NCBI RefSeq assembly: GCF_007752345.1
Contig: NZ_CP036299.1
Coordinates: forward strand, 1,565,001-1,629,000
Direction: 5' to 3'
Origin: Planctopirus ephydatiae
GTDB lineage: Bacteria; Planctomycetota; Planctomycetia; Planctomycetales; Planctomycetaceae
DNA length: 64,000 nt
The notes beneath the pieces were generated by a model that did not search any database, had not been told where the DNA came from, and saw only the letters and a program-made list of their open reading frames with translations. Each line of letters opens with the position of its first letter. The first letter of the stretch is position 1. Below, piece by piece: positions 1-64,000 of this stretch. The translations under genes were made by a program, and so were the position numbers.

Positions 1-146
1 AGATGATTGACTTTGACAAACCGGCTGTTTCGATCTTTGGCGTAAAAGTAGGTCTGCGGCATCGAGTCGAACAGGCTCAAGAGCGACTCGGCCAAAGGCT
101 GGCAACCGAAAAATGTTTTTTGGAATTGGCCGGGATCGTTGTCCAT
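1..146 (-). CDS. PAS-domain protein, 5' fragment (runs off window start)
   Basis: An open frame on the minus strand begins with ATG at 146-144 and leaves the window at base 1, so only about 48 residues are visible and no stop is seen. The translation carries LFDSMPQTYFYAKDRNSRF followed by VKVN, the usual opening of a sensory PAS domain (a hydrophobic helix, then a 'KD..gRfv.vN' strand). Known planctomycete proteins with this opening are often AraC-type regulators or sensor kinases, but the output domain lies outside the window. The frame stays open upstream to another ATG at 236-234, so the start is uncertain; I prefer 146 because the PAS region normally lies close to the N-terminus. It is divergent from the cytochrome-type gene at 258. 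Confidence 0.6.
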   Translation of the reverse strand, partial: MDNDPGQFQKTFFGCQPLAESLLSLFDSMPQTYFYAKDRNSRFVKVNH

Positions 147-257
147 GGTCAAAACGTACCACGGCCTGAAGCGGAAATACAAGACTTTCCGCTGCTGAGT
201 GCTAGGCTTGCAGATGATTGAATGTTGTTTCTTCATGATGTACCCGGTGAGTCTCCC

Positions 258-3200
258 ATGAAAACCATGTCTGTCTGGCTCCTGGTTGTCGCGATGAGTC
301 CGAGTCTTTTGGCTGAGGAACTTTCGTTCAATCGTGACATTCGCCCGATCCTTTCCGAGAATTGCTTCCAGTGTCATGGGCAGGATCCGCAGCATCGAGA
401 AGCTGATTTGCGTCTGGATGTGCGTGAAGAGGCGATTAAGGACCTGGGGGGTTACCGGGCGATTGTGCCGGGAAAGCCTGATGACAGTGAGATGGTGGCT
501 CGGCTGGTCGCGCACGATCCTGACAAGAAAATGCCCCCACCAGCTTCGAATCGTCTGGTGACTAAAGAGCAGGTTGAAACCATCAGACGCTGGATTGAAG
601 AGGGGGCCAGTTACCAGATCCACTGGGCTTACCTGCCACCGCAGAAATCGAAGCTGCCTGAGGTGCAAAATCCATCCTGGCCTCGCCAGCCGTTTGATCG
701 ATTGATTTTGTCGGGTCTGGAAAAACAGGGGATCGTTCCGTCTGCCGAATCGTCACCCGAAGTTTGGCTGAGGCGGGTGAGTTTCGACCTGATTGGCTTG
801 CCCCCAACTCCTGAGGAGATCCGCGCCTTTATCAGTGATGTGGATCAGCGACAGGAAGCGGCGTACGAGCATGCCGTTGATCGTCTATTGCAATCGCCTC
901 ATTTCGGGGAACGCATGGCCATGGAGTGGATGGATATCGCACGCTACGCCGATTCCCACGGTTTCAATAACGATGGCCTGCGGAGCATGTGGCGATGGCG
1001 TGACTGGGTTATCGACGCCTTCAATGACAATATGCCTTATGACCAGTTTGTACTCGAACAACTGGCCGGCGATCTGCTCCCTTCGCCCACACTTGAGCAA
1101 CAGATTGCCACGGGTTTCTCAAGAAACCATGTGATCAACAGTGAAGGGGGCATCATCGACGAAGAGTATCGTGTGGAATATGTCGCTGATCGAGTGCGTA
1201 CTATGAGTACTGCCTGGCTGGGTTTAACGACCGAGTGTGCCCGTTGTCATGATCATAAGTTCGATCCGATCTCTCAACGGGATTACTATCGTTTGTTCGC
1301 CTTCTTTAATAATGTCGCAGAGCATGGCGAGGACGGGCGAACGGCTAATGCTGTGCCGATGATTCCTGCTCCCACTCGCGAGCAGCAAAGAGTACTGGCA
1401 GATCAGAGAGATCGATTGCGATTGCTGGATGCCGAGATTGCCGATTTGCAGAAGTCGGCGGAAATCTTGATGGACTCAAGTGATCTCGTCGAGTCAATGG
1501 TGACTACTAAAGAAACCAATGATGATTGGCAATGGTTGCTGGAGCCTGACGAGTCGAGAGATCGTCAGTTGGGAAATGGAATTTCTTTCAACGCCAGTCA
1601 GCCGCTGATTCAAGTTGCGGCGAAGAATCTCCCCTTCAGCAAACATAAGCAGACCATTCTCTCGCTGTGGATTAAGCCGAATTCAGATAATCCGGACGAG
1701 GTGGCCATCCTTTCCTCGATCGATTACGGCGGCTCCCCTGCTGATACTCAATATGGAAAAGGGCGTGAACTGCGATTGGTGGATGGAGAGCTGGAATGGC
1801 GTGAGAGCAGTCGCCTGCCAGTCTATTCGCGAATTGTTGTTACAGAAGGGGCGTCAGTCAGCCCGGAACAGTGGAGCCAGATTGTTGTCATCGTGGGGGG
1901 AGACAACAACGCTGCTGCGGTTCGGTTTTTTGTCAATGGGCAGGAAATCGCGACGCACAGTTTGTATGACGGTCTGATCAACGAAGCTCCTGATAAAGAT
2001 GTCTTGATCGGCAGAGACAATGCCAAAGACAGTGCTCGATTTCTAGGTCAGATCGATGAGTTGCGCTGGAGCCAGCGCTTGCCGACGAGCGAAGAGATTC
2101 GCGACGAGTTTCTCAAAGTAGCGATCCACTATGCTCGATCTCATCTGAAGTGCGAAACCTCTCAATCGTGGTTAATGACGGCAAGATCATTAAGCAATGA
2201 AAAGTTAAGAACGCTGATTGATCAGCGCACCGCGCTGTGGGAAGAGCACCTGGCCTTACGCCGGGAGTTGCCGACGACCATGGTCATGAAAGAACTCGGC
2301 GAAGCCCAGGATGTGCATGCTCCCCTGGATCAATATAGCGATCGATACAGCAATCGATACCGCAAAAAATATCTTTCTCAGGGACCGCGTAAGACCTATG
2401 TGCTCACCCGGGGCAATTATGACGCACCTGCGGAAGAAGTTGACCCGGGGGCACTGGAGACTTTACTGGCTCCCTGGCCAATCGATGCGCCGCGAAATCG
2501 TCTCGGTCTGGCACGCTGGTTGACCCAGCCGCAACACCCTTTAACTTCCCGAGTCGTTGTGAATCGATTTTGGGCTCAACTGTTTGGAGTTGGCCTTGTG
2601 AAGACGGTCGAGGATTTCGGGTCACAGAGTGAGTGGCCCAGTCATCCTGAACTACTGGATTGGTTAGCCCGTGACTTTGTCGATTCCGGTTGGAATGCCA
2701 AAGCGCTCATGAAATCTTTGGTACTTTCAGCCGCTTATCGCCAGAGCAGCGAAACGACACCAGCCGCTGTGGCGAGAGATCCTGAGAATCGGCGAATCGG
2801 ACGTGGGCCACGTGTTCGATTACCTGCTGAGTTAATCCGAGATCAAGCGTTAGCCATTTCCGGGTTACTCAAACCTCAAATCGGCGGTCCCAGTGTGTAT
2901 CCTTATCAGCCAGATAAACTCTATGACGGAATCGTGGTTGGTACTGAATATCCGGGCTCCAGGTGGCAATTAAGTCAAGGAGATAATCTCTATCGACGAA
3001 GCTTATATACATTCTGGAAACGGACCGTCACCCATCCGGCCATGCTGACGTTTGATGCACCAGATCGTGAAGTCTGCACGGCCCGTCGCTCCCGAACGAA
3101 TACGCCTTTGCAAGCTCTCTTGCTGTGGAATGAAACCGGTTATCTGGAGGCCTCCCGGCAGCTTGGTGCCCGCATGATCAAAGAAGGTGGTCGCGAAGAT

Positions 3201-3449
3201 TCCTCTCGAGTCTCCTTCGCCTTTCAACTGGCGACTGGTCGTTTGCCCGTCGCGGCTGAGTCAGAGATTCTGGTCAAGACGCTGAAGCGGTTGCGTAATG
3301 ATTTTGAGAGTCGTCCGGCAGATGCAGCAGCGTTCATTCAAATGGGTGCCTCGCCGGTCGATCAATCCATCGCACCGGCGGATTTAGCGGCAGCTATGGC
3401 CGTCGCCAACATGATCTTAAATCTCGATGAAACCATTACCAAGAATTGA
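258..3449 (+). CDS. Secreted PSCyt1-DUF1549-LamG-DUF1553 protein
   Basis: A 1063-residue exported protein of the large planctomycete family that combines a cytochrome-like domain with DUF1549 and DUF1553. The start at 258 (MKTMSVWLLV) gives a clean signal peptide ending near SLLAEE; an in-frame ATG at 222 would add 12 residues ahead of it. Seen: CFQCH at residues 36-40 (one c-type heme site, PSCyt1), DUF1549 from about residue 140 with a second CARCH near 327, a concanavalin/LamG-like insert at about 437-625 (typical 'LSLWIKP' and 'GQIDELR' strands), and DUF1553 from about 740 (RVVVNRFWAQLFG). These proteins are usually paired with DUF1501 proteins, as here: the next gene begins almost at its stop. 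The family's biochemical role is unproven; periplasmic electron transfer linked to polymer breakdown is a common guess. Identity is confident, function is not. Confidence 0.93.
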   Translation: MKTMSVWLLVVAMSPSLLAEELSFNRDIRPILSENCFQCHGQDPQHREADLRLDVREEAIKDLGGYRAIVPGKPDDSEMVARLVAHDPDKKMPPPASNRLVTKEQVETIRRWIEEGASYQIHWAYLPPQKSKLPEVQNPSWPRQPFDRLILSGLEKQGIVPSAESSPEVWLRRVSFDLIGLPPTPEEIRAFISDVDQRQEAAYEHAVDRLLQSPHFGERMAMEWMDIARYADSHGFNNDGLRSMWRWRDWVIDAFNDNMPYDQFVLEQLAGDLLPSPTLEQQIATGFSRNHVINSEGGIIDEEYRVEYVADRVRTMSTAWLGLTTECARCHDHKFDPISQRDYYRLFAFFNNVAEHGEDGRTANAVPMIPAPTREQQRVLADQRDRLRLLDAEIADLQKSAEILMDSSDLVESMVTTKETNDDWQWLLEPDESRDRQLGNGISFNASQPLIQVAAKNLPFSKHKQTILSLWIKPNSDNPDEVAILSSIDYGGSPADTQYGKGRELRLVDGELEWRESSRLPVYSRIVVTEGASVSPEQWSQIVVIVGGDNNAAAVRFFVNGQEIATHSLYDGLINEAPDKDVLIGRDNAKDSARFLGQIDELRWSQRLPTSEEIRDEFLKVAIHYARSHLKCETSQSWLMTARSLSNEKLRTLIDQRTALWEEHLALRRELPTTMVMKELGEAQDVHAPLDQYSDRYSNRYRKKYLSQGPRKTYVLTRGNYDAPAEEVDPGALETLLAPWPIDAPRNRLGLARWLTQPQHPLTSRVVVNRFWAQLFGVGLVKTVEDFGSQSEWPSHPELLDWLARDFVDSGWNAKALMKSLVLSAAYRQSSETTPAAVARDPENRRIGRGPRVRLPAELIRDQALAISGLLKPQIGGPSVYPYQPDKLYDGIVVGTEYPGSRWQLSQGDNLYRRSLYTFWKRTVTHPAMLTFDAPDREVCTARRSRTNTPLQALLLWNETGYLEASRQLGARMIKEGGREDSSRVSFAFQLATGRLPVAAESEILVKTLKRLRNDFESRPADAAAFIQMGASPVDQSIAPADLAAAMAVANMILNLDETITKN

Positions 3450-3455
3450 GTGACC

Positions 3456-4913
3456 ATGTACAGCATACCTGGCTATGAGCATATTTCGCGTGGTGATTTT
3501 CTATCGAAGCTGGGCCTGGGAATTGGTGCTGCGGGGCTGATGCACCTGTTGGGCGAACCCGAGGTGCAAGGCTCGCCAGCCGATCGATCCACAAAGCCTG
3601 GGCTGCCTGGCTTACCTCATTTTGCACCGACAGCAAAACGAGTGATCTGTTTATTTCAATCGGGTGGGCCGTCTCATCTGGAACTCTTTGATGATAAGCC
3701 GGTGCTTCGCGAGCGATTCAACGAAGATCTGCCAGACTCGATTCGGAAGGGGCAACGCATCACAGGGATGGTGGCCTCGCAAGCCAGGCTGGCATGCCAG
3801 CCCAGTAAGTGGAACTTTTCTCCCTGTGGCCAGAGCGGTACAAAGCTGAGTGAGTTGCTGACTCATACCGGGACGATCGCTGATGACATCTGTTTGATTC
3901 GCTCAGTCCACACCGAAGCCATTAACCACGACCCGGCCATTACCTTCTTTCAGACGGGCAGCCAGTTGCCTGGGCGTCCGAGTATGGGGGCCTGGACAGA
4001 CTATGGTTTAGGTTGTGCCAACGAGAATTTGCCATCTTTTGTGGTGCTGATTTCCGTCAACAAGGAGCGGCCCGGGCAGGGGTTGCTGGCCAGATTGTGG
4101 GGTAGCGGATTTTTGCCGAGCGAACATCAGGGAGTTCAGTTTCGCGGCTCGGGTGATCCTGTCCTGTATCTCAGCGACCCCAAGGGAATCACTCGGGAAA
4201 ACCGTCGCTGGATGCTGGATGGAATTCAGGAACTGAATCAGCAGAGTTTCACCAGAATCGGTGATCCCGAGATTGAAACTCGGATTGCTCAGGCCGAACT
4301 GGCCTACCGCATGCAAAGTAGTGTCCCCGACTTAATGGACCTGAATCACGAACCCGAGCATGTGCTGAACAGTTACGGCGAGGATGTTCATGTTCCTGGC
4401 AGCTTTGCCCGTAACTGTCTCATCGCTCGACGATTAGCTGAGCGAGGTGTGCGATTCATTCAACTATACCACCGCGACTGGGATCATCATGGTGGTATTC
4501 ATGATCGACTGCCGCCGATGGTCAAAGATACCGATCAAGCAAGTGCTGCATTGGTGAAGGATCTCAAGCAGGCCGGATTGCTGGATGAGACTCTGGTCAT
4601 CTGGGGTGGAGAGTTTGGGCGTACTCCTTATGCTCAAGGAAGTGCCAGGCTGGATGCTTATGGCCGGGATCATCACGGTAAAGCATTTTCGATCTGGATG
4701 GCGGGAGGTGGGATCAAGCCGGGAATGTGCTACGGAGAGACCGATGATTTTGGATTCAATGTGGTCAATCAACCCGTTCATATCCATGATTTACAGGCGA
4801 CGATCCTGCATTGCTTAGGGATAGATCACACAAGGCTGACCTACCGATTCCAGGGTCGGCAATTTCGTTTGACCGACGTTCATGGCCAGGTGGTGAAGGC
4901 TATTCTTAGATAA
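3456..4913 (+). CDS. DUF1501 family protein (sulfatase-like fold)
   Basis: A protein of about 485 residues with the DUF1501 signature: RVICLFQSGGPSHLELFDDKP near residue 62 and WGGEFGRTPYAQGS near 382, plus histidine-rich stretches (YHRDWDHHGGIHD, GRDHHGK) expected to bind metal in this alkaline-phosphatase-superfamily fold. The N-terminus (SRGDFLSKLGLGIGAAGLMHLL) resembles the Tat-type leader of relatives, but the twin arginine reads R-G, so Tat export is doubtful. GTG at 3450 directly abuts the upstream TGA and ATG follows at 3456; neither has a clear ribosome site, which suggests translational coupling with the cytochrome-type gene. Substrate unknown. Confidence 0.92.
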   Translation: MYSIPGYEHISRGDFLSKLGLGIGAAGLMHLLGEPEVQGSPADRSTKPGLPGLPHFAPTAKRVICLFQSGGPSHLELFDDKPVLRERFNEDLPDSIRKGQRITGMVASQARLACQPSKWNFSPCGQSGTKLSELLTHTGTIADDICLIRSVHTEAINHDPAITFFQTGSQLPGRPSMGAWTDYGLGCANENLPSFVVLISVNKERPGQGLLARLWGSGFLPSEHQGVQFRGSGDPVLYLSDPKGITRENRRWMLDGIQELNQQSFTRIGDPEIETRIAQAELAYRMQSSVPDLMDLNHEPEHVLNSYGEDVHVPGSFARNCLIARRLAERGVRFIQLYHRDWDHHGGIHDRLPPMVKDTDQASAALVKDLKQAGLLDETLVIWGGEFGRTPYAQGSARLDAYGRDHHGKAFSIWMAGGGIKPGMCYGETDDFGFNVVNQPVHIHDLQATILHCLGIDHTRLTYRFQGRQFRLTDVHGQVVKAILR

Positions 4914-5282
4914 ACCAGTGGATGATCGTAAATTTTAAACTGGGCAGTGTGTCCAATCTCCCACTCAGGGCATGGTGGTTCCCCAGCGAGGTCTTCTGGC
5001 AATGTCACCTCGTTTGTGAGGTTCACGATCCGGTGGCTCGCAGGTAGGAAATCAAAGAGCAACGAGTGAGAATGGGCCAGCCACCTTGATCTTCTCACTG
5101 TGAAAGATGATGAATAGAATTGTTGCCGACCGAGGCTTTAGGTCTGCTGCGGTTTTGCCACCTCGCAATGAATCGGAATGTTTATCGGGGATAGCCTGCG
5201 AACCTTCTTTGCCTACCGCCTCTCCAGGAACTGTTACGGCGTCGTCACTCTTCGAACGCGATCTCATTTGGCATATCCGTAG
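4914..5282. other. Gene-poor stretch upstream of the Sir2 gene
   Basis: No convincing gene is visible here. On the minus strand two partly overlapping open frames (4880-5098 and 5052-5267) read as fairly protein-like but in different frames, and the first intrudes into the end of the DUF1501 gene. They may be remnants of a broken gene or simply chance frames. An in-frame TAG directly precedes the Sir2 ATG, so that gene cannot start further upstream. Confidence 0.4.
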
Positions 5283-6113
5283 ATGTCTCTTTCACACTCG
5301 ATTGCCGGTGTCATCACTGAAGCAGCCCGGCTGATCGCAGAAGCCGATGCACTCCTCATTGCGGCGGGGGCCGGGATGGGTGTCGATTCGGGCTTGCCCG
5401 ATTTTCGGGGGCCGGAAGGATTCTGGCGGGCGTATCCCCCTTTTCGTGGGAAGGCCTTTCATGAGATCTCGACACCGCACTGGTTCGAAACGGATCCACA
5501 GCTTGCCTGGGGCTTCTTCGGGCACCGCCTCGGTCTTTACCGTAATACCCAGCCGCACGCGGGTTTTGCGATTCTTCATCAGTGGGCCCAGCGGCCACCG
5601 GGCGGGGCGTTCGTTTTCACCAGCAATGTCGACGGCCAGTTTCAGAAAGCCGGCTTCAAGGAGAATATTCTCTATGAATGCCATGGCACGATCCACCGCC
5701 TCCAGTGCACGACGCCGTGCAGCCGAAAGTTATGGTCGGCGGAAGCGGTCAATATCGAGATCGATCCTGCCACCTTCCGTGCTAACGGAAACCTGCCTCA
5801 TTGCCCCCATTGCGGGGCCGTCGCGCGGCCAAATGTCCTAATGTTCCGGGATCGCACGTGGCTTGCCACTCGCTCCGATCAGCAAGCTCGCCGCTATACA
5901 AGCTGGCTGGAGCGAGTGCGGGGGAAGCATATCGTCGCCATTGAATTGGGAGCGGGTGTCGATATCCCCACCGTCCGGTTGGAAGCCGAAGACCAGTGCC
6001 AAACCGTCATCCGCATTAATCCCCGTGACTGTGACGCGCCCCTCAACGGCGTCGCCATCCCGATGGGAGCCAGGGAGGCTCTATACGCGATTGATGACGT
6101 TCTCAAAAGATAG
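5283..6113 (+). CDS. Sir2 family NAD-dependent protein deacylase
   Basis: A 276-residue single-domain sirtuin. It removes acyl groups from protein lysines with consumption of NAD. Seen: the NAD-binding motif GAGMGVDSGLPDFRG at residues 29-43, FTSNVDGQFQKAGF near 113, and the catalytic histidine in ECHGTIHRL near 132. A cysteine set, CTTPC followed by CPHCG near 174, should hold the structural zinc, and IRINPRD lies near the C-terminus. Length and order match a cytosolic bacterial sirtuin. The usual GTS..V.P loop reads ELGAGVDIPTVR, so it belongs to a divergent branch. An in-frame stop sits immediately before the ATG, which fixes the start. No acetyl-CoA synthetase or acetyltransferase lies alongside; neighbours are the Cas2-like and cREC genes. 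Confidence 0.9.
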   Translation: MSLSHSIAGVITEAARLIAEADALLIAAGAGMGVDSGLPDFRGPEGFWRAYPPFRGKAFHEISTPHWFETDPQLAWGFFGHRLGLYRNTQPHAGFAILHQWAQRPPGGAFVFTSNVDGQFQKAGFKENILYECHGTIHRLQCTTPCSRKLWSAEAVNIEIDPATFRANGNLPHCPHCGAVARPNVLMFRDRTWLATRSDQQARRYTSWLERVRGKHIVAIELGAGVDIPTVRLEAEDQCQTVIRINPRDCDAPLNGVAIPMGAREALYAIDDVLKR

Positions 6114-6137
6114 GTAGAACGTGAGAGGCATGGGTGG

Positions 6138-6163
6138 CCCAGACGTGGCTTTGCACGTCTGGG
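6138..6163. terminator. Strong hairpin after the Sir2 gene
   Basis: A perfect 10-bp stem (CCCAGACGTG / CACGTCTGGG) with a six-base GCTTTG loop begins 24 bases after the sirtuin stop. A second small inverted repeat (GTGAC / GTCAC) follows directly at 6163-6176. There is no T-tract on either strand, so this is either a terminator without a U-tail or a dispersed palindromic (REP-like) element. Confidence 0.45.
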
Positions 6164-6302
6164 TGACGCCAGTCACAAGAAGTCGCGAACCTTACAGCAG
6201 GACTTCCAAACTGAAATTTGGAATCCAACTCAAATCGAACGGCTGCTGGGCGATAATTGTCTTTTGACGGCATCCTTTGGTCAAAATTGGGATCGCCTGA
6301 CA

Positions 6303-6620
6303 TTACTTGAGGAGAGTGGCTGTGAGCGAACGTAGAAGTTCCTCCCTCACTGCGTTGAAATTGAAAACTGCACGCCAAGACCGCGATTGCAACGTAGCGA
6401 TTGTGTTTTTGGGATTGATCTCGGCGACAACCAATTCATCACCCTGCCGCATGTGACGAGATGCCCAAACGTAGACTTTTTGTGCCGACCAAGTCGTGTC
6501 AATCACCCAAACACTTTTCTGTACATGGCGGGCGTTTGCTTTTTCAAGAGATTCCTGAAGAGTTGCGTAGACGGATGGTGGCTCGTCATGTAGGTCATAC
6601 GTCAACAAATAGCGAGGCAT
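6303..6620 (-). CDS. Cas2/VapD-like small protein, solitary
   Basis: A 105-residue protein that I place by eye in the Cas2/VapD-like ferredoxin-fold group. The N-terminal strand MPRYLLTYDL ends with the aspartate typical of these proteins. Next come a helix (YATLQESLEKANARHVQKS), a second strand VWVIDTT, a helix, and the last strand DELVVAEI. The start is ATG at 6620-6618, supported by AGGAG eight bases upstream; an in-frame TTG at 6626 is less likely. Relatives include toxin-like ribonucleases of toxin-antitoxin loci, the CRISPR integrase subunit Cas2, and solitary housekeeping-type proteins of unknown role. No cas1, no CRISPR repeat and no obvious antitoxin lie nearby. It is divergent from the cREC gene, with 140 bases between the starts. 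Confidence 0.6.
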   Translation of the reverse strand: MPRYLLTYDLHDEPPSVYATLQESLEKANARHVQKSVWVIDTTWSAQKVYVWASRHMRQGDELVVAEINPKNTIATLQSRSWRAVFNFNAVREELLRSLTATLLK

Positions 6621-6760
6621 TTTCAATACTCCTTAATGAGAGGGTATCCCAGGCTACATCATTTTACCTCCTTGCATTTTCGGCCCCCACAGCAGTTTGA
6701 TGCTTTTTTGAAGTTGTCGGAAAAAAACTTTAGTTCACCTTCTAAGGCTCGGAGAGGTTC

Positions 6761-7120
6761 ATGATCGATCTCTGGCTGGATGACGAGCGCGATCCCGAGA
6801 ACCTGCGGATCCAGGAGTTGTTCAATGCCGATGCGGGCATGGTCTGGGTGAAGACCGTCGATGCAGCCATGGCCCGTCTGCGGCAAGGGAATGTCGGGTT
6901 CATCTCGCTGGATCACGATCTGGGAACAACGGCCACGGGCTACGATCTTGCCTGCTGGATCGAACAGCGGGCCTTTCACAATGAACTTCCTCGCCTCGCC
7001 TGGCGAGTCCACTCAGCCAACACCGTCGGAGCAAGTGCCATCCGCCGCGCCATGGAAAATGCCGACCGCTATTGGACCGATCACGAACGGAATCGATCTC
7101 AGCCGGAGTCGTCTTTTTGA
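6761..7120 (+). CDS. Cyclic-phosphate processing receiver (cREC) domain protein
   Basis: A 119-residue stand-alone domain. The sequence opens with MIDLWLDDERDP, contains WVKTVDAAMARL and FISLDHDLGT near residues 48-55, and ends the core with RVHSANTVGASAI. This pattern (DDER, SLDHDLG, HSAN) fits the family described as 'cyclic-phosphate processing receiver domain', a relative of response-regulator receivers predicted from gene neighbourhoods to act in RNA repair on 2',3'-cyclic phosphate ends. The role is prediction, not proof. A good ribosome site (GGAGAGG) precedes the ATG. There is no output domain and no RNA ligase next door. Confidence 0.7.
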   Translation: MIDLWLDDERDPENLRIQELFNADAGMVWVKTVDAAMARLRQGNVGFISLDHDLGTTATGYDLACWIEQRAFHNELPRLAWRVHSANTVGASAIRRAMENADRYWTDHERNRSQPESSF

Positions 7121-7415
7121 GCAGCAAAGACAGCATGTCGCATTTGTCATTACGCATCTCTGGCCAACTATTTTCTTGCTGACTTTCTTATGCGAAACTG
7201 CGTCAAAGCCATGCTTGCGGCGGCGCCGGGAAAGCATTTTCTGTGAGAGTATAATTGAGTAGCACCCAATGTGTACTTGGCATGATCATCCAAAGCCATG
7301 AGCAGGGCACGGGTGGTTTGGATTCCGAGTGTGTCATTCTGCCTCTAACAAGCAGTTGATAAGTCCATGGTTCGAATGGTCATGCGTCTGAAGAAAATCT
7401 CACTCAATAGAAGTC

Positions 7416-8564
7416 TTATCTTGCCATGCGTTTTTTGCGGCCTTTAATGAAGCTTTCAATGACGAGGTTTCCCAGATCGCCGGCGTTGCAGTAGGCTGAG
7501 ATGCCGCCGGTGACTTCGGCCATGCGTTGAACGAAGTTTACCAGTTCGAGGTAAAAGTAATCTTCAATGAGTGCGAAGCTGGAGATGCTGATCCCTTCTG
7601 CCGCACAGCGTTTGGCTTCTGCTAAAGTAGCCAGCGCGGTCTGTTCGCTGGGAGGGTAGATCAGCATGAGATCTCTGCCCTCGACATGAGCTGTGGGCTC
7701 GCCGTCGGTGACGATGAGGATCTGTCGATTCTGAGTGGGCTGCTTATTGAGGATCCTGCGGGCGAATTGCAACCCTGCATGGATATTCGTGAAGTGTTGT
7801 GGCACGAATGCCGGTGAATTATCGAGAGGAATGCGCAGCCGGATCCGTGGGTCGTACATGCTGACAGGTTTGGGGGCCGAGGCAAACAGTTCTTTAGAGC
7901 TTAAAGGGCTGGCATAGGTATAGAATCCGACGATCTGGAGAAAATCTCCTTGGTAGCGGCCGTTGATCAGGGCCTGTAAAGCCATGGCGACGCGTTTGGC
8001 CGACCCGTATTTACCCATGCGAGTCATGCTGCCGGACATATCGACCAGGAGGACTGTGGCACAGTTGGTCTGATATTGCTGATCGTAAAGAACGAGGTCG
8101 TCTTCCTGGATGTGGATCTGCTGGTCGGCGAGTTTGCCTTCCCGGGCGTGGCGAGACATGGCAGACCGCATCGTTTCGTGCAGGTTGAGATTGGAGATGG
8201 CGTCTCCGAATTCATATTTCTTGGATTCATCCTGCAAGACTTCGCCCGGGCCGCGAAAATCGACCTGATGTTTGCCGAAGGAATCTTTGCGTTGGACCTG
8301 GAAGAGTTCATCGAGGGCTCGATTCTCGACGCGTTTGAGTCCTTTGGGGGTGACGGAGTACCGTCCTTCGCGATCTTTTTCGACGAGGCCCTGACGGATG
8401 AGCATGTCTACGACATCGGGTTGTTGCTCTTCCCAATCGCTCAGGTTGTCGAGGACTTCGTCTCCGTATTGCAACATGTACTCGGAGAGCTGGTCGAAGA
8501 GTTCGTCGGCCGATTGAGGGGAGAACGCGTTGTTTTCGTCATAGCGTGAGTATCGAAAATCCAT
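7416..8564 (-). CDS. VWA-domain protein
   Basis: A 382-residue cytosolic-looking protein ending in a von Willebrand factor A domain. The MIDAS metal site is visible as LLVDMSGSMTR (DxSxS) near residue 172, followed by ILIVTDGEPTA near 287 as the later acidic loop. The first 150 residues (FDQLSEYMLQYGDEVLDNL and onward) are helical and include a likely winged-helix-like piece, RYSVTPKGLKRV. Such proteins generally work with a MoxR-type AAA ATPase to remodel or load metal into other proteins, but no MoxR gene is adjacent. The start at 8564 (MDFRYSRYDE) follows GGGAAAAG; the same frame is open upstream to 8759 without a family-like sequence. Confidence 0.82.
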   Translation of the reverse strand: MDFRYSRYDENNAFSPQSADELFDQLSEYMLQYGDEVLDNLSDWEEQQPDVVDMLIRQGLVEKDREGRYSVTPKGLKRVENRALDELFQVQRKDSFGKHQVDFRGPGEVLQDESKKYEFGDAISNLNLHETMRSAMSRHAREGKLADQQIHIQEDDLVLYDQQYQTNCATVLLVDMSGSMTRMGKYGSAKRVAMALQALINGRYQGDFLQIVGFYTYASPLSSKELFASAPKPVSMYDPRIRLRIPLDNSPAFVPQHFTNIHAGLQFARRILNKQPTQNRQILIVTDGEPTAHVEGRDLMLIYPPSEQTALATLAEAKRCAAEGISISSFALIEDYFYLELVNFVQRMAEVTGGISAYCNAGDLGNLVIESFIKGRKKRMAR

Positions 8565-9136
8565 GAGCTTTTCCCACGACAGAACAATCGGCCGGCTGAC
8601 GAGTCTCTGAGTACGGCAACTCTTGGCTGCATTGTAGGCGAGTTGAGGCTGCGGGCGTGCATTTCTTTTGGGAGCAAAACTACAGGGACTTGCTTTACGA
8701 AAGTGTGAACGTAATAACAGTGTTTCGGCCAATTGGTGTGTGTGGAGTGGGATTTCCACGAACCTCGACTCATTTTCTCAGGTAATACCAACAGAGTGTG
8801 TTATTGGCATTGTCTCGGGCATCGGCTTTCGTGTGTAAAAAATAGCGGGTAGCAGCGGAGGGGTGGGGAAGTAGTCCTTAGCGTAACCTCCTGAAAATTT
8901 TGCAGTTCAGTTGGTTTTTTGGTGTTGTGACTGAGGTGCAAGTTCGCGACGATGGAGAAGTGTGTTTCAAAAAAGCTTTTGTGGTCAATAATGACTCGGT
9001 TTCTCGACTGCCGTAGATTCTGCTTGTGAGTTGGTGATTGTTGAGTTGAGTGAGTTGTTCAGAAATTTGCTGGTCGTTTGCAGGAAGCTGTGAAGTCGGC
9101 CGTTCACTTTAGAGCCTTGATTTGGGCGGAAAACCT
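8565..9136. promoter_or_regulatory. Divergent intergenic region
   Basis: This 572-base stretch separates the VWA gene (minus) from the DUF1549/1553 gene (plus) and must hold promoters for both. I see no gene and no clear -35/-10 pair. Near 9027-9060 short GTTGAGT-like direct repeats occur. Confidence 0.4.
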
Positions 9137-11017
9137 ATGACAAACAATGATTCTCAGGCAAAAGTCGGTTCAAGCTGGCGAAAAGCTGGTGTGCTGGCCT
9201 GTGGGCTGTCGCTGGCAGTTTCGGCGTTTTCCGGTTTCGCTCTGTTCGCTCAGGGATCCCTGTTGGCTCAGGAGATGGAAGCCAAGCCGGGGATGTCTGA
9301 CAAGCCCGGGATGTCCGATAAGCCCGGGATGCTGAAGCCGGGTGCGAAAGCGGCAGAGATGAAGGGTGACATGGAGGCGATGGATGGGCCTGCCATGAAA
9401 GCTTCGGGAGCGAAAGCTGCTGGTGGCGGTGATGATCTTCCTGCCCGCGTTAAGCCTGCAACGAACAAGCCGGGTGTCCGAACGGCAGCGTCGGATCCCG
9501 TTGTGCAGTTCATCAATGAAAGTCTTCGCCAGGGGTGGAAGGACAATGATGTTGAGCCTTCTCCGATGGCCGATGATGCCGAATGGATCCGTCGGGTATA
9601 CCTCGATATTGTCGGGAGAATCCCCTCGGCTGAAGAAGTTCAGGATTTTGTTGCAGACAAAAGCAAGACTAAGCGATCGGAGCTGATTGAAGCTCTGCTG
9701 GAAGATCCGGGTTATGTGCGGAACTTTACGACCATCTGGACGAACCTGTGCATTGGTCAGCGAACACCTCGCCGTGTGAGCCGGACCGGGATGCAGAAAT
9801 TCTTCCGAGAAGGATTTGCCAAGAATCGTCCCTGGAACGAAATGGTTTTTGATCTGGTCTCGGCTGAAGGTCACTTCGAAAAGAATGGAGCGACGAACTT
9901 CATTCTGGCACAAATGCAGGACAACGATGACGGCGTGCAGCTGACAGCGAAGACGACCCGCCTTTTCATGGGGATGCAGGTCCAGTGTACACAATGTCAC
10001 AATCATCCGTTTAATGAATGGAAACAGGATCAGTTCTGGCAGTTCAACAGCTTTTTCCGGCAAGTTCGCAAGATGGATCATCAGAAGCTTGACCCTCGAA
10101 CCGGGCGGCAAGTGGATGATTACTCTGAAGTTCTCTTCCGTGACTTCAGCGGTCCAGTGTTTTTTGAGAAACGTAGCGGTTTGATGCAGGTGGCCTATCC
10201 GATTTATCTCGGAGCCGAAGTCGATGCCAGCGAAGGAGTTGACCGCCGAACAGAGCTGGCCAAGCTGATGACATCTGGCGAAAAGCCTCTGGTGGCAACG
10301 GCTTATGTGAACAGGATGTGGGGTCACTTCTTTGGTTACGGGTTCACCCGGCCGGTCGATGATATGGGCCCACATAACCCATCTTCCAATCCCGCATTGC
10401 TGGATCGGTTGTCGGATGAGTTTGTCAAAAGTGGCTATGACTCCCGCCAGCTTATTCGGTGGATTGCGAATGCAGAGGCCTACAGCCTGACGAGCCGGGG
10501 GATCAAGAAAAACGAACGAGATAACCCGGCTGCTGGTGAAACTCCTTTGTTCAGCCATATTTACGTCAAGCCAATGCGGGCGGAGCAACTCTATGACTCG
10601 CTGATTGTCGCGACGAATGCTCATAAAACAGGTCGTGCTGGTTGGGAGCAATCTGAAGAGCAGCGGCAAGAGTGGCTCCAGCAGTTCGTTCAGACTTTTG
10701 GTACTGACGATAACGAAGAATCAAGTGGTTTTGATGGGACGATTCCTCAGGCCCTGATGATGATGAACGGGCCGTTGACGCGTGATGCCGTGGCTTTGAA
10801 GCCTGGCTCACATCTGGCCGAAGTCCTTGCCGGTAAAGGGAATGAGCGACAGAAGCTCAACATTCTCTATCTGTCGGTTCTCAGTCGCATGCCAACTGCG
10901 GCCGAATGGGCTCGATTCCAGAAATATGCTTCGAGTTCTGGTGGAAACCTGATTCCGGTTTATCAGGATATGTTCTGGGCTTTGCTGAATTCGAACGAAT
11001 TTATCTTCATTCACTAG
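9137..11017 (+). CDS. Secreted DUF1549/DUF1553 protein
   Basis: A 626-residue exported protein. The start at 9137 (MTNNDSQAKV) has GGCGGA upstream; an in-frame TTG at 9122 is less likely. The signal segment VLACGLSLAVSAFSGFALF is followed by a low-complexity linker containing KPGMSD repeats (21-base DNA repeats near 9286-9330) and Ala/Lys-rich sequence. DUF1549 begins near residue 120 (RRVYLDIVGRIPS) and includes CTQCHNHPF near 284. DUF1553 runs from about 368 (AYVNRMWGHFFGYGF) to the end. No PSCyt1 or LamG part is present. It is paired with the DUF1501 gene at 11135. The C-terminal 500 residues closely resemble those of the 886-residue protein at 13501, so the two are paralogues. Biochemical role unknown. 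Confidence 0.92.
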   Translation: MTNNDSQAKVGSSWRKAGVLACGLSLAVSAFSGFALFAQGSLLAQEMEAKPGMSDKPGMSDKPGMLKPGAKAAEMKGDMEAMDGPAMKASGAKAAGGGDDLPARVKPATNKPGVRTAASDPVVQFINESLRQGWKDNDVEPSPMADDAEWIRRVYLDIVGRIPSAEEVQDFVADKSKTKRSELIEALLEDPGYVRNFTTIWTNLCIGQRTPRRVSRTGMQKFFREGFAKNRPWNEMVFDLVSAEGHFEKNGATNFILAQMQDNDDGVQLTAKTTRLFMGMQVQCTQCHNHPFNEWKQDQFWQFNSFFRQVRKMDHQKLDPRTGRQVDDYSEVLFRDFSGPVFFEKRSGLMQVAYPIYLGAEVDASEGVDRRTELAKLMTSGEKPLVATAYVNRMWGHFFGYGFTRPVDDMGPHNPSSNPALLDRLSDEFVKSGYDSRQLIRWIANAEAYSLTSRGIKKNERDNPAAGETPLFSHIYVKPMRAEQLYDSLIVATNAHKTGRAGWEQSEEQRQEWLQQFVQTFGTDDNEESSGFDGTIPQALMMMNGPLTRDAVALKPGSHLAEVLAGKGNERQKLNILYLSVLSRMPTAAEWARFQKYASSSGGNLIPVYQDMFWALLNSNEFIFIH

Positions 11018-11134
11018 AACATTCTGTGGTTTCGGTGCGTTATTCAGTAGAGAAATCTACAAAGTCAGTCGAGTCAGTCAGTCAAGTTCTTCAAACAAGT
11101 TCAATTTGTCAAATTGAGAGTCGGAGATCAGTTT

Positions 11135-12454
11135 ATGTCAATTTTCCAGCCTGACGGTATGAGTCGCCGACACTTTGTGCGGCACCTGGCAGCGACAGCT
11201 GCAACAATTCCGGCTCTTGAATTCATCTCTCATGTGCGGGCCAACGCAGCAGAGCTGAAGAAGAACCAGAAGTCTTGCATCCTCATGTGGATGAGTGGTG
11301 GTCCCCCCACCATTGACATCTGGGATCTCAAGCCTGGTTCCAAGAATGGTGGCGAATTCAAGCCCATTTCGACCAAGGGCGATCTGCAGATCAGTGAGCA
11401 TATGCCGAAGACCGCTCAGGTGATGAATCATCTGTCAGTCGTGCGTGCTATGAGCACCCGCGAAGCTGACCATGGTCGTGGCACCTATTTCATGCATACA
11501 GGCTATGTTCCTAATCCGACGGTCGTGCATCCATCCTTTGGCTCGGTGGTAAGCTACGAGCTGGGAACCAAGCGGAAGGAGCTGGAAATTCCAGCATTTG
11601 TCTCGATTGGTGGCGGTCGTGAAGGAACAGGCCCAGGCTTTTTGGGGATGTCCAACGCTCCCTTCGTGGTGGATTCGAACGGTGGTATTCGCAACGCTGA
11701 CTTGAATGGCGTGTCAGCCGGTCAGTTGGGTCGCCGCCTGGATATGCTGGGCTCTGTTGAAGAAGGTTTCATCAACTCGCAGCGTGGTGAGTCTGGTCAG
11801 TCTCACAAGGAGATTTACCAGAAGGCTGTGAATCTGATGACTTCGAAGCAGATGGACGCTTTCAAGGTGGCTCAGGAATCACCTGAAACTCTGGCTCGCT
11901 ACAGTCCAACACCGAATGGTAATGCCATGGGTGGTGGAATGGGTGGGATTAGCGGCTTTGGTCGTGGCCTCCTGATGGCCCGTCGCCTGGTCGAATCCGG
12001 TGTGCCATTTGTGGAAGTCGATTTCGGCGGCTGGGATCTCCACAACGATGTCTTCAATTCGCTGAAGAATCGTATGCTGCCCCAGTTGGATGCCGGGATT
12101 TCCGCTCTGGTCACCGACCTCAAAGAGCGTGGCATGCTCGATAACACGGTCATTGTGTGGATGGGTGAGTTTGGTCGTACCCCTCGAATCAACCAGAATA
12201 CTGGTCGCGATCACTGGGCAGCCAGTTGGTCGACGATGATTGGTGGCGGTGGTCTGCGTGGTGGTGTGGCTGTTGGCGAGACCGACAGTGACGGCATTGC
12301 AGTCGCCAGCGGCAAGAGCTATCTGCCAGGAGATATCTGGGCCACAGCGGCACATGCTCTGGGGATTCCTCTCGATACCGTGCACACTTCGAAGCGTGGA
12401 CGCCCGATGAAAATTGCTAACGGTGGAACACCGATTAAGGAATTGATTTCCTAG
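11135..12454 (+). CDS. Tat-exported DUF1501 family protein
   Basis: A 439-residue DUF1501 protein. The N-terminus [20 protein letters not shown] has the twin-arginine pattern and a hydrophobic stretch, so export by the Tat system is likely. Core motifs: [19 protein letters not shown] near residue 52, [20 protein letters not shown] near 105, and [13 protein letters not shown] with GRDHW near 342, which mark the sulfatase/alkaline-phosphatase-like fold. The start at 11135 follows CGGAGA; an in-frame TTG lies at 11114. It forms a pair with the DUF1549/1553 gene 117 bases upstream, a conserved planctomycete arrangement. A GC-rich hairpin closes the unit at 12555-12587. Confidence 0.93.
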
Positions 12455-12777
12455 TGGACTCTGGATGTTGTAGTGCTTCACGTTGAGAGGTGCTGGTTGG
12501 TGTGAGTTAATATCAGCTCCGTGCTCTTTCAAGTGAGTAAATACATAGTTCAATGGCGGGGAGTGAGGCTTGGCCGAGCTCCCCGCCTGTGTCTCACCCG
12601 TCTGATTTCCAGGGAAGCTAAAGATCATCTGGCAGGCGCGAATCACGACGGAGTCAGTTGCCTGAAAGGATTTTCTTTTTTCGTTGTGCCTGGTTGATTC
12701 GTTTGCCTGTCTGCTCTTGCTACCTCTGATATGTCGATGTCATCAGTTCATCCACATCCAGTCCGTGAAAATGCGGC
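12455..12777. promoter_or_regulatory. Intergenic region before the sigma factor gene
   Basis: This stretch of 323 bases holds the terminator hairpin at 12555-12587 and presumably the promoter of the ECF sigma gene. No gene is seen. Confidence 0.4.
12555..12587 (+). terminator. GC-rich hairpin after the DUF1501 gene
   Basis: A perfect 9-bp stem GGCGGGGAG / CTCCCCGCC encloses a 15-base loop about 100 bases after the stop. It is followed by only a weak T-rich run (TGTGTCT). Likely a transcription terminator for the DUF1549-DUF1501 unit. Confidence 0.5.
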
Positions 12778-13386
12778 ATGAGTACTTCACCGTCTGAGCA
12801 ATTTGAGCCTCAAGTCAATCCTGGTGAGGGAGTTGAGGCTTTGACTTTTCAGAAGGACAACGGTTCTGAACCAGCTTCACAGGCTGAGTTTGTGCAGCTG
12901 TTTACCAGGTCTCAAAGAAGGTTGTATTTATATATATTGTCCCAGGTGCCGCATCCGGTTGAGGCTGAAGAGATTCTGCAGGAAGCCAATGTCATCGCCT
13001 GGACGAAATCGTCTCAGTATCGCAGTGGCAGTAATTTTTTTGCCTGGGTCTGTCAGATCGCTCACTTCGAGATTCTCAAGCATCGCAGTCGGCAGAAGCG
13101 AACGAAGCTCAGATTCAGCGATGAGTTTATTGAGCAGGTGGCCAGTGAAGTTGTTGAGCAGGTGGATGAGCTGGAGTCTCGTCGGCTGGCTTTAAAGCAT
13201 TGTCTGGGAAAATTGCGAGATAAAGACCGAGAACTGATTGAGTCCCGCTATGCTCCCGGTGAGCGTGGTAAAGACCTGGCTTGCCAGATTGGACGACCAG
13301 CGAATTCCGTCTATCAATCATTGGGAAGAATTCGCCGTACACTCATGGAATGTATTCAGCGGCAACTGGCAGTTGAGTTTCATTAA
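12778..13386 (+). CDS. ECF-type RNA polymerase sigma factor
   Basis: A 202-residue sigma-70-family factor with only regions 2 and 4. Region 2 spans about residues 40-110: EAEEILQEANVIAWTKSSQY is the region 2.2-like core and FFAWVCQIAHFEILKHRSR the 2.3/2.4 helix. Region 4 covers about 140-195, with LRDKDRELIESRYAPGERG and a helix-turn-helix ending RPANSVYQSLGRIRRTL. It matches the ECF group expanded in Rhodopirellula and Verrucomicrobium. The next gene begins 114 bases downstream and has an anti-sigma-like N-terminus, so the two probably form a sigma/anti-sigma pair. Target promoters are unknown. Confidence 0.9.
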   Translation: MSTSPSEQFEPQVNPGEGVEALTFQKDNGSEPASQAEFVQLFTRSQRRLYLYILSQVPHPVEAEEILQEANVIAWTKSSQYRSGSNFFAWVCQIAHFEILKHRSRQKRTKLRFSDEFIEQVASEVVEQVDELESRRLALKHCLGKLRDKDRELIESRYAPGERGKDLACQIGRPANSVYQSLGRIRRTLMECIQRQLAVEFH

Positions 13387-13500
13387 GTTCGATCTGTCGT
13401 TTTACTAATCCTGAGATATGCGTCAGAAATTACCTGTAGTGACTGTGGACTGATCGAGAACTGATCTGACCGAGGCTGATCTCGAAGAGAACTGAGAAGT

Positions 13501-16161
13501 ATGTCGACCTGGAATGACGAACTCTGGCAACTGCTCGAAGCATTGTGCGAAGATCGCATAAATGCCGATGGGCTACTGCGGCTGGAGCAGATTGTTCTCT
13601 CGTCGAAAGAGGCCAGGCTCTTCTATATTCGATACATCGATCTGCATGGATCACTCTATTGGAATGCGGCCTTTGGCGCTCGGCAGGACGAAGTTTCACC
13701 AGTTGCTGATGATGATGCCGTGCAGGCTGCAGTTTCCGATGCTGAAGTTGATCGAGACTCGGAGTTTAAGGAGAGCCCTGACGAGTTGACCTGGGAGCAG
13801 TTCTCGTCATTGATGGTCGAGAACATTCCAGAAAATGAACCTCTGGTGTCAGTATCGACCGATACGGAAGTTGCTCTTCCGGAGACGAAAGATACTCTCG
13901 GGCCCGAAGGTTATCTCTGGCAGGAACTCCCCTCCAGGTTAACAGCCGTTAAAGCAGTGGCAACGGCATCTCAGTTGTCTCCTGCCGGGAAATCGACTCA
14001 CGGTTCGACCTCCTGGCTGAGTGGGATGTTGGGCAAGGTCAAGTCGCGACGCAGTCGACGCCTTAAGAAATGGGTGAAATCAACGGGCTCGGCATATGCC
14101 GGTATTGCCGCTGTGCTATTGGTGTGTTTGTCGGTCGCTTTGTGGCAGCAGATTCCTGGACGGAGTGGCCAATTTCTGGCGAGTTTGTGGAAGCCCGCTG
14201 CTAAACTTGATGCGCCACTGGCAAATCATGCGGATCTGTCGATATCGGATCCAGCCGGTTCGCTAACAAAGGTTAATACCAACGCACATCCTGCTGTTGA
14301 GATCAATGGGCCGCTCAATCGTTCCAATTCCGAAACGACAGCTCGAACGAACGGTCGAACACCAGTGGCATTGCCACTTTCAGTACTCGATAACCCTCAG
14401 GGAGTTTCGCAGGCCAGTCCGACAGAGGAACTGATTGCTCAGCGTGCTCAGGCTCTTAAAGAGCAGCAGGCGATGGCTGAAGAGGCCGCACGGATTAAGT
14501 CGCTGTCGGAATCTGTCAGTGCGTTTGTGAAGTCGCCCTCCAAGCCGTCGATTGCATTTACCTATCCTCAAGGTCGGTTTTCCAGTGCCCAAGTCGTCTC
14601 TCAAGTAAACGACTATCTGACGAAGACTTGGAAAGAGCAGAACCTCACGCCGGCTCCATTGGCGAGCGAGGCTGTGTGGCATCGCCGAGTCTATCTGGAT
14701 CTTGTCGGCCATATTCCCACGTCAGCAGAGACCGAGGCCTATCTGTCGGATCGTTCTCCCGGACGGCGAGAGCGGCTGGTGGATCGATTGCTGGACGATC
14801 CTGGCTTTGCCCGCCATCTGGCGACGACCTGGACGAATCTTCTCGTTGGTCGGCATGGACTGGAGACAGCCGATCGCCAGGCTTTACATGAATACCTGCG
14901 TGTCAGCTTTGCCGGACATCGCCCATGGAACCGCATCGTCGAGGATCTTGTATCTGCCAGTGGGCGTTCCCACGAAAATGGGGCAACGAATTTCCTGCTG
15001 GCCAACTTGAATCAAGATGCTTTGGCAGCCACCACCAGAACCGCCCGATTGTTTCTCGGGCAGAGCCTCGACTGCGTGCAATGCCACCAGCATCCCTTTG
15101 ACGATGCTCGTCAGGCTAAATTCTGGGAATTGAACAGCTTTTTCCGTCAGGCCAGCAGTCGCCCCGTTCTAGTGCTGGATCAGCAGACGGGAAAACGGGT
15201 GCAGGTTGCTCACGAGTTATATGATCTGCCTGTCGCTGGCCCGGTTTATTTTGAGACGACGAATCAGACATCTGTCGCTGCTTTTCCTCGCTGGGCAGGG
15301 CAAGAGGTTGATGATTCTGCCACAACGCGCCGGCGGGTGGAGTTAGGGCGTATTCTGGCTGAAGATCACGATCATCAATTGGCACGTGCTTTCGTGAATC
15401 GCCAGTGGAGCCAGTTCTTCGGTCGAGGGTTTACGACTCCGGTGGATGATATGGGGGTTCACCAGCCGCCAGTTCATCCTGAGCTGCTCGCGTTGCTGAC
15501 GCGCAGTTTCGTTCAGGAGAACTACAGCATTCGGGAACTGGTGCGTTGCATGGTGAACTCGAGGCCCTACCAGTTGGCCTCTATCATGGATTTTGATTCT
15601 GCTCCCAAGCCCCTGTCGAATGCCACGGGTAGCGAGTCAGTGATCCGGGAGGAATACACGTCTTTTGAATTCATGCGTGCCCGGCCACTTTCTCCTGAGC
15701 AGATCTTTGATTCTTTTCTGATCATGAAAAGTCCTGTTCCAGGGCAACAGCAGTTCTGGATGGAAGCTATTGAAAAACGTCAGGAATGGATCGCACCTTT
15801 TATTCAACAACTTCCAACTGAAGAGAATCTTGAGACGAGTCTCTATGCTTCGCCATTACAGGAAGTGCTCACGCTGATGAACGGCGATCTGACTCAAGAT
15901 CTGCTTTCTGCCACATCCGGGACGCTTCTTGCGGAAACATTGAAGCGATATACCAGAGATGTCGACCGCGCGAATGCTCTCACGATGGCCATTGTGTCCC
16001 GCAAAGCGACTGAAACGGAATTGACCATACTTCGAGCCGCTTTATCGAAGGTCGCGGGTAAAGTCAAAAATGGCGAAAATGCCGAAGTGCTGACCCTTGA
16101 TCTCTGGCGTGATTTTGCCTGGGCTCTGCTGAATTCGTCTGAGTTTCGCATGAATCACTAG
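13501..16161 (+). CDS. Anti-sigma-like N-terminus fused to DUF1549/DUF1553
   Basis: An 886-residue inner-membrane protein. Residues 1-60 (LLEALCEDRINADGLLRLEQ, then FYIRYIDLHGSLYW) match the short helical module that opens planctomycete FecR/LamG-type anti-sigma proteins. A low-complexity cytoplasmic stretch leads to one membrane segment at about 198-217 (AGIAAVLLVCLSVALW). The outside part has a Q/A-rich linker, DUF1549 from about 363 (RRVYLDLVGHIPTS, CVQCHQHPF near 526) and DUF1553 from about 610 (AFVNRQWSQFFGRGF) to the end. Position just after an ECF sigma gene suggests it holds that factor at the membrane and responds to something sensed or done by its outer domain; this is inference. 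The outer part is a paralogue of the 626-residue protein at 9137. Unlike that one it has no DUF1501 partner. Confidence 0.85.
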   Translation: MSTWNDELWQLLEALCEDRINADGLLRLEQIVLSSKEARLFYIRYIDLHGSLYWNAAFGARQDEVSPVADDDAVQAAVSDAEVDRDSEFKESPDELTWEQFSSLMVENIPENEPLVSVSTDTEVALPETKDTLGPEGYLWQELPSRLTAVKAVATASQLSPAGKSTHGSTSWLSGMLGKVKSRRSRRLKKWVKSTGSAYAGIAAVLLVCLSVALWQQIPGRSGQFLASLWKPAAKLDAPLANHADLSISDPAGSLTKVNTNAHPAVEINGPLNRSNSETTARTNGRTPVALPLSVLDNPQGVSQASPTEELIAQRAQALKEQQAMAEEAARIKSLSESVSAFVKSPSKPSIAFTYPQGRFSSAQVVSQVNDYLTKTWKEQNLTPAPLASEAVWHRRVYLDLVGHIPTSAETEAYLSDRSPGRRERLVDRLLDDPGFARHLATTWTNLLVGRHGLETADRQALHEYLRVSFAGHRPWNRIVEDLVSASGRSHENGATNFLLANLNQDALAATTRTARLFLGQSLDCVQCHQHPFDDARQAKFWELNSFFRQASSRPVLVLDQQTGKRVQVAHELYDLPVAGPVYFETTNQTSVAAFPRWAGQEVDDSATTRRRVELGRILAEDHDHQLARAFVNRQWSQFFGRGFTTPVDDMGVHQPPVHPELLALLTRSFVQENYSIRELVRCMVNSRPYQLASIMDFDSAPKPLSNATGSESVIREEYTSFEFMRARPLSPEQIFDSFLIMKSPVPGQQQFWMEAIEKRQEWIAPFIQQLPTEENLETSLYASPLQEVLTLMNGDLTQDLLSATSGTLLAETLKRYTRDVDRANALTMAIVSRKATETELTILRAALSKVAGKVKNGENAEVLTLDLWRDFAWALLNSSEFRMNH

Positions 16162-16184
16162 GCCCCTATCTGCCACATCCACGC

Positions 16185-16931
16185 ATGCAACTTATGACAT
16201 CACTCTCAAAAGTCCGAGGTCTATTCGTCACCGGAACCGACACTGATGTGGGCAAGACCTATGTCTCCTGCAGGATCATTGAGGCCCTGCTGAGTTCGGG
16301 GCATAACGTGGGTGCTTACAAACCCGCCTGCTCTGGTGCGATGGTTTCCAGTCAGGGGTCTTCCTCATTGCCGGAATGGCATGATGTCCATGAGTTGTGG
16401 AGTGCCACCGGCCAGCGGTTTCCGAAATCGCAAGTTTGTCCACAATGTTATTTAGAGCCACTGGCACCTCCTTTAGCTGCTGCCCGGGAAGGTCGCACTG
16501 TGTCGGCTGAGCAACTGCGTTCTGGTGTCGATTGGTGGCTGGATCGAGTCGATCTGCTGCTTGTCGAAGGGGCGGGAGGAATCTTTGCCCCGATCTCTGA
16601 GCAGGATGTTGTCCTGGATCTGGCTGTCGATCTCGGCTTTCCCATGCTGATTGTCGCACGCCCGGGCCTAGGAACTATTAATCATACACTGCTGACAATT
16701 GCCGCCATCCGGCAGCGGGATTTACCAATTACTGGCGTCGTGATGACGTCGGCATTGCCCTTTGAACAGCAATCGGTCATGGAGAACATCAAGGAAATAA
16801 CAGACCGCTCCGGAGTGCCAGTTCTCGCTGTGATAGAACCTGATCAACCCTGGCCCGCCACGATCGATCCCGCAGCCTACTTTTCTCGCTCTCCAAACCC
16901 GACTCATCAGGAACTTCAAGTTGGCAAGTGA
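16185..16931 (+). CDS. bioD: Dethiobiotin synthetase
   Basis: A 248-residue P-loop enzyme that closes the ureido ring of dethiobiotin from 7,8-diaminopelargonate, CO2 and ATP in biotin synthesis. Seen: the glycine-rich ATP loop GTDTDVGKTYVS at about residues 16-27, the substrate loop YKPACSG near 46, LVEGAGGIFAPI near 125, and the ribose/adenine region toward the C-terminus. Length is typical. ATG at 16185 and a second ATG at 16194 are both possible starts; neither has a clear ribosome site. It lies only 23 bases after the anti-sigma fusion gene and may be read from the same transcript. No other bio gene is in the window. Confidence 0.93.
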   Translation: MQLMTSLSKVRGLFVTGTDTDVGKTYVSCRIIEALLSSGHNVGAYKPACSGAMVSSQGSSSLPEWHDVHELWSATGQRFPKSQVCPQCYLEPLAPPLAAAREGRTVSAEQLRSGVDWWLDRVDLLLVEGAGGIFAPISEQDVVLDLAVDLGFPMLIVARPGLGTINHTLLTIAAIRQRDLPITGVVMTSALPFEQQSVMENIKEITDRSGVPVLAVIEPDQPWPATIDPAAYFSRSPNPTHQELQVGK

Positions 16932-16935
16932 AGAT

Positions 16936-16967
16936 CAGTGGCGCAACAAAGCTGTCTGTCGCCACTG
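16936..16967. terminator. Hairpin between convergent genes
   Basis: An 8-bp inverted repeat CAGTGGCG / CGCCACTG lies between the bioD stop and the stop of the convergent leucine-rich lipoprotein gene. It has no T-tract on either side; it may act as a bidirectional terminator. Confidence 0.35.
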
Positions 16968-16978
16968 TATGCCGCATT

Positions 16979-17917
16979 TCATGGCCGATTGGCTTCGGCC
17001 CAGAATTGCGCTGGTGTACGCAGAGGAGTTTGTCCAAATTGAGTATCTAATTCCTTCAATGAGGGCATCTGGCGAATCACTTCCAGGCCTGATTGAATTT
17101 TTTCCGGCGTGAAAATCAACCGGTCAAGTTTCAGGCCGGCTAAAGGTGTCAGATCTTCGACTGCAGTCTCTCCGATATGCAGACGCCTCAGAGAAGTGCT
17201 CTTTGCGAGTGGTGAAAGATCCTTGACCGGTGTTTTATGCAGTGTCAGGCTCACCAGAGGCAGCTCTGCCAGAGGTGCAATCTCTGATACTTGTGTCTCA
17301 TTGAGCCAGAGCATCTCCAATGGGGACTTGGCGAGTGGAGTGATGTCCTTTACCTGCGTTCCCAGCAGGTTCAATTCTTTCAAGGGGAGACCTTCGAGTG
17401 GTTTGATATCTGCCAGTGGAGCGTAAGTGACCCACAACGTGCTGATTGAAGAATTCGCCAGGGGAGAGAGATCTTTCACCTGACATTCCTCCAGATAAAG
17501 GGCCTTGAGAGGCAACTCTTTCAGTGGTGATAAATCCTGAATCAGGCTATTCCGAATCCCTAAAGCTTCGAGTTTTGTGGAAGCCAGCGGTGACAGATCC
17601 ACCAGATCGGCATTCTCAAATTCGGCTCGTACAATTCTCCCGTTTTCTTCTTCGGCACGCATGTTCTCCAGGCGCAGAAACGGATTTCGAGCTTTGAGTT
17701 CCCGCTGAAACTTCTGCAAAGGATCTTCGGGTTGCTCGGGTGCCAAAGGGGCCATCGCCACATCCTCAGCAGGAGGATCGGGCATGGTCTCATGATCGGC
17801 TGTGGTTGTCGAACTGCCGCAACCGGGCTGGAGGATCACCAGGAGCTGCAAAGTTAAAGCGAGCCAGGCGAATCGAGCCGTTGTTAAAGTCCTTGAATTT
17901 GAAGTGATTTCCACCAT
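16979..17917 (-). CDS. Leucine-rich-repeat lipoprotein
   Basis: A 312-residue predicted lipoprotein. The hydrophobic N-terminus ends in the lipobox LQPGC with cysteine 33 as the lipid site. From about residue 80 to 290 it is built of short leucine-rich repeats of about 22 residues with the recurring core 'LSPLA' / 'ITPLA' / 'LTPLA' (internalin-like), for example VKDLSPLANS, VKDITPLAKS, VKDLSPLAKS. Such domains bind proteins; no ligand can be named. Its ATG lies inside the end of the upstream 972-residue gene (34-base overlap), so the two are probably translated in a coupled way. Confidence 0.8.
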   Translation of the reverse strand: MVEITSNSRTLTTARFAWLALTLQLLVILQPGCGSSTTTADHETMPDPPAEDVAMAPLAPEQPEDPLQKFQRELKARNPFLRLENMRAEEENGRIVRAEFENADLVDLSPLASTKLEALGIRNSLIQDLSPLKELPLKALYLEECQVKDLSPLANSSISTLWVTYAPLADIKPLEGLPLKELNLLGTQVKDITPLAKSPLEMLWLNETQVSEIAPLAELPLVSLTLHKTPVKDLSPLAKSTSLRRLHIGETAVEDLTPLAGLKLDRLIFTPEKIQSGLEVIRQMPSLKELDTQFGQTPLRTPAQFWAEANRP

Positions 17918-20802
17918 GCCGATTCATTATCCCAGTTGTGGCCTTCATGTCGCACTTCGACAGAGAGCGGTCGTTTGTCTTGAGTATAAGGTGTGAGGTC
18001 GATGTTCAACTCGACCCACTGATCTTTGCCAGAGATGATCCGCTCTTCAATCGAGTGTCCTTGAACCAGAATCACGAGTTTGAAATCGCGATCATTTTCG
18101 GCTCGAACCTTGCCTGTCAATGTGACGGGGCGGTCTCCAGTTCGAGTGACGAAGGCGACCATGCGGAACGGACGATTGGCTTCCAGCGGATGTGACCGGA
18201 TGACATCACTTTCGCCCTCGTATTGCTTCGCCCAATAAAGACCTCCTTGAGAATTCGTGGCGACAAACTGAGGAGCCACCAGTTTGAGCAGGCGGCTGTA
18301 GTCCTCGCCTTGAGTGACAATTTCCTGAATCCCTTCCGGGAGTTTGGGAGGCTCTTTGGAACCCTGGTGCTTTTGCCGGATGCGAGTGACATCGTCGGGA
18401 GTCCGGGCCAGAGTGATGGAATCGAAATAGGCGGCAGTTTCACCCGTCATTGCAAATCCGAATCCTGTCAGAGAGATACTGCCAAAATCACTAAAGAGAT
18501 CTCGCGAGACCCATTGCCAGTTCCGAGGCAAAGACCAGTCGACTCGCAGTGGTGCTCCGGCAGATTGCTTGGCATCACCGGCATCGTAGGTGTAGCCGTG
18601 CCGCATGCCGCGATCTTCCAGCGGTTTTCCACCAGTTCGAGTGACAGCTGGCCGGCCGCGTAGACGATCTAACGCTGCTTCGGCGATTTCATTCCCCAGG
18701 CGACCTTCATGGGCAATCATCAGTCGGATGGTTTCGCGGGATTTTTTGTCGTCGTCGATTTTTCTCCAGGCGAAAGTAATGAAACGGAATTCACCCAGTT
18801 TGGGATGTTCGCGTATTGGAATTTCCTGATTGTAAATAGTTGGTCCACTGCGATCAGTGGGACGTATCTCCAGACTGACCTGTCCTGAATAGGGAAGATC
18901 GGGACTGATTCGGGCCGTTCCTTCTCCTGATGTCAACAGCGATGCGAACTCCGCTTGTTCGTCAAAGACGGGAAGAATTCCCGGTTGGTGAGGAGTCAGA
19001 GCGACTCCACGAAAGTCAAATTCAGCCGCCTTGTCGTCTGTGAACAGTACGACTTCACATGAGGCTGTCTGGCCTGCCAAGGCGGGTATCGGGAACATCA
19101 CAGGCTGTGGATCAATGGCCCCTTCACGCTTGGGCAAAGTCGCCAGGCCAACCCCTTCTCCGTTCAAGCGAACTGCACAATAGATTTGGGCCTGTGTCTC
19201 AGCTTCTCGGGCTGCATGAATGACAATCCATCGATCGGTCGATTTGAGCTGAAGCCGCCGTGTGAGGAGCAGGGCCTCACCACCGAGCCGGGCCAGACTG
19301 CGAAAGCGAGGCTCTTTTGTATTCCAATTCTCGAGTTGATTTCGCACAGTCACGGGAGCTGTTACCCGACCATTTTGGTCCCATCCCGTCAGACTCCATC
19401 CCGACCAGCCGGAGATCAGCTGATAGGACGCTGCCGAAGTCATTTCACCAGCCGCCGTGGCATTCAGCCTCAGTTGGGGTTCCATCCAGTTCGTGAAGTC
19501 TCGCAGATCGAGAGGATCGGCTCCGGGTGAGGAAGAGTTGGCCTGCATGTCAGTTCCCAGAACTAATTGGCGGGGAACACCGGCTGATATGGGTATCGAG
19601 ATCCAATCGGTCGAGATGGCAGACTCAGCGCCCGACTTTTCCCCACTTTCGAACAACGTGGATTTTACTTCACCAGCATGCACACGAATTGTCGCGCTGG
19701 CACAGCCTCGCTTCTGCGCTGCAGGGTCGAATCCCCACGAGGTGCGTATGCTCTCGACGAAATCGGGAATCTGAAAAGTGATCTGACTGGTGCCGAAGAC
19801 TCCCCACCCGTACTGGCTGTGACTTTCACCTGCGGTCAGTCGAGTTCCATTGACACTGCTGTTCCAACTTGGTGGCCAGCTCTTGCCAAAGGCTGGTGAG
19901 TAGGCAATCTCTGTGGGGTAAAACCAGCTCAAAGGTGGTTCAGTAACGATCCATGTCTGCCAACTGACAATCTGCGGAAATCGAATCCATAAGGGATCCA
20001 GGGCCCATGCCGGTTGGATCAACTGATACCAGTCGGCTTGTCGATTGCGGTCGCCATAATGGCGTCCCTGTAAGCGTTGTGTCGATGTGGTCAACAGACT
20101 GCCATCCATCGTCTCCAGACGAATCCAGCGTCCTTTACCATTGGGCGTTAATGCGGCTGCTGTTTCAAAAAATCTCTGCCATTCGTCATCTAAAGGAAGA
20201 TGAATTTCGGCCAGGTCTGACAGGGGAATTTCTTTGAGGCCGGTTGCCGCCAGCAGGTTAACTGTTGAGTTGCTCCAGCGGCATGTACGAAAGCTGATAC
20301 GGCCACCATTTCTCAACCAGACTGTTCCGGGCTGGTAAGTCTCTCCCGCCATGGCCTCCCACACGATTCGCCGTACGTGATTGGCTTGAACGCGGATGGT
20401 CTGTTGGTGTCGAGCCTCAGGGGGATAGACTGGTGCCAGTGGACGCACCAGAAAATAGGCGGGAATCGTTTCGAAGGGATCTTCCAGCCCGTTCGACCAG
20501 CCCAGGACTTCGCCAGCCAGTCGATCACCTCCCGACAGTTCGACGCGAATGCCTCGACGAGCCGCGGGGGGAACTGGCGATCTCCATAAACTGACGACAG
20601 GATTCGAAGGTTCGAAGAGTCGTAGATCTCCCAGCCTGGGTTCAGCCGCTGGATCATTCCAGTCCCGGAGTTGAGCAGGTCGAGAGGTACTGCCATCGCT
20701 CCAGCGAGCCGTAAATTCGACTTCTGCCGCCCACAACGAGGCTGCATGACTCCAGATCAGAATGCATAAAGTCAGCGGGAAAAGTCGTAGATCGAAACTC
20801 AT
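17884..20802 (-). CDS. Large secreted protein with NPCBM-like region
   Basis: A 972-residue exported protein with a signal peptide (LFPLTLCILIWSHAASLWAA). I do not recognise a named enzyme. The region at about residues 320-460 (SHSQYGWGVFGTSQITFQI, ATIRVHAGEVKSTLFESG) looks like an NPCBM carbohydrate-binding module: a beta-sandwich with a 'yGwGv.g.s.i.f' start and the typical 'v...vF.DG' end. The remainder is beta-rich with further sandwich-like segments and could be additional binding modules. It overlaps the lipoprotein gene downstream and shares strand and order with the membrane-protein gene upstream, so a cell-envelope role is likely. The start at 20802 fits the signal peptide, though no ribosome site is visible. 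Confidence 0.75.
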   Translation of the reverse strand: MSFDLRLFPLTLCILIWSHAASLWAAEVEFTARWSDGSTSRPAQLRDWNDPAAEPRLGDLRLFEPSNPVVSLWRSPVPPAARRGIRVELSGGDRLAGEVLGWSNGLEDPFETIPAYFLVRPLAPVYPPEARHQQTIRVQANHVRRIVWEAMAGETYQPGTVWLRNGGRISFRTCRWSNSTVNLLAATGLKEIPLSDLAEIHLPLDDEWQRFFETAAALTPNGKGRWIRLETMDGSLLTTSTQRLQGRHYGDRNRQADWYQLIQPAWALDPLWIRFPQIVSWQTWIVTEPPLSWFYPTEIAYSPAFGKSWPPSWNSSVNGTRLTAGESHSQYGWGVFGTSQITFQIPDFVESIRTSWGFDPAAQKRGCASATIRVHAGEVKSTLFESGEKSGAESAISTDWISIPISAGVPRQLVLGTDMQANSSSPGADPLDLRDFTNWMEPQLRLNATAAGEMTSAASYQLISGWSGWSLTGWDQNGRVTAPVTVRNQLENWNTKEPRFRSLARLGGEALLLTRRLQLKSTDRWIVIHAAREAETQAQIYCAVRLNGEGVGLATLPKREGAIDPQPVMFPIPALAGQTASCEVVLFTDDKAAEFDFRGVALTPHQPGILPVFDEQAEFASLLTSGEGTARISPDLPYSGQVSLEIRPTDRSGPTIYNQEIPIREHPKLGEFRFITFAWRKIDDDKKSRETIRLMIAHEGRLGNEIAEAALDRLRGRPAVTRTGGKPLEDRGMRHGYTYDAGDAKQSAGAPLRVDWSLPRNWQWVSRDLFSDFGSISLTGFGFAMTGETAAYFDSITLARTPDDVTRIRQKHQGSKEPPKLPEGIQEIVTQGEDYSRLLKLVAPQFVATNSQGGLYWAKQYEGESDVIRSHPLEANRPFRMVAFVTRTGDRPVTLTGKVRAENDRDFKLVILVQGHSIEERIISGKDQWVELNIDLTPYTQDKRPLSVEVRHEGHNWDNESAWWKSLQIQGL

Positions 20803-21129
20803 GCGTCGTTAGCTCAGCGTATCGAAGCGGGCGTTTTCTGTTGAATGATCGATGAGATGGTATCGTCAATCATTCGGATGGCCATCGAGGGATGTAAGTC
20901 TGATGAAATCGTCGATTTCACCGTCCTTGATCGTCCTCAGTAATGGCCAGCAGTGCCAGTAAGAAATCGATGGTTCGTAGAAATCGAAGAAGTTCTGTGG
21001 CACACTGGGCATTCAGAAGAATCATTGACCTGTAGCTTTTGGCCTGGCTCGGCATCGTGGATGCTCTATGGACAGCACGCATTGAAAGCGTTGTGAGGTT
21101 CACAATATCCGCCGGGATCAACTCAAATC
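20803..21129. other. Intergenic, no gene seen
   Basis: This 327-base gap lies between two minus-strand genes. Short open frames exist on both strands but none resembles a protein family. It probably contains the promoter of the 972-residue gene. Confidence 0.35.
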
Positions 21130-22614
21130 TTAACGATAGAGTTGAGAGCGCCAGGAAACAGACGCAGCCGACTCCGATCGCGAGCGTGGCGTGCTGTCAC
21201 TCGCCAGAAGGGAAACTTCCTCGATTGAACGGGGTGGCAAGTGAGCAAGTCGTGGGCGGAACATGACGATCAGCATCACGGGCAGATACCACAGGATGTA
21301 AACCCCTCCCTCATGGGGATACCAGAATTGCGTGGCGACAATAATCGCAGCCGAGTGGGCCATCAGATGTTCGAGATTTTTGCGTAATGGCCAGAATGTG
21401 ACCACCGTCAGCATGATCATGAATGCCGCGAAGACAGGGATACGATAGGCCTGGTCATACTGACTCCAGAATCCTTTGCCAGTTCCTGAATCAAATTTCA
21501 GGACAGACCAGTCAATTGAACCGACAATCTGCCGGGTGAGAGAATGCGAATCGGCCGCAGTCATCATCAGGCAGAGCAGCATTACGCAGGCCACCGCACC
21601 CAAGGCAATCGAGAACCTCCCGGCTCCGCGCTTCCAGTAAAAGGCAATCCAGACCGGCAGCAGAAAGATCGCAAAGAAGAGTGAACCACAGGCCAGCCCC
21701 AGGAGAACTCCCGCAACACTGGGAGTTTTGTAGCTGGCAAAGGCCCAGACTATGAGAGCTGCCGGGAGCAGATGAGTGACTTTATTGACGTCGAAAGCGG
21801 TAACAGGCAGAAGCAGATAGAGCGTGGCCATGGCCAAGCCGAGGCGGGTATCGGAGAAATGCCAGCGACCGACAGCGATGAGTCCCAGGCATGTCGCCAG
21901 ATGTGCCAGAATTGCCAGGACTCGAGTGGTCCAGATCGTGACGCCACCTGTCATCTGCACAATCGGAGTGGCGAGCAGCATGCTGGCCGGCCCGGATTCG
22001 ACAGGTTTGTCCTCACGATCCTGCTCGGCAAGCTCGGTCTTTGCTGCCTGGGCCTGACTAGCGGACTCCGATAAGTTCTCTGGCAGTGTGCGAGTGCCTG
22101 GCTTGATATTGGAAGTCGAAATCTGATGGGAAGAATGGCCAGGAGATAAATCTTTATTTAATGAAGCGAGGCTGGTGGAGCCTGCTGCGCCCGTGCCATC
22201 CTGCCGCTTTAACAGGCCATCCGCGCGATGGGCAGTTTCAATCACCGCTGCGTGGGGCTCTAACGTCATCACCTTGGTGGCTTGAAAGGCAAGTGCCGAA
22301 ACACACAGGAATGCCATGCCGGAGACATTCAGATTCTGTTCAAGACGCGGACGGCGCGTAAAGAATCCATCCGCTAAGAGCCTAACTAACAGAATTCCCG
22401 TCACCAGAAAGAGCCAGGCGTAACCAAAGGCGACCGTCGCTTCGGAATATCTCGCCAGAAGCAGGCCAGGTGCCAACAAAAGCAGCAGTGTGAGATCAAA
22501 ATTTCTCAACGACCAGATGCGGTCGAATTTGAAGAAGACAGCAATGATCAACAGCAGCGACAGGTAAAACCATGTCGGCTCATTGACATCATAGCCACGG
22601 AGAATCGCTTCCAT
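21130..22614 (-). CDS. Polytopic membrane protein, function unknown
   Basis: A 494-residue integral membrane protein with about ten hydrophobic segments (for example FYLSLLLIIAVFF, LTLLLLLAPGLLLARY, FGYAWLFLVTGILLVRLL, LFFAIFLLPVWIAFYW). A soluble loop rich in Ser and Lys lies at about residues 140-200. The arrangement recalls membrane glycosyltransferases (GT87-like), but I see no diagnostic catalytic motif, so I leave it unnamed. The start at 22614 (MEAILRGYDV) has GAGGAG with seven-base spacing; an open frame to 22635 adds seven residues without support. It opens a minus-strand group with the large secreted protein and the lipoprotein. Confidence 0.75.
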   Translation of the reverse strand: MEAILRGYDVNEPTWFYLSLLLIIAVFFKFDRIWSLRNFDLTLLLLLAPGLLLARYSEATVAFGYAWLFLVTGILLVRLLADGFFTRRPRLEQNLNVSGMAFLCVSALAFQATKVMTLEPHAAVIETAHRADGLLKRQDGTGAAGSTSLASLNKDLSPGHSSHQISTSNIKPGTRTLPENLSESASQAQAAKTELAEQDREDKPVESGPASMLLATPIVQMTGGVTIWTTRVLAILAHLATCLGLIAVGRWHFSDTRLGLAMATLYLLLPVTAFDVNKVTHLLPAALIVWAFASYKTPSVAGVLLGLACGSLFFAIFLLPVWIAFYWKRGAGRFSIALGAVACVMLLCLMMTAADSHSLTRQIVGSIDWSVLKFDSGTGKGFWSQYDQAYRIPVFAAFMIMLTVVTFWPLRKNLEHLMAHSAAIIVATQFWYPHEGGVYILWYLPVMLIVMFRPRLAHLPPRSIEEVSLLASDSTPRSRSESAASVSWRSQLYR

Positions 22615-23097
22615 CCCAGCTCTCCTCGAAGGCAATTGTGCCCGCGTGTGAGATAAGGGTTGCCTTCGCAGAATTCAGCACATTCCTTCCCTGTATCGAT
22701 CACCGCTAGAAACCGCTCTGCTGTACCACTTGATCAGCGACACTTACAGACTCGTTTTCTTCGCGATATCGAGACAGGACTACTGAAATCAGCAAAGGCG
22801 ACAGCCGTCATTGGCTGTATTCCGAACCCACTCGAAATGAATGAGGGTCAAGCTCCCCAGCCAACCACATTCCCATCGAACCCCTAGTAGAATACGGTTC
22901 TGTGAAGGAACCGCAACACCAGACTGACGGAAATGCGGAGCTATTTTCATGCCAAATCGCTCATAATGTGTAGAATTGACAATCCTTGGGGTTGATAGAC
23001 ATCGAATTCACAGGTGAGCTGAGTACTTCCTGATCTGGGCGCAGTGTAAGCTGGCCACTCGAATTGATTGAGCGAAGTCGGCCCGAGGATTCACCGC
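22615..23097. promoter_or_regulatory. Divergent intergenic region
   Basis: These 483 bases separate the membrane-protein gene (minus) from the 298-residue gene (plus). No gene or RNA is recognised; promoters for both directions are expected here. Confidence 0.35.
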
Positions 23098-23994
23098 ATG
23101 CTGCCACCAGCCCACCGCATGGTGTTGAAATTTCCCCAGAGGTGGATTGAAGTCCTTGCTCAAATTGGGAATTGGGAAAAGTCCAGCCACGGCTATCTCG
23201 TGCCACCTGCTGTCTGGCTGGCGGTCCATCCCGCGACAGCCTTAGACTGTTCAGCGATATCTGTGGCGGAGTTCCCAATAGGGAGTTCTACGAACTGGTC
23301 ACAAGGAACAGTTCTTTTGCAATCGTGGATGGCAGCTTGGATCAAGGCGAATAGCCATCAACTTGCAGGCCAGCCAGAGATTACGCAGCCCATGGTGGAA
23401 GTTCAGGGAGTCGAATGTGATGACTGGGCGTTGTCGGCAATCTGTCCGGCGGAATACTGGCCTGCGTTAACACATGAAATGCAGCAGAAAGAACATCCTC
23501 TCCGAGTTCAAGAACGAACTGCCTTAACGCAATCGATTCGAGATTTCCTCAGGATTGCGGTGCCGCCCGAATCCCCTCAAGTTCAGAGGGTGGCTCTGTG
23601 TGCCGGGTGGCTGGAAATCCTGGGATTGAGTGAAGAAAGTCACCAGGAAAGCCAGAGTATCGAAGGCCTGGGGAAACCTCCTCATGGCGACTACTGGCAT
23701 GCGATTCATCACCGCCGGGAACGCGACCCAGGCAACGCCAGTTACTGGTTCCGCCGCATTTCGAGGCACCCGCTCCTGCAGGAACTTGAACGGTTACTTT
23801 CCGTGGCCAATGCAGCATTTCCCGGAAAGAGTTCCCATACGCCAGCCAGTTCCTGGATTCAGGCGACGCTCTTGCACCGCTGGGAAGAGTTTGCCGAGGA
23901 CAATTTGCCAGAACAGCGCTATGGCCGGTTGCTTCAATGGCTGGAAATTTCCGCTCTGATAGCAGCCAATGCGACCTCAACGCAGGTTCTGTGA
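23098..23994 (+). CDS. Conserved planctomycete protein, function unknown
   Basis: A 298-residue soluble protein without signal peptide or membrane segment. Its most characteristic stretch is GDYWHAIHHRRERDPGNASYWFRRI near residue 202, a block I associate with an unnamed family conserved among planctomycetes. The His/Arg/Trp-rich block may be a binding or catalytic site, but no activity is established. Start chosen at ATG 23098 (MLPPAHRMVL) preceded by CGAGG; the frame is open to a TTG at 23068. A shared hairpin at 24097-24134 lies downstream. Confidence 0.7.
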   Translation: MLPPAHRMVLKFPQRWIEVLAQIGNWEKSSHGYLVPPAVWLAVHPATALDCSAISVAEFPIGSSTNWSQGTVLLQSWMAAWIKANSHQLAGQPEITQPMVEVQGVECDDWALSAICPAEYWPALTHEMQQKEHPLRVQERTALTQSIRDFLRIAVPPESPQVQRVALCAGWLEILGLSEESHQESQSIEGLGKPPHGDYWHAIHHRRERDPGNASYWFRRISRHPLLQELERLLSVANAAFPGKSSHTPASSWIQATLLHRWEEFAEDNLPEQRYGRLLQWLEISALIAANATSTQVL

Positions 23995-24096
23995 CGAACG
24001 GCCTTTTCCTGAGACCTCTTCTCCAGTGAGAAGTTTTCGAGGCTCAAGAAATCAGAGGGTCAGCGAAGCTTCGGGGGCAAGTCGTTCGAAAACGAA

Positions 24097-24134
24097 ACAG
24101 CTCCCGAACTATTGTTTTCCAGTCCGGGAGCTGT
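24097..24134 (-). terminator. Rho-independent terminator
   Basis: Stem ACAGCTCCCGAACT / AGTCCGGGAGCTGT (one mismatch) encloses a 10-base loop. Read on the minus strand it is followed by TTCGTTTTCG. It lies 82 bases past the stop of the acidic-tail gene and may also end the convergent plus-strand gene. Confidence 0.6.
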
Positions 24135-24216
24135 CATCTCTGGTTTGCGACGGAGCTTGTCGAGCCCATTGTGTTCGTATTTTCAGACGATTCAGAGAGT
24201 GCTTGAGGGCGAACGA

Positions 24217-24675
24217 CTATTCATCGTCGTCCTCTTCCTCCTCTTCGTCTTCCTCTTCGTCTTCTTCCAGTTCGAGTTCTTCTTCGTCTTCGAGTTCCAG
24301 TTCCTCCAGAGCAGCGGCCTGTTCCGGGTCCTCTGAAATCGCCAATGCGCCAGAAGCCACTGGAGCACCATCGCCAATCAGTTCCTTCACTGGCTGGATG
24401 AAATAGAGCTTCTTGGATTTCTGGCGAAGTGCTTCCAGACGTTCTTCAGCCTCAGCGTACTGATCGTAAGGGAAGCGGGCTTCTTCCTTCATGCTGCCAT
24501 TAAAGACCACCCACAATAATCGCTTGCGGGCCTGGACTTTTTCCTTGACCTTCCGCACCCGAGGAGTTGCGGCTGCCTTTTTGGTCGCTCGCTTCTTGGG
24601 TGCTGCGGTTTCGTCTACCCCTCGTGCTTCGGCGGCTTCCGCCATCCGACGCTGATCCAAACGACGCCCGGCCAT
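24217..24675 (-). CDS. Charge-polarised conserved protein with acidic tail
   Basis: A 152-residue protein in three parts. A basic N-terminus (APKKRATKKAAATPRVRKVK) comes first. A central domain of about 50 residues follows (LLWVVFNGSMKEEARFPYDQ to FIQPVKELI), which I recognise as a block conserved in planctomycetes without assigned function. The tail of about 40 residues is almost only Glu and Asp. The charge pattern suggests a nucleic-acid- or ribosome-associated protein or a histone-chaperone-like binder, but that is inference. The start at 24675 has GGAGTG upstream. The Glu/Asp codons create a long poly-Ser frame on the opposite strand that is not a gene. Confidence 0.75.
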   Translation of the reverse strand: MAGRRLDQRRMAEAAEARGVDETAAPKKRATKKAAATPRVRKVKEKVQARKRLLWVVFNGSMKEEARFPYDQYAEAEERLEALRQKSKKLYFIQPVKELIGDGAPVASGALAISEDPEQAAALEELELEDEEELELEEDEEEDEEEEEDDDE

Positions 24676-24981
24676 TGAGTATCACTCCCGAGTTCTCAAA
24701 ACGATGAAGCCGCACGAATCACTCGACGAGTCATCGTACAGCCAAGAATCACAGATCGTAATGACTTCCTCAGTTTGAATCCATCGTGACAGTCAATCTT
24801 CCCCGATTGTGTACAGGAGAATACTCCCAAGTGTCATTCACTCTGGGGGATTTAGGTGGAATTCACGGCTGGTAACAAATACTCCCAACATTCCAGCTGT
24901 ACTGAAAGGTCTTTTGCCTCAACCTGTCTGCCAGTCCGGCTCGATTTCACGAAGTGAGTAGTCCGGCTGAGGAGACGCGTC

Positions 24982-26934
24982 ATGTCCAAAATGAACATCA
25001 AGCGAAGTTCACCATCGTTCCCCCATTCCGAAAAAACGCGATCCATGCATTTGCACGCAGGCATCGTCATGCTGCTCGCAGGGTTGATGGTGGGATTCGA
25101 TGGAACATCGTCGGCAGAGGCCGGGATCTGGCCCTGGTCGCGGAAAAAGGAAGAAGTGCCGACCCACAAAGATCATCCCCAGGCTCCACCTCCTGACGCG
25201 GGAAGCTTGAATGCAGGTATCCGCAATCTCCTTCTGGATGCCCACGCGGCTCATCAGAAGGGTGATCTCGCGAAGGCCTTAAGGCTGGCTCAAAGAGCTG
25301 AAAAGCTCGCCAAAGCCTCTCAGCAAGTCGTAGGAAAGCCCAATGAACTGGAAGGAACTGCCTCCCGTTTTGTCGTGGAAATCACTCGCCAACTGGAAGA
25401 AAAAAACAAGTCTCTGGCTGTGCCGGAAGCTTCGAAGTCACCTCAGTTAGCAGCGACTCCCAAAACTTCTCCAGATGCAGGGAAAACAAACTCAGAGAAA
25501 GCCACAACTGAACCTGCACCAGTTGCCGCGTCCGTTAAAACCAATGAGTTGCCTCGCGAAACTCAAGTCGCCTCAACGAATAAAAGCGGGAACTCTGCTG
25601 TCAAAGCTCCTGCTGAGCCAACTCATCAGATCGATGCCGATCAGGGATTGCGAACAGGAAATCTGTTGTTGCAATCGACCGCTCCTGTGATGGAGTCAAT
25701 CGCCAGTTCTTCCGCAAGTTCGCAGACAATTGTCACTCGGTCTCAGCCAGAGAATTTCCCGGCGAAGGCAGAACAACATGCCACTGATCTCCCTGATTGG
25801 GCACAGGATGTTCAACCTGCCCAAGGCAAAGGCGAGCGACTTGCCGAGACTTCCATGGCCGCTGAAGAGAAAACAGCACCTCTAGCAGAAAATGTGAAGT
25901 CTCTGAATCAGAACTCTGCGGTTGCTCACAAAGATTCCTCAGAGGACGTGCCATCGGCCAGCACATCTCGCTCTATGGATTTCCAGAGCGAACAGCCGGA
26001 GCAAGTGGCTGCCAAATTGGAGAAAGTCAGCTCGAAGCCAGTTCAAAAGGATTTATCGACGGCCCACGATCTTCCCGCATGGGCCCTGGCTGCAGAGCCT
26101 GTAGAAGAGCAGGAGGCTCGTGTTTCCGTCGATTTTGGAACATCAATGGTTGATCAGGAAACTCCTGCTGATCCCAGCTCAAAAAACATCTCTCGCTCTG
26201 TTCCGGTACCGCCTCAGGTTCAAGCCGAAGTGGTGAGCTTGCGAGAAGTGATCGGCGAAGCACAATTGCCCGGCTGGCGTGAGATCACGCCGATGGACAT
26301 TCACCAGCCGGCTCGAATGGATCCTTTATTGCGTATGCAGGTCGAAATGGCTGCAGCTGCCACTCGAGATTTACGACAAAGAATTTTGGATGCTCCCCGC
26401 TTAATCAGCAGTGAAGCCAGGCAACTTGATCACGTTGCTGATGGCACGATTACACTCACATCGAATTCGCGTCAGGTCACTCCGACGGCAATTTCTTCAA
26501 GCCATGAGGTCTCGGGAAGTTCAACTGCGGGTGATCAGTATGCCGCCTTGCGTCCAGAGGGAGATTGGGCATCTCGATCTCCACTGAGTATTGTCGCTGT
26601 TGCGGCCAGCACGACAGACTCGACGAGTCGCACCGCAGTAAACGCACAGCCTTTGATCGAGCCTGGATTGACTTCATCGACAGCGAATCGGGCCTGGGCA
26701 TCGCAGGTTGTGGTGCAAACTCACGAACAGTCAAGCAGGGAAAAGCCAGGTTTTGTGGCTGAGTCAACCACTCAAGCAGAATCGAGCCAGGCTCGACTGG
26801 TGGATACAGCCATTCATTGGATGAGAAGCCACCCCGTGAGACACCGCTGGATGATGGCAGCGGTCGCTTTGAGCGTTTTCTCACTCTTGTGGTGGTACGG
26901 CGGACGCCAGTTGCCGGGCTCTCGCTCGGTTTGA
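24982..26934 (+). CDS. Low-complexity membrane-anchored protein, function unknown
   Basis: A 650-residue protein with an N-terminal signal or anchor (AGIVMLLAGLMVGFDG), a short TPR-like helical pair (LLLDAHAAHQKGDLAKALRLAQRAEKL) at about 75-110, then about 450 residues rich in Ser, Ala, Glu, Gln and Thr. A C-terminal membrane segment (MMAAVALSVFSLLWWYGG) ends in a short basic tail. Within the disordered part a short motif recurs: DLPDWAQ near 268, DLPAWALA near 362 and QLPGWREI near 426, each in a similar setting, which suggests a repeated docking peptide. No enzyme domain is seen. The last 54 bases overlap the end of the convergent gene at 26881. Confidence 0.65.
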   Translation: MSKMNIKRSSPSFPHSEKTRSMHLHAGIVMLLAGLMVGFDGTSSAEAGIWPWSRKKEEVPTHKDHPQAPPPDAGSLNAGIRNLLLDAHAAHQKGDLAKALRLAQRAEKLAKASQQVVGKPNELEGTASRFVVEITRQLEEKNKSLAVPEASKSPQLAATPKTSPDAGKTNSEKATTEPAPVAASVKTNELPRETQVASTNKSGNSAVKAPAEPTHQIDADQGLRTGNLLLQSTAPVMESIASSSASSQTIVTRSQPENFPAKAEQHATDLPDWAQDVQPAQGKGERLAETSMAAEEKTAPLAENVKSLNQNSAVAHKDSSEDVPSASTSRSMDFQSEQPEQVAAKLEKVSSKPVQKDLSTAHDLPAWALAAEPVEEQEARVSVDFGTSMVDQETPADPSSKNISRSVPVPPQVQAEVVSLREVIGEAQLPGWREITPMDIHQPARMDPLLRMQVEMAAAATRDLRQRILDAPRLISSEARQLDHVADGTITLTSNSRQVTPTAISSSHEVSGSSTAGDQYAALRPEGDWASRSPLSIVAVAASTTDSTSRTAVNAQPLIEPGLTSSTANRAWASQVVVQTHEQSSREKPGFVAESTTQAESSQARLVDTAIHWMRSHPVRHRWMMAAVALSVFSLLWWYGGRQLPGSRSV

Positions 26935-27423
26935 GATCTGCTCTTGTGCCCGTGCTGTCGCCTGAGCGGCTCGATACGCTTCCTGCAATAATTGACTGAA
27001 ACGTTCAGCGAAAGGGACGGCGTGCAATCGAAGAGGTTCTGCAGTCGCTCGTGACCGGATGATGATATCGCTGGATCGATAGAACGATTGAAAGCTCGCT
27101 GGATCGACCTGGATTTCAGTCACTTCATTCCAGGGAATCTGTGTCACGATATGCCGCGTGAGTATGGATTCAATGGCCACACCCGAGGATGTGGCCACGT
27201 AGCGAACTCCCTGCAATTTGAGCCATGAATACGCGACAATGGCGATGGGCCAGGTCGGCGGTATCCACACCAGATACGACAGCCGGATTCTGGGCGTGAT
27301 ATGAGGCAGGCTCTCGTACAACCTTCCCAGGTATTTCCCCATCGTTGTGCAGGCGATGGAAGGATAGACCGCCTCCAGTCGCTCTTCGTCATCTGTGGAA
27401 AACTTGGAAGTTGGGGAGTTCAT
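26881..27423 (-). CDS. PH-like domain protein
   Basis: A 180-residue protein. Residues about 45-75 (RLSYLVWIPPTWPIAIVAYSWLKL) form a hydrophobic strand or short membrane-associated stretch, followed by GVRYVATSSGVAIESILTRH, IPWNEVTEIQVD and SDIIIRSRATAEPLRLHAVP. This pattern ('r.yvlT..gv....g......ip...i..i......l....g.l.i') resembles the bacterial PH domain. The C-terminus is a polar helix (AAQATARAQEQISNRARAR). Its 3' end overlaps the convergent 650-residue gene by 54 bases. Role unknown, probably membrane- or lipid-related. Confidence 0.6.
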   Translation of the reverse strand: MNSPTSKFSTDDEERLEAVYPSIACTTMGKYLGRLYESLPHITPRIRLSYLVWIPPTWPIAIVAYSWLKLQGVRYVATSSGVAIESILTRHIVTQIPWNEVTEIQVDPASFQSFYRSSDIIIRSRATAEPLRLHAVPFAERFSQLLQEAYRAAQATARAQEQISNRARARQLASAVPPQE

Positions 27424-27571
27424 CAGACACTTGAGTTACAGAAGGTAAAGTGCACAGATCTCGTCGCGAAACTGATTACGACATTGAGTCTCCCGAAATC
27501 GTGCACGTCGAGCAAGCCCGCCGGGGGCAAACGGGATCATTGTTTCGATTGCGTTCGTCTCGCAGATACTG

Positions 27572-28234
27572 TCAGTGGCGGCCACGAGGAGGCTCGGCAA
27601 TGACCAGTTTCTGGACACAGATCTGGCCCAGACGGGCCACCAAAGTCTTGGCCGTCAGAGTTGAATGAATTGTCTCGGGTTGTCCAGCATCTTGGGGCTG
27701 AATTGAATCCAAAGGATGCACCATGGAGACCAGTTGAAACGTTCCCAACTCGGGAGGTTCGGGGCGATCCAGCAGTGCCAATGTCTCCGTCAACCGCCGC
27801 GAAATGCTTGCCAGAAAACTGTGAAGTTCTGCCTCTTTAAGGTCATGGCGCAGCAGTGATGTCTCATGCTGATTTCTATGACGTTTCAAGCGAGACAATG
27901 TCCCGCCCTGAGCGCGATACAGACAGGGATCAACATACGCACGGCGAAGCTGATTCATTTGATTGAACTGCACCATCCACGATTGATCCCAATAAATCGA
28001 GAGCCAATCGTTCGCCCGCGTTCCAATGAGAATTTCGTCAACGCTCTGAAGTCGAGCGGGTGCGGGATCATCCGGATCATCACTCCGCTGGCCATTCGCC
28101 GGGTAATCCGGGCGAATGCGCCTCCAGAGCGCGCGTGATGTCAGAGCAATCGCTTCAGAGAAAAGATCGTCGTGATCTGCTTCCTGCCGGGCCATAAATT
28201 GCTGACTCGTCACCAGTGAGACAATCTGTCGCAC
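27572..28234 (-). CDS. Hypothetical protein
   Basis: A frame of 220 codons from a GTG at 28234. I do not recognise the family. The sequence is soluble, rich in Arg, Leu and Gln, with segments such as LFSEAIALTSRALWRRIRPDYP and DWLSIYWDQSWMVQFNQMN. The same frame stays open upstream for about 30 codons to a TGA and reads naturally (EQRLQFVRKELSRKDF), so the true start may be upstream at a rare start codon or the gene's 5' end may be damaged. It follows the DsbD-type gene on the same strand about 105 bases downstream. Confidence 0.5.
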   Translation of the reverse strand: MRQIVSLVTSQQFMARQEADHDDLFSEAIALTSRALWRRIRPDYPANGQRSDDPDDPAPARLQSVDEILIGTRANDWLSIYWDQSWMVQFNQMNQLRRAYVDPCLYRAQGGTLSRLKRHRNQHETSLLRHDLKEAELHSFLASISRRLTETLALLDRPEPPELGTFQLVSMVHPLDSIQPQDAGQPETIHSTLTAKTLVARLGQICVQKLVIAEPPRGRH

Positions 28235-28339
28235 GAAATCCTTGCGAGAAAGTTCTTTACGAACGAACTGTAGCCGTTGTTCCAGGGGGCAAACACAGTC
28301 GTTTGATTCCAGATACGACGCAGATCCTCAGCGGAAAAT

Positions 28340-31120
28340 CTATCGCCGCTCGACAGATGAAGGTTCTTTATCGGCCACTTGCCTGGCCTTCCATTTCTCG
28401 AAGCGATTCCACCCCTTATCGAGAAACGCGGCAAACTCACCTTCTTTACGTTCAAGCCCCTTATAGACTGCCAGAATTGTTTTTCCATCCGGCGAAACCA
28501 CCGCATACGATGGCAGCGAAACATCGCCGAACCACTTCACCTGCAAATCGATATTCCGATCGCGCAGGCTCTCGGCGTAATCGGCATCGGTGATGTGTGG
28601 TACGCGATCAGCAAACAATTGTGTTGCCAGAAATCGCTCCAGCCGGGAATGATTATCCGGGAGCTTCATCTTCTGCTCCATCAGTCGGCAATTCACACAA
28701 TTGACACCCGTGAAGTCAAAGAACAGCGGCTGCTGTTTCGATTTCGCCAGTGTGAGCGCGCGATTCACATCCAGTGCAAACGGGATTCCATCATGCACCA
28801 TCACCGGGCCGAGTTCCTCCGTCTCTTTGAAGCCTTGCTTCAATTGAGGCGGTGCAAAGGCCAGGATCTGCGGCATCAAGGCACCCCCCGATTTTTCCGG
28901 TGTCAGTACGCCCACCATCAGAAAGAGCGAAAGCCCCAGAAATGTTGTCCCGGCCAAGGCCTGCAAAGGAGAAATTCGATCCTGTGGCTGATCATGCGAC
29001 AGATGGAAAATCCCCAGCAGATACAAGCCCGCAGTGATGGCCAGCACACTCCAGGCCACCATCACAAAGGCAAAATCAAACAGCATGGGCTGTGGATTCA
29101 GCGATAGATCAGCGACGCTGAAGAACTTGATCGCCGCCCCGATTTCCACAAACCCCAGCACAACCTTCAACGTGAAGAGCCAGCCGCCACTTTTGGGAAG
29201 CTTGCGCAGCATGCTCGGAAAGAGTGCCAGCAGGAAGAACGGCATCGCAAAGGCTGTCGAAAAAGCCATCATCCCCAAAATGGGCCAGAACACATTCCCT
29301 TGAGACGCCGCCACGAGAATCGTTCCTGCCACGGGGAAGGTGCAGGTGAACGATGTCAGCGTGAAGGTCAACGCCATGAAGATCACACCCAGATACCCAC
29401 CCGCCGCTTCCTGATTGGCCGTGTAAGTCAGCAACCACGATGGCGGCTGAATTTCAAATAACCCCAGCATGCTCAGACCAAAAGCGACAAAGATGGCCCC
29501 GATCGCAAAATTCATCCATGGGTTATTGGCCAGTTGTGTCAGAAATGTGGCACCAAAGATCAGTGAAAGGCCAACGCCAAGTAACGTAAAGGTGCCAACA
29601 ATGGCAAGGCAATAGACCACGGCTAACCCAACCGATTTCCCATGCCCTTGTTTGAGGAAAAATCCGACGGTGATCGGCACCATCGGGAACGCACAAGGTG
29701 TCAGTAAGGCCAGCCATCCTGCCAGAAATGCTGTCAAGAGGTAGCCGAATGTCCCAGCCGCAGCAGATGATTCTTCCTGAGTATCGCCATCATCTTCCCA
29801 GAACGTGACACCACTCAGAGCACCTGCCTGGCTGACGCTGTTTTCTGTGGTCCCCGTTGTGGATTCCCCAGTGGATTCCACTGGTGGAACGGGTGCTTTC
29901 GTAGGTGCTGTTCCAGCGGGAGAGCCGCGTTCTTGAGGCAAAGCTTCGACACCATCGCGGGATGGTTCCTGCATTCCCAGAGCCAGTTTGAACTTGGGCA
30001 TAGGAACACATGAGCCCTGAGTACAGGCCTGTGAATGCACAATAGCTTTCAAGCCGTATGCTCCGGGGGTTTGCCCTGCGTTGACCACAAAAGGTTTCGT
30101 CCAGGTGACGCGATCATGATAAACCTCCAGTGGCCCACCGGCTCCCGGCTCGATTTCGTGCGGATGATCTGCCACAAAGGGGCCCGCTTCCGAAAGGCCA
30201 TTCAATTGTTCGAAATCAACAACTGTGGCCGAGCCTCCAAATCCGTCGGGTTGCGTCATTGAGAAGGTGTGGTATTTGGGATCGATCCTCGCAGTGAGGA
30301 CAAGTTCAACCTTCTCGCCCGGCTTGGCATTTTCGGGAGTCAACTGAGCAGTGAACTCGATCGGCTGAGGCTTGACGCCACGCTTGAGTCGCTCAGTCAC
30401 TTGAAAGGTAAGCACATTCCCTGCGGCGGGCCGCTCGATTGAAGCTGTGGTGCTCGACTTAGCTGGCATGCGCTCCGGGATGTTTCCTTCGAGCTTAGCC
30501 GAGAATTTGATGGCTGGAATAATTGGCAGGCATTGCCCACCTTCCCCAGCGCTGCAGTATTGTCCTTCGAGCCCACCGCTGATGACCAGGTTTTTGAGAT
30601 CGACAGTCGGGGCGATATTCAACACCTGCGTCCATGTCGCTGAATCGTGAAGTTTGAAAAGATCGACTCCAAAGAGTGGTTCAAAGACCTTCTGTGGTGG
30701 TTTTGCAGAGACAAATGCACCAGCCGCAGTTACCCCTTCTGGAAGCTTGGTACGAATCTGGGTGCGACCTTCAAACTTGCCCTGCACATCATAAATATAA
30801 TGACCTTCCGGCAGCACAACGGTCACACTGAGTTGTGCCTGGAGTCCGCTCGCTTGTTCTGAAAGCAGTATTAATTGAGCCGATACTTCAGGCTTAGCGG
30901 CAGTTCCACCCAATAGCGAGTCACCTGCCGAATCGCCAAACAGATCATCAAACTGAGCCTGTGCTGCGATCGGGAAAACCAGCACCGCGAGAACCACGGC
31001 AGACAATTGCCAAAGGCTCTGCCAGAGCCAATGGCTGATGTCATGGCGGCCCTTCACGACACTTGTTCGATGGAAATCCCGGCAATCAATATCTGAGTGA
31101 TTGGAATAAGTCGGGTGCAT
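28340..31120 (-). CDS. dsbD: DsbD-type thiol:disulfide interchange protein
   Basis: An inner-membrane protein of about 926 residues that passes electrons from cytoplasmic thioredoxin to periplasmic thiols. Order: signal segment (LSAVVLAVLVFPIAAQA); two successive DsbD-alpha-like domains, the first with CSAGEGGQC and the second with CTQGSC; a Pro/Thr-rich linker; an eight-helix membrane domain with conserved cysteines in CAFPMVPITVGFF and CTFPVAGT; and a C-terminal thioredoxin-like domain with FDFTGVNCVNCRLMEQK. Two outer alpha domains instead of one is unusual compared with the E. coli protein. The start is uncertain: ATG at 31120 or 31171, or TTG at 31222; I used 31120, closest to the signal peptide. 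Confidence 0.88.
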   Translation of the reverse strand: MHPTYSNHSDIDCRDFHRTSVVKGRHDISHWLWQSLWQLSAVVLAVLVFPIAAQAQFDDLFGDSAGDSLLGGTAAKPEVSAQLILLSEQASGLQAQLSVTVVLPEGHYIYDVQGKFEGRTQIRTKLPEGVTAAGAFVSAKPPQKVFEPLFGVDLFKLHDSATWTQVLNIAPTVDLKNLVISGGLEGQYCSAGEGGQCLPIIPAIKFSAKLEGNIPERMPAKSSTTASIERPAAGNVLTFQVTERLKRGVKPQPIEFTAQLTPENAKPGEKVELVLTARIDPKYHTFSMTQPDGFGGSATVVDFEQLNGLSEAGPFVADHPHEIEPGAGGPLEVYHDRVTWTKPFVVNAGQTPGAYGLKAIVHSQACTQGSCVPMPKFKLALGMQEPSRDGVEALPQERGSPAGTAPTKAPVPPVESTGESTTGTTENSVSQAGALSGVTFWEDDGDTQEESSAAAGTFGYLLTAFLAGWLALLTPCAFPMVPITVGFFLKQGHGKSVGLAVVYCLAIVGTFTLLGVGLSLIFGATFLTQLANNPWMNFAIGAIFVAFGLSMLGLFEIQPPSWLLTYTANQEAAGGYLGVIFMALTFTLTSFTCTFPVAGTILVAASQGNVFWPILGMMAFSTAFAMPFFLLALFPSMLRKLPKSGGWLFTLKVVLGFVEIGAAIKFFSVADLSLNPQPMLFDFAFVMVAWSVLAITAGLYLLGIFHLSHDQPQDRISPLQALAGTTFLGLSLFLMVGVLTPEKSGGALMPQILAFAPPQLKQGFKETEELGPVMVHDGIPFALDVNRALTLAKSKQQPLFFDFTGVNCVNCRLMEQKMKLPDNHSRLERFLATQLFADRVPHITDADYAESLRDRNIDLQVKWFGDVSLPSYAVVSPDGKTILAVYKGLERKEGEFAAFLDKGWNRFEKWKARQVADKEPSSVERR

Positions 31121-31735
31121 TGAATCGCAGTGATCAGTCTGGGCAGGCTGGAATGTCGCGGCATAAGGCATATTCAGAATCCGCTCAGCAATGGGGGGAG
31201 GGCAGCAGCGATTATGTGTCAATGGGCAGGTTGAAAAATGACAGTCTGCACCCGGTTAGATCTCTGTTTGAAAATCCGGGAACAGACTTTTCAATATTTC
31301 CTTAAGTTTAGCGTAAACCTTACAAAAAATTGGTTCAACCCTTGGGTTTCTGACAAGTTCTCCGACAAACAATGCATGAGTTGTGCCAATTCATCCCAGC
31401 CGCCTGTGCAGCCGGTTCATTTGAACTCAACCAGAATCGAACTTTTGAAGAAGATCATGTTTCGCCTGTCGATAGAACTTGTCAGCACTCCTTCAGCGCG
31501 CTACCATTTTCTCAGCCGTAAAGGTTTGTGCATCCCCTGCGGTGCGCGTGATGAGCCGAATGCGTTGACCCTACAATCATTGTTTCGGATGTCGGATCCG
31601 TCTGGCCGCGTGTATATCCGATGCTGCGAATGCAGCCTCTCGGCTCACACAACCCGGGCGTTCGGCATCCACCTGAACATTAAGGGTTCAGATAACCATC
31701 AGTGCTCACACGGCTCGCGCGGAGGTTGCACTTTT

Positions 31736-31775
31736 TTGTTTTCGGGTCTGCCTCTTTGTTTTCGGGTCTGCCTCT
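31736..31775. repeat. Perfect tandem repeat, 2 x 20 bases
   Basis: Two identical 20-base units (TTGTTTTCGGGTCTGCCTCT) sit head to tail. Similar but diverged copies of its GGGTCTGCCTCTGA core appear near 31840 and 31917. Confidence 0.85.
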
Positions 31776-31811
31776 GAGATGACGACGACAAGCGTATCCA
31801 CATCTCAGCCA

Positions 31812-31935
31812 CTCTCAACCGGCAGACCCTGTGTCAGTTTCTGGGCCTGCATCTGAGGTGGTGGTGATGCGAACATTGTTCATCCAATGTCTCTCAACCG
31901 GCCGCCTCTGGTTCAGTTATGGCCTGTCTCTGATG
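31812..31935. repeat. Diverged tandem repeat, period about 79 bases
   Basis: CTCTCAACCGG occurs at 31812 and again at 31891, each followed after about 14 bases by TCAGTT and then a GGCCTG...TCTGA block. This looks like two decayed copies of a unit of about 79 bases. Confidence 0.6.
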
Positions 31936-32086
31936 ATTCTTCGCAGGGTGAATACCAATCCACCATTCCTGCAGGTCTTAAACACTTGGCGATGTCAACA
32001 AATTGAGTGTGACTCTTCACCATAGACTCTTCCACTCACCATGCCATAATGGCGAGGGAACAAGTCTTCCCAATGCCAGGTGATCC

Positions 32087-33403
32087 ATGTCACTCTTTGC
32101 CAGTATTGAGGCGTCGCATCTTGAGGATGCCAAGCCACTCGCTGCCCGGATGCGTCCAAGGAACCTCAACGAGTTCATCGGGCAGTCACACGTTCTGGGA
32201 GAAGGGACGCTCCTCCGGCGAATGTTGATTGCCGATCGCATTCAATCTGTCGTCTTCTATGGCCCGCCCGGAGTCGGAAAGACAACTCTCGCGGAACTCA
32301 TCGCCAAAAGCTCAAAGCGCCGATTCATCGCACTCAATGCCGCTGCTACTGGAGTCAAGGAACTGCGCGAAGCCCTCGATGAATCCCGCGAGCGGCTCAA
32401 ATCGAGCGGCACGAAAACACTGCTCTTTGTCGATGAACTGCATCATTTCAATAAGCAGCAACAGAATGTGCTGTTGCCCGATGTCGAACAGGGAATTGTC
32501 TCCTTAGTGGCAGCCACAACGGCCAATCCCTTCTTCGCACTGATTGCTCCGCTTCTCAGCCGTAGCCAGATCTTTGAATTGAAGCCGCTTTCTGCGGAAG
32601 AAATCAAAGCCGTTCTCCGTCAGGCCTTATCCGATGAGACACGAGGTTTTGGCCAAAGAAGTCTGAAAGTCCCCGAAGAAGTCTTTGATTTCCTGGCAGC
32701 CAGCAGCGATGGCGACGCCCGCAGGGCGCTTTTAGCCCTTGAAATTGCTGTCGAATCGTTAGATTCCCGGGTTCTGGAACTCACCCTCGAAATCGCACAG
32801 GAATCGCTGCAAAAGAAGGCCATTCGCTACGACAAAAGTGGTGATGATCATTACGACGTCATCAGTGCCTTTATCAAAAGTATGCGTGGCAGTGATGCCG
32901 ATGCCACCATCTACTGGCTGGCCCGCATGTTGGAAGCTGGAGAAGAGCCCCGATTCATTGCAAGGCGAATTGTGATTGCCGCCAGTGAAGATGTCGGCAT
33001 GGCCGATCCTCAGGCACTGGTTGTTGCGATGGCTGCCGCTCAGGCACTCGAAATGATCGGCATGCCAGAAGGCCGAATTCCTTTAGCACAAGCAGCGGTC
33101 TATGTGGCCACGGCTCCAAAGTCGAACGCCTCTTACAATGCGATCAATCAGGCACTGAGCGACATTCAGAAACAATACATTCTGCCAGTCCCGAATCATT
33201 TGCGAGATGGCCACTATCCCGGTGCCAAACGCCTGGGCCATGGTGAAGGTTACCAGTATCCTCACGATGCCCCAGAAGGATGGGTCAAGCAGGATTACCT
33301 GACAGAGCCCCGAAGCTATTACACACCCACCGGACGCGGGTATGAGGCGGTCGTACTTCAGCGACTCATCGAGCGAAATGAATCAGGTCGTTCTCCATCC
33401 TGA
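32087..33403 (+). CDS. rarA: Replication-associated recombination protein A (AAA ATPase)
   Basis: A 438-residue cytosolic AAA+ ATPase related to clamp loaders; the RarA/MgsA/WRNIP1 family acts at stalled replication forks. Seen: RMRPRNLNEFIGQSHVLGEG at about 21-40, the Walker A loop FYGPPGVGKTTL near 57-68, Walker B LLFVDELHHFNK near 112, sensor 1 VAATTANPFF, and the family-specific C-terminal tetramer region (IRYDKSGDDHYDVISAFIKS, then a block ending RFIARRIVIAASED). The ending with YLPVPNHLRDGHYPGAK-type residues is typical. Full length, single gene, no operon partner evident. Confidence 0.95.
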   Translation: MSLFASIEASHLEDAKPLAARMRPRNLNEFIGQSHVLGEGTLLRRMLIADRIQSVVFYGPPGVGKTTLAELIAKSSKRRFIALNAAATGVKELREALDESRERLKSSGTKTLLFVDELHHFNKQQQNVLLPDVEQGIVSLVAATTANPFFALIAPLLSRSQIFELKPLSAEEIKAVLRQALSDETRGFGQRSLKVPEEVFDFLAASSDGDARRALLALEIAVESLDSRVLELTLEIAQESLQKKAIRYDKSGDDHYDVISAFIKSMRGSDADATIYWLARMLEAGEEPRFIARRIVIAASEDVGMADPQALVVAMAAAQALEMIGMPEGRIPLAQAAVYVATAPKSNASYNAINQALSDIQKQYILPVPNHLRDGHYPGAKRLGHGEGYQYPHDAPEGWVKQDYLTEPRSYYTPTGRGYEAVVLQRLIERNESGRSPS

Positions 33404-33677
33404 AAATATGGGATGGGCTCCATCCGGACGCCCTGGCTGTGGCCGGCTCTGTGTAAAGAGTAGTCGCATATCATCAATTCGATTTGCTGAATCTTCATAC
33501 TTTCGAAGTCTTTCGACTGGCATGGAATTCATGAACTCGGCAAGATTCCTGAAGCAGGTCTTCACTTTTTGCTCCCGTTGTGGCCTGTTTCAATTGCGGC
33601 TTTCGATGCCTGAAGGCCCCCACCATCTGTAACCGCCCGGATTATTCCCACCAGATTCTCTGCCAGAGGTCTTTTCG

Positions 33678-34967
33678 ATGAACGTCGTTGATCGTCGTCA
33701 GTTTCTTGGACTGACACTCAGTGCGGCAGCCTTCAGTGCTGCCTCAAATCTACTCCCATTCGACGACCGTTATGCCCGCGGCAAAGTTCTGGGTGCGGAC
33801 GGGATGCCTGTGTCACCTCAAATCGAGGGGCCGGAGACGATGTTCCTCACTTGGCCGGGAGATCCGACATCGACGATCTGCATCCAGTGGATCGATCAGG
33901 ATCACGGAAACGAACTTGAGATCGCCTACTCTCCACTGGAAAGTGACAACTGGCAGATCGCCAAGGTCACAACAAAGCCTTTCCCGATGACGAAAGATAA
34001 AGTCTATCGGGCCAGCATTTCATCACTTGAACCGGGGGCAGAATATCGCTTTCACATAGGAGCCGATGCTCCCACGTTCCGCTTTCGAACCATGCCCAAA
34101 AAGCTGACTGACACCTTTCACTTTGTCTCAGGTGGTGATGCCGGAACTGGCAGCCATGCGATCGGAACCAATCAACTTGCAGCCCGGCAGGAACCTTACT
34201 TTGCTCTCATTGCCGGCGATCTTGCTTACGACAATGGCAAATCGCCCCGAACCTTTATCAGGTTCCTGAAGAACTACCGAGCCCACATGGTTGACCCACA
34301 GGGCCGGCTCATTCCGCTGCTGGCCTGTCCAGGAAACCATGAGGTCGATGGTGCTTATAAACAGCCCCGTGAAAAGGCGGGCTCCTACCTCTCGGTCTTC
34401 GACTGTTTTTATCCGGATACGACCTACGGTGTTTACGATATCGGCGATGACTTCAGCCTCGTATTACTCGATACCGATCATATTTCGCCCATCGAGGGGG
34501 AACAGACTTCATGGCTCGAAAAAACACTGGCCGCACGACAAGACAAAAAGCATCTCTTTGTGGCCAATCATGTCCCCGCTTATCCATCGTATCGAGCTGC
34601 CAATATCGACAGCGATAAGCCGGGAACGGGAGCCGCCCAGCGAAAACTCTGGTGCCCTCTGTTTGAACGTTACAACGTCGATGTCGTGCTGGAGCATCAC
34701 GACCATCTCTTCAAACGGTCACATCCTTTAACTGATGGCCGAAAAGATAAATACGGCGTACCTTACTTAGGTGATGGTTCCTGGGGGATGTTGCGGCCCC
34801 TCAAAGAACCCGAATTGCGGCCCTACCTCGCCAAGGTCAGTTCATCATACCACATGACGGCCCATCATCTCGAAGGCGACGAAAGGTTTCATGTGGCACT
34901 CGAAGAGAACGGGCGAATTGCCGATGTCTGCATGACCAGAAATAAACGTGCTTCCCAAAGAGGATGA
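33678..34967 (+). CDS. Purple-acid-phosphatase-like metallophosphoesterase, Tat-exported
   Basis: A 429-residue exported enzyme predicted to hydrolyse phosphate esters outside the cytoplasm. The N-terminus DRRQFLGLTLSAAAFSAA is a Tat-type leader. Residues about 50-140 form a fibronectin-III-like domain (TMFLTWPGDPTSTICIQW, ASISSLEPGAEYRFHIG) as in purple acid phosphatases. The catalytic domain shows all metal motifs in order: FVSGGDAGTG, LIAGDLAYDNG, CPGNHEVDG, VANHVPAYPS and VLEHHDHLFKRS. The last motif has EHHDH where many relatives have GHxH. Substrate unknown; phosphate scavenging is likely. It is convergent with the methyltransferase gene. Confidence 0.9.
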   Translation: MNVVDRRQFLGLTLSAAAFSAASNLLPFDDRYARGKVLGADGMPVSPQIEGPETMFLTWPGDPTSTICIQWIDQDHGNELEIAYSPLESDNWQIAKVTTKPFPMTKDKVYRASISSLEPGAEYRFHIGADAPTFRFRTMPKKLTDTFHFVSGGDAGTGSHAIGTNQLAARQEPYFALIAGDLAYDNGKSPRTFIRFLKNYRAHMVDPQGRLIPLLACPGNHEVDGAYKQPREKAGSYLSVFDCFYPDTTYGVYDIGDDFSLVLLDTDHISPIEGEQTSWLEKTLAARQDKKHLFVANHVPAYPSYRAANIDSDKPGTGAAQRKLWCPLFERYNVDVVLEHHDHLFKRSHPLTDGRKDKYGVPYLGDGSWGMLRPLKEPELRPYLAKVSSSYHMTAHHLEGDERFHVALEENGRIADVCMTRNKRASQRG

Positions 34968-34996
34968 TCTTCAACGATTGATCATCGCGAAGGGAT

Positions 34997-35587
34997 TCAT
35001 GGAGTGTCGAGAGTTGACTCTGGTCGTTTGTGAATGGTCATCAGTATGGCGGAGAGGGGGCCGCGTTCCGCATTTTGCTGGGTCTGCACCTCGAAGAACG
35101 CAGGTAAACCTTGAGCCCATTCCCTCACAGCCTGGGTTTCCGCTGCCCCCGCCGGATGACCGGGATAGAGCATGACCGTCAGCAGGCCGGTCGCAGAAAG
35201 CAGCATCAAAGCCTGCTCGAGTGCCGCGATCGTCTCAGTAGCCGTGGTAGTGATGGACTTATCACCTCCGGGAAGATAGCCCAGATTAAACATGACGGCG
35301 GCCAACTTCCCATGATACTTTTCGGGGATCACGGCTTTCATCTGGCTGTGCGAAACCTGTTGTAATTGCACCCAGTTCACCCCCGCTTGAGACCGCCGGT
35401 ATTCACTGGCAGCGATCGCCTGTTCTTGAGTATCGAATGCCCACACGAACCCCGAAGGGCCAACAGTTCTGGCAAGAAATTCCATGTCATGGCCATTCCC
35501 CACAGTCGCGTCGATTGCGAAATCTCCGGGCTGAAGATGCTGCCGGAGCAGTTCATGGGCAAGGGTGGTTAACGGCACGGGTCGCAT
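34997..35587 (-). CDS. mnmM: Class I SAM methyltransferase, MnmM/YtqB-like
   Basis: A 196-residue Rossmann-fold methyltransferase of the family once called 'putative rRNA methylase', to which B. subtilis YtqB belongs; that protein is now known as MnmM, which methylates the wobble uridine side chain of tRNA. Seen: the SAM loop DFAIDATVGNGHDMEFLA at about 22-39, an acidic residue after strand 2 (VWAFDTQEQAI), MFNLGYLPGGDKSI near 98 (the family hallmark 'NLGYLPGgDk'), and LTVMLYPGHPAGAAE near 138. The symbol is given by family resemblance; substrate specificity in this organism is not shown. Confidence 0.85.
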   Translation of the reverse strand: MRPVPLTTLAHELLRQHLQPGDFAIDATVGNGHDMEFLARTVGPSGFVWAFDTQEQAIAASEYRRSQAGVNWVQLQQVSHSQMKAVIPEKYHGKLAAVMFNLGYLPGGDKSITTTATETIAALEQALMLLSATGLLTVMLYPGHPAGAAETQAVREWAQGLPAFFEVQTQQNAERGPLSAILMTIHKRPESTLDTP

Positions 35588-35782
35588 GACAATCTTTCGG
35601 ACTGATTGCTGACTTGAAGAGAAGAGAAAGCTAGCCGAGCCATCGACGAGATGACTCAGGAGTTCTCAGGCTGCTCGAATGATAGACTGGCGGCATCGTC
35701 GCTTCCTTAAAGTGAAGTCAGGTCTTCCGTATTTTCATGACGATGGCCTGTCACAGTTTGCATTCCGAAGGTTGAGCAGCAC

Positions 35783-36778
35783 ATGTCAGCACCAACAGAT
35801 TCGAGCGTATCCTCACAGCCAGGCCCTGTGTTGCCAGAATTAAGAACGCTGGGCGCCACCAATATTCGGGTCACGGCGATTGCGATGGGGTGCTGGCCAA
35901 TTGCGGGAATAACAACTCAAGGAGTGACCAGGCCTCGAAGTCTCGCCACACTCCAGGCAGCTTTTGATGCCGGGATCAACTTCTTCGATACCGCTTATTG
36001 CTATGGTTACGACGGAGAATCGGAGCGATTGATTGCGGAAGCCTTAGGCCATGTGCGAGACAAAATTGTGATCGCATCGAAAGGTGGCATTCACTGGAGT
36101 GCAGATCGAGTTCAAGTGAAAGATGGGCGCCCCGAAACCATCGTCCGGCAATGTGAAGAGAGTCTTCAGCGACTCGGCACGGATGTGATCGACTTGTATT
36201 ATCTTCACAGCCCGGATCCACAGGTTCCCGTCGAGATTTCTGCCGAGGCGTTTGTACGGTTATTGGAGCAAGGGAAGATTCGCAGTGCCGGTCTTTCGAA
36301 TGCAACTTTGGAACAGTTATCGGCGTTTCATCGTGTGTGCCGGCTTGCGGCTTATCAGCCGCGTTACAACATGGTGCAACGGGAAATCGAACAGTCTCAG
36401 TTGCCGTGGTGCCGGGAAAACCACGTTTCGTGCATTGTCTACTGGCCGCTGATGAAAGGTTTGCTGGCTGGGCATTATCCGCGAGAGCATGTTTTCCCAC
36501 CGACGGACAGCCGCCATAAGTATGCTGTTTTTCAGGGGCAGGAGTGGCAACGGAACCAGGATTTGCTGGATGAATTGAAGGCGATTGCCAGGCGGTGTCA
36601 GCTTTCAGTCGCTCGGCTGGTGCTGCAATGGACGATCCATCAAGCGGGGATTACCTCGGCCCTTTGCGGAGCCCACCGGCCCGAACAGATTCAGGAAAAC
36701 GCGTTCGCCATGGCGGGAAAACTCAACCATGAAACGTTAACGGAGATTGAGTCTGCGATTGCCATGAGGCCGGCGTAG
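35783..36778 (+). CDS. Aldo/keto reductase
   Basis: A 331-residue NADPH-dependent oxidoreductase of the aldo/keto reductase superfamily with a TIM-barrel fold. The catalytic tetrad can be read: Asp in NFFDTAYCYG near residue 72, the Tyr of the same motif, Lys in IVIASKGGIHW near 98, and His in LYYLHSPDPQV near 141. The C-terminal cofactor region has LVLQWTIHQAGITSALCGA. Relatives act on sugars or carbonyl metabolites; the substrate cannot be told. It stands alone, with a strong hairpin shared with the convergent DUF1559 gene. Confidence 0.93.
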   Translation: MSAPTDSSVSSQPGPVLPELRTLGATNIRVTAIAMGCWPIAGITTQGVTRPRSLATLQAAFDAGINFFDTAYCYGYDGESERLIAEALGHVRDKIVIASKGGIHWSADRVQVKDGRPETIVRQCEESLQRLGTDVIDLYYLHSPDPQVPVEISAEAFVRLLEQGKIRSAGLSNATLEQLSAFHRVCRLAAYQPRYNMVQREIEQSQLPWCRENHVSCIVYWPLMKGLLAGHYPREHVFPPTDSRHKYAVFQGQEWQRNQDLLDELKAIARRCQLSVARLVLQWTIHQAGITSALCGAHRPEQIQENAFAMAGKLNHETLTEIESAIAMRPA

Positions 36779-36784
36779 ACGAAA

Positions 36785-36822
36785 AAGACCCCGTGGTGAT
36801 CGAGCGATCGCCACGGGGTCTT
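36785..36822 (-). terminator. Strong rho-independent terminator
   Basis: An 18-bp stem (AAGACCCCGTGGTGATCG / CGATCGCCACGGGGTCTT, one G-T pair) has a two-base loop. On the minus strand the stem is followed by TTTTTC, making it a textbook terminator for the DUF1559 gene. It lies 6 bases past the aldo/keto reductase stop and may serve both genes. Confidence 0.85.
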
Positions 36823-36838
36823 CAGCATCAAAGTAAGA

Positions 36839-37915
36839 TTAGAATTCGCCAGTGACTTCGCCACCAGCACGAGTTCCCAGAGCACCCCAAACGCCATGTG
36901 GGCTGGGCCCGCCAAGGGTGTTGGCCGTGGCACCCAGGCTGCCGGCATCGATGTTGTCGGAGATGAACCGGACAGCACCATCAGCCATCAGGGCATGGAC
37001 ACCACCTGTGTGGAAACTGCTGGCCGAGAGAACGCTGCTGACGGCATCCGATGTGGTGTTGCCATCGTTGGTGCAGGATGGCGAGTTAGGGGAGAGAATC
37101 GGAGTGAAGCCCACATTCTCAGCCTGAGCATCAGCCCAAGAAGAGCTGAACCTACCTTTAACGTTCGTCGTTGTTGTAAATCGACGATTGGCACTGACGG
37201 CAGCAACTGAAGTCACGCAAGAGCCAGGATTCGTCGTAATTGTCGTAACGTTACACAGAGTCGATTCGCGAAAGTCAGCGTTGGACTTGCCATTCAAACC
37301 GAAATTTGCTGCGCATCTTTCTGCCATGGCGAGTGTATTGCTCGTACCGTCCGTCACATCCCGAACGCCAAAGGTCGCATTACAGGCAAACAATCCATTG
37401 CTTCGAGTTTCATCGCGATTGTTCGTAATGAAGTCGCCCATGTTGAACGCATAATTCACAGTTCCGCGTGGCTGGATCACAACGGGATCAGATGGGCACT
37501 TGAGAGCAGCAATATTCATGTTGTAACCACTCCAACCACTCCACGGCGCTGCTCCGCCTGGCGCCACCGGAACAGGGGTGGCCGCTGGATTGCCCGCTTC
37601 AATGCTATTGTAGAAGGGTGCCTGGTCGAGATAGGGTAGCAAAGAGATCATGCCCGAACGACGGTTATAGTTTCCGTCATTTCGAGAAGCATCACCGTTT
37701 CCGCGTGTGCCCCCTTTGCGATAGACAAAGGAGCCAAAGACATCGTGGTAGTTGTGCAGGGCGAGGCCCAGTTGCTTCAGATTGTTACGGCACTGTGTAC
37801 GGCGAGCCGCTTCTCGGGCCTGCTGGACGGCGGGAAGGAGCAACGCAATCAGGATGGCGATAATGGCAATCACCACCAGCAGTTCAATGAGCGTAAATCC
37901 AGAGCGTTTCGACAT
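36839..37915 (-). CDS. DUF1559 prepilin-like protein
   Basis: A 358-residue secreted protein with a type IV prepilin / type II pseudopilin N-terminus: [20 protein letters not shown], the G-F-T-L-I-E cleavage site and a long hydrophobic helix, then [17 protein letters not shown]. The globular part is DUF1559, ending in the typical [18 protein letters not shown] block. Planctomycete genomes carry many of these; they are thought to build surface or periplasmic pseudopilus-like structures, unproven. The start at 37915 has AAAGG upstream; the frame is open to 38008 but without pilin-like sequence. It ends at a strong terminator. Confidence 0.93.
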
Positions 37916-38300
37916 GAGATCAACCTTTATCGATGGGACTAGGAGAGAAGGCGGCAAGAAGAGCCGTAGAATCACTAGGGAATTGTATCGGAAACCACGA
38001 CAATTCAACAGACTAAAACATCAAAATGTGTCGGTGTATTTGCTGGGGATTTGAGAGTTTTCCCTGATGGAATCCCCAAGATTGCAGGAACATCAACCTT
38101 CATCAAATCAGATTGAACTGCTAGAATACGTAAGTTTTATTGGCAAAAGATTATTCCGGGAAACGACTTACGGCGAAATTTTCACCACAGAATTCCGTGT
38201 TTTCATATCGACTCAGTGCTGCATTTGATTCCCGTGCTGATCAAAATCCTTAGACTCTGCCAACGACCTGAACTGACAGATCCGCTCGGAGAATCCCTGC
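37916..38300. promoter_or_regulatory. Divergent intergenic region
   Basis: These 385 bases lie between the DUF1559 gene (minus) and the FlgG-like gene (plus). On the minus strand TACAAT at 37987-37982 is a good -10 candidate about 66 bases before the start, with only a weak -35. On the plus strand TTGAAC (38113) and TTTATT (38136) are spaced by 17. Both are tentative. Confidence 0.35.
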
Positions 38301-39866
38301 ATGAGCAACGAATCACCGAGTCCACAAAAATCCGCCCCGGACACCCAGAGCTCCCAATTATTAATCTTGACGAAAGTTCTTATCGTTTGTGCATCCACAA
38401 TTGGAGTGCATATTGCGTTGCTGAATCTATGGCCTCATGCCGAGAGCTTTCCCGCAAGACATCGACCAGCCGACGATGCGCGGGCTTCCGCATTTGCTGA
38501 GAGCCGTCAGGCAGCAAAGTTCTCTGAAAAGGAGGCGGCACTTTCTGGCAGCAGGATGCTCGCCAGTACGGGATCGCTGACGAATCATTCCTCTGGCGGA
38601 ACCGAACCACGCATTTCCGAACCTGCACCGTTCCAGCCTCACGCATCCCCGTTGCCTCTTTCTCAGGCAGACAGCAGCCCTCCCGCTGAGTTGCCGCTGA
38701 AAGAACCCGCGACCTTGCCGGATCTTCCTCTGGATTCCTTGGTGCAAGAGCCGAATTCACCGTCCAAAGCTCCCCAAGCTTCATCGAATCTCAACGCCCC
38801 TCGTTCACCACGTGAAATGGCGGCTCGCCAACAGCGTCTCGACGTCATCAAAAAAGAGTTGCCTAGCGCCAGCGAAGACGAACTCAATATCTGGGTTGAT
38901 CAGTTCCAGGACGTCCCTGTGGAATCGCTAAGAGATCTCATTCGGCTGAGGCAGCAGTTCCCTGTGGGATTGCCGAAATCTTCCATGGAAATCGGCTCTC
39001 AGAATTTCGGGATTCCAGGAAACTCGGATCAACAGTCAGGCAAAGACATCCAAGTAATCCCTTCGCAGCCCGATGGGACATTTTCCGGAGAATTTGGCAG
39101 CCACCAGATCCCTGCTCCTTCCAGCGGTGAGGTCTTACGCACAGCCGATGTGATCGAAGCGGTGGCCCCGGAAATTCGAGTGCTTCGTGCAGCGCAGCAG
39201 ATTCATCGCCAGAATATGGCTCAGGCGAAGACAATTGGTTATCGCCGCCGGGTGGTACAACTCCAAAGCCATGGCACTCAACATGCAGATCAAGTGCCGA
39301 CTTTGAACACGACCATCGACCCAACACCCGGCGAATGGATCATTACCGATAGACCCCTGGATCTGGCGATTCAAGGCTACGGCTGGTTTGTTGTGCGGCA
39401 TGATCAACAACAACTGCTGACACGGGTGGGCCATCTCGTCTGGAATGAACACAGGCAACTCGCGGTCGAGATTGGCACAAAGTCGTATCCGCTCGACCCG
39501 CCCATCGTCGCTCCTGAAGGCTGCACACAACTGCTGATTGAGGAGACTGGCAACGTTCAAGCCGCCACAGCAGGGAGTGAACTTTCTTCGCTGGGTGTGA
39601 TTGTTTTGGCCACAATCCCCGATGCGACTCAGCTTCAGGAAAAAGTGCCCGGGTTGTTTGCGACAACTGGCAAATCGGGAAACTTGACCTTGCATACCGC
39701 AGAGACGGCTCGATCTGGTAAGCTGATTGCAGGCCGGTTGGAACAATCCAACGTGAACTCCGAATTGGAATTGCAGTTTCATCGAGATCTGGATGATCAG
39801 ATCAGTTTGCTGCGAACCGCCTGGGAAGAATCGTTGTCGAGATTGAACTGGTCAAGAAATGAATAA
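38301..39866 (+). CDS. Membrane-anchored protein with FlgG-like rod/hook module
   Basis: A 521-residue protein. Residues 20-41 (LLILTKVLIVCASTIGVHIA) form one membrane anchor. About 240 residues rich in Pro and Ser follow, with a helical stretch (REMAARQQRLDVIKKELPS). From about 295 the sequence follows the flagellar rod/hook pattern: QNMAQAKTIGYRRRVVQLQ (compare 'NlaNanT.GyK'), GEWIITDRPLDLAIQGYGWF (compare 'tgr.LDvAI.G.GFF'), LLTRVGHLVWNEHRQLAVE (compare 'ytR.G.f..d..G.Lv'), YPLDPPIVAPEG and, at the end, GRLEQSNVNSELELQF (compare 'G.LE.SNV...'). No other flagellar gene is nearby and the anchor is foreign to FlgG. It may be a lineage-specific envelope protein derived from a rod protein. Confidence 0.7.
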   Translation: MSNESPSPQKSAPDTQSSQLLILTKVLIVCASTIGVHIALLNLWPHAESFPARHRPADDARASAFAESRQAAKFSEKEAALSGSRMLASTGSLTNHSSGGTEPRISEPAPFQPHASPLPLSQADSSPPAELPLKEPATLPDLPLDSLVQEPNSPSKAPQASSNLNAPRSPREMAARQQRLDVIKKELPSASEDELNIWVDQFQDVPVESLRDLIRLRQQFPVGLPKSSMEIGSQNFGIPGNSDQQSGKDIQVIPSQPDGTFSGEFGSHQIPAPSSGEVLRTADVIEAVAPEIRVLRAAQQIHRQNMAQAKTIGYRRRVVQLQSHGTQHADQVPTLNTTIDPTPGEWIITDRPLDLAIQGYGWFVVRHDQQQLLTRVGHLVWNEHRQLAVEIGTKSYPLDPPIVAPEGCTQLLIEETGNVQAATAGSELSSLGVIVLATIPDATQLQEKVPGLFATTGKSGNLTLHTAETARSGKLIAGRLEQSNVNSELELQFHRDLDDQISLLRTAWEESLSRLNWSRNE

Positions 39867-39932
39867 ATCTACCCCTGCGTTCCTCTGTGGAGTGAATTCA
39901 TAGAGATCGGTTTTTTGCGGGATCTGCCACTT

Positions 39933-41060
39933 ATGGCCAAAAAGCCGAAACCTCAACTGCGGGCTAATCTGCTGAAGAACCGCAGCACGCGGCAACGCAA
40001 AAATGATTTCACCAGAGATGTGGAGGTCGATGCTGACCGCGTTTTCGAATTGAAATCGAGCGAGCGTGTTCGCGGCCGCAATGAAATGAGTCGCAAACGG
40101 ACCATCAGCGGCGCCACGCTGGATGGAAACCGGATCGTGCTCGAGATTGATCCCGAAAAGGCACTTTATGGTCGAGTCCTCTCTTCCGTGGGATCGACTC
40201 AATGCACTGTCCAGGTTGAAGATGGCCGCCGATTCATGTGCAGTGTCCGGCGCATCGTCAGAACAGTCGCCCGCGAAACCCGCAATGCCGTCGTGGCGGG
40301 CGATAAGGTCTGGATCACAGCCTCTGATGAGACAACGGGTGTGATTGAGCGAGTCGAACCCCGCGAAGGAGTCCTTTCCCGCGGGCACCAGAATCGCGAG
40401 CACATTCTGGTCGCGAACGTGAGCCAGATGCTCATTGTGGGCTCGGCAGCGCAGCCGAATCTGAAGCCTGCGCTCATTGATCGTTTTCTCGTCAGTGCCG
40501 GTAAAGGAGGCGTACACCCGATTGTCTGCGTCAATAAAATCGACCTGGTTGATCCCGTCGAGTTGGTCTCACTTTTGGGTTGGTATTCCCAGATTGGCTG
40601 CGATGTCGTGATGACCAGCGTGACCACTGGTTATGGTGTTGATCGACTGCGGCAACTGCTCAAAAATGAACAGACGGTGTTTGCCGGGCAGAGCGGTGTG
40701 GGGAAATCGAGCCTGCTCAATGCTGTTCAGCCCGGATTGTCTCTCCAGACCGGCCAGGTGAGTGAAGTCACGCAGAAAGGCAAACACACAACTCGGTACA
40801 CCCAACTCTTGCCACTGATTGAAGGTGGCTGGGTTGTCGATACGCCCGGCATCCGGCAGATGGAACTCTGGGATGTGCGACCGGAAGAGATCGAAGGCTA
40901 TTTTGTAGAGTTTCGCCCCTTTGTGGCTTTGTGCCGCTTCCCCAGTTGCCGGCATTATCGGGAAGAAGACTGTGCCGTAATTCGGGCTGTGCAGATGGAT
41001 CTGATCCCACGAGTACGCTACGAGAGCTATCTGCGAATGATGCTGGGCGACGACGCCTGA
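39933..41060 (+). CDS. rsgA: Ribosome small-subunit-dependent GTPase A
   Basis: A 375-residue circularly permuted GTPase that assists late 30S maturation. Order as in the family: basic N-terminal extension, OB-fold (residues about 60-125), then the permuted G-domain with G4 NKIDLVD before G1 GQSGVGKSSLLN and G3 DTPGIRQM, then the zinc knuckle CRFPSCRHYREEDCAV. The extension of about 60 basic residues is longer than in E. coli. ATG at 39933 is preferred; a TTG at 39915 is in frame. It follows the FlgG-like gene by 66 bases. Confidence 0.95.
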   Translation: MAKKPKPQLRANLLKNRSTRQRKNDFTRDVEVDADRVFELKSSERVRGRNEMSRKRTISGATLDGNRIVLEIDPEKALYGRVLSSVGSTQCTVQVEDGRRFMCSVRRIVRTVARETRNAVVAGDKVWITASDETTGVIERVEPREGVLSRGHQNREHILVANVSQMLIVGSAAQPNLKPALIDRFLVSAGKGGVHPIVCVNKIDLVDPVELVSLLGWYSQIGCDVVMTSVTTGYGVDRLRQLLKNEQTVFAGQSGVGKSSLLNAVQPGLSLQTGQVSEVTQKGKHTTRYTQLLPLIEGGWVVDTPGIRQMELWDVRPEEIEGYFVEFRPFVALCRFPSCRHYREEDCAVIRAVQMDLIPRVRYESYLRMMLGDDA

Positions 41061-41098
41061 AATACTTCATTGCAGAAATGAGTCATTGCAAACCTTCA

Positions 41099-41716
41099 TT
41101 AACTCGTCGCAGTCATATTCGATTCAGAAAAGTATTTCTGGAACTGCCCGCTAGTGAAAGTGAAGAGGCTTTCCCAGTCCTCTTGGCGATCCATTTGGGA
41201 GCGTGTCAGGATTACAAAAGTAGGTCCACCGCGAATTCTTAGAGCGATAGCGTTCCGGTTCGATTGATAAAGATCAAATCGCTGCCATGCAATTCGTGAA
41301 GTAGAGTCCGGATAGATGAGCCAGACAGCTTCATCAGCAATAACAGTGGTTCCAACCTCAAATATGCCTAGCCCCTTTTCTGCCATCGTCGTGAAATATC
41401 GCTTGTTTTTACGGTTTGGCAGAAAAATCCAAATTACCATGATACCTGTCAAAACAAAAAACAGAATCCGGCTTTCGAAATGAGCAATTGAGCTGAACTG
41501 AATGGCGATGAACGAAATCGCAGCCGCTAGAACAATGCACCAAAAAAGAAGATTCAAAGACTGACTATTCCCTCCGGCTGCCAATTGGTAGCCGGAACAC
41601 GCATCATCCACGCTGGGCGGCTTCTGGATGACAAAACGGGGCAGATCTTGTTTCAGTGTGAAGCTATCGATCAGTAGATCATCAATGTTAAGAGATGAGT
41701 GATTAGGATTTGGCAT
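41099..41716 (-). CDS. Membrane protein with two TM segments, function unknown
   Basis: A 205-residue protein. An N-terminal polar part of about 55 residues leads to two membrane helices (LLFWCIVLAAAISFIAIQF and ILFFVLTGIMVIWIFL) separated by a short loop. The C-terminal cytosolic part (GLGIFEVGTTVIADEAVWLI, WQRFDLYQSNRNAIALRIR, GPTFVILTRSQM) resembles the YcxB-like C-terminal domain. No function is known for that domain. The 3' end faces rsgA. Confidence 0.6.
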   Translation of the reverse strand: MPNPNHSSLNIDDLLIDSFTLKQDLPRFVIQKPPSVDDACSGYQLAAGGNSQSLNLLFWCIVLAAAISFIAIQFSSIAHFESRILFFVLTGIMVIWIFLPNRKNKRYFTTMAEKGLGIFEVGTTVIADEAVWLIYPDSTSRIAWQRFDLYQSNRNAIALRIRGGPTFVILTRSQMDRQEDWESLFTFTSGQFQKYFSESNMTATS

Positions 41717-41797
41717 TTGAATGCTCAGGAAGATACGTTATATAAGCCCCGTAGAAATCTACCCAAAACATTGCAGTGAGTCCCCAAAGCTCCACAT

Positions 41798-42766
41798 CTA
41801 AGCATCCAGTAGCTTGCGGAGTTCTTCCACGTAGCGTGGGATGGCTTCATCCGGATTCTCGCTCGCTTCATACTCGAGGATGAGATAGCCCTGATAGCCG
41901 GCATTCTTCAGGATGGAAAGAATGCGTGGGATATCGGCCAGTTCCTTCTTGCCGTCGGTCTTGAACATTTCGACCTTGAGCTGCGCATTGATCGCGAAGG
42001 GGGCGATTTTTTCGAGATCGGCATAAGGATCCGCTGTGCGAAAGTTCCCGCTGTCAAAATTGATCCCCAAGAAAGGTGAGGCGGGAACCGCGTGGTAGAT
42101 CTTGAGGAGCTGCTCGGGTGTGGCGGTAATCCCGCCATGATTTTCCAGTGCCAGGCAAACTCCTTTGGTGGCAGCATATTCAACCGCTTTGGTGATCCCC
42201 TTCACACAGCGTTCGAAGGCAATTTCTTCGGTGTCTCCTTTAGCAACTTTCCCGGCAAAGATACGAATGACGGGTGCCCCCAACAGAACGGCGTTGTCGA
42301 TCCACTGCTTCGTCATCGCCATCTGGGCCTCGAGAGCCGGGCCTTCGGGAAGACAGAAGTCGTTCCCAATGGCTGTGCCCGTAATATCAAGACCTTTACG
42401 GAAGGCCTGGTTTTTGCGGGCGTAGAGGTACTCTGGGGATACATCTTTAGGGAAGTAGTAGCTTGTCAGTTCGCAGCCATCGAGGCCGAGCGATGCGCAA
42501 TAGTCGATGAACGTCGGGATCGTCGCTCCTTGGGGGGGTGTCTTTTCATCCCAGCCTTTAGCGAGCCGGGCATTCCAGGAATAAGCCGCAAGCGACAAGC
42601 GGGTCTTCTTCTTGAGTAAGTCGCTGGCGGGAACTGCAGGTTCGCTAGCCAGAAGTGAACCTGTCGCAGCAGACATGCCGGCTGTTGCCGCAGCAGCGAT
42701 TGTCAAACCCTGTGTGAAATCGCCAAAAAACTGCCTGCGGGAAGAAATGGGGAGGTTTTCTGGCAT
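41798..42766 (-). CDS. Sugar phosphate isomerase/epimerase family protein, Tat-exported
   Basis: A 322-residue TIM-barrel protein of the xylose-isomerase-like / AP-endonuclease-2 superfamily. The leader SSRRQFFGDFTQGLTIAAAA contains twin arginines, so export is likely. The barrel part shows KTRLSLAAYSWNARL, DGCELTSYYFPKD, VIRIFAGKV, LALENHGGITATPEQLL, FLGINFDSGNF and GYLILEYEASENPDEAI; the Glu, Asp and His residues in these strands are the usual metal ligands. Planctomycetes have many such proteins, probably for sugar or inositol catabolism; the substrate cannot be read. AGGGAA precedes the ATG. A PfkB kinase gene lies just upstream on the same strand. Confidence 0.88.
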   Translation of the reverse strand: MPENLPISSRRQFFGDFTQGLTIAAAATAGMSAATGSLLASEPAVPASDLLKKKTRLSLAAYSWNARLAKGWDEKTPPQGATIPTFIDYCASLGLDGCELTSYYFPKDVSPEYLYARKNQAFRKGLDITGTAIGNDFCLPEGPALEAQMAMTKQWIDNAVLLGAPVIRIFAGKVAKGDTEEIAFERCVKGITKAVEYAATKGVCLALENHGGITATPEQLLKIYHAVPASPFLGINFDSGNFRTADPYADLEKIAPFAINAQLKVEMFKTDGKKELADIPRILSILKNAGYQGYLILEYEASENPDEAIPRYVEELRKLLDA

Positions 42767-42883
42767 GCGGGTATTCCCTGGTGATGTTTCAGTGTGAGCG
42801 GGCCTGCAGATTTCAATCGTACAAACTGCAATGAACGCATTGGAAGGATCAAAGTATGACAGCCAGCGGTTAGCGAATCCAAA

Positions 42884-43933
42884 TCATTCAAACGAAAGTG
42901 AGCCGTGTTGCTCCTGCCATTGACGAAATGCTGCAAGAACCTGCGCAGGTGTCGCGGTTCCCGTGGCTCCCAATTGCTGGACAGTCACCCCCGCGACCAG
43001 ATTGGCCACAATAGCAGCATCGATCACAGAACCGCCAGAAGCGAGAGTCAGCACCGCACCGGCTGTGGCTCCGTCGCCTGCCCCTGTGGGATCAACCGGA
43101 CCTGTGACCTTCAAGCCCGGAATGAGCAGCTGTTTGGGATCACTGACGATGATCCCCTTTTCGCCCAAAGTTACGAAGACAGTCGCACCTGTTTCGGCCC
43201 GCAAGCGAGGGACGACGGGGTTCAAATCCTTCTCATCAAGCTCGTCGCCAGGGAGTGGCTTGAATCGTCCGACCGCTTCGAACTGATTGGGCTTAATGAT
43301 GATATTGCGGAAGTGACGCACATTCCGTCGGCTATCGGCCCAGAAAGTCACTTTCGGAAATCGAAGTGCCAACTCAGCAAGGACATCTCGCATCGACGAT
43401 GTGATGACGCCTGTGTTCTGAATTTCCACCTGATCCATAATGATCAACGCATCGACTCGCGGCAAAATGTGTGTGAGTGCCGACGTAAGTTGTGCAATGA
43501 CCGATTGCGGTGTCGGATGACGATTTCGCACATCGTAACGGTGCATTTCTCCCTGCAGGCCCGGGATATGAATTTCGGTTGGCTTAATGCTGGTGGGTGT
43601 GCGGATTTCAGGGCAGCGCAGCAGGCCATCCGTCGAGCAACCCAGCTTCCTCAACCCTTGATGGAGATCGTACCCTTCGCCATCATCACCGATAGCTCCC
43701 AGTGCATAGAGTTCCCCGGCACCTAACGCTGCCAGATTGTTGATCACTGTCCCCGCAGCACTGGGGCTACGGCGGACACCGACCACCTGATGGGCTTTGC
43801 GACCTGTCTCCTGACTTGTTTCCAAGAGTCCAGAATCAATCTCAAGGTACTTATCGAGAAAGAAATCTCCCAGAACTGCAATACGCCGCAAGGGGAACTC
43901 GCAAAACAGTTTTTGGAGATCCTCGATGTTCAT
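42884..43933 (-). CDS. PfkB family carbohydrate kinase (RfaE1-like)
   Basis: A 349-residue ribokinase-fold kinase. Seen: RRIAVLGDFFLDKYLEI near residue 18, the sugar-binding glycine pair region GVRRSPSAAGTVINNLAALG near 52-71, FWADSRRN and IIIKPNQFEAVGR in the middle, TLGEKGIIVSD, and the anion-hole/catalytic motif GPVDPTGAGDGATAGAVL near 280, with the catalytic Asp. The overall pattern is closest to the kinase half of heptose-7-phosphate kinases (RfaE/HldE), but no nucleotidyltransferase half is attached, so substrate is uncertain. It is probably co-transcribed with the isomerase-like gene downstream. Confidence 0.88.
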   Translation of the reverse strand: MNIEDLQKLFCEFPLRRIAVLGDFFLDKYLEIDSGLLETSQETGRKAHQVVGVRRSPSAAGTVINNLAALGAGELYALGAIGDDGEGYDLHQGLRKLGCSTDGLLRCPEIRTPTSIKPTEIHIPGLQGEMHRYDVRNRHPTPQSVIAQLTSALTHILPRVDALIIMDQVEIQNTGVITSSMRDVLAELALRFPKVTFWADSRRNVRHFRNIIIKPNQFEAVGRFKPLPGDELDEKDLNPVVPRLRAETGATVFVTLGEKGIIVSDPKQLLIPGLKVTGPVDPTGAGDGATAGAVLTLASGGSVIDAAIVANLVAGVTVQQLGATGTATPAQVLAAFRQWQEQHGSLSFE

Positions 43934-44027
43934 ATTTCAATTCCGAATGAAGGCAGCTGTCGATTGGTTACGAAACAACATCGGATAGGCCAAGATGTTC
44001 GTTAAGATTAACTGATTACGCCCATTT

Positions 44028-44291
44028 ATGGTAATCGCAACAGCAGAATCCCAGAAAGGTGACCGCGTGATTTCTCAAGAACTGGCCATGGGTCTGGCAC
44101 TGATCGGGATGGGACTGTTTTTCCTGCAGCGGGCTGTATGGATTGTGGCAGAAACCCGAAAGGGGCAATGGCTCAAAAGTCGTCTGGGGGAGGATCGAGC
44201 TGTGATGACCGTCCGCCTCATTGCCATGAGCTTTGCTCTGATGGGTGGACTGCTGGCTGCCGGTGTGATTGAACCATTGCGCTGGGAGTGA
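44028..44291 (+). CDS. Small membrane protein, two TM segments
   Basis: An 87-residue protein with two predicted membrane helices (LAMGLALIGMGLFFLQRAVWIV and VRLIAMSFALMGGLLAAGVI) joined by a basic loop with KGQWLKSRLGEDRA. No family recognised. The ATG at 44028 has no ribosome site; an in-frame GTG at 44067 preceded by AGGTGA could be the true start, giving about 74 residues. It is divergent from the PfkB gene. Confidence 0.55.
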   Translation: MVIATAESQKGDRVISQELAMGLALIGMGLFFLQRAVWIVAETRKGQWLKSRLGEDRAVMTVRLIAMSFALMGGLLAAGVIEPLRWE

Positions 44292-44612
44292 ACTGACTGA
44301 GTCAGAAGTGCGAGATTCCTTAAGGCCGGTTCGGCCAGGATACTCTCGTTGAGCGACGCTTGGGTGAGGCCTGTGATAAGAGCTGGACAGTTCTTTGGCC
44401 CGTGGGAGGGGGCTGTCCGCCATTTCACGCACTGATAGGCCGAATGCTGTTCAAAAGACTCTTTGCTTCCCGGGAATGCTAGAAACGAAAAACTCCCGGC
44501 AGCCACGCAAAGTTTGGTGCCGGGAGATGGGCTTTTCGGATTGCAAATTCAATAAGCCGTCAGTTGGTGAGCGCCATCAAGGTCTGGTCTCAAGCTCGAC
44601 ATGATCAGCTGC
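44292..44612. other. Intergenic region with a terminator
   Basis: These 321 bases hold the terminator at 44493-44526 and no gene that I can support. Confidence 0.4.
44493..44526 (-). terminator. Rho-independent terminator
   Basis: A 9-bp stem CTCCCGGCA / TGCCGGGAG has a 16-base loop. Read on the minus strand it is followed by GTTTTTCG, ending the Ala-repeat protein gene about 90 bases past its stop. Confidence 0.75.
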
Positions 44613-45797
44613 TTAGTTTCCATTTCCCTGATTGTTGGAATTGGTTGCTGCGGTTTGAGGTTGAGGCAAACTGACGAGCACCCAGCGTTCGGTCTTGCCA
44701 CGTCGATGAATGAGTACGGGAGCATCACCATCGGTCAGATTCTTTAGACCCGCTTCCATATAGAAACCTTCGGAATCACCAACAGTCCACGCGGCCCGCT
44801 GTGTTTGTGGATCAACCATTCCATGAATCAGCTGAGTGTTGTCAGAAACGAGTTCTGTATAGTTTCCTCGTAACACTCCCTGTTTGTTGATCGCCAACTG
44901 CACTGTCAACTGAGGCTGCTGGTCTTCTGAAGGAACCAGGGCGAAGACGCCCAGCGGCAACCAGTCATCGGCAGGTGTTGTTGTAGCGTTTCGTCCATTA
45001 TTAGCCATTTGTGCTGCCTGCTGACTGTATGCCGCAGCACTCCCTGCCACCTGGCCATTCACGACAACCATCTGGTTTTCATAATTGACGTTGTCGCCGT
45101 ATCCGTAGGACACAGCAGCGTTCGTCTGGTAGCCACAGTGAGCTGCCACTGCTGCGTGGCTGGCATTGGTATAGGCCGCATTCGCTGGCCAGTTGGGTGC
45201 TGCCCATGCCGCCTGATTGTCTCCATGCCATTCTGGACTGTACAGGCTGGGGTGATCGAATGAGTCTCTTACGGCCGCATAACCCGCTGCGCCGGATGCG
45301 GCTGGCTGATTGTTTTTCGCTGCCGTAGCGCCAACAGCAGCTCCCTGGGCACCGGACATTGTCGGTTGATTTCGATTGGCAGCAGCTGCCCCGGCGGCAG
45401 CGCCTTCCGCTCCAGAAGCCGTGGGCTGATTTCGACGCGATGCGGCAGCACCTGCGGCTGCATCCTCAGTACCCGTTGGATTGGATGATTTGTTTTTATT
45501 CGCTGCCGCTGCGGCCCCCTGTGGATTGTTGGCATTGAAAGGATTTTTCTTGTCCTCATTGCCCGGCAAATCCCCCTGGCTGCTGCCAGGTTTTTTGCCT
45601 GAAGGCGAAGACCACGCTCCACCCGGAGGCTTGCTGCCAGATTTCTCTGCGGAAGAGCTTGATCCACCCGGGCGGCCGCCACCCGATTTATCTCCACCGC
45701 CGCCTTCCCCACCGCGTCCTCGCTGCTCTGCGGAAGCTGAAGTCATCGCGAATACCAGAGTCAATAACATCATCAGTAGAGTCGCTCGATGTCGCAT
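44613..45797 (-). CDS. Secreted Ala/Gly-rich repeat protein
   Basis: A 394-residue exported protein with a signal peptide (HRATLLMMLLTLVFAMTSASA). Residues about 25-90 are Gly/Ser/Lys-rich. Residues about 90-180 hold at least three imperfect repeats of about 21 residues of the type 'GAEGAAAGAAAxxRNQPTAS'. The C-terminal 200 residues are Asn/Ala-rich, then a compact beta-type domain (LPLGVFALVPSEDQQPQLTV, GVLRGNYTELVSDNTQLI, ERWVLVSLPQPQ). I do not recognise the domain. The start at 45797 (MRHRATLL) has AAGGGA six bases upstream; the frame opens at 45947 but without a better start. It is followed by a clear terminator. Confidence 0.7.
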   Translation of the reverse strand: MRHRATLLMMLLTLVFAMTSASAEQRGRGGEGGGGDKSGGGRPGGSSSSAEKSGSKPPGGAWSSPSGKKPGSSQGDLPGNEDKKNPFNANNPQGAAAAANKNKSSNPTGTEDAAAGAAASRRNQPTASGAEGAAAGAAAANRNQPTMSGAQGAAVGATAAKNNQPAASGAAGYAAVRDSFDHPSLYSPEWHGDNQAAWAAPNWPANAAYTNASHAAVAAHCGYQTNAAVSYGYGDNVNYENQMVVVNGQVAGSAAAYSQQAAQMANNGRNATTTPADDWLPLGVFALVPSEDQQPQLTVQLAINKQGVLRGNYTELVSDNTQLIHGMVDPQTQRAAWTVGDSEGFYMEAGLKNLTDGDAPVLIHRRGKTERWVLVSLPQPQTAATNSNNQGNGN

Positions 45798-46210
45798 CAC
45801 GTGTCCCTTAATCATTACCCTGTGATCACAATGCCAGAAGCTCTCGTCGACGACCAAGGGTAAACATCGCTGAAGACTGATCGAATAGCCCCGTAGAAAA
45901 TGACGGGGTTGAGATCCGAGAAGCGACGATTTACGAATCTTGAGCAACTTGGGTTTATGACATCCAGACTAGAGCGATTTAACCTCGAGTTCGCAAGGAG
46001 CACTGAAAGAACTTTTGATGACGGTATTGGCTGATCATTAATCGCTGCTGGCACTTACCAGCTTATCGATAGGGTTGTTATTAATAGCCTGTTTATAAAT
46101 GATCGTGTTGATGATGAGTTAAAAGAGAAAGCCAGTGGTCTCTATGTCAGAGAAACCACTGGCCTTAAGCGATTGATCAGCCGATATGCGGTGCGGGACT
46201 CAATTAACTC
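45798..46210. promoter_or_regulatory. Intergenic region between two minus-strand genes
   Basis: It holds the terminator of the LTXXQ gene at 46121-46166 and, nearer 45800-46000, the presumed promoter of the Ala-repeat gene. No gene seen. Confidence 0.4.
46121..46166 (-). terminator. Rho-independent terminator
   Basis: Stem CCAGTGGT / ACCACTGG (46132-46139 with 46155-46162) is extended by CTCT / AGAG. Read on the minus strand it is followed by TTTCTCTTTT. It ends the LTXXQ-protein gene. Confidence 0.75.
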
Positions 46211-46987
46211 TTAGAGATCATCAGCGGCTGGTGTCGTAGGGGCTGGCCGATTACCGGGACGACCCTGACCACGCTGACCTGGCTGTCCGGGTGCACCACC
46301 ACGACCACCAAAACCAGGGTTTTCGGGGAAGGTGAATGAAGCGCCCTTAAGCTCTTCGAGTTTTGTCTTCTGCTCGGCTGTGAGAACTTCCATCATTTTG
46401 GCCTGAGCTTCTGTGCGTTTGGTACGCATTTCTTCCATCATTTTGGTGCGTTCTTCGCGACTCATATCGCGCATGGCTTCGAGGTTAGGACGCGATGCGG
46501 TGCGAATTTCCTCGAGCTTGGTTTTTTGGTCAGCAGTCAGTGCCAGCTTTTCAGCAACTGTTGGAATCATGAGGGCTTCAACTCCAGCACGCTGAACCTG
46601 AAGTTGTTCGAGGCGGGTGAACTGCTCGGGTGTGAGGATCGACTTGACAGAATCCGTCATCTTTTTGGTCTGTTCAGTCATGGCCTTTTCGCGTTCTTCG
46701 CGGCTCATATCGCGAAGATTTCCCATGCCTTCCCGCATCCCCTGCATCGTTTCACGGAATTTGGTCTTCTGGTCATCAGTGATCTTCAGTTCGGTCTGAA
46801 CTTCCGGCATCATGAGCAGACCCATCGAGCCTCCACCCATTCCCCCACCCATGCCACCTGGAAAACCGCCACGCTGACCACCGGCAGGAGGCTGTGCTGA
46901 AGCTGTGGAAATCCACAGACAGCTCACGGCAGCCACTGCTACGGCAACGCGGCCCGCTGACTTCAGAACTTGTTCAATCTTCAACAT
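46211..46987 (-). CDS. Spy/LTXXQ-type periplasmic protein with internal duplication
   Basis: A 258-residue exported protein. A signal peptide (VAVAVAAVSCLWISTASA) is followed by a Gly/Met-rich stretch (GGMGGGMGGGSMGLLMM). Two tandem helical units come next, each with 'L(T/K)xDQKTK', 'MRxMSREER.K' and a 'LTxEQ' motif: LKITDDQKTKFRE to ILTPEQFTRL, and LALTADQKTKLEE to VLTAEQKTKL. This is the LTXXQ pattern of Spy/CpxP-like envelope chaperones and metal-stress proteins. The C-terminus is Gly/Pro/Arg-rich. ATG at 46987 follows GGGGAG; a GTG directly precedes it in frame. It is divergent from the efflux operon. Confidence 0.8.
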   Translation of the reverse strand: MLKIEQVLKSAGRVAVAVAAVSCLWISTASAQPPAGGQRGGFPGGMGGGMGGGSMGLLMMPEVQTELKITDDQKTKFRETMQGMREGMGNLRDMSREEREKAMTEQTKKMTDSVKSILTPEQFTRLEQLQVQRAGVEALMIPTVAEKLALTADQKTKLEEIRTASRPNLEAMRDMSREERTKMMEEMRTKRTEAQAKMMEVLTAEQKTKLEELKGASFTFPENPGFGGRGGAPGQPGQRGQGRPGNRPAPTTPAADDL

Positions 46988-47250
46988 CACTCACTCCCCG
47001 AAAACCTGTGAAGAACCTGACTTGAAACCTGCTTTTTGACTGACGATTCACACAAATCATCAGAGGAACCAGCGCAATGCTTGTTGTGAGCCACATCTGC
47101 TGTGGGCCAAGGCTCTCTTTGTCAAACACAGGTCGCTGCTGGAAGTTCCGACGATCTCTCCGGCTTTTTGCGATTTCCTGGCTCTACTCAATGGTCGAGC
47201 TCAGTTGCTGATGAAATCTCATGGAGAGCGACTGGCCAGTTCACAACCTC

Positions 47251-47278
47251 TTGACGGGAATCGGAACGCCGATATTAT
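47251..47278 (+). promoter_or_regulatory. Sigma-70-type promoter of the tetR-MFP-RND operon
   Basis: TTGACG (-35) and TATTAT (-10) are separated by 16 bases and lie 58 bases before the TetR ATG. The expected transcription start near 47285 falls within the palindrome at 47282-47295, which is the usual layout for autorepression. Confidence 0.6.
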
Positions 47279-47279
47279 G

Positions 47280-47312
47280 TGACGGACGAGTCCGTTTAAT
47301 AATTGTTCGTCA
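47280..47312. promoter_or_regulatory. Candidate TetR operator
   Basis: Two nested symmetries: ACGGAC-GA-GTCCGT (47282-47295), perfect, and TGACGGAC (47280-47287) with GTTCGTCA (47305-47312), one mismatch. They overlap the predicted start of transcription. Inferred binding site for the regulator encoded at 47336. Confidence 0.5.
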
Positions 47313-47335
47313 GTTTCTTCCCTGTCTGTGTGCCC

Positions 47336-48058
47336 ATGAACTCACCCACCAAGCCCGGCCGCCCCGCGAATCCCAACTTGCGCAAGCAGCGCGAAGAGGA
47401 GATTCTTCGGGCGGCGGCCATTCTCTTCGCGGAAAAAGGATACGCGCCGACCGATTTACAGGAACTCGCTCAGCGGTTGGGTGTCGGTAAGGGGACGGTC
47501 TACCGCTACTTCCCAACGAAGCAGGACCTTTTTCTCGCTACGGTGAAGCATGAAATTACGAGATTCACAACGACCCTCGAAAGCATGGTACCACGCGATG
47601 CTCCTCTCATTGAGCAGATGTCCCTCGTCATTGAAGCTTACTTGCAGTTCTTTCAGCAGAATCCGGATGTCGTCGAACTGATGGTGATTGAAAGATCACA
47701 CTTCAAGCATCGACGTCCCACGTACTTCGATCTCGAAAACGATCCTTCGTGTGCCCGGTGGGATGCGCTGGTCTCGGCACTGATTGAACAGGGTGTTCTG
47801 CGATCCATGCCACTCGACAAAGTTCGGCGGGTCGTGGGAGATCTGATCTACGGCACCATGTTCTCAAATTATATGGCAGGGCGAGTTGCCAGTCCCCAGG
47901 AGCAGGCCCGTGAGATTATGGATGTGCTTTATGGTGGCTTACTGACAGCCGAGGGATGGGAAGTCTGGAGAGCGCACATGAATACTGGCCGCTCGTCAGG
48001 TCGCCAGGACGAAATCGAACAACCCGTGAATTCAACGGCAGCTCCAACAAGAAGTTAA
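47336..48058 (+). CDS. TetR family transcriptional regulator
   Basis: A 240-residue repressor-type regulator. The N-terminal DNA-binding domain covers about residues 18-65: REEEILRAAAILFAEKGYAP, then the helix-turn-helix LQELAQRLGVGKGTVYRYFP and TKQDLFLATV. The C-terminal ligand domain has YLQFFQQNPDVVELMVIERS and LIYGTMFSNYMAGR, as in regulators of efflux pumps (TetR_C of the AcrR/YcdC kind). ATG 47336 is chosen; an upstream in-frame TTG at 47303 lies in the operator region and is unlikely. It is the first gene of the pump operon and probably represses itself and the pump. Confidence 0.92.
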   Translation: MNSPTKPGRPANPNLRKQREEEILRAAAILFAEKGYAPTDLQELAQRLGVGKGTVYRYFPTKQDLFLATVKHEITRFTTTLESMVPRDAPLIEQMSLVIEAYLQFFQQNPDVVELMVIERSHFKHRRPTYFDLENDPSCARWDALVSALIEQGVLRSMPLDKVRRVVGDLIYGTMFSNYMAGRVASPQEQAREIMDVLYGGLLTAEGWEVWRAHMNTGRSSGRQDEIEQPVNSTAAPTRS

Positions 48059-48095
48059 GTCTCATCATTCATTGCCTTTATGTTTGGAAATTGAC

Positions 48096-49673
48096 GTGAC
48101 CGCGACAGCCCAGATCACCGATCCGAATCCTCCGCCATCTACGATTCACCCGGCAACTCCCGCAAAGCCGGGATCGTCTCTGACCCAGGTCATCGTGATC
48201 GTTCTGTCGCTGGCTGTCGTCTCGCTGGTGGGATACTGGGTTTGGCGAGAAAAGTTTGCGTCGGGAAAGACGACAACTCCACGGGATTCTCAAGCGTCAT
48301 TGGCGACTCAAGAAACCGGCCTCAGTGAAGGGGAAAGTACTGTCCAGGTGGCAGCATCTGCAGGATTGACCCCGGAGGAGGTGGCCAAGCAGGCTTTCAA
48401 GGCCAAGCCAGCCGTGATCGTCACGACCAGCCCCGCCCAGGTCGCCAATGTGCAGCGGATGCTCAAAGCCGTGGGCTCCCTTGAAGGATTTGAAGAAATC
48501 AGTCTCAGTCCGCAAGTGGGTGGGCGAATCCTGGCCATCCATAAAGAAGTAGGTGATCTCGTCGCACCGGGTGATCTGCTCATGGAGATCGATCCCCAGG
48601 ATGCCCTGCTGACTGTCAAAGAATGCCAGAGTGCTTTAAATCTGGAGCTCTCGAAACTGGGTTTGAAGGAACCGCCGGGGCAAGACTTTGATGTGGAAGC
48701 AGTTCCAGCCGTGCAGAAGGCGATGCTGCTTGAACTGAATTCCCTTCGCACTTTGGAGCGAGTGCGACAACTCGCCTCTCAAAAAGTCACCACTCAGGAT
48801 GATTTGGAAAGAGCCGAAACGAATTATGAAGTGGCCAAGGTCGAGGCTCGCCAGCAACGCTTGCTGGCTGGAGAAACGATAGCAGCGATTCGCCAGAAAA
48901 TCGCACTTCTAAAAACAGCTGAAAAGCGACTGCAAGATACGCGGGTGGTGGTCCCGACACTGACCTGCCTCGAAGGTGATGTCAAAGTTCCCTGTTCACC
49001 ACAATTGACCGTGGCCGAGCGTCATGCTTCGGAGGGTGAAAATGTTGTCGTGACTCAGATTTCCCCCGTCTTTCTGCTGGTGATCGAACATCCTCTGAAG
49101 CTGAAAGTGTCGCTTCCTGAAAGAGTGATGGGACAGGTCAAGACCGGGCAAAAGGTACGGGTGACGATTGAAGCCTACCCTGGTGAAGTCTTTACCGGCG
49201 AGGTGAAACGCGTGAACCCGACCATTCAGAGAAGCAGCCGGACATTTGAAATTGAAGTGGCAATTCCCAATGAGGATCGCCGCCTGAAATCGGGATCATT
49301 TGCCGTTGCTCAGATTCTGACCGATCACCGCCCGACGGCTGTCGTGGTTCCTGAATCAGCGATTGTGAGGTTTGCCGGGGTGGTCAAGCTTTTCAAAGTG
49401 ACGCCGCAAAAAACAGTGCGGGAAGTTCTCGTGACTCTTGGCGAACGCATCGAGCAGCAGGTTGATGGCAAAAGCGTTCCTTATGTGGAAGTGACGGGTG
49501 ATCTTCAGCCAGGTGACTCGGTCGTCACCTCAGGTCAATCACAATTGGTCGATGGCATATCGATTGAATTGCGAGGCCCCGCACCTGGGCAGCCAGCTGA
49601 AAGTCAGGAAAGGGCTGCATCGAATGCGAAATCTGAGGCAACTGCTGCTCCAGCGAAAGGAGCCCACCAGTGA
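48096..49673 (+). CDS. RND efflux periplasmic adaptor (MFP/HlyD family)
   Basis: A 525-residue membrane-fusion protein linking the inner-membrane pump to an outer channel. One N-terminal anchor (LTQVIVIVLSLAVVSLVGYWVW) is followed by a lipoyl half-motif (EISLSPQVGGRILAIHKEVGDLVAPGD), a coiled-coil hairpin (about 200-290), a second lipoyl half, a beta-barrel domain (LKLKVSLPERVMGQV, GEVFTGEVKRVNP) and the membrane-proximal domain (VVPESAIVR). GTG at 48096 after TTTGGAAATTGAC is the likely start; TTG at 48072 is in frame. Its stop overlaps the start of the RND gene (GTGA). Confidence 0.92.
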   Translation: MTATAQITDPNPPPSTIHPATPAKPGSSLTQVIVIVLSLAVVSLVGYWVWREKFASGKTTTPRDSQASLATQETGLSEGESTVQVAASAGLTPEEVAKQAFKAKPAVIVTTSPAQVANVQRMLKAVGSLEGFEEISLSPQVGGRILAIHKEVGDLVAPGDLLMEIDPQDALLTVKECQSALNLELSKLGLKEPPGQDFDVEAVPAVQKAMLLELNSLRTLERVRQLASQKVTTQDDLERAETNYEVAKVEARQQRLLAGETIAAIRQKIALLKTAEKRLQDTRVVVPTLTCLEGDVKVPCSPQLTVAERHASEGENVVVTQISPVFLLVIEHPLKLKVSLPERVMGQVKTGQKVRVTIEAYPGEVFTGEVKRVNPTIQRSSRTFEIEVAIPNEDRRLKSGSFAVAQILTDHRPTAVVVPESAIVRFAGVVKLFKVTPQKTVREVLVTLGERIEQQVDGKSVPYVEVTGDLQPGDSVVTSGQSQLVDGISIELRGPAPGQPAESQERAASNAKSEATAAPAKGAHQ

Positions 49674-52600
49674 CCATCTGGGAACTTTGCATCCGCCGTC
49701 CGATTTTCACCACGATGCTGGTTTCAGCGCCGGTCATTCTGGGGTTAGCCGCCTATCCCAGATTGGGGGTGGAACTGTTTCCGAATGTCGATGTCCCGAT
49801 GGTCACGATCACCACGACACTTCGCGGAGCGAGCGTGGAAGAGATGGAGACCGGGGTCACCAAGCCCATTGAGGAGATTGTCAATACGGTCGCCGGCATC
49901 GATGAGTTGAAATCGACGACGAAGGAAGGCTCTTCTCAAGTCGTGATTGGCTTTGATCTCGACAAAAATGGCGATATTGCTGCCCAGGAAGTCGATGCGA
50001 AAGTTCGCACGATTCTGTCGCAATTGCCCGAAGGAACGGACGCCCCGATTATTGACAAGTTTGCCGTTGATGCGACACCTGTGCTGACGGTCGCAATTTC
50101 TGGCAAACGCGATGAGCGAGAAATCACCGAGATTGCCCGCCGGCAGGTGAAGGAAATCCTGGAGACGGTGCCGGGAGTGGGCTCTGTGGCGATGGTGGGG
50201 AGCCGACAGCGAGCGATCAATATCTGGATTGACCCTGATCGATTGCAGAAGCTCCCGAACCTGACGATCGAAGATGTGCGACTGGCTTTGCTGCGTGAAA
50301 ATCAGGAACAACCCGGGGGGCGTGTTGATCGCGGAACAAGCGAAGTCGTCTTGAGAACCATGGCCCGCATGGCCACTCCCCAGGAGTTTGAGAGCTTGAT
50401 CATCGCCAATCGCGGTGGGCAGCCTGTTCGCATCAGCGATGTGGGGCGTGTGGAAGATTCCATCGAAGAACCACGGGGCTTAAGTCGGCTGTGGACGCGA
50501 TCTGCCGATGGGAAAAATGTTTCCCAAGCGGGCGATGCTGCCGTCAGCCTGATCATTCAGAAACAATCGGGCACGAACACGGTCAAGGTCGTGCATGAGA
50601 TCAAAGAACGAATTGCTGAACTGCAGGGCCTTTTGCCCTCGGATATCCAGCTCAAGATTATTCGTGATCAGTCTCGGTTTATTGAAAACTCGATGCACGA
50701 AGTGCAGGTGCATCTGGTTCTGGCGGCGGTTCTGGTCAGCCTGACAATCTTGCTCTTTATGCGCGACTGGCGAACGACCTTGATTGCCGCACTCTCGATT
50801 CCGACTTCGATGGTGGCGACATTTGCCTTCATGGATTTTATGGGTTTTACCGTCAACAACATCACGATGCTGGGGTTAATTCTCGCAGTCGGAATTGTGG
50901 TCGATGATGCGGTCGTCGTTCACGAGAACATTTTTCGCCATATGCAGGAATATCAACTCTCAGCAATGGAGGCGGCTCGATCAGCCACCGCAGAGATTGC
51001 ACTGGCTGTCGTCGCGACAACGATGTCGCTGCTGGTGATCTTTCTCCCGGTGATCTTTATGGGCGGGATCGTGGGGCGATTCTTCTCCAGCTTCGGATAT
51101 GTGGTGGGCTTCTCCATTCTCATGAGTATGCTCATTTCATTCACGATGACACCGATGCTCTGCTCACGCTTTTTGAAGCTGGAAACCGGTCATCATGGAG
51201 AAGGCGGCTGGTTCTGGCAAAGGATTGTGGCTGCTTATGTGGCGATTCTCCGCTGGTCGATGAGACATCGCTGGGTGATTGTGGCCTCTTCCATCCTCGT
51301 TCTCTTTTCGACACCAGTCCTCTTTGTGGCGGTGGGGAAAGATTTTGTGCCCAAAGATGACCAGAGTGAGTTCGAAGTATCGGTCAATCTTCCAGAAGAC
51401 TATACGCTGCAGCGGGCTGATGAAGTCCTGACTGAACTCGACCTGCGCATTCGTCAACTGCCGGGAATCACCGATTCGTTCATCACAATTGGCGATACGA
51501 CCGGGCGGATTACCAAAGGCCAGGGAGAGGTCAATAAAGCAACGATTTACTATCGAATTCTGCCCATTGCCGAGCGAGATTATTCTCAGTTCGATGTGAT
51601 GAGTGATGCCCGAAAACTGCTGGTTCAATACCCGGATTTGCGCGCTGCGGTGCAGGATGTGGCGGTCATTCAGGCGACGGGAATCCGGCAGGTGGCCATT
51701 GACTTGAATCTGCGTGGCCCGGACATGGCGAAGCTGCAGGAGTATTCTGATCGCATCATCGCCTGGATGAAAGAGCGCAGGCATTATGTCGATGTGGATA
51801 CCAGCCTTTCCTTTCGTAAGCCCGAACTTCGTGTGATTCCACTCCGAGAACGGGCTTCGGAACTGGGTGTCTCTGTGGCGGCAATCTCGACCACAGGGAA
51901 CGTCCTCGTCGGTGGCCTGCCTGTTTCCAAGTATAAAGAAGCCGATCAGCAATACGATGTCTGGCTGAGAGCCGAGCGGGACCATCGCTCCAGCGCTGCG
52001 GAAATTGGGCGATTGACTGTTCCTTCCACCAAGACTTCGACAGGTGTTGTCGAACTGGCGAATGTCGCCCGGTTTGAAGATGCGTTTGGCCCCAGCACCA
52101 TTGAACGATTTTCCCGTCAGCGGCAAGTCGTGGTCATGGCGAACCTTGAAGGTTTCGCACTGGGTAAAGCGGTGGATGAATTGACGGCATTCGTGAAATC
52201 GATGGATCTGCCAGCTGATTATCGCTGGGAGTTTATTGGTCAGGCGCGTGATATGAGCGACGCGATGGGATACTTCTTTATTGCGTTTATCCTCTCGATT
52301 ATCTTTATGTATATGATTCTGGCAGCTCAATTCGAAAGCTTTATCCACCCGATTACAATTTTGCTATCACTTCCGCTCACAATCCCGTTTGCGATTCTTT
52401 CTTTGATACTGTTAGGGACAAACCTGGATATCTACGCGATGTTTGGTTTGTTCATGCTCTTTGGAATTGTCAAGAAAAACGGGATTCTCCAGGTGGACTA
52501 TACCAACGTGCTGAGAGCACAGGGTATGCCACGCGATGAAGCGATCATTGAGGCGAATCGAACGCGGCTGCGTCCGATCATGATGACGACCGTGATGCTG

Positions 52601-52858
52601 GTGGCCGCGATGATTCCGATGGCTCTAGGGGAAGGCCCGGGAGCTGCCGCTCGAGCCGGGATGGCGAAAGTCATTTTGGGAGGTCAGGCTTTGTCGCTAT
52701 TGTTGACGTTGCTGCTGACCCCTGTGGCCTACTCGATCTGGGATGATCTGGCGATTCTGTCGGCACGGTGGTGGGCCATGGGATCCCCCAAACCATTGAA
52801 GACGCCCGATCTTGTCAGCGATCCAGCGGAAAAGTTTGGCACCTCATTCCCTGTCTGA
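49670..52858 (+). CDS. RND family multidrug/HAE1-type efflux transporter
   Basis: A 1062-residue proton-driven inner-membrane exporter of the AcrB/MdtB type. Seen: the N-terminal helix WELCIRRPIFTTMLVSAPVI, two large periplasmic loops, and twelve membrane segments. The TM4 proton-relay motif GIVVDDAVVVHENIFRHM contains the paired aspartates. Helices such as LVIFLPVIFMGGIVGRFFSSFG are present, as is the repeat half in the C-terminus (MYMILAAQFESFIHPITIL, FGIVKKNGILQVDY, RLRPIMMTTVMLVAAMIP). GTG start overlaps the adaptor stop by 4 bases and is preceded by AAAGGAG. No outer-membrane channel gene follows. Confidence 0.95.
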   Translation: MTIWELCIRRPIFTTMLVSAPVILGLAAYPRLGVELFPNVDVPMVTITTTLRGASVEEMETGVTKPIEEIVNTVAGIDELKSTTKEGSSQVVIGFDLDKNGDIAAQEVDAKVRTILSQLPEGTDAPIIDKFAVDATPVLTVAISGKRDEREITEIARRQVKEILETVPGVGSVAMVGSRQRAINIWIDPDRLQKLPNLTIEDVRLALLRENQEQPGGRVDRGTSEVVLRTMARMATPQEFESLIIANRGGQPVRISDVGRVEDSIEEPRGLSRLWTRSADGKNVSQAGDAAVSLIIQKQSGTNTVKVVHEIKERIAELQGLLPSDIQLKIIRDQSRFIENSMHEVQVHLVLAAVLVSLTILLFMRDWRTTLIAALSIPTSMVATFAFMDFMGFTVNNITMLGLILAVGIVVDDAVVVHENIFRHMQEYQLSAMEAARSATAEIALAVVATTMSLLVIFLPVIFMGGIVGRFFSSFGYVVGFSILMSMLISFTMTPMLCSRFLKLETGHHGEGGWFWQRIVAAYVAILRWSMRHRWVIVASSILVLFSTPVLFVAVGKDFVPKDDQSEFEVSVNLPEDYTLQRADEVLTELDLRIRQLPGITDSFITIGDTTGRITKGQGEVNKATIYYRILPIAERDYSQFDVMSDARKLLVQYPDLRAAVQDVAVIQATGIRQVAIDLNLRGPDMAKLQEYSDRIIAWMKERRHYVDVDTSLSFRKPELRVIPLRERASELGVSVAAISTTGNVLVGGLPVSKYKEADQQYDVWLRAERDHRSSAAEIGRLTVPSTKTSTGVVELANVARFEDAFGPSTIERFSRQRQVVVMANLEGFALGKAVDELTAFVKSMDLPADYRWEFIGQARDMSDAMGYFFIAFILSIIFMYMILAAQFESFIHPITILLSLPLTIPFAILSLILLGTNLDIYAMFGLFMLFGIVKKNGILQVDYTNVLRAQGMPRDEAIIEANRTRLRPIMMTTVMLVAAMIPMALGEGPGAAARAGMAKVILGGQALSLLLTLLLTPVAYSIWDDLAILSARWWAMGSPKPLKTPDLVSDPAEKFGTSFPV

Positions 52859-52902
52859 CCTGCTCAAGCCAGGAAAACGTGCTGGATTGTGGCCATTACG
52901 AA

Positions 52903-53292
52903 TCATGCATCGCCAAACGCCAAAGGTGTGGTGCCGATGTCGATAATGCTGCAGGCGATGATGACATTCAGGCCTAACGCGGTGGCTTTCTCGTAGAGTT
53001 CGTCACTTTCACTCCCGGGATTGAGCCATAATTCCTGAGGCTTGAGCCGGGCGATTTCGTCGATCATCGAAAGCCCGACAGTTGGCGGGACATACATAGA
53101 AACTCGATCAACAGGCCCGGGTAACTCACTCAGCTTCGAATACACCTTCAGACCCTCAATCTCGCCACCTTTCGGATTGACGGGAAATACCTGAAAACCC
53201 TGTGCCAGATGGGCGCGGAGTGACTTGTTGCCATACTTCGTGCGGTCAGCACTCGCTCCAACAATGGCGACAGTCGGCTGGGGCTTGGTCAT
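52903..53292 (-). CDS. CoA-binding domain protein (YccU-like)
   Basis: A 129-residue Rossmann-fold protein with the CoA-binding signature: TVAIVGASADRTKYGNKSLR at residues 7-26, FQVFPVNPKGGEIEGLKVYS near 34-53, and LNPGSESDELYEKATALGLNVI near 90-111 ending in the conserved 'C' position (IIACSIIDIG). Length is typical of the stand-alone family. It probably binds acyl-CoA or NAD; precise role unknown. Convergent with the RND gene. Confidence 0.88.
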   Translation of the reverse strand: MTKPQPTVAIVGASADRTKYGNKSLRAHLAQGFQVFPVNPKGGEIEGLKVYSKLSELPGPVDRVSMYVPPTVGLSMIDEIARLKPQELWLNPGSESDELYEKATALGLNVIIACSIIDIGTTPLAFGDA

Positions 53293-53332
53293 GCAGAAAC
53301 TCTTTCTCAGTAACGACGCTTGCTGTTAACGA

Positions 53333-53923
53333 TCATGCTGTGCGCAGGTCGGGAATTCTCAGCATTTTGGGAATGGGAATCTTGAGTCCGACGACTGAGC
53401 CATACTCCTGTTCGAGCTGTCGAAAATTGAAATTCAGGAAGTGGCAAAGCTCTTTCGGGGGATTGAGCTTCAGATACTGATCGACAAACTCGCCCATCTG
53501 ACGGTCATATTCATTCTGGCTATGGCTATGCACATGATAACGACCACCTAACCGGCGGATGTCCCCGTTAAAGTCAGCACTGATGTGATACAGTTCGTGG
53601 CAGATGGTGATCAGTTTCTCACGGAATGTCTGCTCCTGAAAACGGGGCAGATAGAACGTAAGAATGTAAAGGATTTCCTGTTCGCCCGCGAAGAGACGGC
53701 GAATTGTCCAGCTGTGCCGCCCGCGTCGAGTGACGAGGTTGCCATTCTCAAACCGCATCGGTGTGAGTTTGGCCTGCAGGCCATAAGGCACACTCCGCCT
53801 GGCTTGAGCAAAACCAATGGCCACCTGATCCATATCGATATGCCGAAACTCTGGCAGCCGAATCGTGAGATCATCACAGAGTCGCCTGATGGCTTGGCAG
53901 AAATCGAAAGAAGCACCCTTCAC
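53333..53923 (-). CDS. Putative zinc metallopeptidase
   Basis: A 196-residue protein with a zincin motif ICHELYHISADFNG near residue 110 (HExxH), followed by GRYHVHSHSQNEYDRQM, which offers further metal ligands. The rest (IDMDQVAIGFAQARRSVPYG, LYILTFYLPRF) resembles the small bacterial and phage family called 'putative metallopeptidase'. No signal peptide, so it acts in the cytoplasm. GTG at 53923 (MKGASFDFCQ) is favoured by AAAGGA with eight-base spacing; another GTG at 53944 would add seven residues. Substrate unknown. Confidence 0.75.
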   Translation of the reverse strand: MKGASFDFCQAIRRLCDDLTIRLPEFRHIDMDQVAIGFAQARRSVPYGLQAKLTPMRFENGNLVTRRGRHSWTIRRLFAGEQEILYILTFYLPRFQEQTFREKLITICHELYHISADFNGDIRRLGGRYHVHSHSQNEYDRQMGEFVDQYLKLNPPKELCHFLNFNFRQLEQEYGSVVGLKIPIPKMLRIPDLRTA

Positions 53924-54091
53924 GACGAGATTCCTTTCTCGCACACTTTTTCGTGCTGGAACTCACCACTCATTCTTCGCAGTAAACTCTGCCAGGAGTT
54001 GAGATGCAAGAACCCATCTGCAAACTTCTTGTGGATCCTGAGGAACTGTAACTCACTGCCTCAGGATCCACTGAGGGGAAAATGTTTTGCT

Positions 54092-55078
54092 CTACAGGCT
54101 GGCAAAGCGAGCTACTTCTTGAGGTGTGAATTTACGCGACAATCGTGCCCCCAGTTGTGAGACCACTCGACCAGCGGCCTGCGAAGCCAGATGGCCAGCC
54201 TGCCGATACGAAAGACCATTGGTCAATCCATACAGGATGCCAGCCGCATACATATCGCCGGCCCCTGTCGTATCAATCGGGCGAACGGGAGTCGCTTCAA
54301 TAGGAATCACCTGATTGTCCCGCAAAATCAGTGATCCATCGCCACCCAGTGTGAGTGCCACATCAGCCGCCAGATGATGCAGTTGCTGGGCACAATCGAC
54401 AGGCTCGGTCTTCCCAGTGAGACTGCGCGCTTCTTCGAGATTGCAGAATAAGAGGTCCACCGGGCCTGCGATTAACTTGAGGAACTCATCACGGAAAAGA
54501 TGAATCAAAAACGGATCGGAAACTGTGAATGCCACTTTCACATTGTGCTTCTTCGCCAGTTCGATCGCTCGGTAAGCGGCAGCTCGTGTACTTTCCCCCG
54601 TGAACAGATACCCCTCGACATAGACGTATTGCGATGCCGCAATCTGTTCTTCACTCAGGTCTTCAGGCCCAAGCGTGGCCGAAATTCCCAGGTGAGTGAG
54701 CATAGTCCGCTGGGCATCTTCTGTAATCAGAATGACCGACGTCCCCGAAACACCCGTGCCAAGCGGTGTGTCCACAGTCACTCCCAAGGCCTGCATGTCA
54801 CTCAGCCAGAAGCGGCCGATCTCATCATCAGCCAGTTTGCCGGCATAAGCCGCAGTTCCGCCAAAATCGGCGATACCAGCAATCGTGTTCGATGCGGAAC
54901 CACCCGCACAGCGATTCACCGGATGACCTTCCAGACTCGCCAGGACATGGCCCTGTTTCTCGGATTCGACCAGCGTCATCACCCCTTTGGTAAAGCCGAT
55001 TTTTTCCAGTAGTTCATCCGAGATTCGGGCCTGGATATCTGTGATCGCATTGCCCACACCGTAAACATCAAATTTCAT
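54092..55078 (-). CDS. Adenosine kinase-like PfkB family kinase
   Basis: A 328-residue ribokinase-fold enzyme of the adenosine-kinase branch. Seen: [20 protein letters not shown] at the start, the substrate motif [18 protein letters not shown] near 59-76, [26 protein letters not shown], and the catalytic block [20 protein letters not shown] near 275 with the catalytic Asp. Likely phosphorylates adenosine or a related nucleoside or sugar. ATG 55078 is chosen by alignment with relatives; the frame is open to 55111. Divergent from the HD-GYP gene. Confidence 0.88.
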
Positions 55079-55402
55079 GCGTTCAGCCTGCCTGCATCCG
55101 CCCACTCGCAACGGCGAGTCAGCGATAGGTTGTTACAGATTCCCCAGAGGAATCCTGTCGGGGAAAGCGTAGCGGATTCCTCACTGTGACTGAACTCTCC
55201 GCCAGAGAAAACTGCTATGCAAAATTCTGGTCATAATCGTTAAAGGCAGAGTGATCTGGAAGAGTCGAACACCTCAAATCTCTGAAAGCGGGAGCCTTGA
55301 TCGTTATTGGCCGCCTTTTGCAAGGTATGTTTTGATACGGACTAGTTATGGTCATTTTGTGCAGGTACGACCTGCTGACGAACCCGGAGTTGGAGTTCCC
55401 AC
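55079..55402. promoter_or_regulatory. Divergent intergenic region
   Basis: These 324 bases separate the adenosine-kinase-like gene from the HD-GYP gene. No gene is seen; no strong promoter pair stood out. Confidence 0.35.
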
Positions 55403-56743
55403 GTGATTACGGCCTCAGCCCCCGAAGCCGCCCCGACCGATGAAGACCAGACACGGGAAGTCTCGATTGACGACCTGATCGTCGGAAGGCCACTTACCTA
55501 TCCTGTGAATGACACACGGGGAAGGCTGCTTCTGGCAGCCGGTCAGGAACTGACAAGATTGGCCAAACGTCGGCTGAAAAGCCTGGGTGTTCATCGTGTC
55601 TGTGCCCATGCTGCGGATTCCATGATTCAAAATCTGAATCAGATCGAACTCCGTTCTGCTTCGAGCCTGGCCAGCCACGATGAAATTTCCGCCAAGCTGG
55701 ATCATGTCGTCGAGCAGGGTCTCTTTCAGATCCAGAACAGCGGGCCTGCGGTTCGCGATCGAGTGCGTCAGCATGGGGCGACATCGTTTGATCGAGAACT
55801 TCAAAAAGATGTTTCGGAGCTTCGCAGCGAAACCCAGGCTGAACTTTCCAATCTGGTGAAAGAGGCACTCCAGGGACGCAATGATACCGGTGGTGCCGTC
55901 GCTCAGATGGCCGCTCAATTTCTGGCTCAATCGACCGAAGACACCGATTGCGTGCTCTCGGTAGTGCTGGAAGCTGCCAAGAAGCCCGATCTTGCCGACC
56001 ATGCATTGAAAATGGCAGTTCTCGCCATGGCGATTGGTATCGAGATGGGACTGGACGAAGATAACAGCCGCCGACTTTGCGTTACGGGTCTGGTTTGCGA
56101 TTGGGGCATGTACAAACTCCCCGACGAACTGCTCAACGCCGATCGCATCCTGAGTGTGGGTGATCATCTGCAAATCCAGAAACATTCTCAGTACACAGCA
56201 GAGATTCTGGACCGCACGACAGGGTTGCCCAGTCAGACAGCCGTCATCGCCTATCAGGTTCACGAGCGGCCGAATGGTCGTGGTTATCCCAAACAGCGCA
56301 CCAGCGAACGAATCAACATCTGCTCCCGAATTTTGAATGTCGCCGACACTTACACGGCACTCACCTCACCCCGTGCCTGGCGACCGGCATTAACACCGTA
56401 TGCAGCGATGGAAACCATCCTGAGGATGGCTCGAACTCGTGATGTCGATCCCGATGTGACACGCTCTCTGCTCAAGGTCATGTCGCTCTTTCCGATCGGG
56501 AGTCTGGTGGCACTCAATGATGGGAGCGTTGCGCAGGTGATTCGCCGGAATGGGAATCAATATGACCGGCCGATCATCGAAGTCGTACAGACTGCCGACG
56601 GGCAGCCTGTGCCGCTGGAAAACCGGGTCGCGATCGATTTAATGATGAGTCCACTCGAAGTCGTTCAGGCGATCGCAACACCGGGCTCAGAGGAAGAAAC
56701 GTGGTGTGAGCCCTATGTGTTGATTAACAGGACGCTGCGTTAA
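55403..56743 (+). CDS. HD-GYP-type protein with altered HD motif
   Basis: A 446-residue cytosolic protein. Residues about 20-60 (DLIVGRPLTYPVNDTRGRLLL, LTRLAKRRLKSLGVHRV) are the small N-terminal domain common in planctomycete HD-GYP proteins. From about 195 the HD-GYP core follows, but key positions differ. The metal-binding HD of 'LLHDIGK' reads GLVCDWGMYKLPDELL (His to Cys, Lys to Met), and 'HHERWDGSGYP' reads YQVHERPNGRGYP. QKHSQYTAEIL, RILNVADTYTALTSPRAWRP and the GYP itself are kept. The C-terminus has a beta domain (PIGSLVALNDGSVAQVIRR). It may bind cyclic di-GMP without cleaving it, or use other metals; inferred. GTG start at 55403 follows GGAG. Confidence 0.85.
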   Translation: MITASAPEAAPTDEDQTREVSIDDLIVGRPLTYPVNDTRGRLLLAAGQELTRLAKRRLKSLGVHRVCAHAADSMIQNLNQIELRSASSLASHDEISAKLDHVVEQGLFQIQNSGPAVRDRVRQHGATSFDRELQKDVSELRSETQAELSNLVKEALQGRNDTGGAVAQMAAQFLAQSTEDTDCVLSVVLEAAKKPDLADHALKMAVLAMAIGIEMGLDEDNSRRLCVTGLVCDWGMYKLPDELLNADRILSVGDHLQIQKHSQYTAEILDRTTGLPSQTAVIAYQVHERPNGRGYPKQRTSERINICSRILNVADTYTALTSPRAWRPALTPYAAMETILRMARTRDVDPDVTRSLLKVMSLFPIGSLVALNDGSVAQVIRRNGNQYDRPIIEVVQTADGQPVPLENRVAIDLMMSPLEVVQAIATPGSEEETWCEPYVLINRTLR

Positions 56744-56820
56744 ATCGTTTTTTCTCCAAATGTCACTGATTGATAGCGAGTGGCCAGACACTTTGTGATC
56801 TGCACCAGTGAAGGCCATGT

Positions 56821-58833
56821 CTACCGGGGGATGGATTCCTGAGTCGCTGAGACTGGCAGAATCGTACCAGGTTCGCTGATCGCACCTGATCGTTGCAATC
56901 CCTCTGGAGTTTCGACGGATAGGTCAGTGCTCTTCTGTGATTCGGCGAGTTGATGCTCGACTGGCAAACGCGCCACCACAACTCCCATATCTGGGTCTTT
57001 ACCAAGAAAACGACCACAAGCCACAACGCAAACTTGCTCACAGGCGACTGGTAGGTAATCGCTCTCCAGATACCTGGGGTACGAGGTGCAGAGATAGGTT
57101 AGCCCTGAAAGTTGCTCAGGCGAGAAACGGGAAGTGATCGATCGCTGATTTTTATTGATCGAAGCCGCACCTGCTGCTGATTCAACGCTGCTCGATATGG
57201 ATCGAGGTTGATCAGGTACAGGATCGATCCGTCGGATAAAGCGACCAGTGCGTCGATAGTACTGGTATTCAAAATTGTGGTGGACTTCTCCCAAACTGAC
57301 AAGTTCCGCTCCCTCGGGCAGATCCTTAAGTAGCTTCTCGACTGCCAGATCGATACGCGAACTCCGGCGTGTGTAATCGTCGACTACAGCCGTCACGAAT
57401 GTTCCACCCACGAACAATCCCAGCGCTGCAAGACCTTGAATGCACCTCGCTTCGGTGGTTGTCGAGCGGCACACCCACATGGTTCTGCCCAGTAGTGCCG
57501 CAGCCATCATCAGGAAAACGCCATACACAGGTGGGACTGACAGATTTCCCAATGGCAGCGAGAACTCTGTTGCCACCGTCAGCACAGCCATCACCCCACC
57601 AGCAATCCAGGCCAGGATGGCAAAGGTGCCGATAAACCTGGAGAGTGGCAGAATCGGCGCAGGATTATCGCTGAGATTATCCTGTCGACTTGATGACGTG
57701 GAGGCTAAGGATGGCTCAACGGCTTTCGAGGCTTTGACCCACTGATAGAGCGTTTCGATTGTCACACCGATCAGCACCGCTGCCAATGGGTAGACAGACA
57801 TTAAAAAGCGTGTGCGGGTTCCGGTAATCAGCCAGACTGTCGGAAACGATGTGACCAGAGCGAGACCGGCAAACAGCATCACCTGATGGTAAGGCGCCAT
57901 ACGTTGACGCCATGGTTTCGAGCACAAATTGATCAGTAACAGTGACCAGGGAGCCCAGCAACCGACCACCAGAGAGATCGGGAATTCCGTCAGATGTTTC
58001 AGATAGGTAAAGATTGTTCGATCACCACCATAAAGAACGACATCACCTGTAAAGACATGGCGAAGACCTGGGACACCTAATTGCAGGTAGAAAGGCACGA
58101 GCCACATTGCAATCAGGCTGGCACATAGAGCAATGCCAGATACATGGGCCCAGGAGAGTGCGAATCGGGCACGGCCATTGATCAGCAGATACAGCCCGAT
58201 GGTCGCGGCGAAGTAGACAGGAGCTTGTGGGCCTTTGGTCATGATGGCGCCAGTCAGCAGTAAGTAAGCCACGGGCCAGATGATCCATGCCGACCATTGT
58301 TTCTGCCAGCCAGTGTGCCAGAACAGCAGAGCCGCTGAGAGAAACAACGTGAAAGGAAGATCTGTCTCTCCCGTGCGGCCCAGTTCCATGACTTGAATCA
58401 TGGTGACATAAGCCAGCCCAGTCGCGAAAGCACCGACACGCGATAACGATTGCCGGGCGTACCCGTATAAAATGATCGAAAGCAATGCGACCGCGAGCAG
58501 GCAAGGCAGCCGAATCGATGTGATGTCTTCGGAACCTCTCACAGCCATACTGCCGGCGATCATCCAGTTATGAACGGGCGGGCGGCTGCTCATAAAATAG
58601 GGTGTTCCCTGCATGCGGGGAACAACCCAGTCGCCCGAAGTCTGCATGTTGATCGCCACCAGCGCGCGGCGGGTTTCTTCACCACGCAGCGGGGGATACT
58701 CAATGCGACTGAAGTAGACGATCCCGACGATCGCCAGCAGCAGATACAAAGGCCATTCCAATAGCCACTCAGGAAAGCGACGCATCTGACTGGTTTGACC
58801 ACCAGCAGGGGAGCATTGAACAGTAAGGTTCAT
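56821..58833 (-). CDS. GT39/ArnT-like membrane glycosyltransferase
   Basis: A 670-residue polytopic membrane protein of the dolichyl-phosphate-mannose / aminoarabinose transferase superfamily. The first outer loop has YPPLRGEETRRALVAINM, where the acidic Glu-Glu replaces the usual Asp-Glu catalytic pair, followed by GDWVVPRMQGTPYFMSSRPPVHNWMIA, typical of ArnT-like enzymes ('g...i.P..ng..y..KPPl..Wl'). About twelve hydrophobic segments follow, then a soluble C-terminal domain. Likely transfers a sugar from a lipid carrier to an envelope component. Start uncertain: 58833 or ATG 58785. Same strand as the next GT39 gene. Confidence 0.85.
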   Translation of the reverse strand: MNLTVQCSPAGGQTSQMRRFPEWLLEWPLYLLLAIVGIVYFSRIEYPPLRGEETRRALVAINMQTSGDWVVPRMQGTPYFMSSRPPVHNWMIAGSMAVRGSEDITSIRLPCLLAVALLSIILYGYARQSLSRVGAFATGLAYVTMIQVMELGRTGETDLPFTLFLSAALLFWHTGWQKQWSAWIIWPVAYLLLTGAIMTKGPQAPVYFAATIGLYLLINGRARFALSWAHVSGIALCASLIAMWLVPFYLQLGVPGLRHVFTGDVVLYGGDRTIFTYLKHLTEFPISLVVGCWAPWSLLLINLCSKPWRQRMAPYHQVMLFAGLALVTSFPTVWLITGTRTRFLMSVYPLAAVLIGVTIETLYQWVKASKAVEPSLASTSSSRQDNLSDNPAPILPLSRFIGTFAILAWIAGGVMAVLTVATEFSLPLGNLSVPPVYGVFLMMAAALLGRTMWVCRSTTTEARCIQGLAALGLFVGGTFVTAVVDDYTRRSSRIDLAVEKLLKDLPEGAELVSLGEVHHNFEYQYYRRTGRFIRRIDPVPDQPRSISSSVESAAGAASINKNQRSITSRFSPEQLSGLTYLCTSYPRYLESDYLPVACEQVCVVACGRFLGKDPDMGVVVARLPVEHQLAESQKSTDLSVETPEGLQRSGAISEPGTILPVSATQESIPR

Positions 58834-58984
58834 TCCGTTGATACCTGCAAAAGCACCTGCGGGCCATCACCAAAGATATGACCAGTCAGGAGAGAGTCCG
58901 AGCCCAAGAAATCAATTCAAGCTTCCGGCTCAATAGCAGAACGTACAGGCAAAGGTCAATCCCAACTCGATTCCACAGAGTAAG

Positions 58985-61063
58985 TTAGGGCAAACGGGGG
59001 AAGTGACTGTTGCTGACAAAATCCAGATTGTCCTGCCCAGGCGATGGATGGCTTTCTGGCAACGGGTGATCGACGGCAGGTGGCTGCAATTCGGAAAGTG
59101 CTCTTTCAAAAGTGAAGAGATAACCTGCATGCCTTCCATCACGATTCGAATGCACCAGAGGGTATGTCCGGGATGGTGTATAGACCGTCGATGGAAAGGC
59201 CTGTGCTAACTCGAGCTGAATCTCAGGAGAGAGTTCATGGATCGGCTGATGGCTGAAGAACAGCACTTTTTCACTGGTGGGAACGACGGAATTCAACTGC
59301 TGCTTGCGATTGGCTTCTTCAAGCAGGCGGTTAGCCCTGAACTTGGCTCCTTGCTCAGAACAGAGTTGATGCTCTGCGTAAGCCACATGATGATCATCAG
59401 CGGCACAGCGGATCGATTGCGTGATGGGAGTCTGCAAATAGATCGAGGCGAGAGTTTCTCTCATCGACGTATCGTTGGGATCTTTAGCGGGCTTCTGAAT
59501 GAAGTAAATCCCTTGCCCGACCACAAAACCCAGGCCGATCACAGCCACCAGCAGGCGGCAAAGTCGTCTGCCAGTGATTGTCTTTCTCGGGAATAGAGCA
59601 ATCACACCCCAGGCCACCAGCAGGCAAATCATGGGTGCCAGATGCTGGGCAATGCGGGCTGATCCACCATAGGGATACTTATGAAGCGCAGCGGCCAGTG
59701 CTGTCAGTAGAAACGGCGAAACAAGCAGAAGAAGAATCTGCCGCTGTCGAAATGCCAGTAGAACGATCCCCAACACGAGAAAGATCGTAGTCGCAGCACT
59801 CCCACCATGCTCTGCACCCACAGGATATGCCACCATACTGCCTGTGTGAGCTTCCGCCAGCCAGCGCAAAATCTCCTGAGCAGAGAAACTGCGGGGCATC
59901 GCATCCTGCCAGAAGACCTTGAGATTCATGACCTGATTGCCATGCTCATAAGCGGACTTTCCGAAGCGGTTCCACATGAAAAACGTACTGAGTACCAGGG
60001 GGATTCCAACCAGAAAACCGCCGATCAGAGCCCTTTGAAGGCGAAGAGAGCGGGATTCGAATCGAAAAGGCAGAATGCGCGTAATTGTGGATCGATCATT
60101 GACGGGAATCTGCAACAGCAAGCCTGCAGGAAGTCTGGGAAGCGGTGGCGACAATTGCCAGAAGAAGCGTCCTACAATCATTCCACCGGCGACAAAAACG
60201 CCCGGGAATGAGATCCAGGGTGTGACCACACACAAGATTAGGAATAGACCAAACCAGAACCAGGCATGGTTGCCTTTGTTCTGCCGATGGATCAAGGTCC
60301 GTTTGGCCGACGAATCAGCAAGTGACCGGGCCGCACAACCGAGAAGCAGTACTGAAAGACAGAGATCGATGGAGTAAGGCTTGAGTTCGCTGGCGAGGCG
60401 GACGGGAAAAATGCTGACAGCCAGAAGCACGGTCGCGACCCAGCAGACTTCCCGTCTGGCTAATGGACGGACCGCCCACGGGAAAAAAGCCAGTGCCGCC
60501 ATCCCCATGATGATTGCGGGAGTACGCAGTGAAACTTCCGAAGCACCCCAGGTGGCCACATTCAGCCATGTCCCCAGCAGAAATCCACTGGGAGCGATCT
60601 GGCCATATTCGAGTGGCGTGAAGAGAGTCTTGAAGTCACGGGAAAGAATTGAAGTTGCCAGATAAGCTTCATCGCACCAGAGAGGGCGAACCATGGCATA
60701 GCGAAGAAATCGCAGTGAGATCCCGATCAATACCGTCGCCCAGATCCAGTAAGCCAGCGGTTGTCTCGTGAGTTGTACGAGCCGTTTGATAAGCGGATGT
60801 TGGTGGCGACTGACGACTGGCTGAGGTCTGAAAGCACGCTCTAAGCGATCTGCGGTGGGAGCGATCGCTATGTTCGTCTCCAGTGGTCGGCACAGTCTTT
60901 TCCGAGGTGCATCTTGGCTTTTCCGAGGTGCATCCTGCTCTCGAATCGATGACACGATTCCCACCATTCCCTGGTTGCCAGTATTCTCTGGATGGAGGAC
61001 AGGAAATCCTCCACGACTGTTGAGAATGTCTTTTGCGATAACGATCTGACATTCAGGATTCAT
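58985..61063 (-). CDS. GT39-like membrane glycosyltransferase
   Basis: A polytopic membrane protein of about 692 residues in the same superfamily as its neighbour but only distantly alike. The outer-loop motif reads LWCDEAYLATSILSRDFKTL, with the Asp-Glu pair, followed by QIAPSGFLLGTWL. About ten membrane segments follow and a C-terminal soluble part. The N-terminal 100 residues are polar and contain a duplicated QDAPRKS/QDAPRKR heptad caused by a 21-base tandem repeat at 60897-60938. ATG 61063 (MNPECQIVIA) is used; the frame is open to a GTG at 61186 and the true start is unsure. Probably envelope polysaccharide or protein glycosylation. Confidence 0.82.
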   Translation of the reverse strand: MNPECQIVIAKDILNSRGGFPVLHPENTGNQGMVGIVSSIREQDAPRKSQDAPRKRLCRPLETNIAIAPTADRLERAFRPQPVVSRHQHPLIKRLVQLTRQPLAYWIWATVLIGISLRFLRYAMVRPLWCDEAYLATSILSRDFKTLFTPLEYGQIAPSGFLLGTWLNVATWGASEVSLRTPAIIMGMAALAFFPWAVRPLARREVCWVATVLLAVSIFPVRLASELKPYSIDLCLSVLLLGCAARSLADSSAKRTLIHRQNKGNHAWFWFGLFLILCVVTPWISFPGVFVAGGMIVGRFFWQLSPPLPRLPAGLLLQIPVNDRSTITRILPFRFESRSLRLQRALIGGFLVGIPLVLSTFFMWNRFGKSAYEHGNQVMNLKVFWQDAMPRSFSAQEILRWLAEAHTGSMVAYPVGAEHGGSAATTIFLVLGIVLLAFRQRQILLLLVSPFLLTALAAALHKYPYGGSARIAQHLAPMICLLVAWGVIALFPRKTITGRRLCRLLVAVIGLGFVVGQGIYFIQKPAKDPNDTSMRETLASIYLQTPITQSIRCAADDHHVAYAEHQLCSEQGAKFRANRLLEEANRKQQLNSVVPTSEKVLFFSHQPIHELSPEIQLELAQAFPSTVYTPSRTYPLVHSNRDGRHAGYLFTFERALSELQPPAVDHPLPESHPSPGQDNLDFVSNSHFPRLP
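60897..60938. repeat. Tandem 21-base repeat inside the GT39 gene
   Basis: Two adjacent 21-base units differ at two positions and encode the repeated heptad QDAPRKS/QDAPRKR in the polar N-terminal region. A recent in-frame duplication. Confidence 0.8.
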
Positions 61064-61235
61064 GGATGGAAAACGAAGGTTTTCCACTACGTATCCAACC
61101 GGAATCCTCCTGAATGAAATGCTCGTTTTAAGGAATTTGAGAAGTTGAGAAAAGGCGAAACCGGCCATTCCTGCCGATCTTGTCACGCGAATTTCAAAAA
61201 ACGTGCGAAATCGTCAGCTTCGCTCCTCCACCGTT

Positions 61236-62267
61236 TCAGTGGGTGGCCGAGAGGTCGATGACGACTTTGCCAAAATGATGGCCGGATGCCAGCCACTCAA
61301 AGGCTTGGGGTGATTGATCGTAAGGAAACACACCGTCAATCACCGGATACAGTTGGTGCGACGCCAGGAATTGATTCATTTCATTAAACATTTCCTGGCT
61401 GCCGACATAGATCCCATTTAATCGAATGTTACGGGCCACGAGTGGAAAGAGGCTGCCGGTAGGTGGCCCAAACCCCGTGAGCACTCCGATTAACGCAATA
61501 TGTCCTCCAGCGGACACAGACTGCATCGAGCGATCAAACGTTCCCGGCCCACCCACTTCGACCACATGATCCACGCCCCGATGAGCTGTCAGCTCATGAA
61601 CCACTTTTTGCCATTCGGCATGTGAGCGATAGTTGATGGTGTGAGTCGCTCCCAGTTCAATGGCACGTGCCAGTTTTTCATCACTGCTGGAAGTGATCAG
61701 GACTTGAGCACCTGCTGCCGCAGCGAACTGCAACGCAAAGACAGAAACACCGCCAGTTCCCAGGCACAAGACTGTTTGTCCAGCCGATAGCCCACCCCGC
61801 ACAAATAGCGCATGGTAGGCCGTTAATGCTGCACAAGGTAACGTTGAGGCTTCCAGATCCGAGAGATACCCGGGAGTGGCCACGAGAGCCGATTCGTCCA
61901 GCGTCACGAAGCTTCCGAGCATCCCATCCACAGTGCCACCCAGATCATGCTGGTGGTGAGCCATCTGGAATGGGCCCTCTTTCCAGGTGGCAAAGAAACT
62001 CCCCATCACACGATCGCCCACTTTCCAACGTGTGACTCCTGCGCCCACTTCTGCCACAACACCCGCGCCATCCGAACAGGGAATGCGGCCACCCACCTGC
62101 CGGCGAGCCAGATTGTGCAAAGCAATATGATCCCGATAGTTCAAAGAGACCGCTTTGACAGCCACTCGCACCTGATGTGAACCCAGTTGTTTCACGGGTC
62201 GATGCTTACGCTCCAGGCGGTATTTGTCTGCCGTCGGTGCATATTCAAAAACATCGATGTCATGCAT
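61236..62267 (-). CDS. MDR-type NAD(P)-dependent alcohol dehydrogenase / quinone reductase
   Basis: A 343-residue medium-chain dehydrogenase/reductase. Seen: the GroES-like catalytic half with SLNYRDHIALHN and IPCSDGAGVVAEVGAGVTRWKVGDRVMG, LPCAALTAYHALF, then the Rossmann loop LCLGTGGVSVFALQFA near 165-180 and ATHTINYRSHAEW. The structural-zinc cysteines are absent, and the usual 'C/GHE' catalytic zinc site is not evident, which fits the zinc-independent quinone-oxidoreductase branch. Substrate unknown. It follows the OYE gene by 63 bases on the same strand, so both likely belong to one redox unit. Confidence 0.9.
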   Translation of the reverse strand: MHDIDVFEYAPTADKYRLERKHRPVKQLGSHQVRVAVKAVSLNYRDHIALHNLARRQVGGRIPCSDGAGVVAEVGAGVTRWKVGDRVMGSFFATWKEGPFQMAHHQHDLGGTVDGMLGSFVTLDESALVATPGYLSDLEASTLPCAALTAYHALFVRGGLSAGQTVLCLGTGGVSVFALQFAAAAGAQVLITSSSDEKLARAIELGATHTINYRSHAEWQKVVHELTAHRGVDHVVEVGGPGTFDRSMQSVSAGGHIALIGVLTGFGPPTGSLFPLVARNIRLNGIYVGSQEMFNEMNQFLASHQLYPVIDGVFPYDQSPQAFEWLASGHHFGKVVIDLSATH

Positions 62268-62330
62268 AAGAGGTTGCTCGATTGATCAAATTGAACTGCA
62301 AAACTTGCTAACAGACATACCCGTCAAAGC

Positions 62331-63413
62331 TTATCTTCTCAATGCGCTGGAGTACTGGATGGGCAACACATTCATGGGGCGCTCGACATCCAGTTCCCGG
62401 GCAGCCACATAAGGCCAGTGAGGGTTTGCCAATGAAGCTCTTGCCAGCATGATAAAATCAGCCTGGCCCTTGGCGATGATCGCTTCCGCCTGCTGCGCTT
62501 CGGTAATCATCCAGCCCACAGCCACAGGAATCTCGGCAGCTCGCCGAATCTTTTCGGCAATCGGCACCATAAAGCCTGGCCCCCACGGAACATGTGAGAT
62601 ATCTGGTGTCACAAACCCATGGCTGACATCAAGCAGGTCGAGTCCTCGCTTTTTCAATACAGCAGCCAGTTCAATCGATTCATCCACCGTCACACCACCA
62701 TCCAGCCAGTCGGTGACAGAAAGTCTCGCAATCAAAGGGAGATGCTCGGGCCATACGGCGCGAACGGCATCAAAAGTTTCAATTAAAAAGCGGGCTCGAT
62801 TTTCCCATGAGCCGCCGTATTGATCCGTCCGATGATTCGCGAGTGGTGACCAGAATTCATGAGCCAGGTAACCATGGGCAAAATGAAGTTCGAGAAGTTG
62901 ATAACCGGCCTCGATCGCTCGTTTGGCAGCGGCCACAAAGTGTCCCTGCACCTGATGGATTTCCTCGAGCGATAGCGCCTGGGGAACTTTTGTCAGATTG
63001 TCTCCGAAGGCTTCTGCAGATGGAGCGATCACATCCCAGCCACCATGATCATTCACAAGATGCCCACCACCCTGCCAGGGAAGATCAGCGCTGGCTTTTC
63101 GCCCTGCATGGGCAATCTGTATCCCGGCAACAGCACCATGCGCTTTAATGAATCGATTGATACGAGCCAGCGGTTCAATTTGCGAATCTGTCCATAAGCC
63201 CGCATCACCCGGAGAAATTCGACCCTCGGGTGAAACCGCCGTCGCCTCAGCCACAATCAGACCGGCACCACCCACCGCCCGCGCACCAAGATGCACCAGA
63301 TGCCAGTCATCCGCATGTCCATCATGAGATGAGTACTGACACATCGGGGAGACCGCAATGCGATTTCGGAAACTGACATCCTTCAGTTGATAAGGGCTGA
63401 ATAACTGACTCAT
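62331..63413 (-). CDS. namA: NADH:flavin oxidoreductase, Old Yellow Enzyme (YqjM/NamA class)
   Basis: A 360-residue FMN enzyme that reduces activated C=C bonds using NADPH. The barrel shows FRNRIAVSPMCQYSSHDGHA, with the YqjM-class Cys-26-type residue in PMCQY; VAEATAVSPEGRISPGDAG; GIQIAHAGRKAS with the substrate His; LLELHFAHGYLAHEFWSPL, ARLSVTDWLDGG, and the FMN-phosphate site ADFIMLARASLANPHWP. The symbol is by class; physiological substrate is unknown. AGAGG precedes the ATG. It heads a two-gene unit with the MDR dehydrogenase. Confidence 0.92.
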   Translation of the reverse strand: MSQLFSPYQLKDVSFRNRIAVSPMCQYSSHDGHADDWHLVHLGARAVGGAGLIVAEATAVSPEGRISPGDAGLWTDSQIEPLARINRFIKAHGAVAGIQIAHAGRKASADLPWQGGGHLVNDHGGWDVIAPSAEAFGDNLTKVPQALSLEEIHQVQGHFVAAAKRAIEAGYQLLELHFAHGYLAHEFWSPLANHRTDQYGGSWENRARFLIETFDAVRAVWPEHLPLIARLSVTDWLDGGVTVDESIELAAVLKKRGLDLLDVSHGFVTPDISHVPWGPGFMVPIAEKIRRAAEIPVAVGWMITEAQQAEAIIAKGQADFIMLARASLANPHWPYVAARELDVERPMNVLPIQYSSALRR

Positions 63414-63854
63414 GAGAAAAGAACCTCTCCTGCTGGGACGCCGTAATTTCTCTGATGATCATGTGAAATCATGCTGAGAAACCATAGTCAAAACGGATTG
63501 ATCATTGGGTTTCTGATTTCGAGCTTGCTGGAAGTACCCTGGCGGGAAGCGAGTCTTACAAGCCGTACAGCCAGGCTGAACTCAGCTTGTTGTTCGATTG
63601 TCTGGCGATGCTGCCCGCCCATTGGGTGTTCTTCAATTTGCCATGAGAAAGTACCGGCAAAACATCACAAGGGATTGGACTTTCCGGAAGCCGCGTTGAT
63701 GTAGGTGTTTCTCCCCGTGGCACCAACTCTTTTAGGGGTTATGGACGGAAATTTAGTGTTGAAGTGGCAGGATCTGTCTCGCATCCATAAATGATCTCCG
63801 ATACGCTGAAGTGTGATCGCCATCGAAAACGACAAAGCCAAGTCGAGACAGCTC
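63414..63854. other. Intergenic region, no gene seen
   Basis: These 441 bases separate the OYE gene from the partial cytochrome-type gene. A 77-codon frame at 63471-63704 is Cys- and Ser-rich and resembles nothing known, so it is not called. Promoters for both flanking genes are expected here. Confidence 0.4.
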
Positions 63855-64000
63855 ATGAAGTCGGTAGTCACTTTTAACTCAGTTCTCCTTTCAGCCGTGA
63901 TGACGGTTGTCTTGAGTTTCGAAACTCAGGGATCGATTCAAGCGGCAGATGCCATCGAAAGTTTTATTGCCCAGCACTGCATTCGATGTCATGGCCCACA
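63855..64000 (+). CDS. Secreted planctomycete cytochrome-type protein, 5' fragment
   Basis: ATG at 63855 opens a frame that runs off the window end after about 48 residues. A signal peptide (LLSAVMTVVLSFETQGSIQA) is followed by FIAQHCIRCHGP, where CIRCH is a c-type heme site of the PSCyt1 kind. The rest of the protein (perhaps DUF1587/1592 or DUF1549/1553) is outside the window. Confidence 0.75.
   Translation, partial: MKSVVTFNSVLLSAVMTVVLSFETQGSIQAADAIESFIAQHCIRCHGP

Follow-up and report, generated by a model that had tools for sequence, protein, structure and literature searches.

Does a planctomycete protein that exposes a DUF1549/DUF1553 module outside the cytoplasm also reach, within the same polypeptide, into the control of transcription? 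This question is raised by the window (the whole stretch of 64,000 nucleotides of Planctopirus ephydatiae that was analysed), in which the gene of such a membrane protein follows an ECF sigma factor gene, and for which the first-pass annotation had proposed exactly this coupling. Our analysis indicates that the locus is probably a self-regulated ECF sigma/anti-sigma switch. Both open reading frames, that of the ECF and that of the membrane protein at 13501, lie where they had been placed, and the pairing of the two genes stands; the unit is wider, however, and extends from 8759, with a promoter, a short DUF1549/DUF1553 gene and a DUF1501 gene upstream. The features are:

8757 to 8786, plus strand: predicted ECF-type promoter CGAAC-N17-GGTAA (-35 at 8759-8763, -10 at 8781-8785; PWM score 21.3)
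9122 to 11017, plus strand: short DUF1549/DUF1553 protein, 631 aa, with a CTQCH motif (Pfam PSCyt2 162.6 bits, PSD1 130.2 bits)
11114 to 12454, plus strand: DUF1501 protein, 446 aa (Pfam 339.9 bits)
12778 to 13386, plus strand: ECF sigma factor of the TIGR02989 group, 202 aa (153.6 bits, curated cut-off 124.55)
13501 to 16161, plus strand: fused membrane protein, 886 aa, predicted anti-sigma with DUF1549/DUF1553 outside (ORF, Pfam, AlphaFold2)
13501 to 13692, plus strand: predicted anti-sigma domain, residues 1-64, three helices (AlphaFold2; Foldseek top chains MucA/RsiW; couplings to the ECF)
14089 to 14148, plus strand: putative membrane helix, residues 197-216 (helix in the AlphaFold2 model; hydropathy in relatives)
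14605 to 15153, plus strand: DUF1549/PSCyt2 domain, residues 369-551 (Pfam)
15073 to 15087, plus strand: CVQCH (CXXCH) motif, residues 525-529 (sequence)
15331 to 16158, plus strand: DUF1553/PSD1 region, residues 611-886 (Pfam)

The ECF also matches Sigma70_r2 of Pfam (40.3 bits), and in the fused protein both PSCyt2/DUF1549 (137.2 bits) and PSD1/DUF1553 (95.5 bits in two stretches) exceed the Pfam gathering scores. AlphaFold2 places three N-terminal helices at residues 4-16, 22-34 and 36-64 (mean pLDDT 91-96 for residues 11-50, falling to 78 and 68 towards the ends), followed by a low-confidence linker, a single helix at 197-216, which we take as the membrane helix, and a mostly confident C-terminal part. 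Of 79 fused proteins, 73 have one membrane-like segment between the module and the DUFs and 3 have two; in 73 of these 76 the N-side is more positive than the C-side, which puts the N-terminus inside and the DUFs outside. Sequence features thus strongly indicate a protein held in the membrane by a single helix, its DUF1549/DUF1553 part lying beyond the cytoplasm, and the topology read from the window at first pass is borne out by Pfam, by the modelled helix and by the charge bias in relatives. The PDB offered no structure match to the full-length model at E <= 0.001 (Foldseek; VIA rows were weak) and no sequence relative of the fused protein up to E 1. Alignment A3 comprised P0001 together with 68 of 74 complete relatives, near-duplicates being dropped by eye.

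The short DUF1549/DUF1553 gene, the DUF1501 gene, the ECF gene and the fused gene all point in the same direction; within one planctomycete family, most of the genomes sampled have this four-gene cassette. Its first product (631 aa counted from a TTG start, with an ATG at 9137 as alternative) is probably secreted, judging by eye from its hydrophobic N-terminus, and the DUF1501 protein matches the Tat signal, though with a score short of the Pfam cut-off. Among 80 named loci, the DUF1501 gene lies upstream of the ECF in 75; it is absent despite sufficient room in G040 (L091) and in L178. In the genome of P. ephydatiae itself, 28 DUF1549/DUF1553 and 30 DUF1501 places score above cut-off, and 24 of the 28 DUF1549 genes are followed within 4.5 kb by a DUF1501 gene of the same strand. 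As to what these proteins do, nothing is stated to be known of the function of PSCyt genes (PMC5615132).

The fused protein might itself be the working DUF1549/DUF1553 partner of DUF1501, its anti-sigma domain merely reporting workload or serving as an anchor. In line with this, 11 of the 80 named loci keep DUF1501 and have room for, yet lack, any other DUF1549/DUF1553 gene in the cassette (the promoter motif stands before DUF1501 in 8 of these 11, by a PWM scored on its own training rows), and many residues are more than 90% conserved in long and short proteins alike. We nevertheless consider this explanation somewhat unlikely, as the separate short paralogue is retained upstream of the ECF in most cassettes (60/80 named loci) and the long and short forms each have conserved differences of their own.

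A further explanation is that the CXXCH site carries a c-type heme and that the ECF is set free according to how far the site is loaded or to its redox state. The motif is indeed present in 75 of 79 fused proteins, and as three of the four misses are due to contig-end cuts, in 75 of the 76 that cover the site; it also occurs in 59 of 60 short proteins (the miss, L130, is cut by a contig end). However, its presence in the short, presumably non-sensing paralogue means that it may serve a chemistry common to both, L131 is a complete fused protein that has lost the motif, and a second heme ligand was not identified. A heme or redox sensor thus appears unlikely to us.

What, then, is the N-terminal module? 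In a Foldseek comparison with 350,542 PDB chains, ranks 1-5 were taken by the anti-sigma chains (69-79 aa) of AlgU-MucA and SigW-RsiW entries and rank 6 by a chain of a SigE-ChrR entry; with E-values of 0.97-3.4 none of the top chains is significant singly, so that the ranking alone is informative. VIA gave Z 6.4 for 5wuq_D (67 aligned, rmsd 4.1) as well as 5.5 and 5.0 for the MucA entries 8z6g and 6in7, the next unrelated row being at 4.1. Across the 39 modules of alignment A1 (39 of 40, L115 left out), matches to any one Pfam or NCBIfam family up to E 1 were limited to a single member; the single weak matches include zf-HC2 (E 0.022) and the anti-sigma family LIMLP_03685 (E 0.14), and no sequence relative of the module was found in the PDB below E 0.16. 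Taken as a whole, this makes an anti-sigma domain very probable. The helical, anti-sigma-like N-terminus suspected at the outset therefore stands, although it comprises the first ~64 residues and not 200.

Such a domain could also be a positive partner that is required for ECF activity, as in E. coli FecR, of which the N-terminal 59 residues are reported to be essential for the activity of the ECF (PMC7406223), and the FecR domain does occur on many proteins with this module. We regard this as doubtful, given that the best-ranked folds of the module are inhibitory anti-sigmas and that Pfam gave no match to the FecR domain PF04773 in the fused protein of the window up to E 1.

An ECF gene stands directly before the module in all 120 family cassette loci (40 from whole genomes, chosen by a suitable match, and 80 named, the two sets overlapping), and the pairing is thus not due to chance. 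When starts are set by a nearest-ATG rule, 18 of 40 loci show a 4-base overlap of the two reading frames (ECF stop over fused-gene start). Outside the family, an ECF lies just upstream of the module in 38 of 39 places, which were taken non-randomly, mostly by E-value, from the listed matches (L276, a filler region of 100 bases, excluded). The same arrangement holds in 60 of 60 further places, which include family members (L286 is probably itself a cassette), giving 98 of 99 beyond the cassette set. The adjacency is hence conserved in relatives. In P. ephydatiae itself the module occurs in three places at E <= 1, and each of them follows a different one of the three sigmas that exceed the TIGR02989 cut-off; two of these matches are weak (E 0.008 and 0.012), and a pair-finding script recovered neither. 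The other partners of the module outside the family are FecR, LamG, WD40, serpin or alpha-2-macroglobulin domains, and DUF1549 was found on none of the 39 module proteins there (Pfam scan covering 20 of the 39).

Residue couplings between the two proteins were computed from 194 unique ECF/module pairs (Neff 111, which is small). The strongest of all 21,543 couplings is an inter-protein one, between F117 of the ECF and V32 of the anti-sigma (z 10.7), with E124-R39 at rank 4 and V121-V32 at rank 9; permuted pairings reached at most 1.61 (12 permutations) and 1.36 (10 permutations) as compared to 3.25. F117-V32 recurs when each half is taken by itself, at rank 3 of 9,075 inter-protein pairs for the cassettes and at rank 7 of 7,335 for the remainder; the other top pairs differ between these halves, each coupling set is small, and common ancestry is incompletely removed. 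Inter-protein pairs are not over-represented among the top 100 couplings (39 vs 37 expected). Mutual information with APC on 88 family rows lay weakly above control windows, a signal too weak to stand alone. That the two genes merely share an operon and the module makes no contact with the ECF is very improbable, since, even if shared ancestry of adjacent genes inflates couplings, the adjacency holds in 98 of 99 further places and often where the C-terminal domains are unrelated, and F117-V32 recurs in both halves. The data strongly indicate, at the level of sequence, that the N-terminal ~64 residues bind the neighbouring ECF as an anti-sigma domain.

A promoter regex matched 42 of 84 upstream regions (104 minus exact duplicates; 36 from whole-genome loci, 48 named), as compared to 2 on the reverse complement and a mean of 0.94 (maximum 5, n=200) in shuffled sets. 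With held-out PWMs, 28/42 regions in each half outscored 99% of shuffles, against 0 in either half on the reverse complement; the halves share close relatives and are not independent by descent. In the window, the motif at 8759-8785 is the only match above 15 on either strand and stands 336 bp before the TTG start codon of the short gene; a first scan with a 350-bp upstream span was too short to hold it whole. The gap between DUF1501 and the ECF gave a best score of 2.1, and none of 38 upstream regions of ECFs outside the family exceeded 14. The conserved ECF-type promoter before the cassette suggests autoregulation. The strict consensus has no excess over a reversed-pattern control, either in the own genome (21 vs 25 matches) or in 61 genomes (177 vs 203), and thus no wider regulon was found.

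The coupling of an outside module to transcription in one polypeptide is hence strongly supported as far as the ECF/anti-sigma link is concerned, by the anti-sigma-like fold, the near-universal adjacency, the inter-protein couplings, the gene overlaps and the conserved promoter, whereas whether control runs by sequestration or by FecR-like activation is a matter of inference. In the self-regulated switch, the anti-sigma would keep the ECF at the membrane as long as there is no signal; a change in the DUF1549/DUF1553 part, or cleavage of the linker, would release it, and the free ECF would transcribe its own cassette from the promoter at 8759-8785, yielding more short DUF1549/DUF1553 protein, DUF1501 protein, ECF and anti-sigma. 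Tentatively, we take the likeliest signal to be the DUF1501 partner, by its state or supply, or the reaction that the pair performs: sensor domain and effector are paralogues, DUF1549/DUF1553 and DUF1501 genes are mostly paired, and the 11 named loci without the short gene keep DUF1501; the loci that lack DUF1501 imply that such sensing cannot be universal. Heme loading or the redox state of the CXXCH site comes second, at low probability. More speculatively, the anti-sigma may sense by mimicking its own effector: the fused domain and the short paralogue would compete for DUF1501 or its product, free partner would release the ECF, and the cassette would titrate itself back. Put more broadly, and just as speculatively, an unmodelled planctomycete module would be plugged onto effector-like or protease-trap domains (DUF1549/DUF1553, serpin, alpha-2-macroglobulin) that double as sensors.

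How does this compare to known systems? With class I anti-sigmas (MucA, RsiW, RseA, ChrR) the fused protein shares a similar helical N-terminal fold by model, an adjoining ECF gene, and a membrane helix with an outside part; unlike in these, the outside part is DUF1549/DUF1553 and the module has no recurrent match in Pfam or NCBIfam. Moreover, the class I contacts are reported as helix 1/sigma4 and helix 4/sigma2 (PMC7406223), whereas the top couplings here, at the small Neff of 111, link module helices 2 and 3 to residues that follow sigma region 2. The ECF group and the module are shared with planctomycete ECF systems with FecR/LamG proteins, including a sister system in the same genome (L128), which continues with a PSCyt1/PSCyt2/PSD1 gene and a DUF1501 gene; there, anti-sigma and DUF1549/DUF1553 are separate genes, whereas in the window they form one polypeptide. 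In Rhodopirellula baltica, the ECF RB10049, up under heat, cold and salt (PMC2754498), was proposed as regulator of RB10051 (PSD1 + PSC2; Studholme 2004, cited in PMC2754498). This resembles our case by description only, as an ECF proposed to regulate a DUF1549/DUF1553 protein, and concerns two separately named genes, with no fusion in the account given by PMC2754498. An ECF near a PSCyt2/PSD1 gene was thus already proposed in 2004, and the fused form is a variant; among the titles and abstract openings searched, no description of an anti-sigma/DUF1549-DUF1553 fusion was found.

Beyond this locus, the module points to an anti-sigma module that lacks a Pfam or NCBIfam model. The genus Planctopirus is genetically tractable, and a sigma switch with a defined promoter makes the function of DUF1549/DUF1553 and DUF1501 testable: what the DUF1549/DUF1553-DUF1501 pathway responds to could be read from a reporter placed behind the promoter at 8759-8785.

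In the window, the first-pass annotation had described an ECF sigma factor gene followed directly by a gene for a long membrane protein. Both genes were confirmed at the coordinates it gave, and the long protein (886 aa) exceeds the cut-offs for both PSCyt2/DUF1549 and PSD1/DUF1553; by curated cut-off, the sigma factor is a member of TIGR02989. The pairing is present, but it does not stand alone and forms part of a larger cassette, with two further genes upstream of the ECF gene and in the same direction:

8757-8786, ECF-type motif site; no other site in the 64 kb, on either strand, scores above 15
9122-11017 (+), short DUF1549/1553 protein
11114-12454 (+), DUF1501 protein
12778-13386 (+), ECF sigma factor
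13501-16161 (+), fused protein

The ECF gene and the fused gene are 114 bases apart here, while their stop and start codons overlap by 4 bases in 18/40 loci of the whole-genome set described below. Immediately 3' of the cassette lies a dethiobiotin synthetase-like gene (16185-16931, +; recognized by eye). According to an AlphaFold2 model (69 rows, mean pLDDT 73.3, pTM 0.64), the fused protein begins with three helices within residues 1-64, of which 11-50 are modelled with confidence. A linker of low confidence leads to a further helix, residues 197-216, which is regarded as the predicted membrane segment; beyond a coil, the C-terminal part is for the most part confident.

The cassette recurs across the planctomycete family of the window genome, as was followed in two overlapping sets of loci. 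The whole-genome set consists of one region from each of 40 family genomes, out of 61 sampled, chosen for a suitable match; the named set holds the best 80 of 164 loci from one scan of public genomes (MAGs and one isolate), labelled Planctomyces, Schlesneria, Gimesia, Thalassoglobus, Planctomicrobium, Fuerstiella or unnamed Planctomycetaceae, with a few under Kuenenia or Rhodopirellula. In the whole-genome set, the ECF and the N-terminal module occur in 40/40 loci, the fusion in 39/40 (L105 is split over two frames, L122 truncated at a contig end), DUF1501 in 37/40 (absent from L091, where 5 kb would be available, and from L121 and L123, which are contig ends) and the short DUF1549/1553 gene in 35/40. 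Among the best 80 of 164, the corresponding counts are 80/80, 78/80 (L158 is split, L200 stops at a contig end), 75/80 and 60/80. Of the five named loci in which DUF1501 was not found, four are no more than 1 kb from a contig end, whereas the fifth, L178, has 1.9 kb ahead of the ECF; the short gene is missing from 20 named loci, 11 of which would have space for it and 9 too little. In L158 and L105, both on contigs of 34,997 bases, module and DUF1549/1553 occupy two successive frames, which is either a genuine split or an artefact of sequencing. Fusion and ECF were also found together in 29/29 further loci picked as strong matches. When the 61 family genomes were searched with the module, 44 gave a match on a frame of at least 688 aa, not every one of which was inspected. 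In G009, G019, G029 and G045 the matching frame was shorter, and the remaining 13 had no match of the cassette type; the genomes searched include several incomplete ones.

The reading of the N-terminus as an anti-sigma domain draws on fold, adjacency and coupling. Modelled alone (75 aa, 79 rows), the module adopts the same three helices as in the full-length model (pLDDT 82, pTM 0.61). In a Foldseek search against 350,542 chains, MucA or RsiW chains held ranks 1-5 and a SigE-ChrR chain rank 6, these being assigned as the anti-sigma chains by their length and no single E-value being significant. VIA returned Z 6.4 for RsiW and 5.5 and 5.0 for two MucA entries, with the next, unrelated row at 4.1, values that are weak by themselves for small helical folds. 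An ECF precedes the module at 38/39 places outside the family (the exception is L262) and at 60/60 further places, including L286, which is probably itself a cassette. In the window genome, the module was found three times at E <= 1, one behind each sigma factor that passes the TIGR02989 cut-off. Two of the three are weak hits (E 0.008 and 0.012), neither of which the pairing script recovered (0/2).

Mean-field coupling analysis of 194 unique ECF/module pairs (Neff 111) placed ECF F117 and module V32 at rank 1 of all 21,543 pairs, including intra-protein pairs at least 6 apart, with E124-R39, V121-V32 and F117-L33 at ranks 4, 9 and 14. Packed helices would give such a pattern. Permuted pairings reached at most 1.61 (12 permutations) and 1.36 (10 permutations) as compared to 3.25 for the real ones. 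F117-V32 ranked near the top in both disjoint halves (3/9,075 and 7/7,335 inter-protein pairs); the remaining top pairs disagree between the halves, and with 39 inter-protein pairs among the top 100 couplings vs 37 expected, such pairs are not enriched there. The coupled contact differs from both interfaces reported for class I anti-sigmas in PMC7406223.

A two-part motif, CGAAC-N17-GGTAA, is found repeatedly ahead of the gene that opens the cassette. As a regular expression it occurs in 42/84 upstream regions vs 2 on the reverse complement, and in 200 shuffled sets the mean was 0.94 and the maximum 5. A two-fold held-out test, the halves of which contain close relatives of each other, gave 28/42 and 28/42 regions exceeding 99 percent of shuffles (reverse complement 0 and 0). 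Scores above 14 were reached by 58/84 cassettes vs 0/38 ECF upstreams outside the family. The motif also stands ahead of DUF1501 in 8/11 loci without the short gene, some of which were used to train the PWM. In the window it lies 336 bases upstream of the TTG codon at which the short gene begins. A divergent gene (7416-8759, -), in which a von Willebrand A-like motif, VDMSGSM, was recognized by eye, starts at this predicted promoter, and the intergenic site may therefore serve both directions. A genome-wide excess of the motif was looked for and none was found, so that self-regulation is the only supportable target. Studholme 2004, as cited in PMC2754498, proposed that the ECF RB10049 regulates the PSD1/PSC2 protein RB10051, and PMC2754498 itself reports RB10049 as increased by heat, cold and salt; planctomycete ECF surveys are mentioned in PMC8103513.

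DUF1549/1553 was found on module proteins only within the family (0/39 outside, by profile). In module proteins from elsewhere, the attached domains are FecR, LamG, CBM96, WD40, serpin or alpha-2-macroglobulin, as seen in a Pfam scan of 20 of the 39 proteins, 3 of these 20 being without any match:

L253:2635-5073 (+), ECF and module joined to a full serpin domain (Pfam E 1e-110)
L252:3801-9485 (-), module with alpha-2-macroglobulin (MG2, A2M, TED; Pfam)
L256:4408-11676 (-), the same by Pfam, start doubtful
L277:4464-10400 (-), the same by Pfam
L241:5264-6988 (-), module, then WD40 beta-propeller repeats and a FecR match just below cut-off (Pfam)

Behind the module, both L253 and L252 have membrane-like segments. 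Since serpins and alpha-2-macroglobulins are both protease traps, this suggests suicide-substrate sensors of foreign proteases; none of the papers listed in a literature search linked an ECF/anti-sigma module with either.

Within the family, CXXCH is kept in 75/76 fused proteins that span the site; L131 has AEHLQ instead, while its short paralogue retains CXXCH. PSCyt2 and PSCyt3 genes are described, in PMC5615132, as adjoining two unknown families, with nothing known of their function. In the window genome, 24/28 DUF1549 genes are followed by a DUF1501 gene at a distance of up to 4.5 kb. Two sister ECF/module systems, L127 and L128, are also encoded in this genome (2.67-2.69 Mb), separated by about 14 kb; their neighbours are DUF1552 and a PSCyt1/PSCyt3/DUF1592 protein in one, and FecR, PSCyt1/PSCyt2/PSD1 and DUF1501 in the other. 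On account of this neighbourhood and of the gene contexts of the sister systems, we tentatively favour a role in which the DUF1549/1553 part would sense a partner or pathway.
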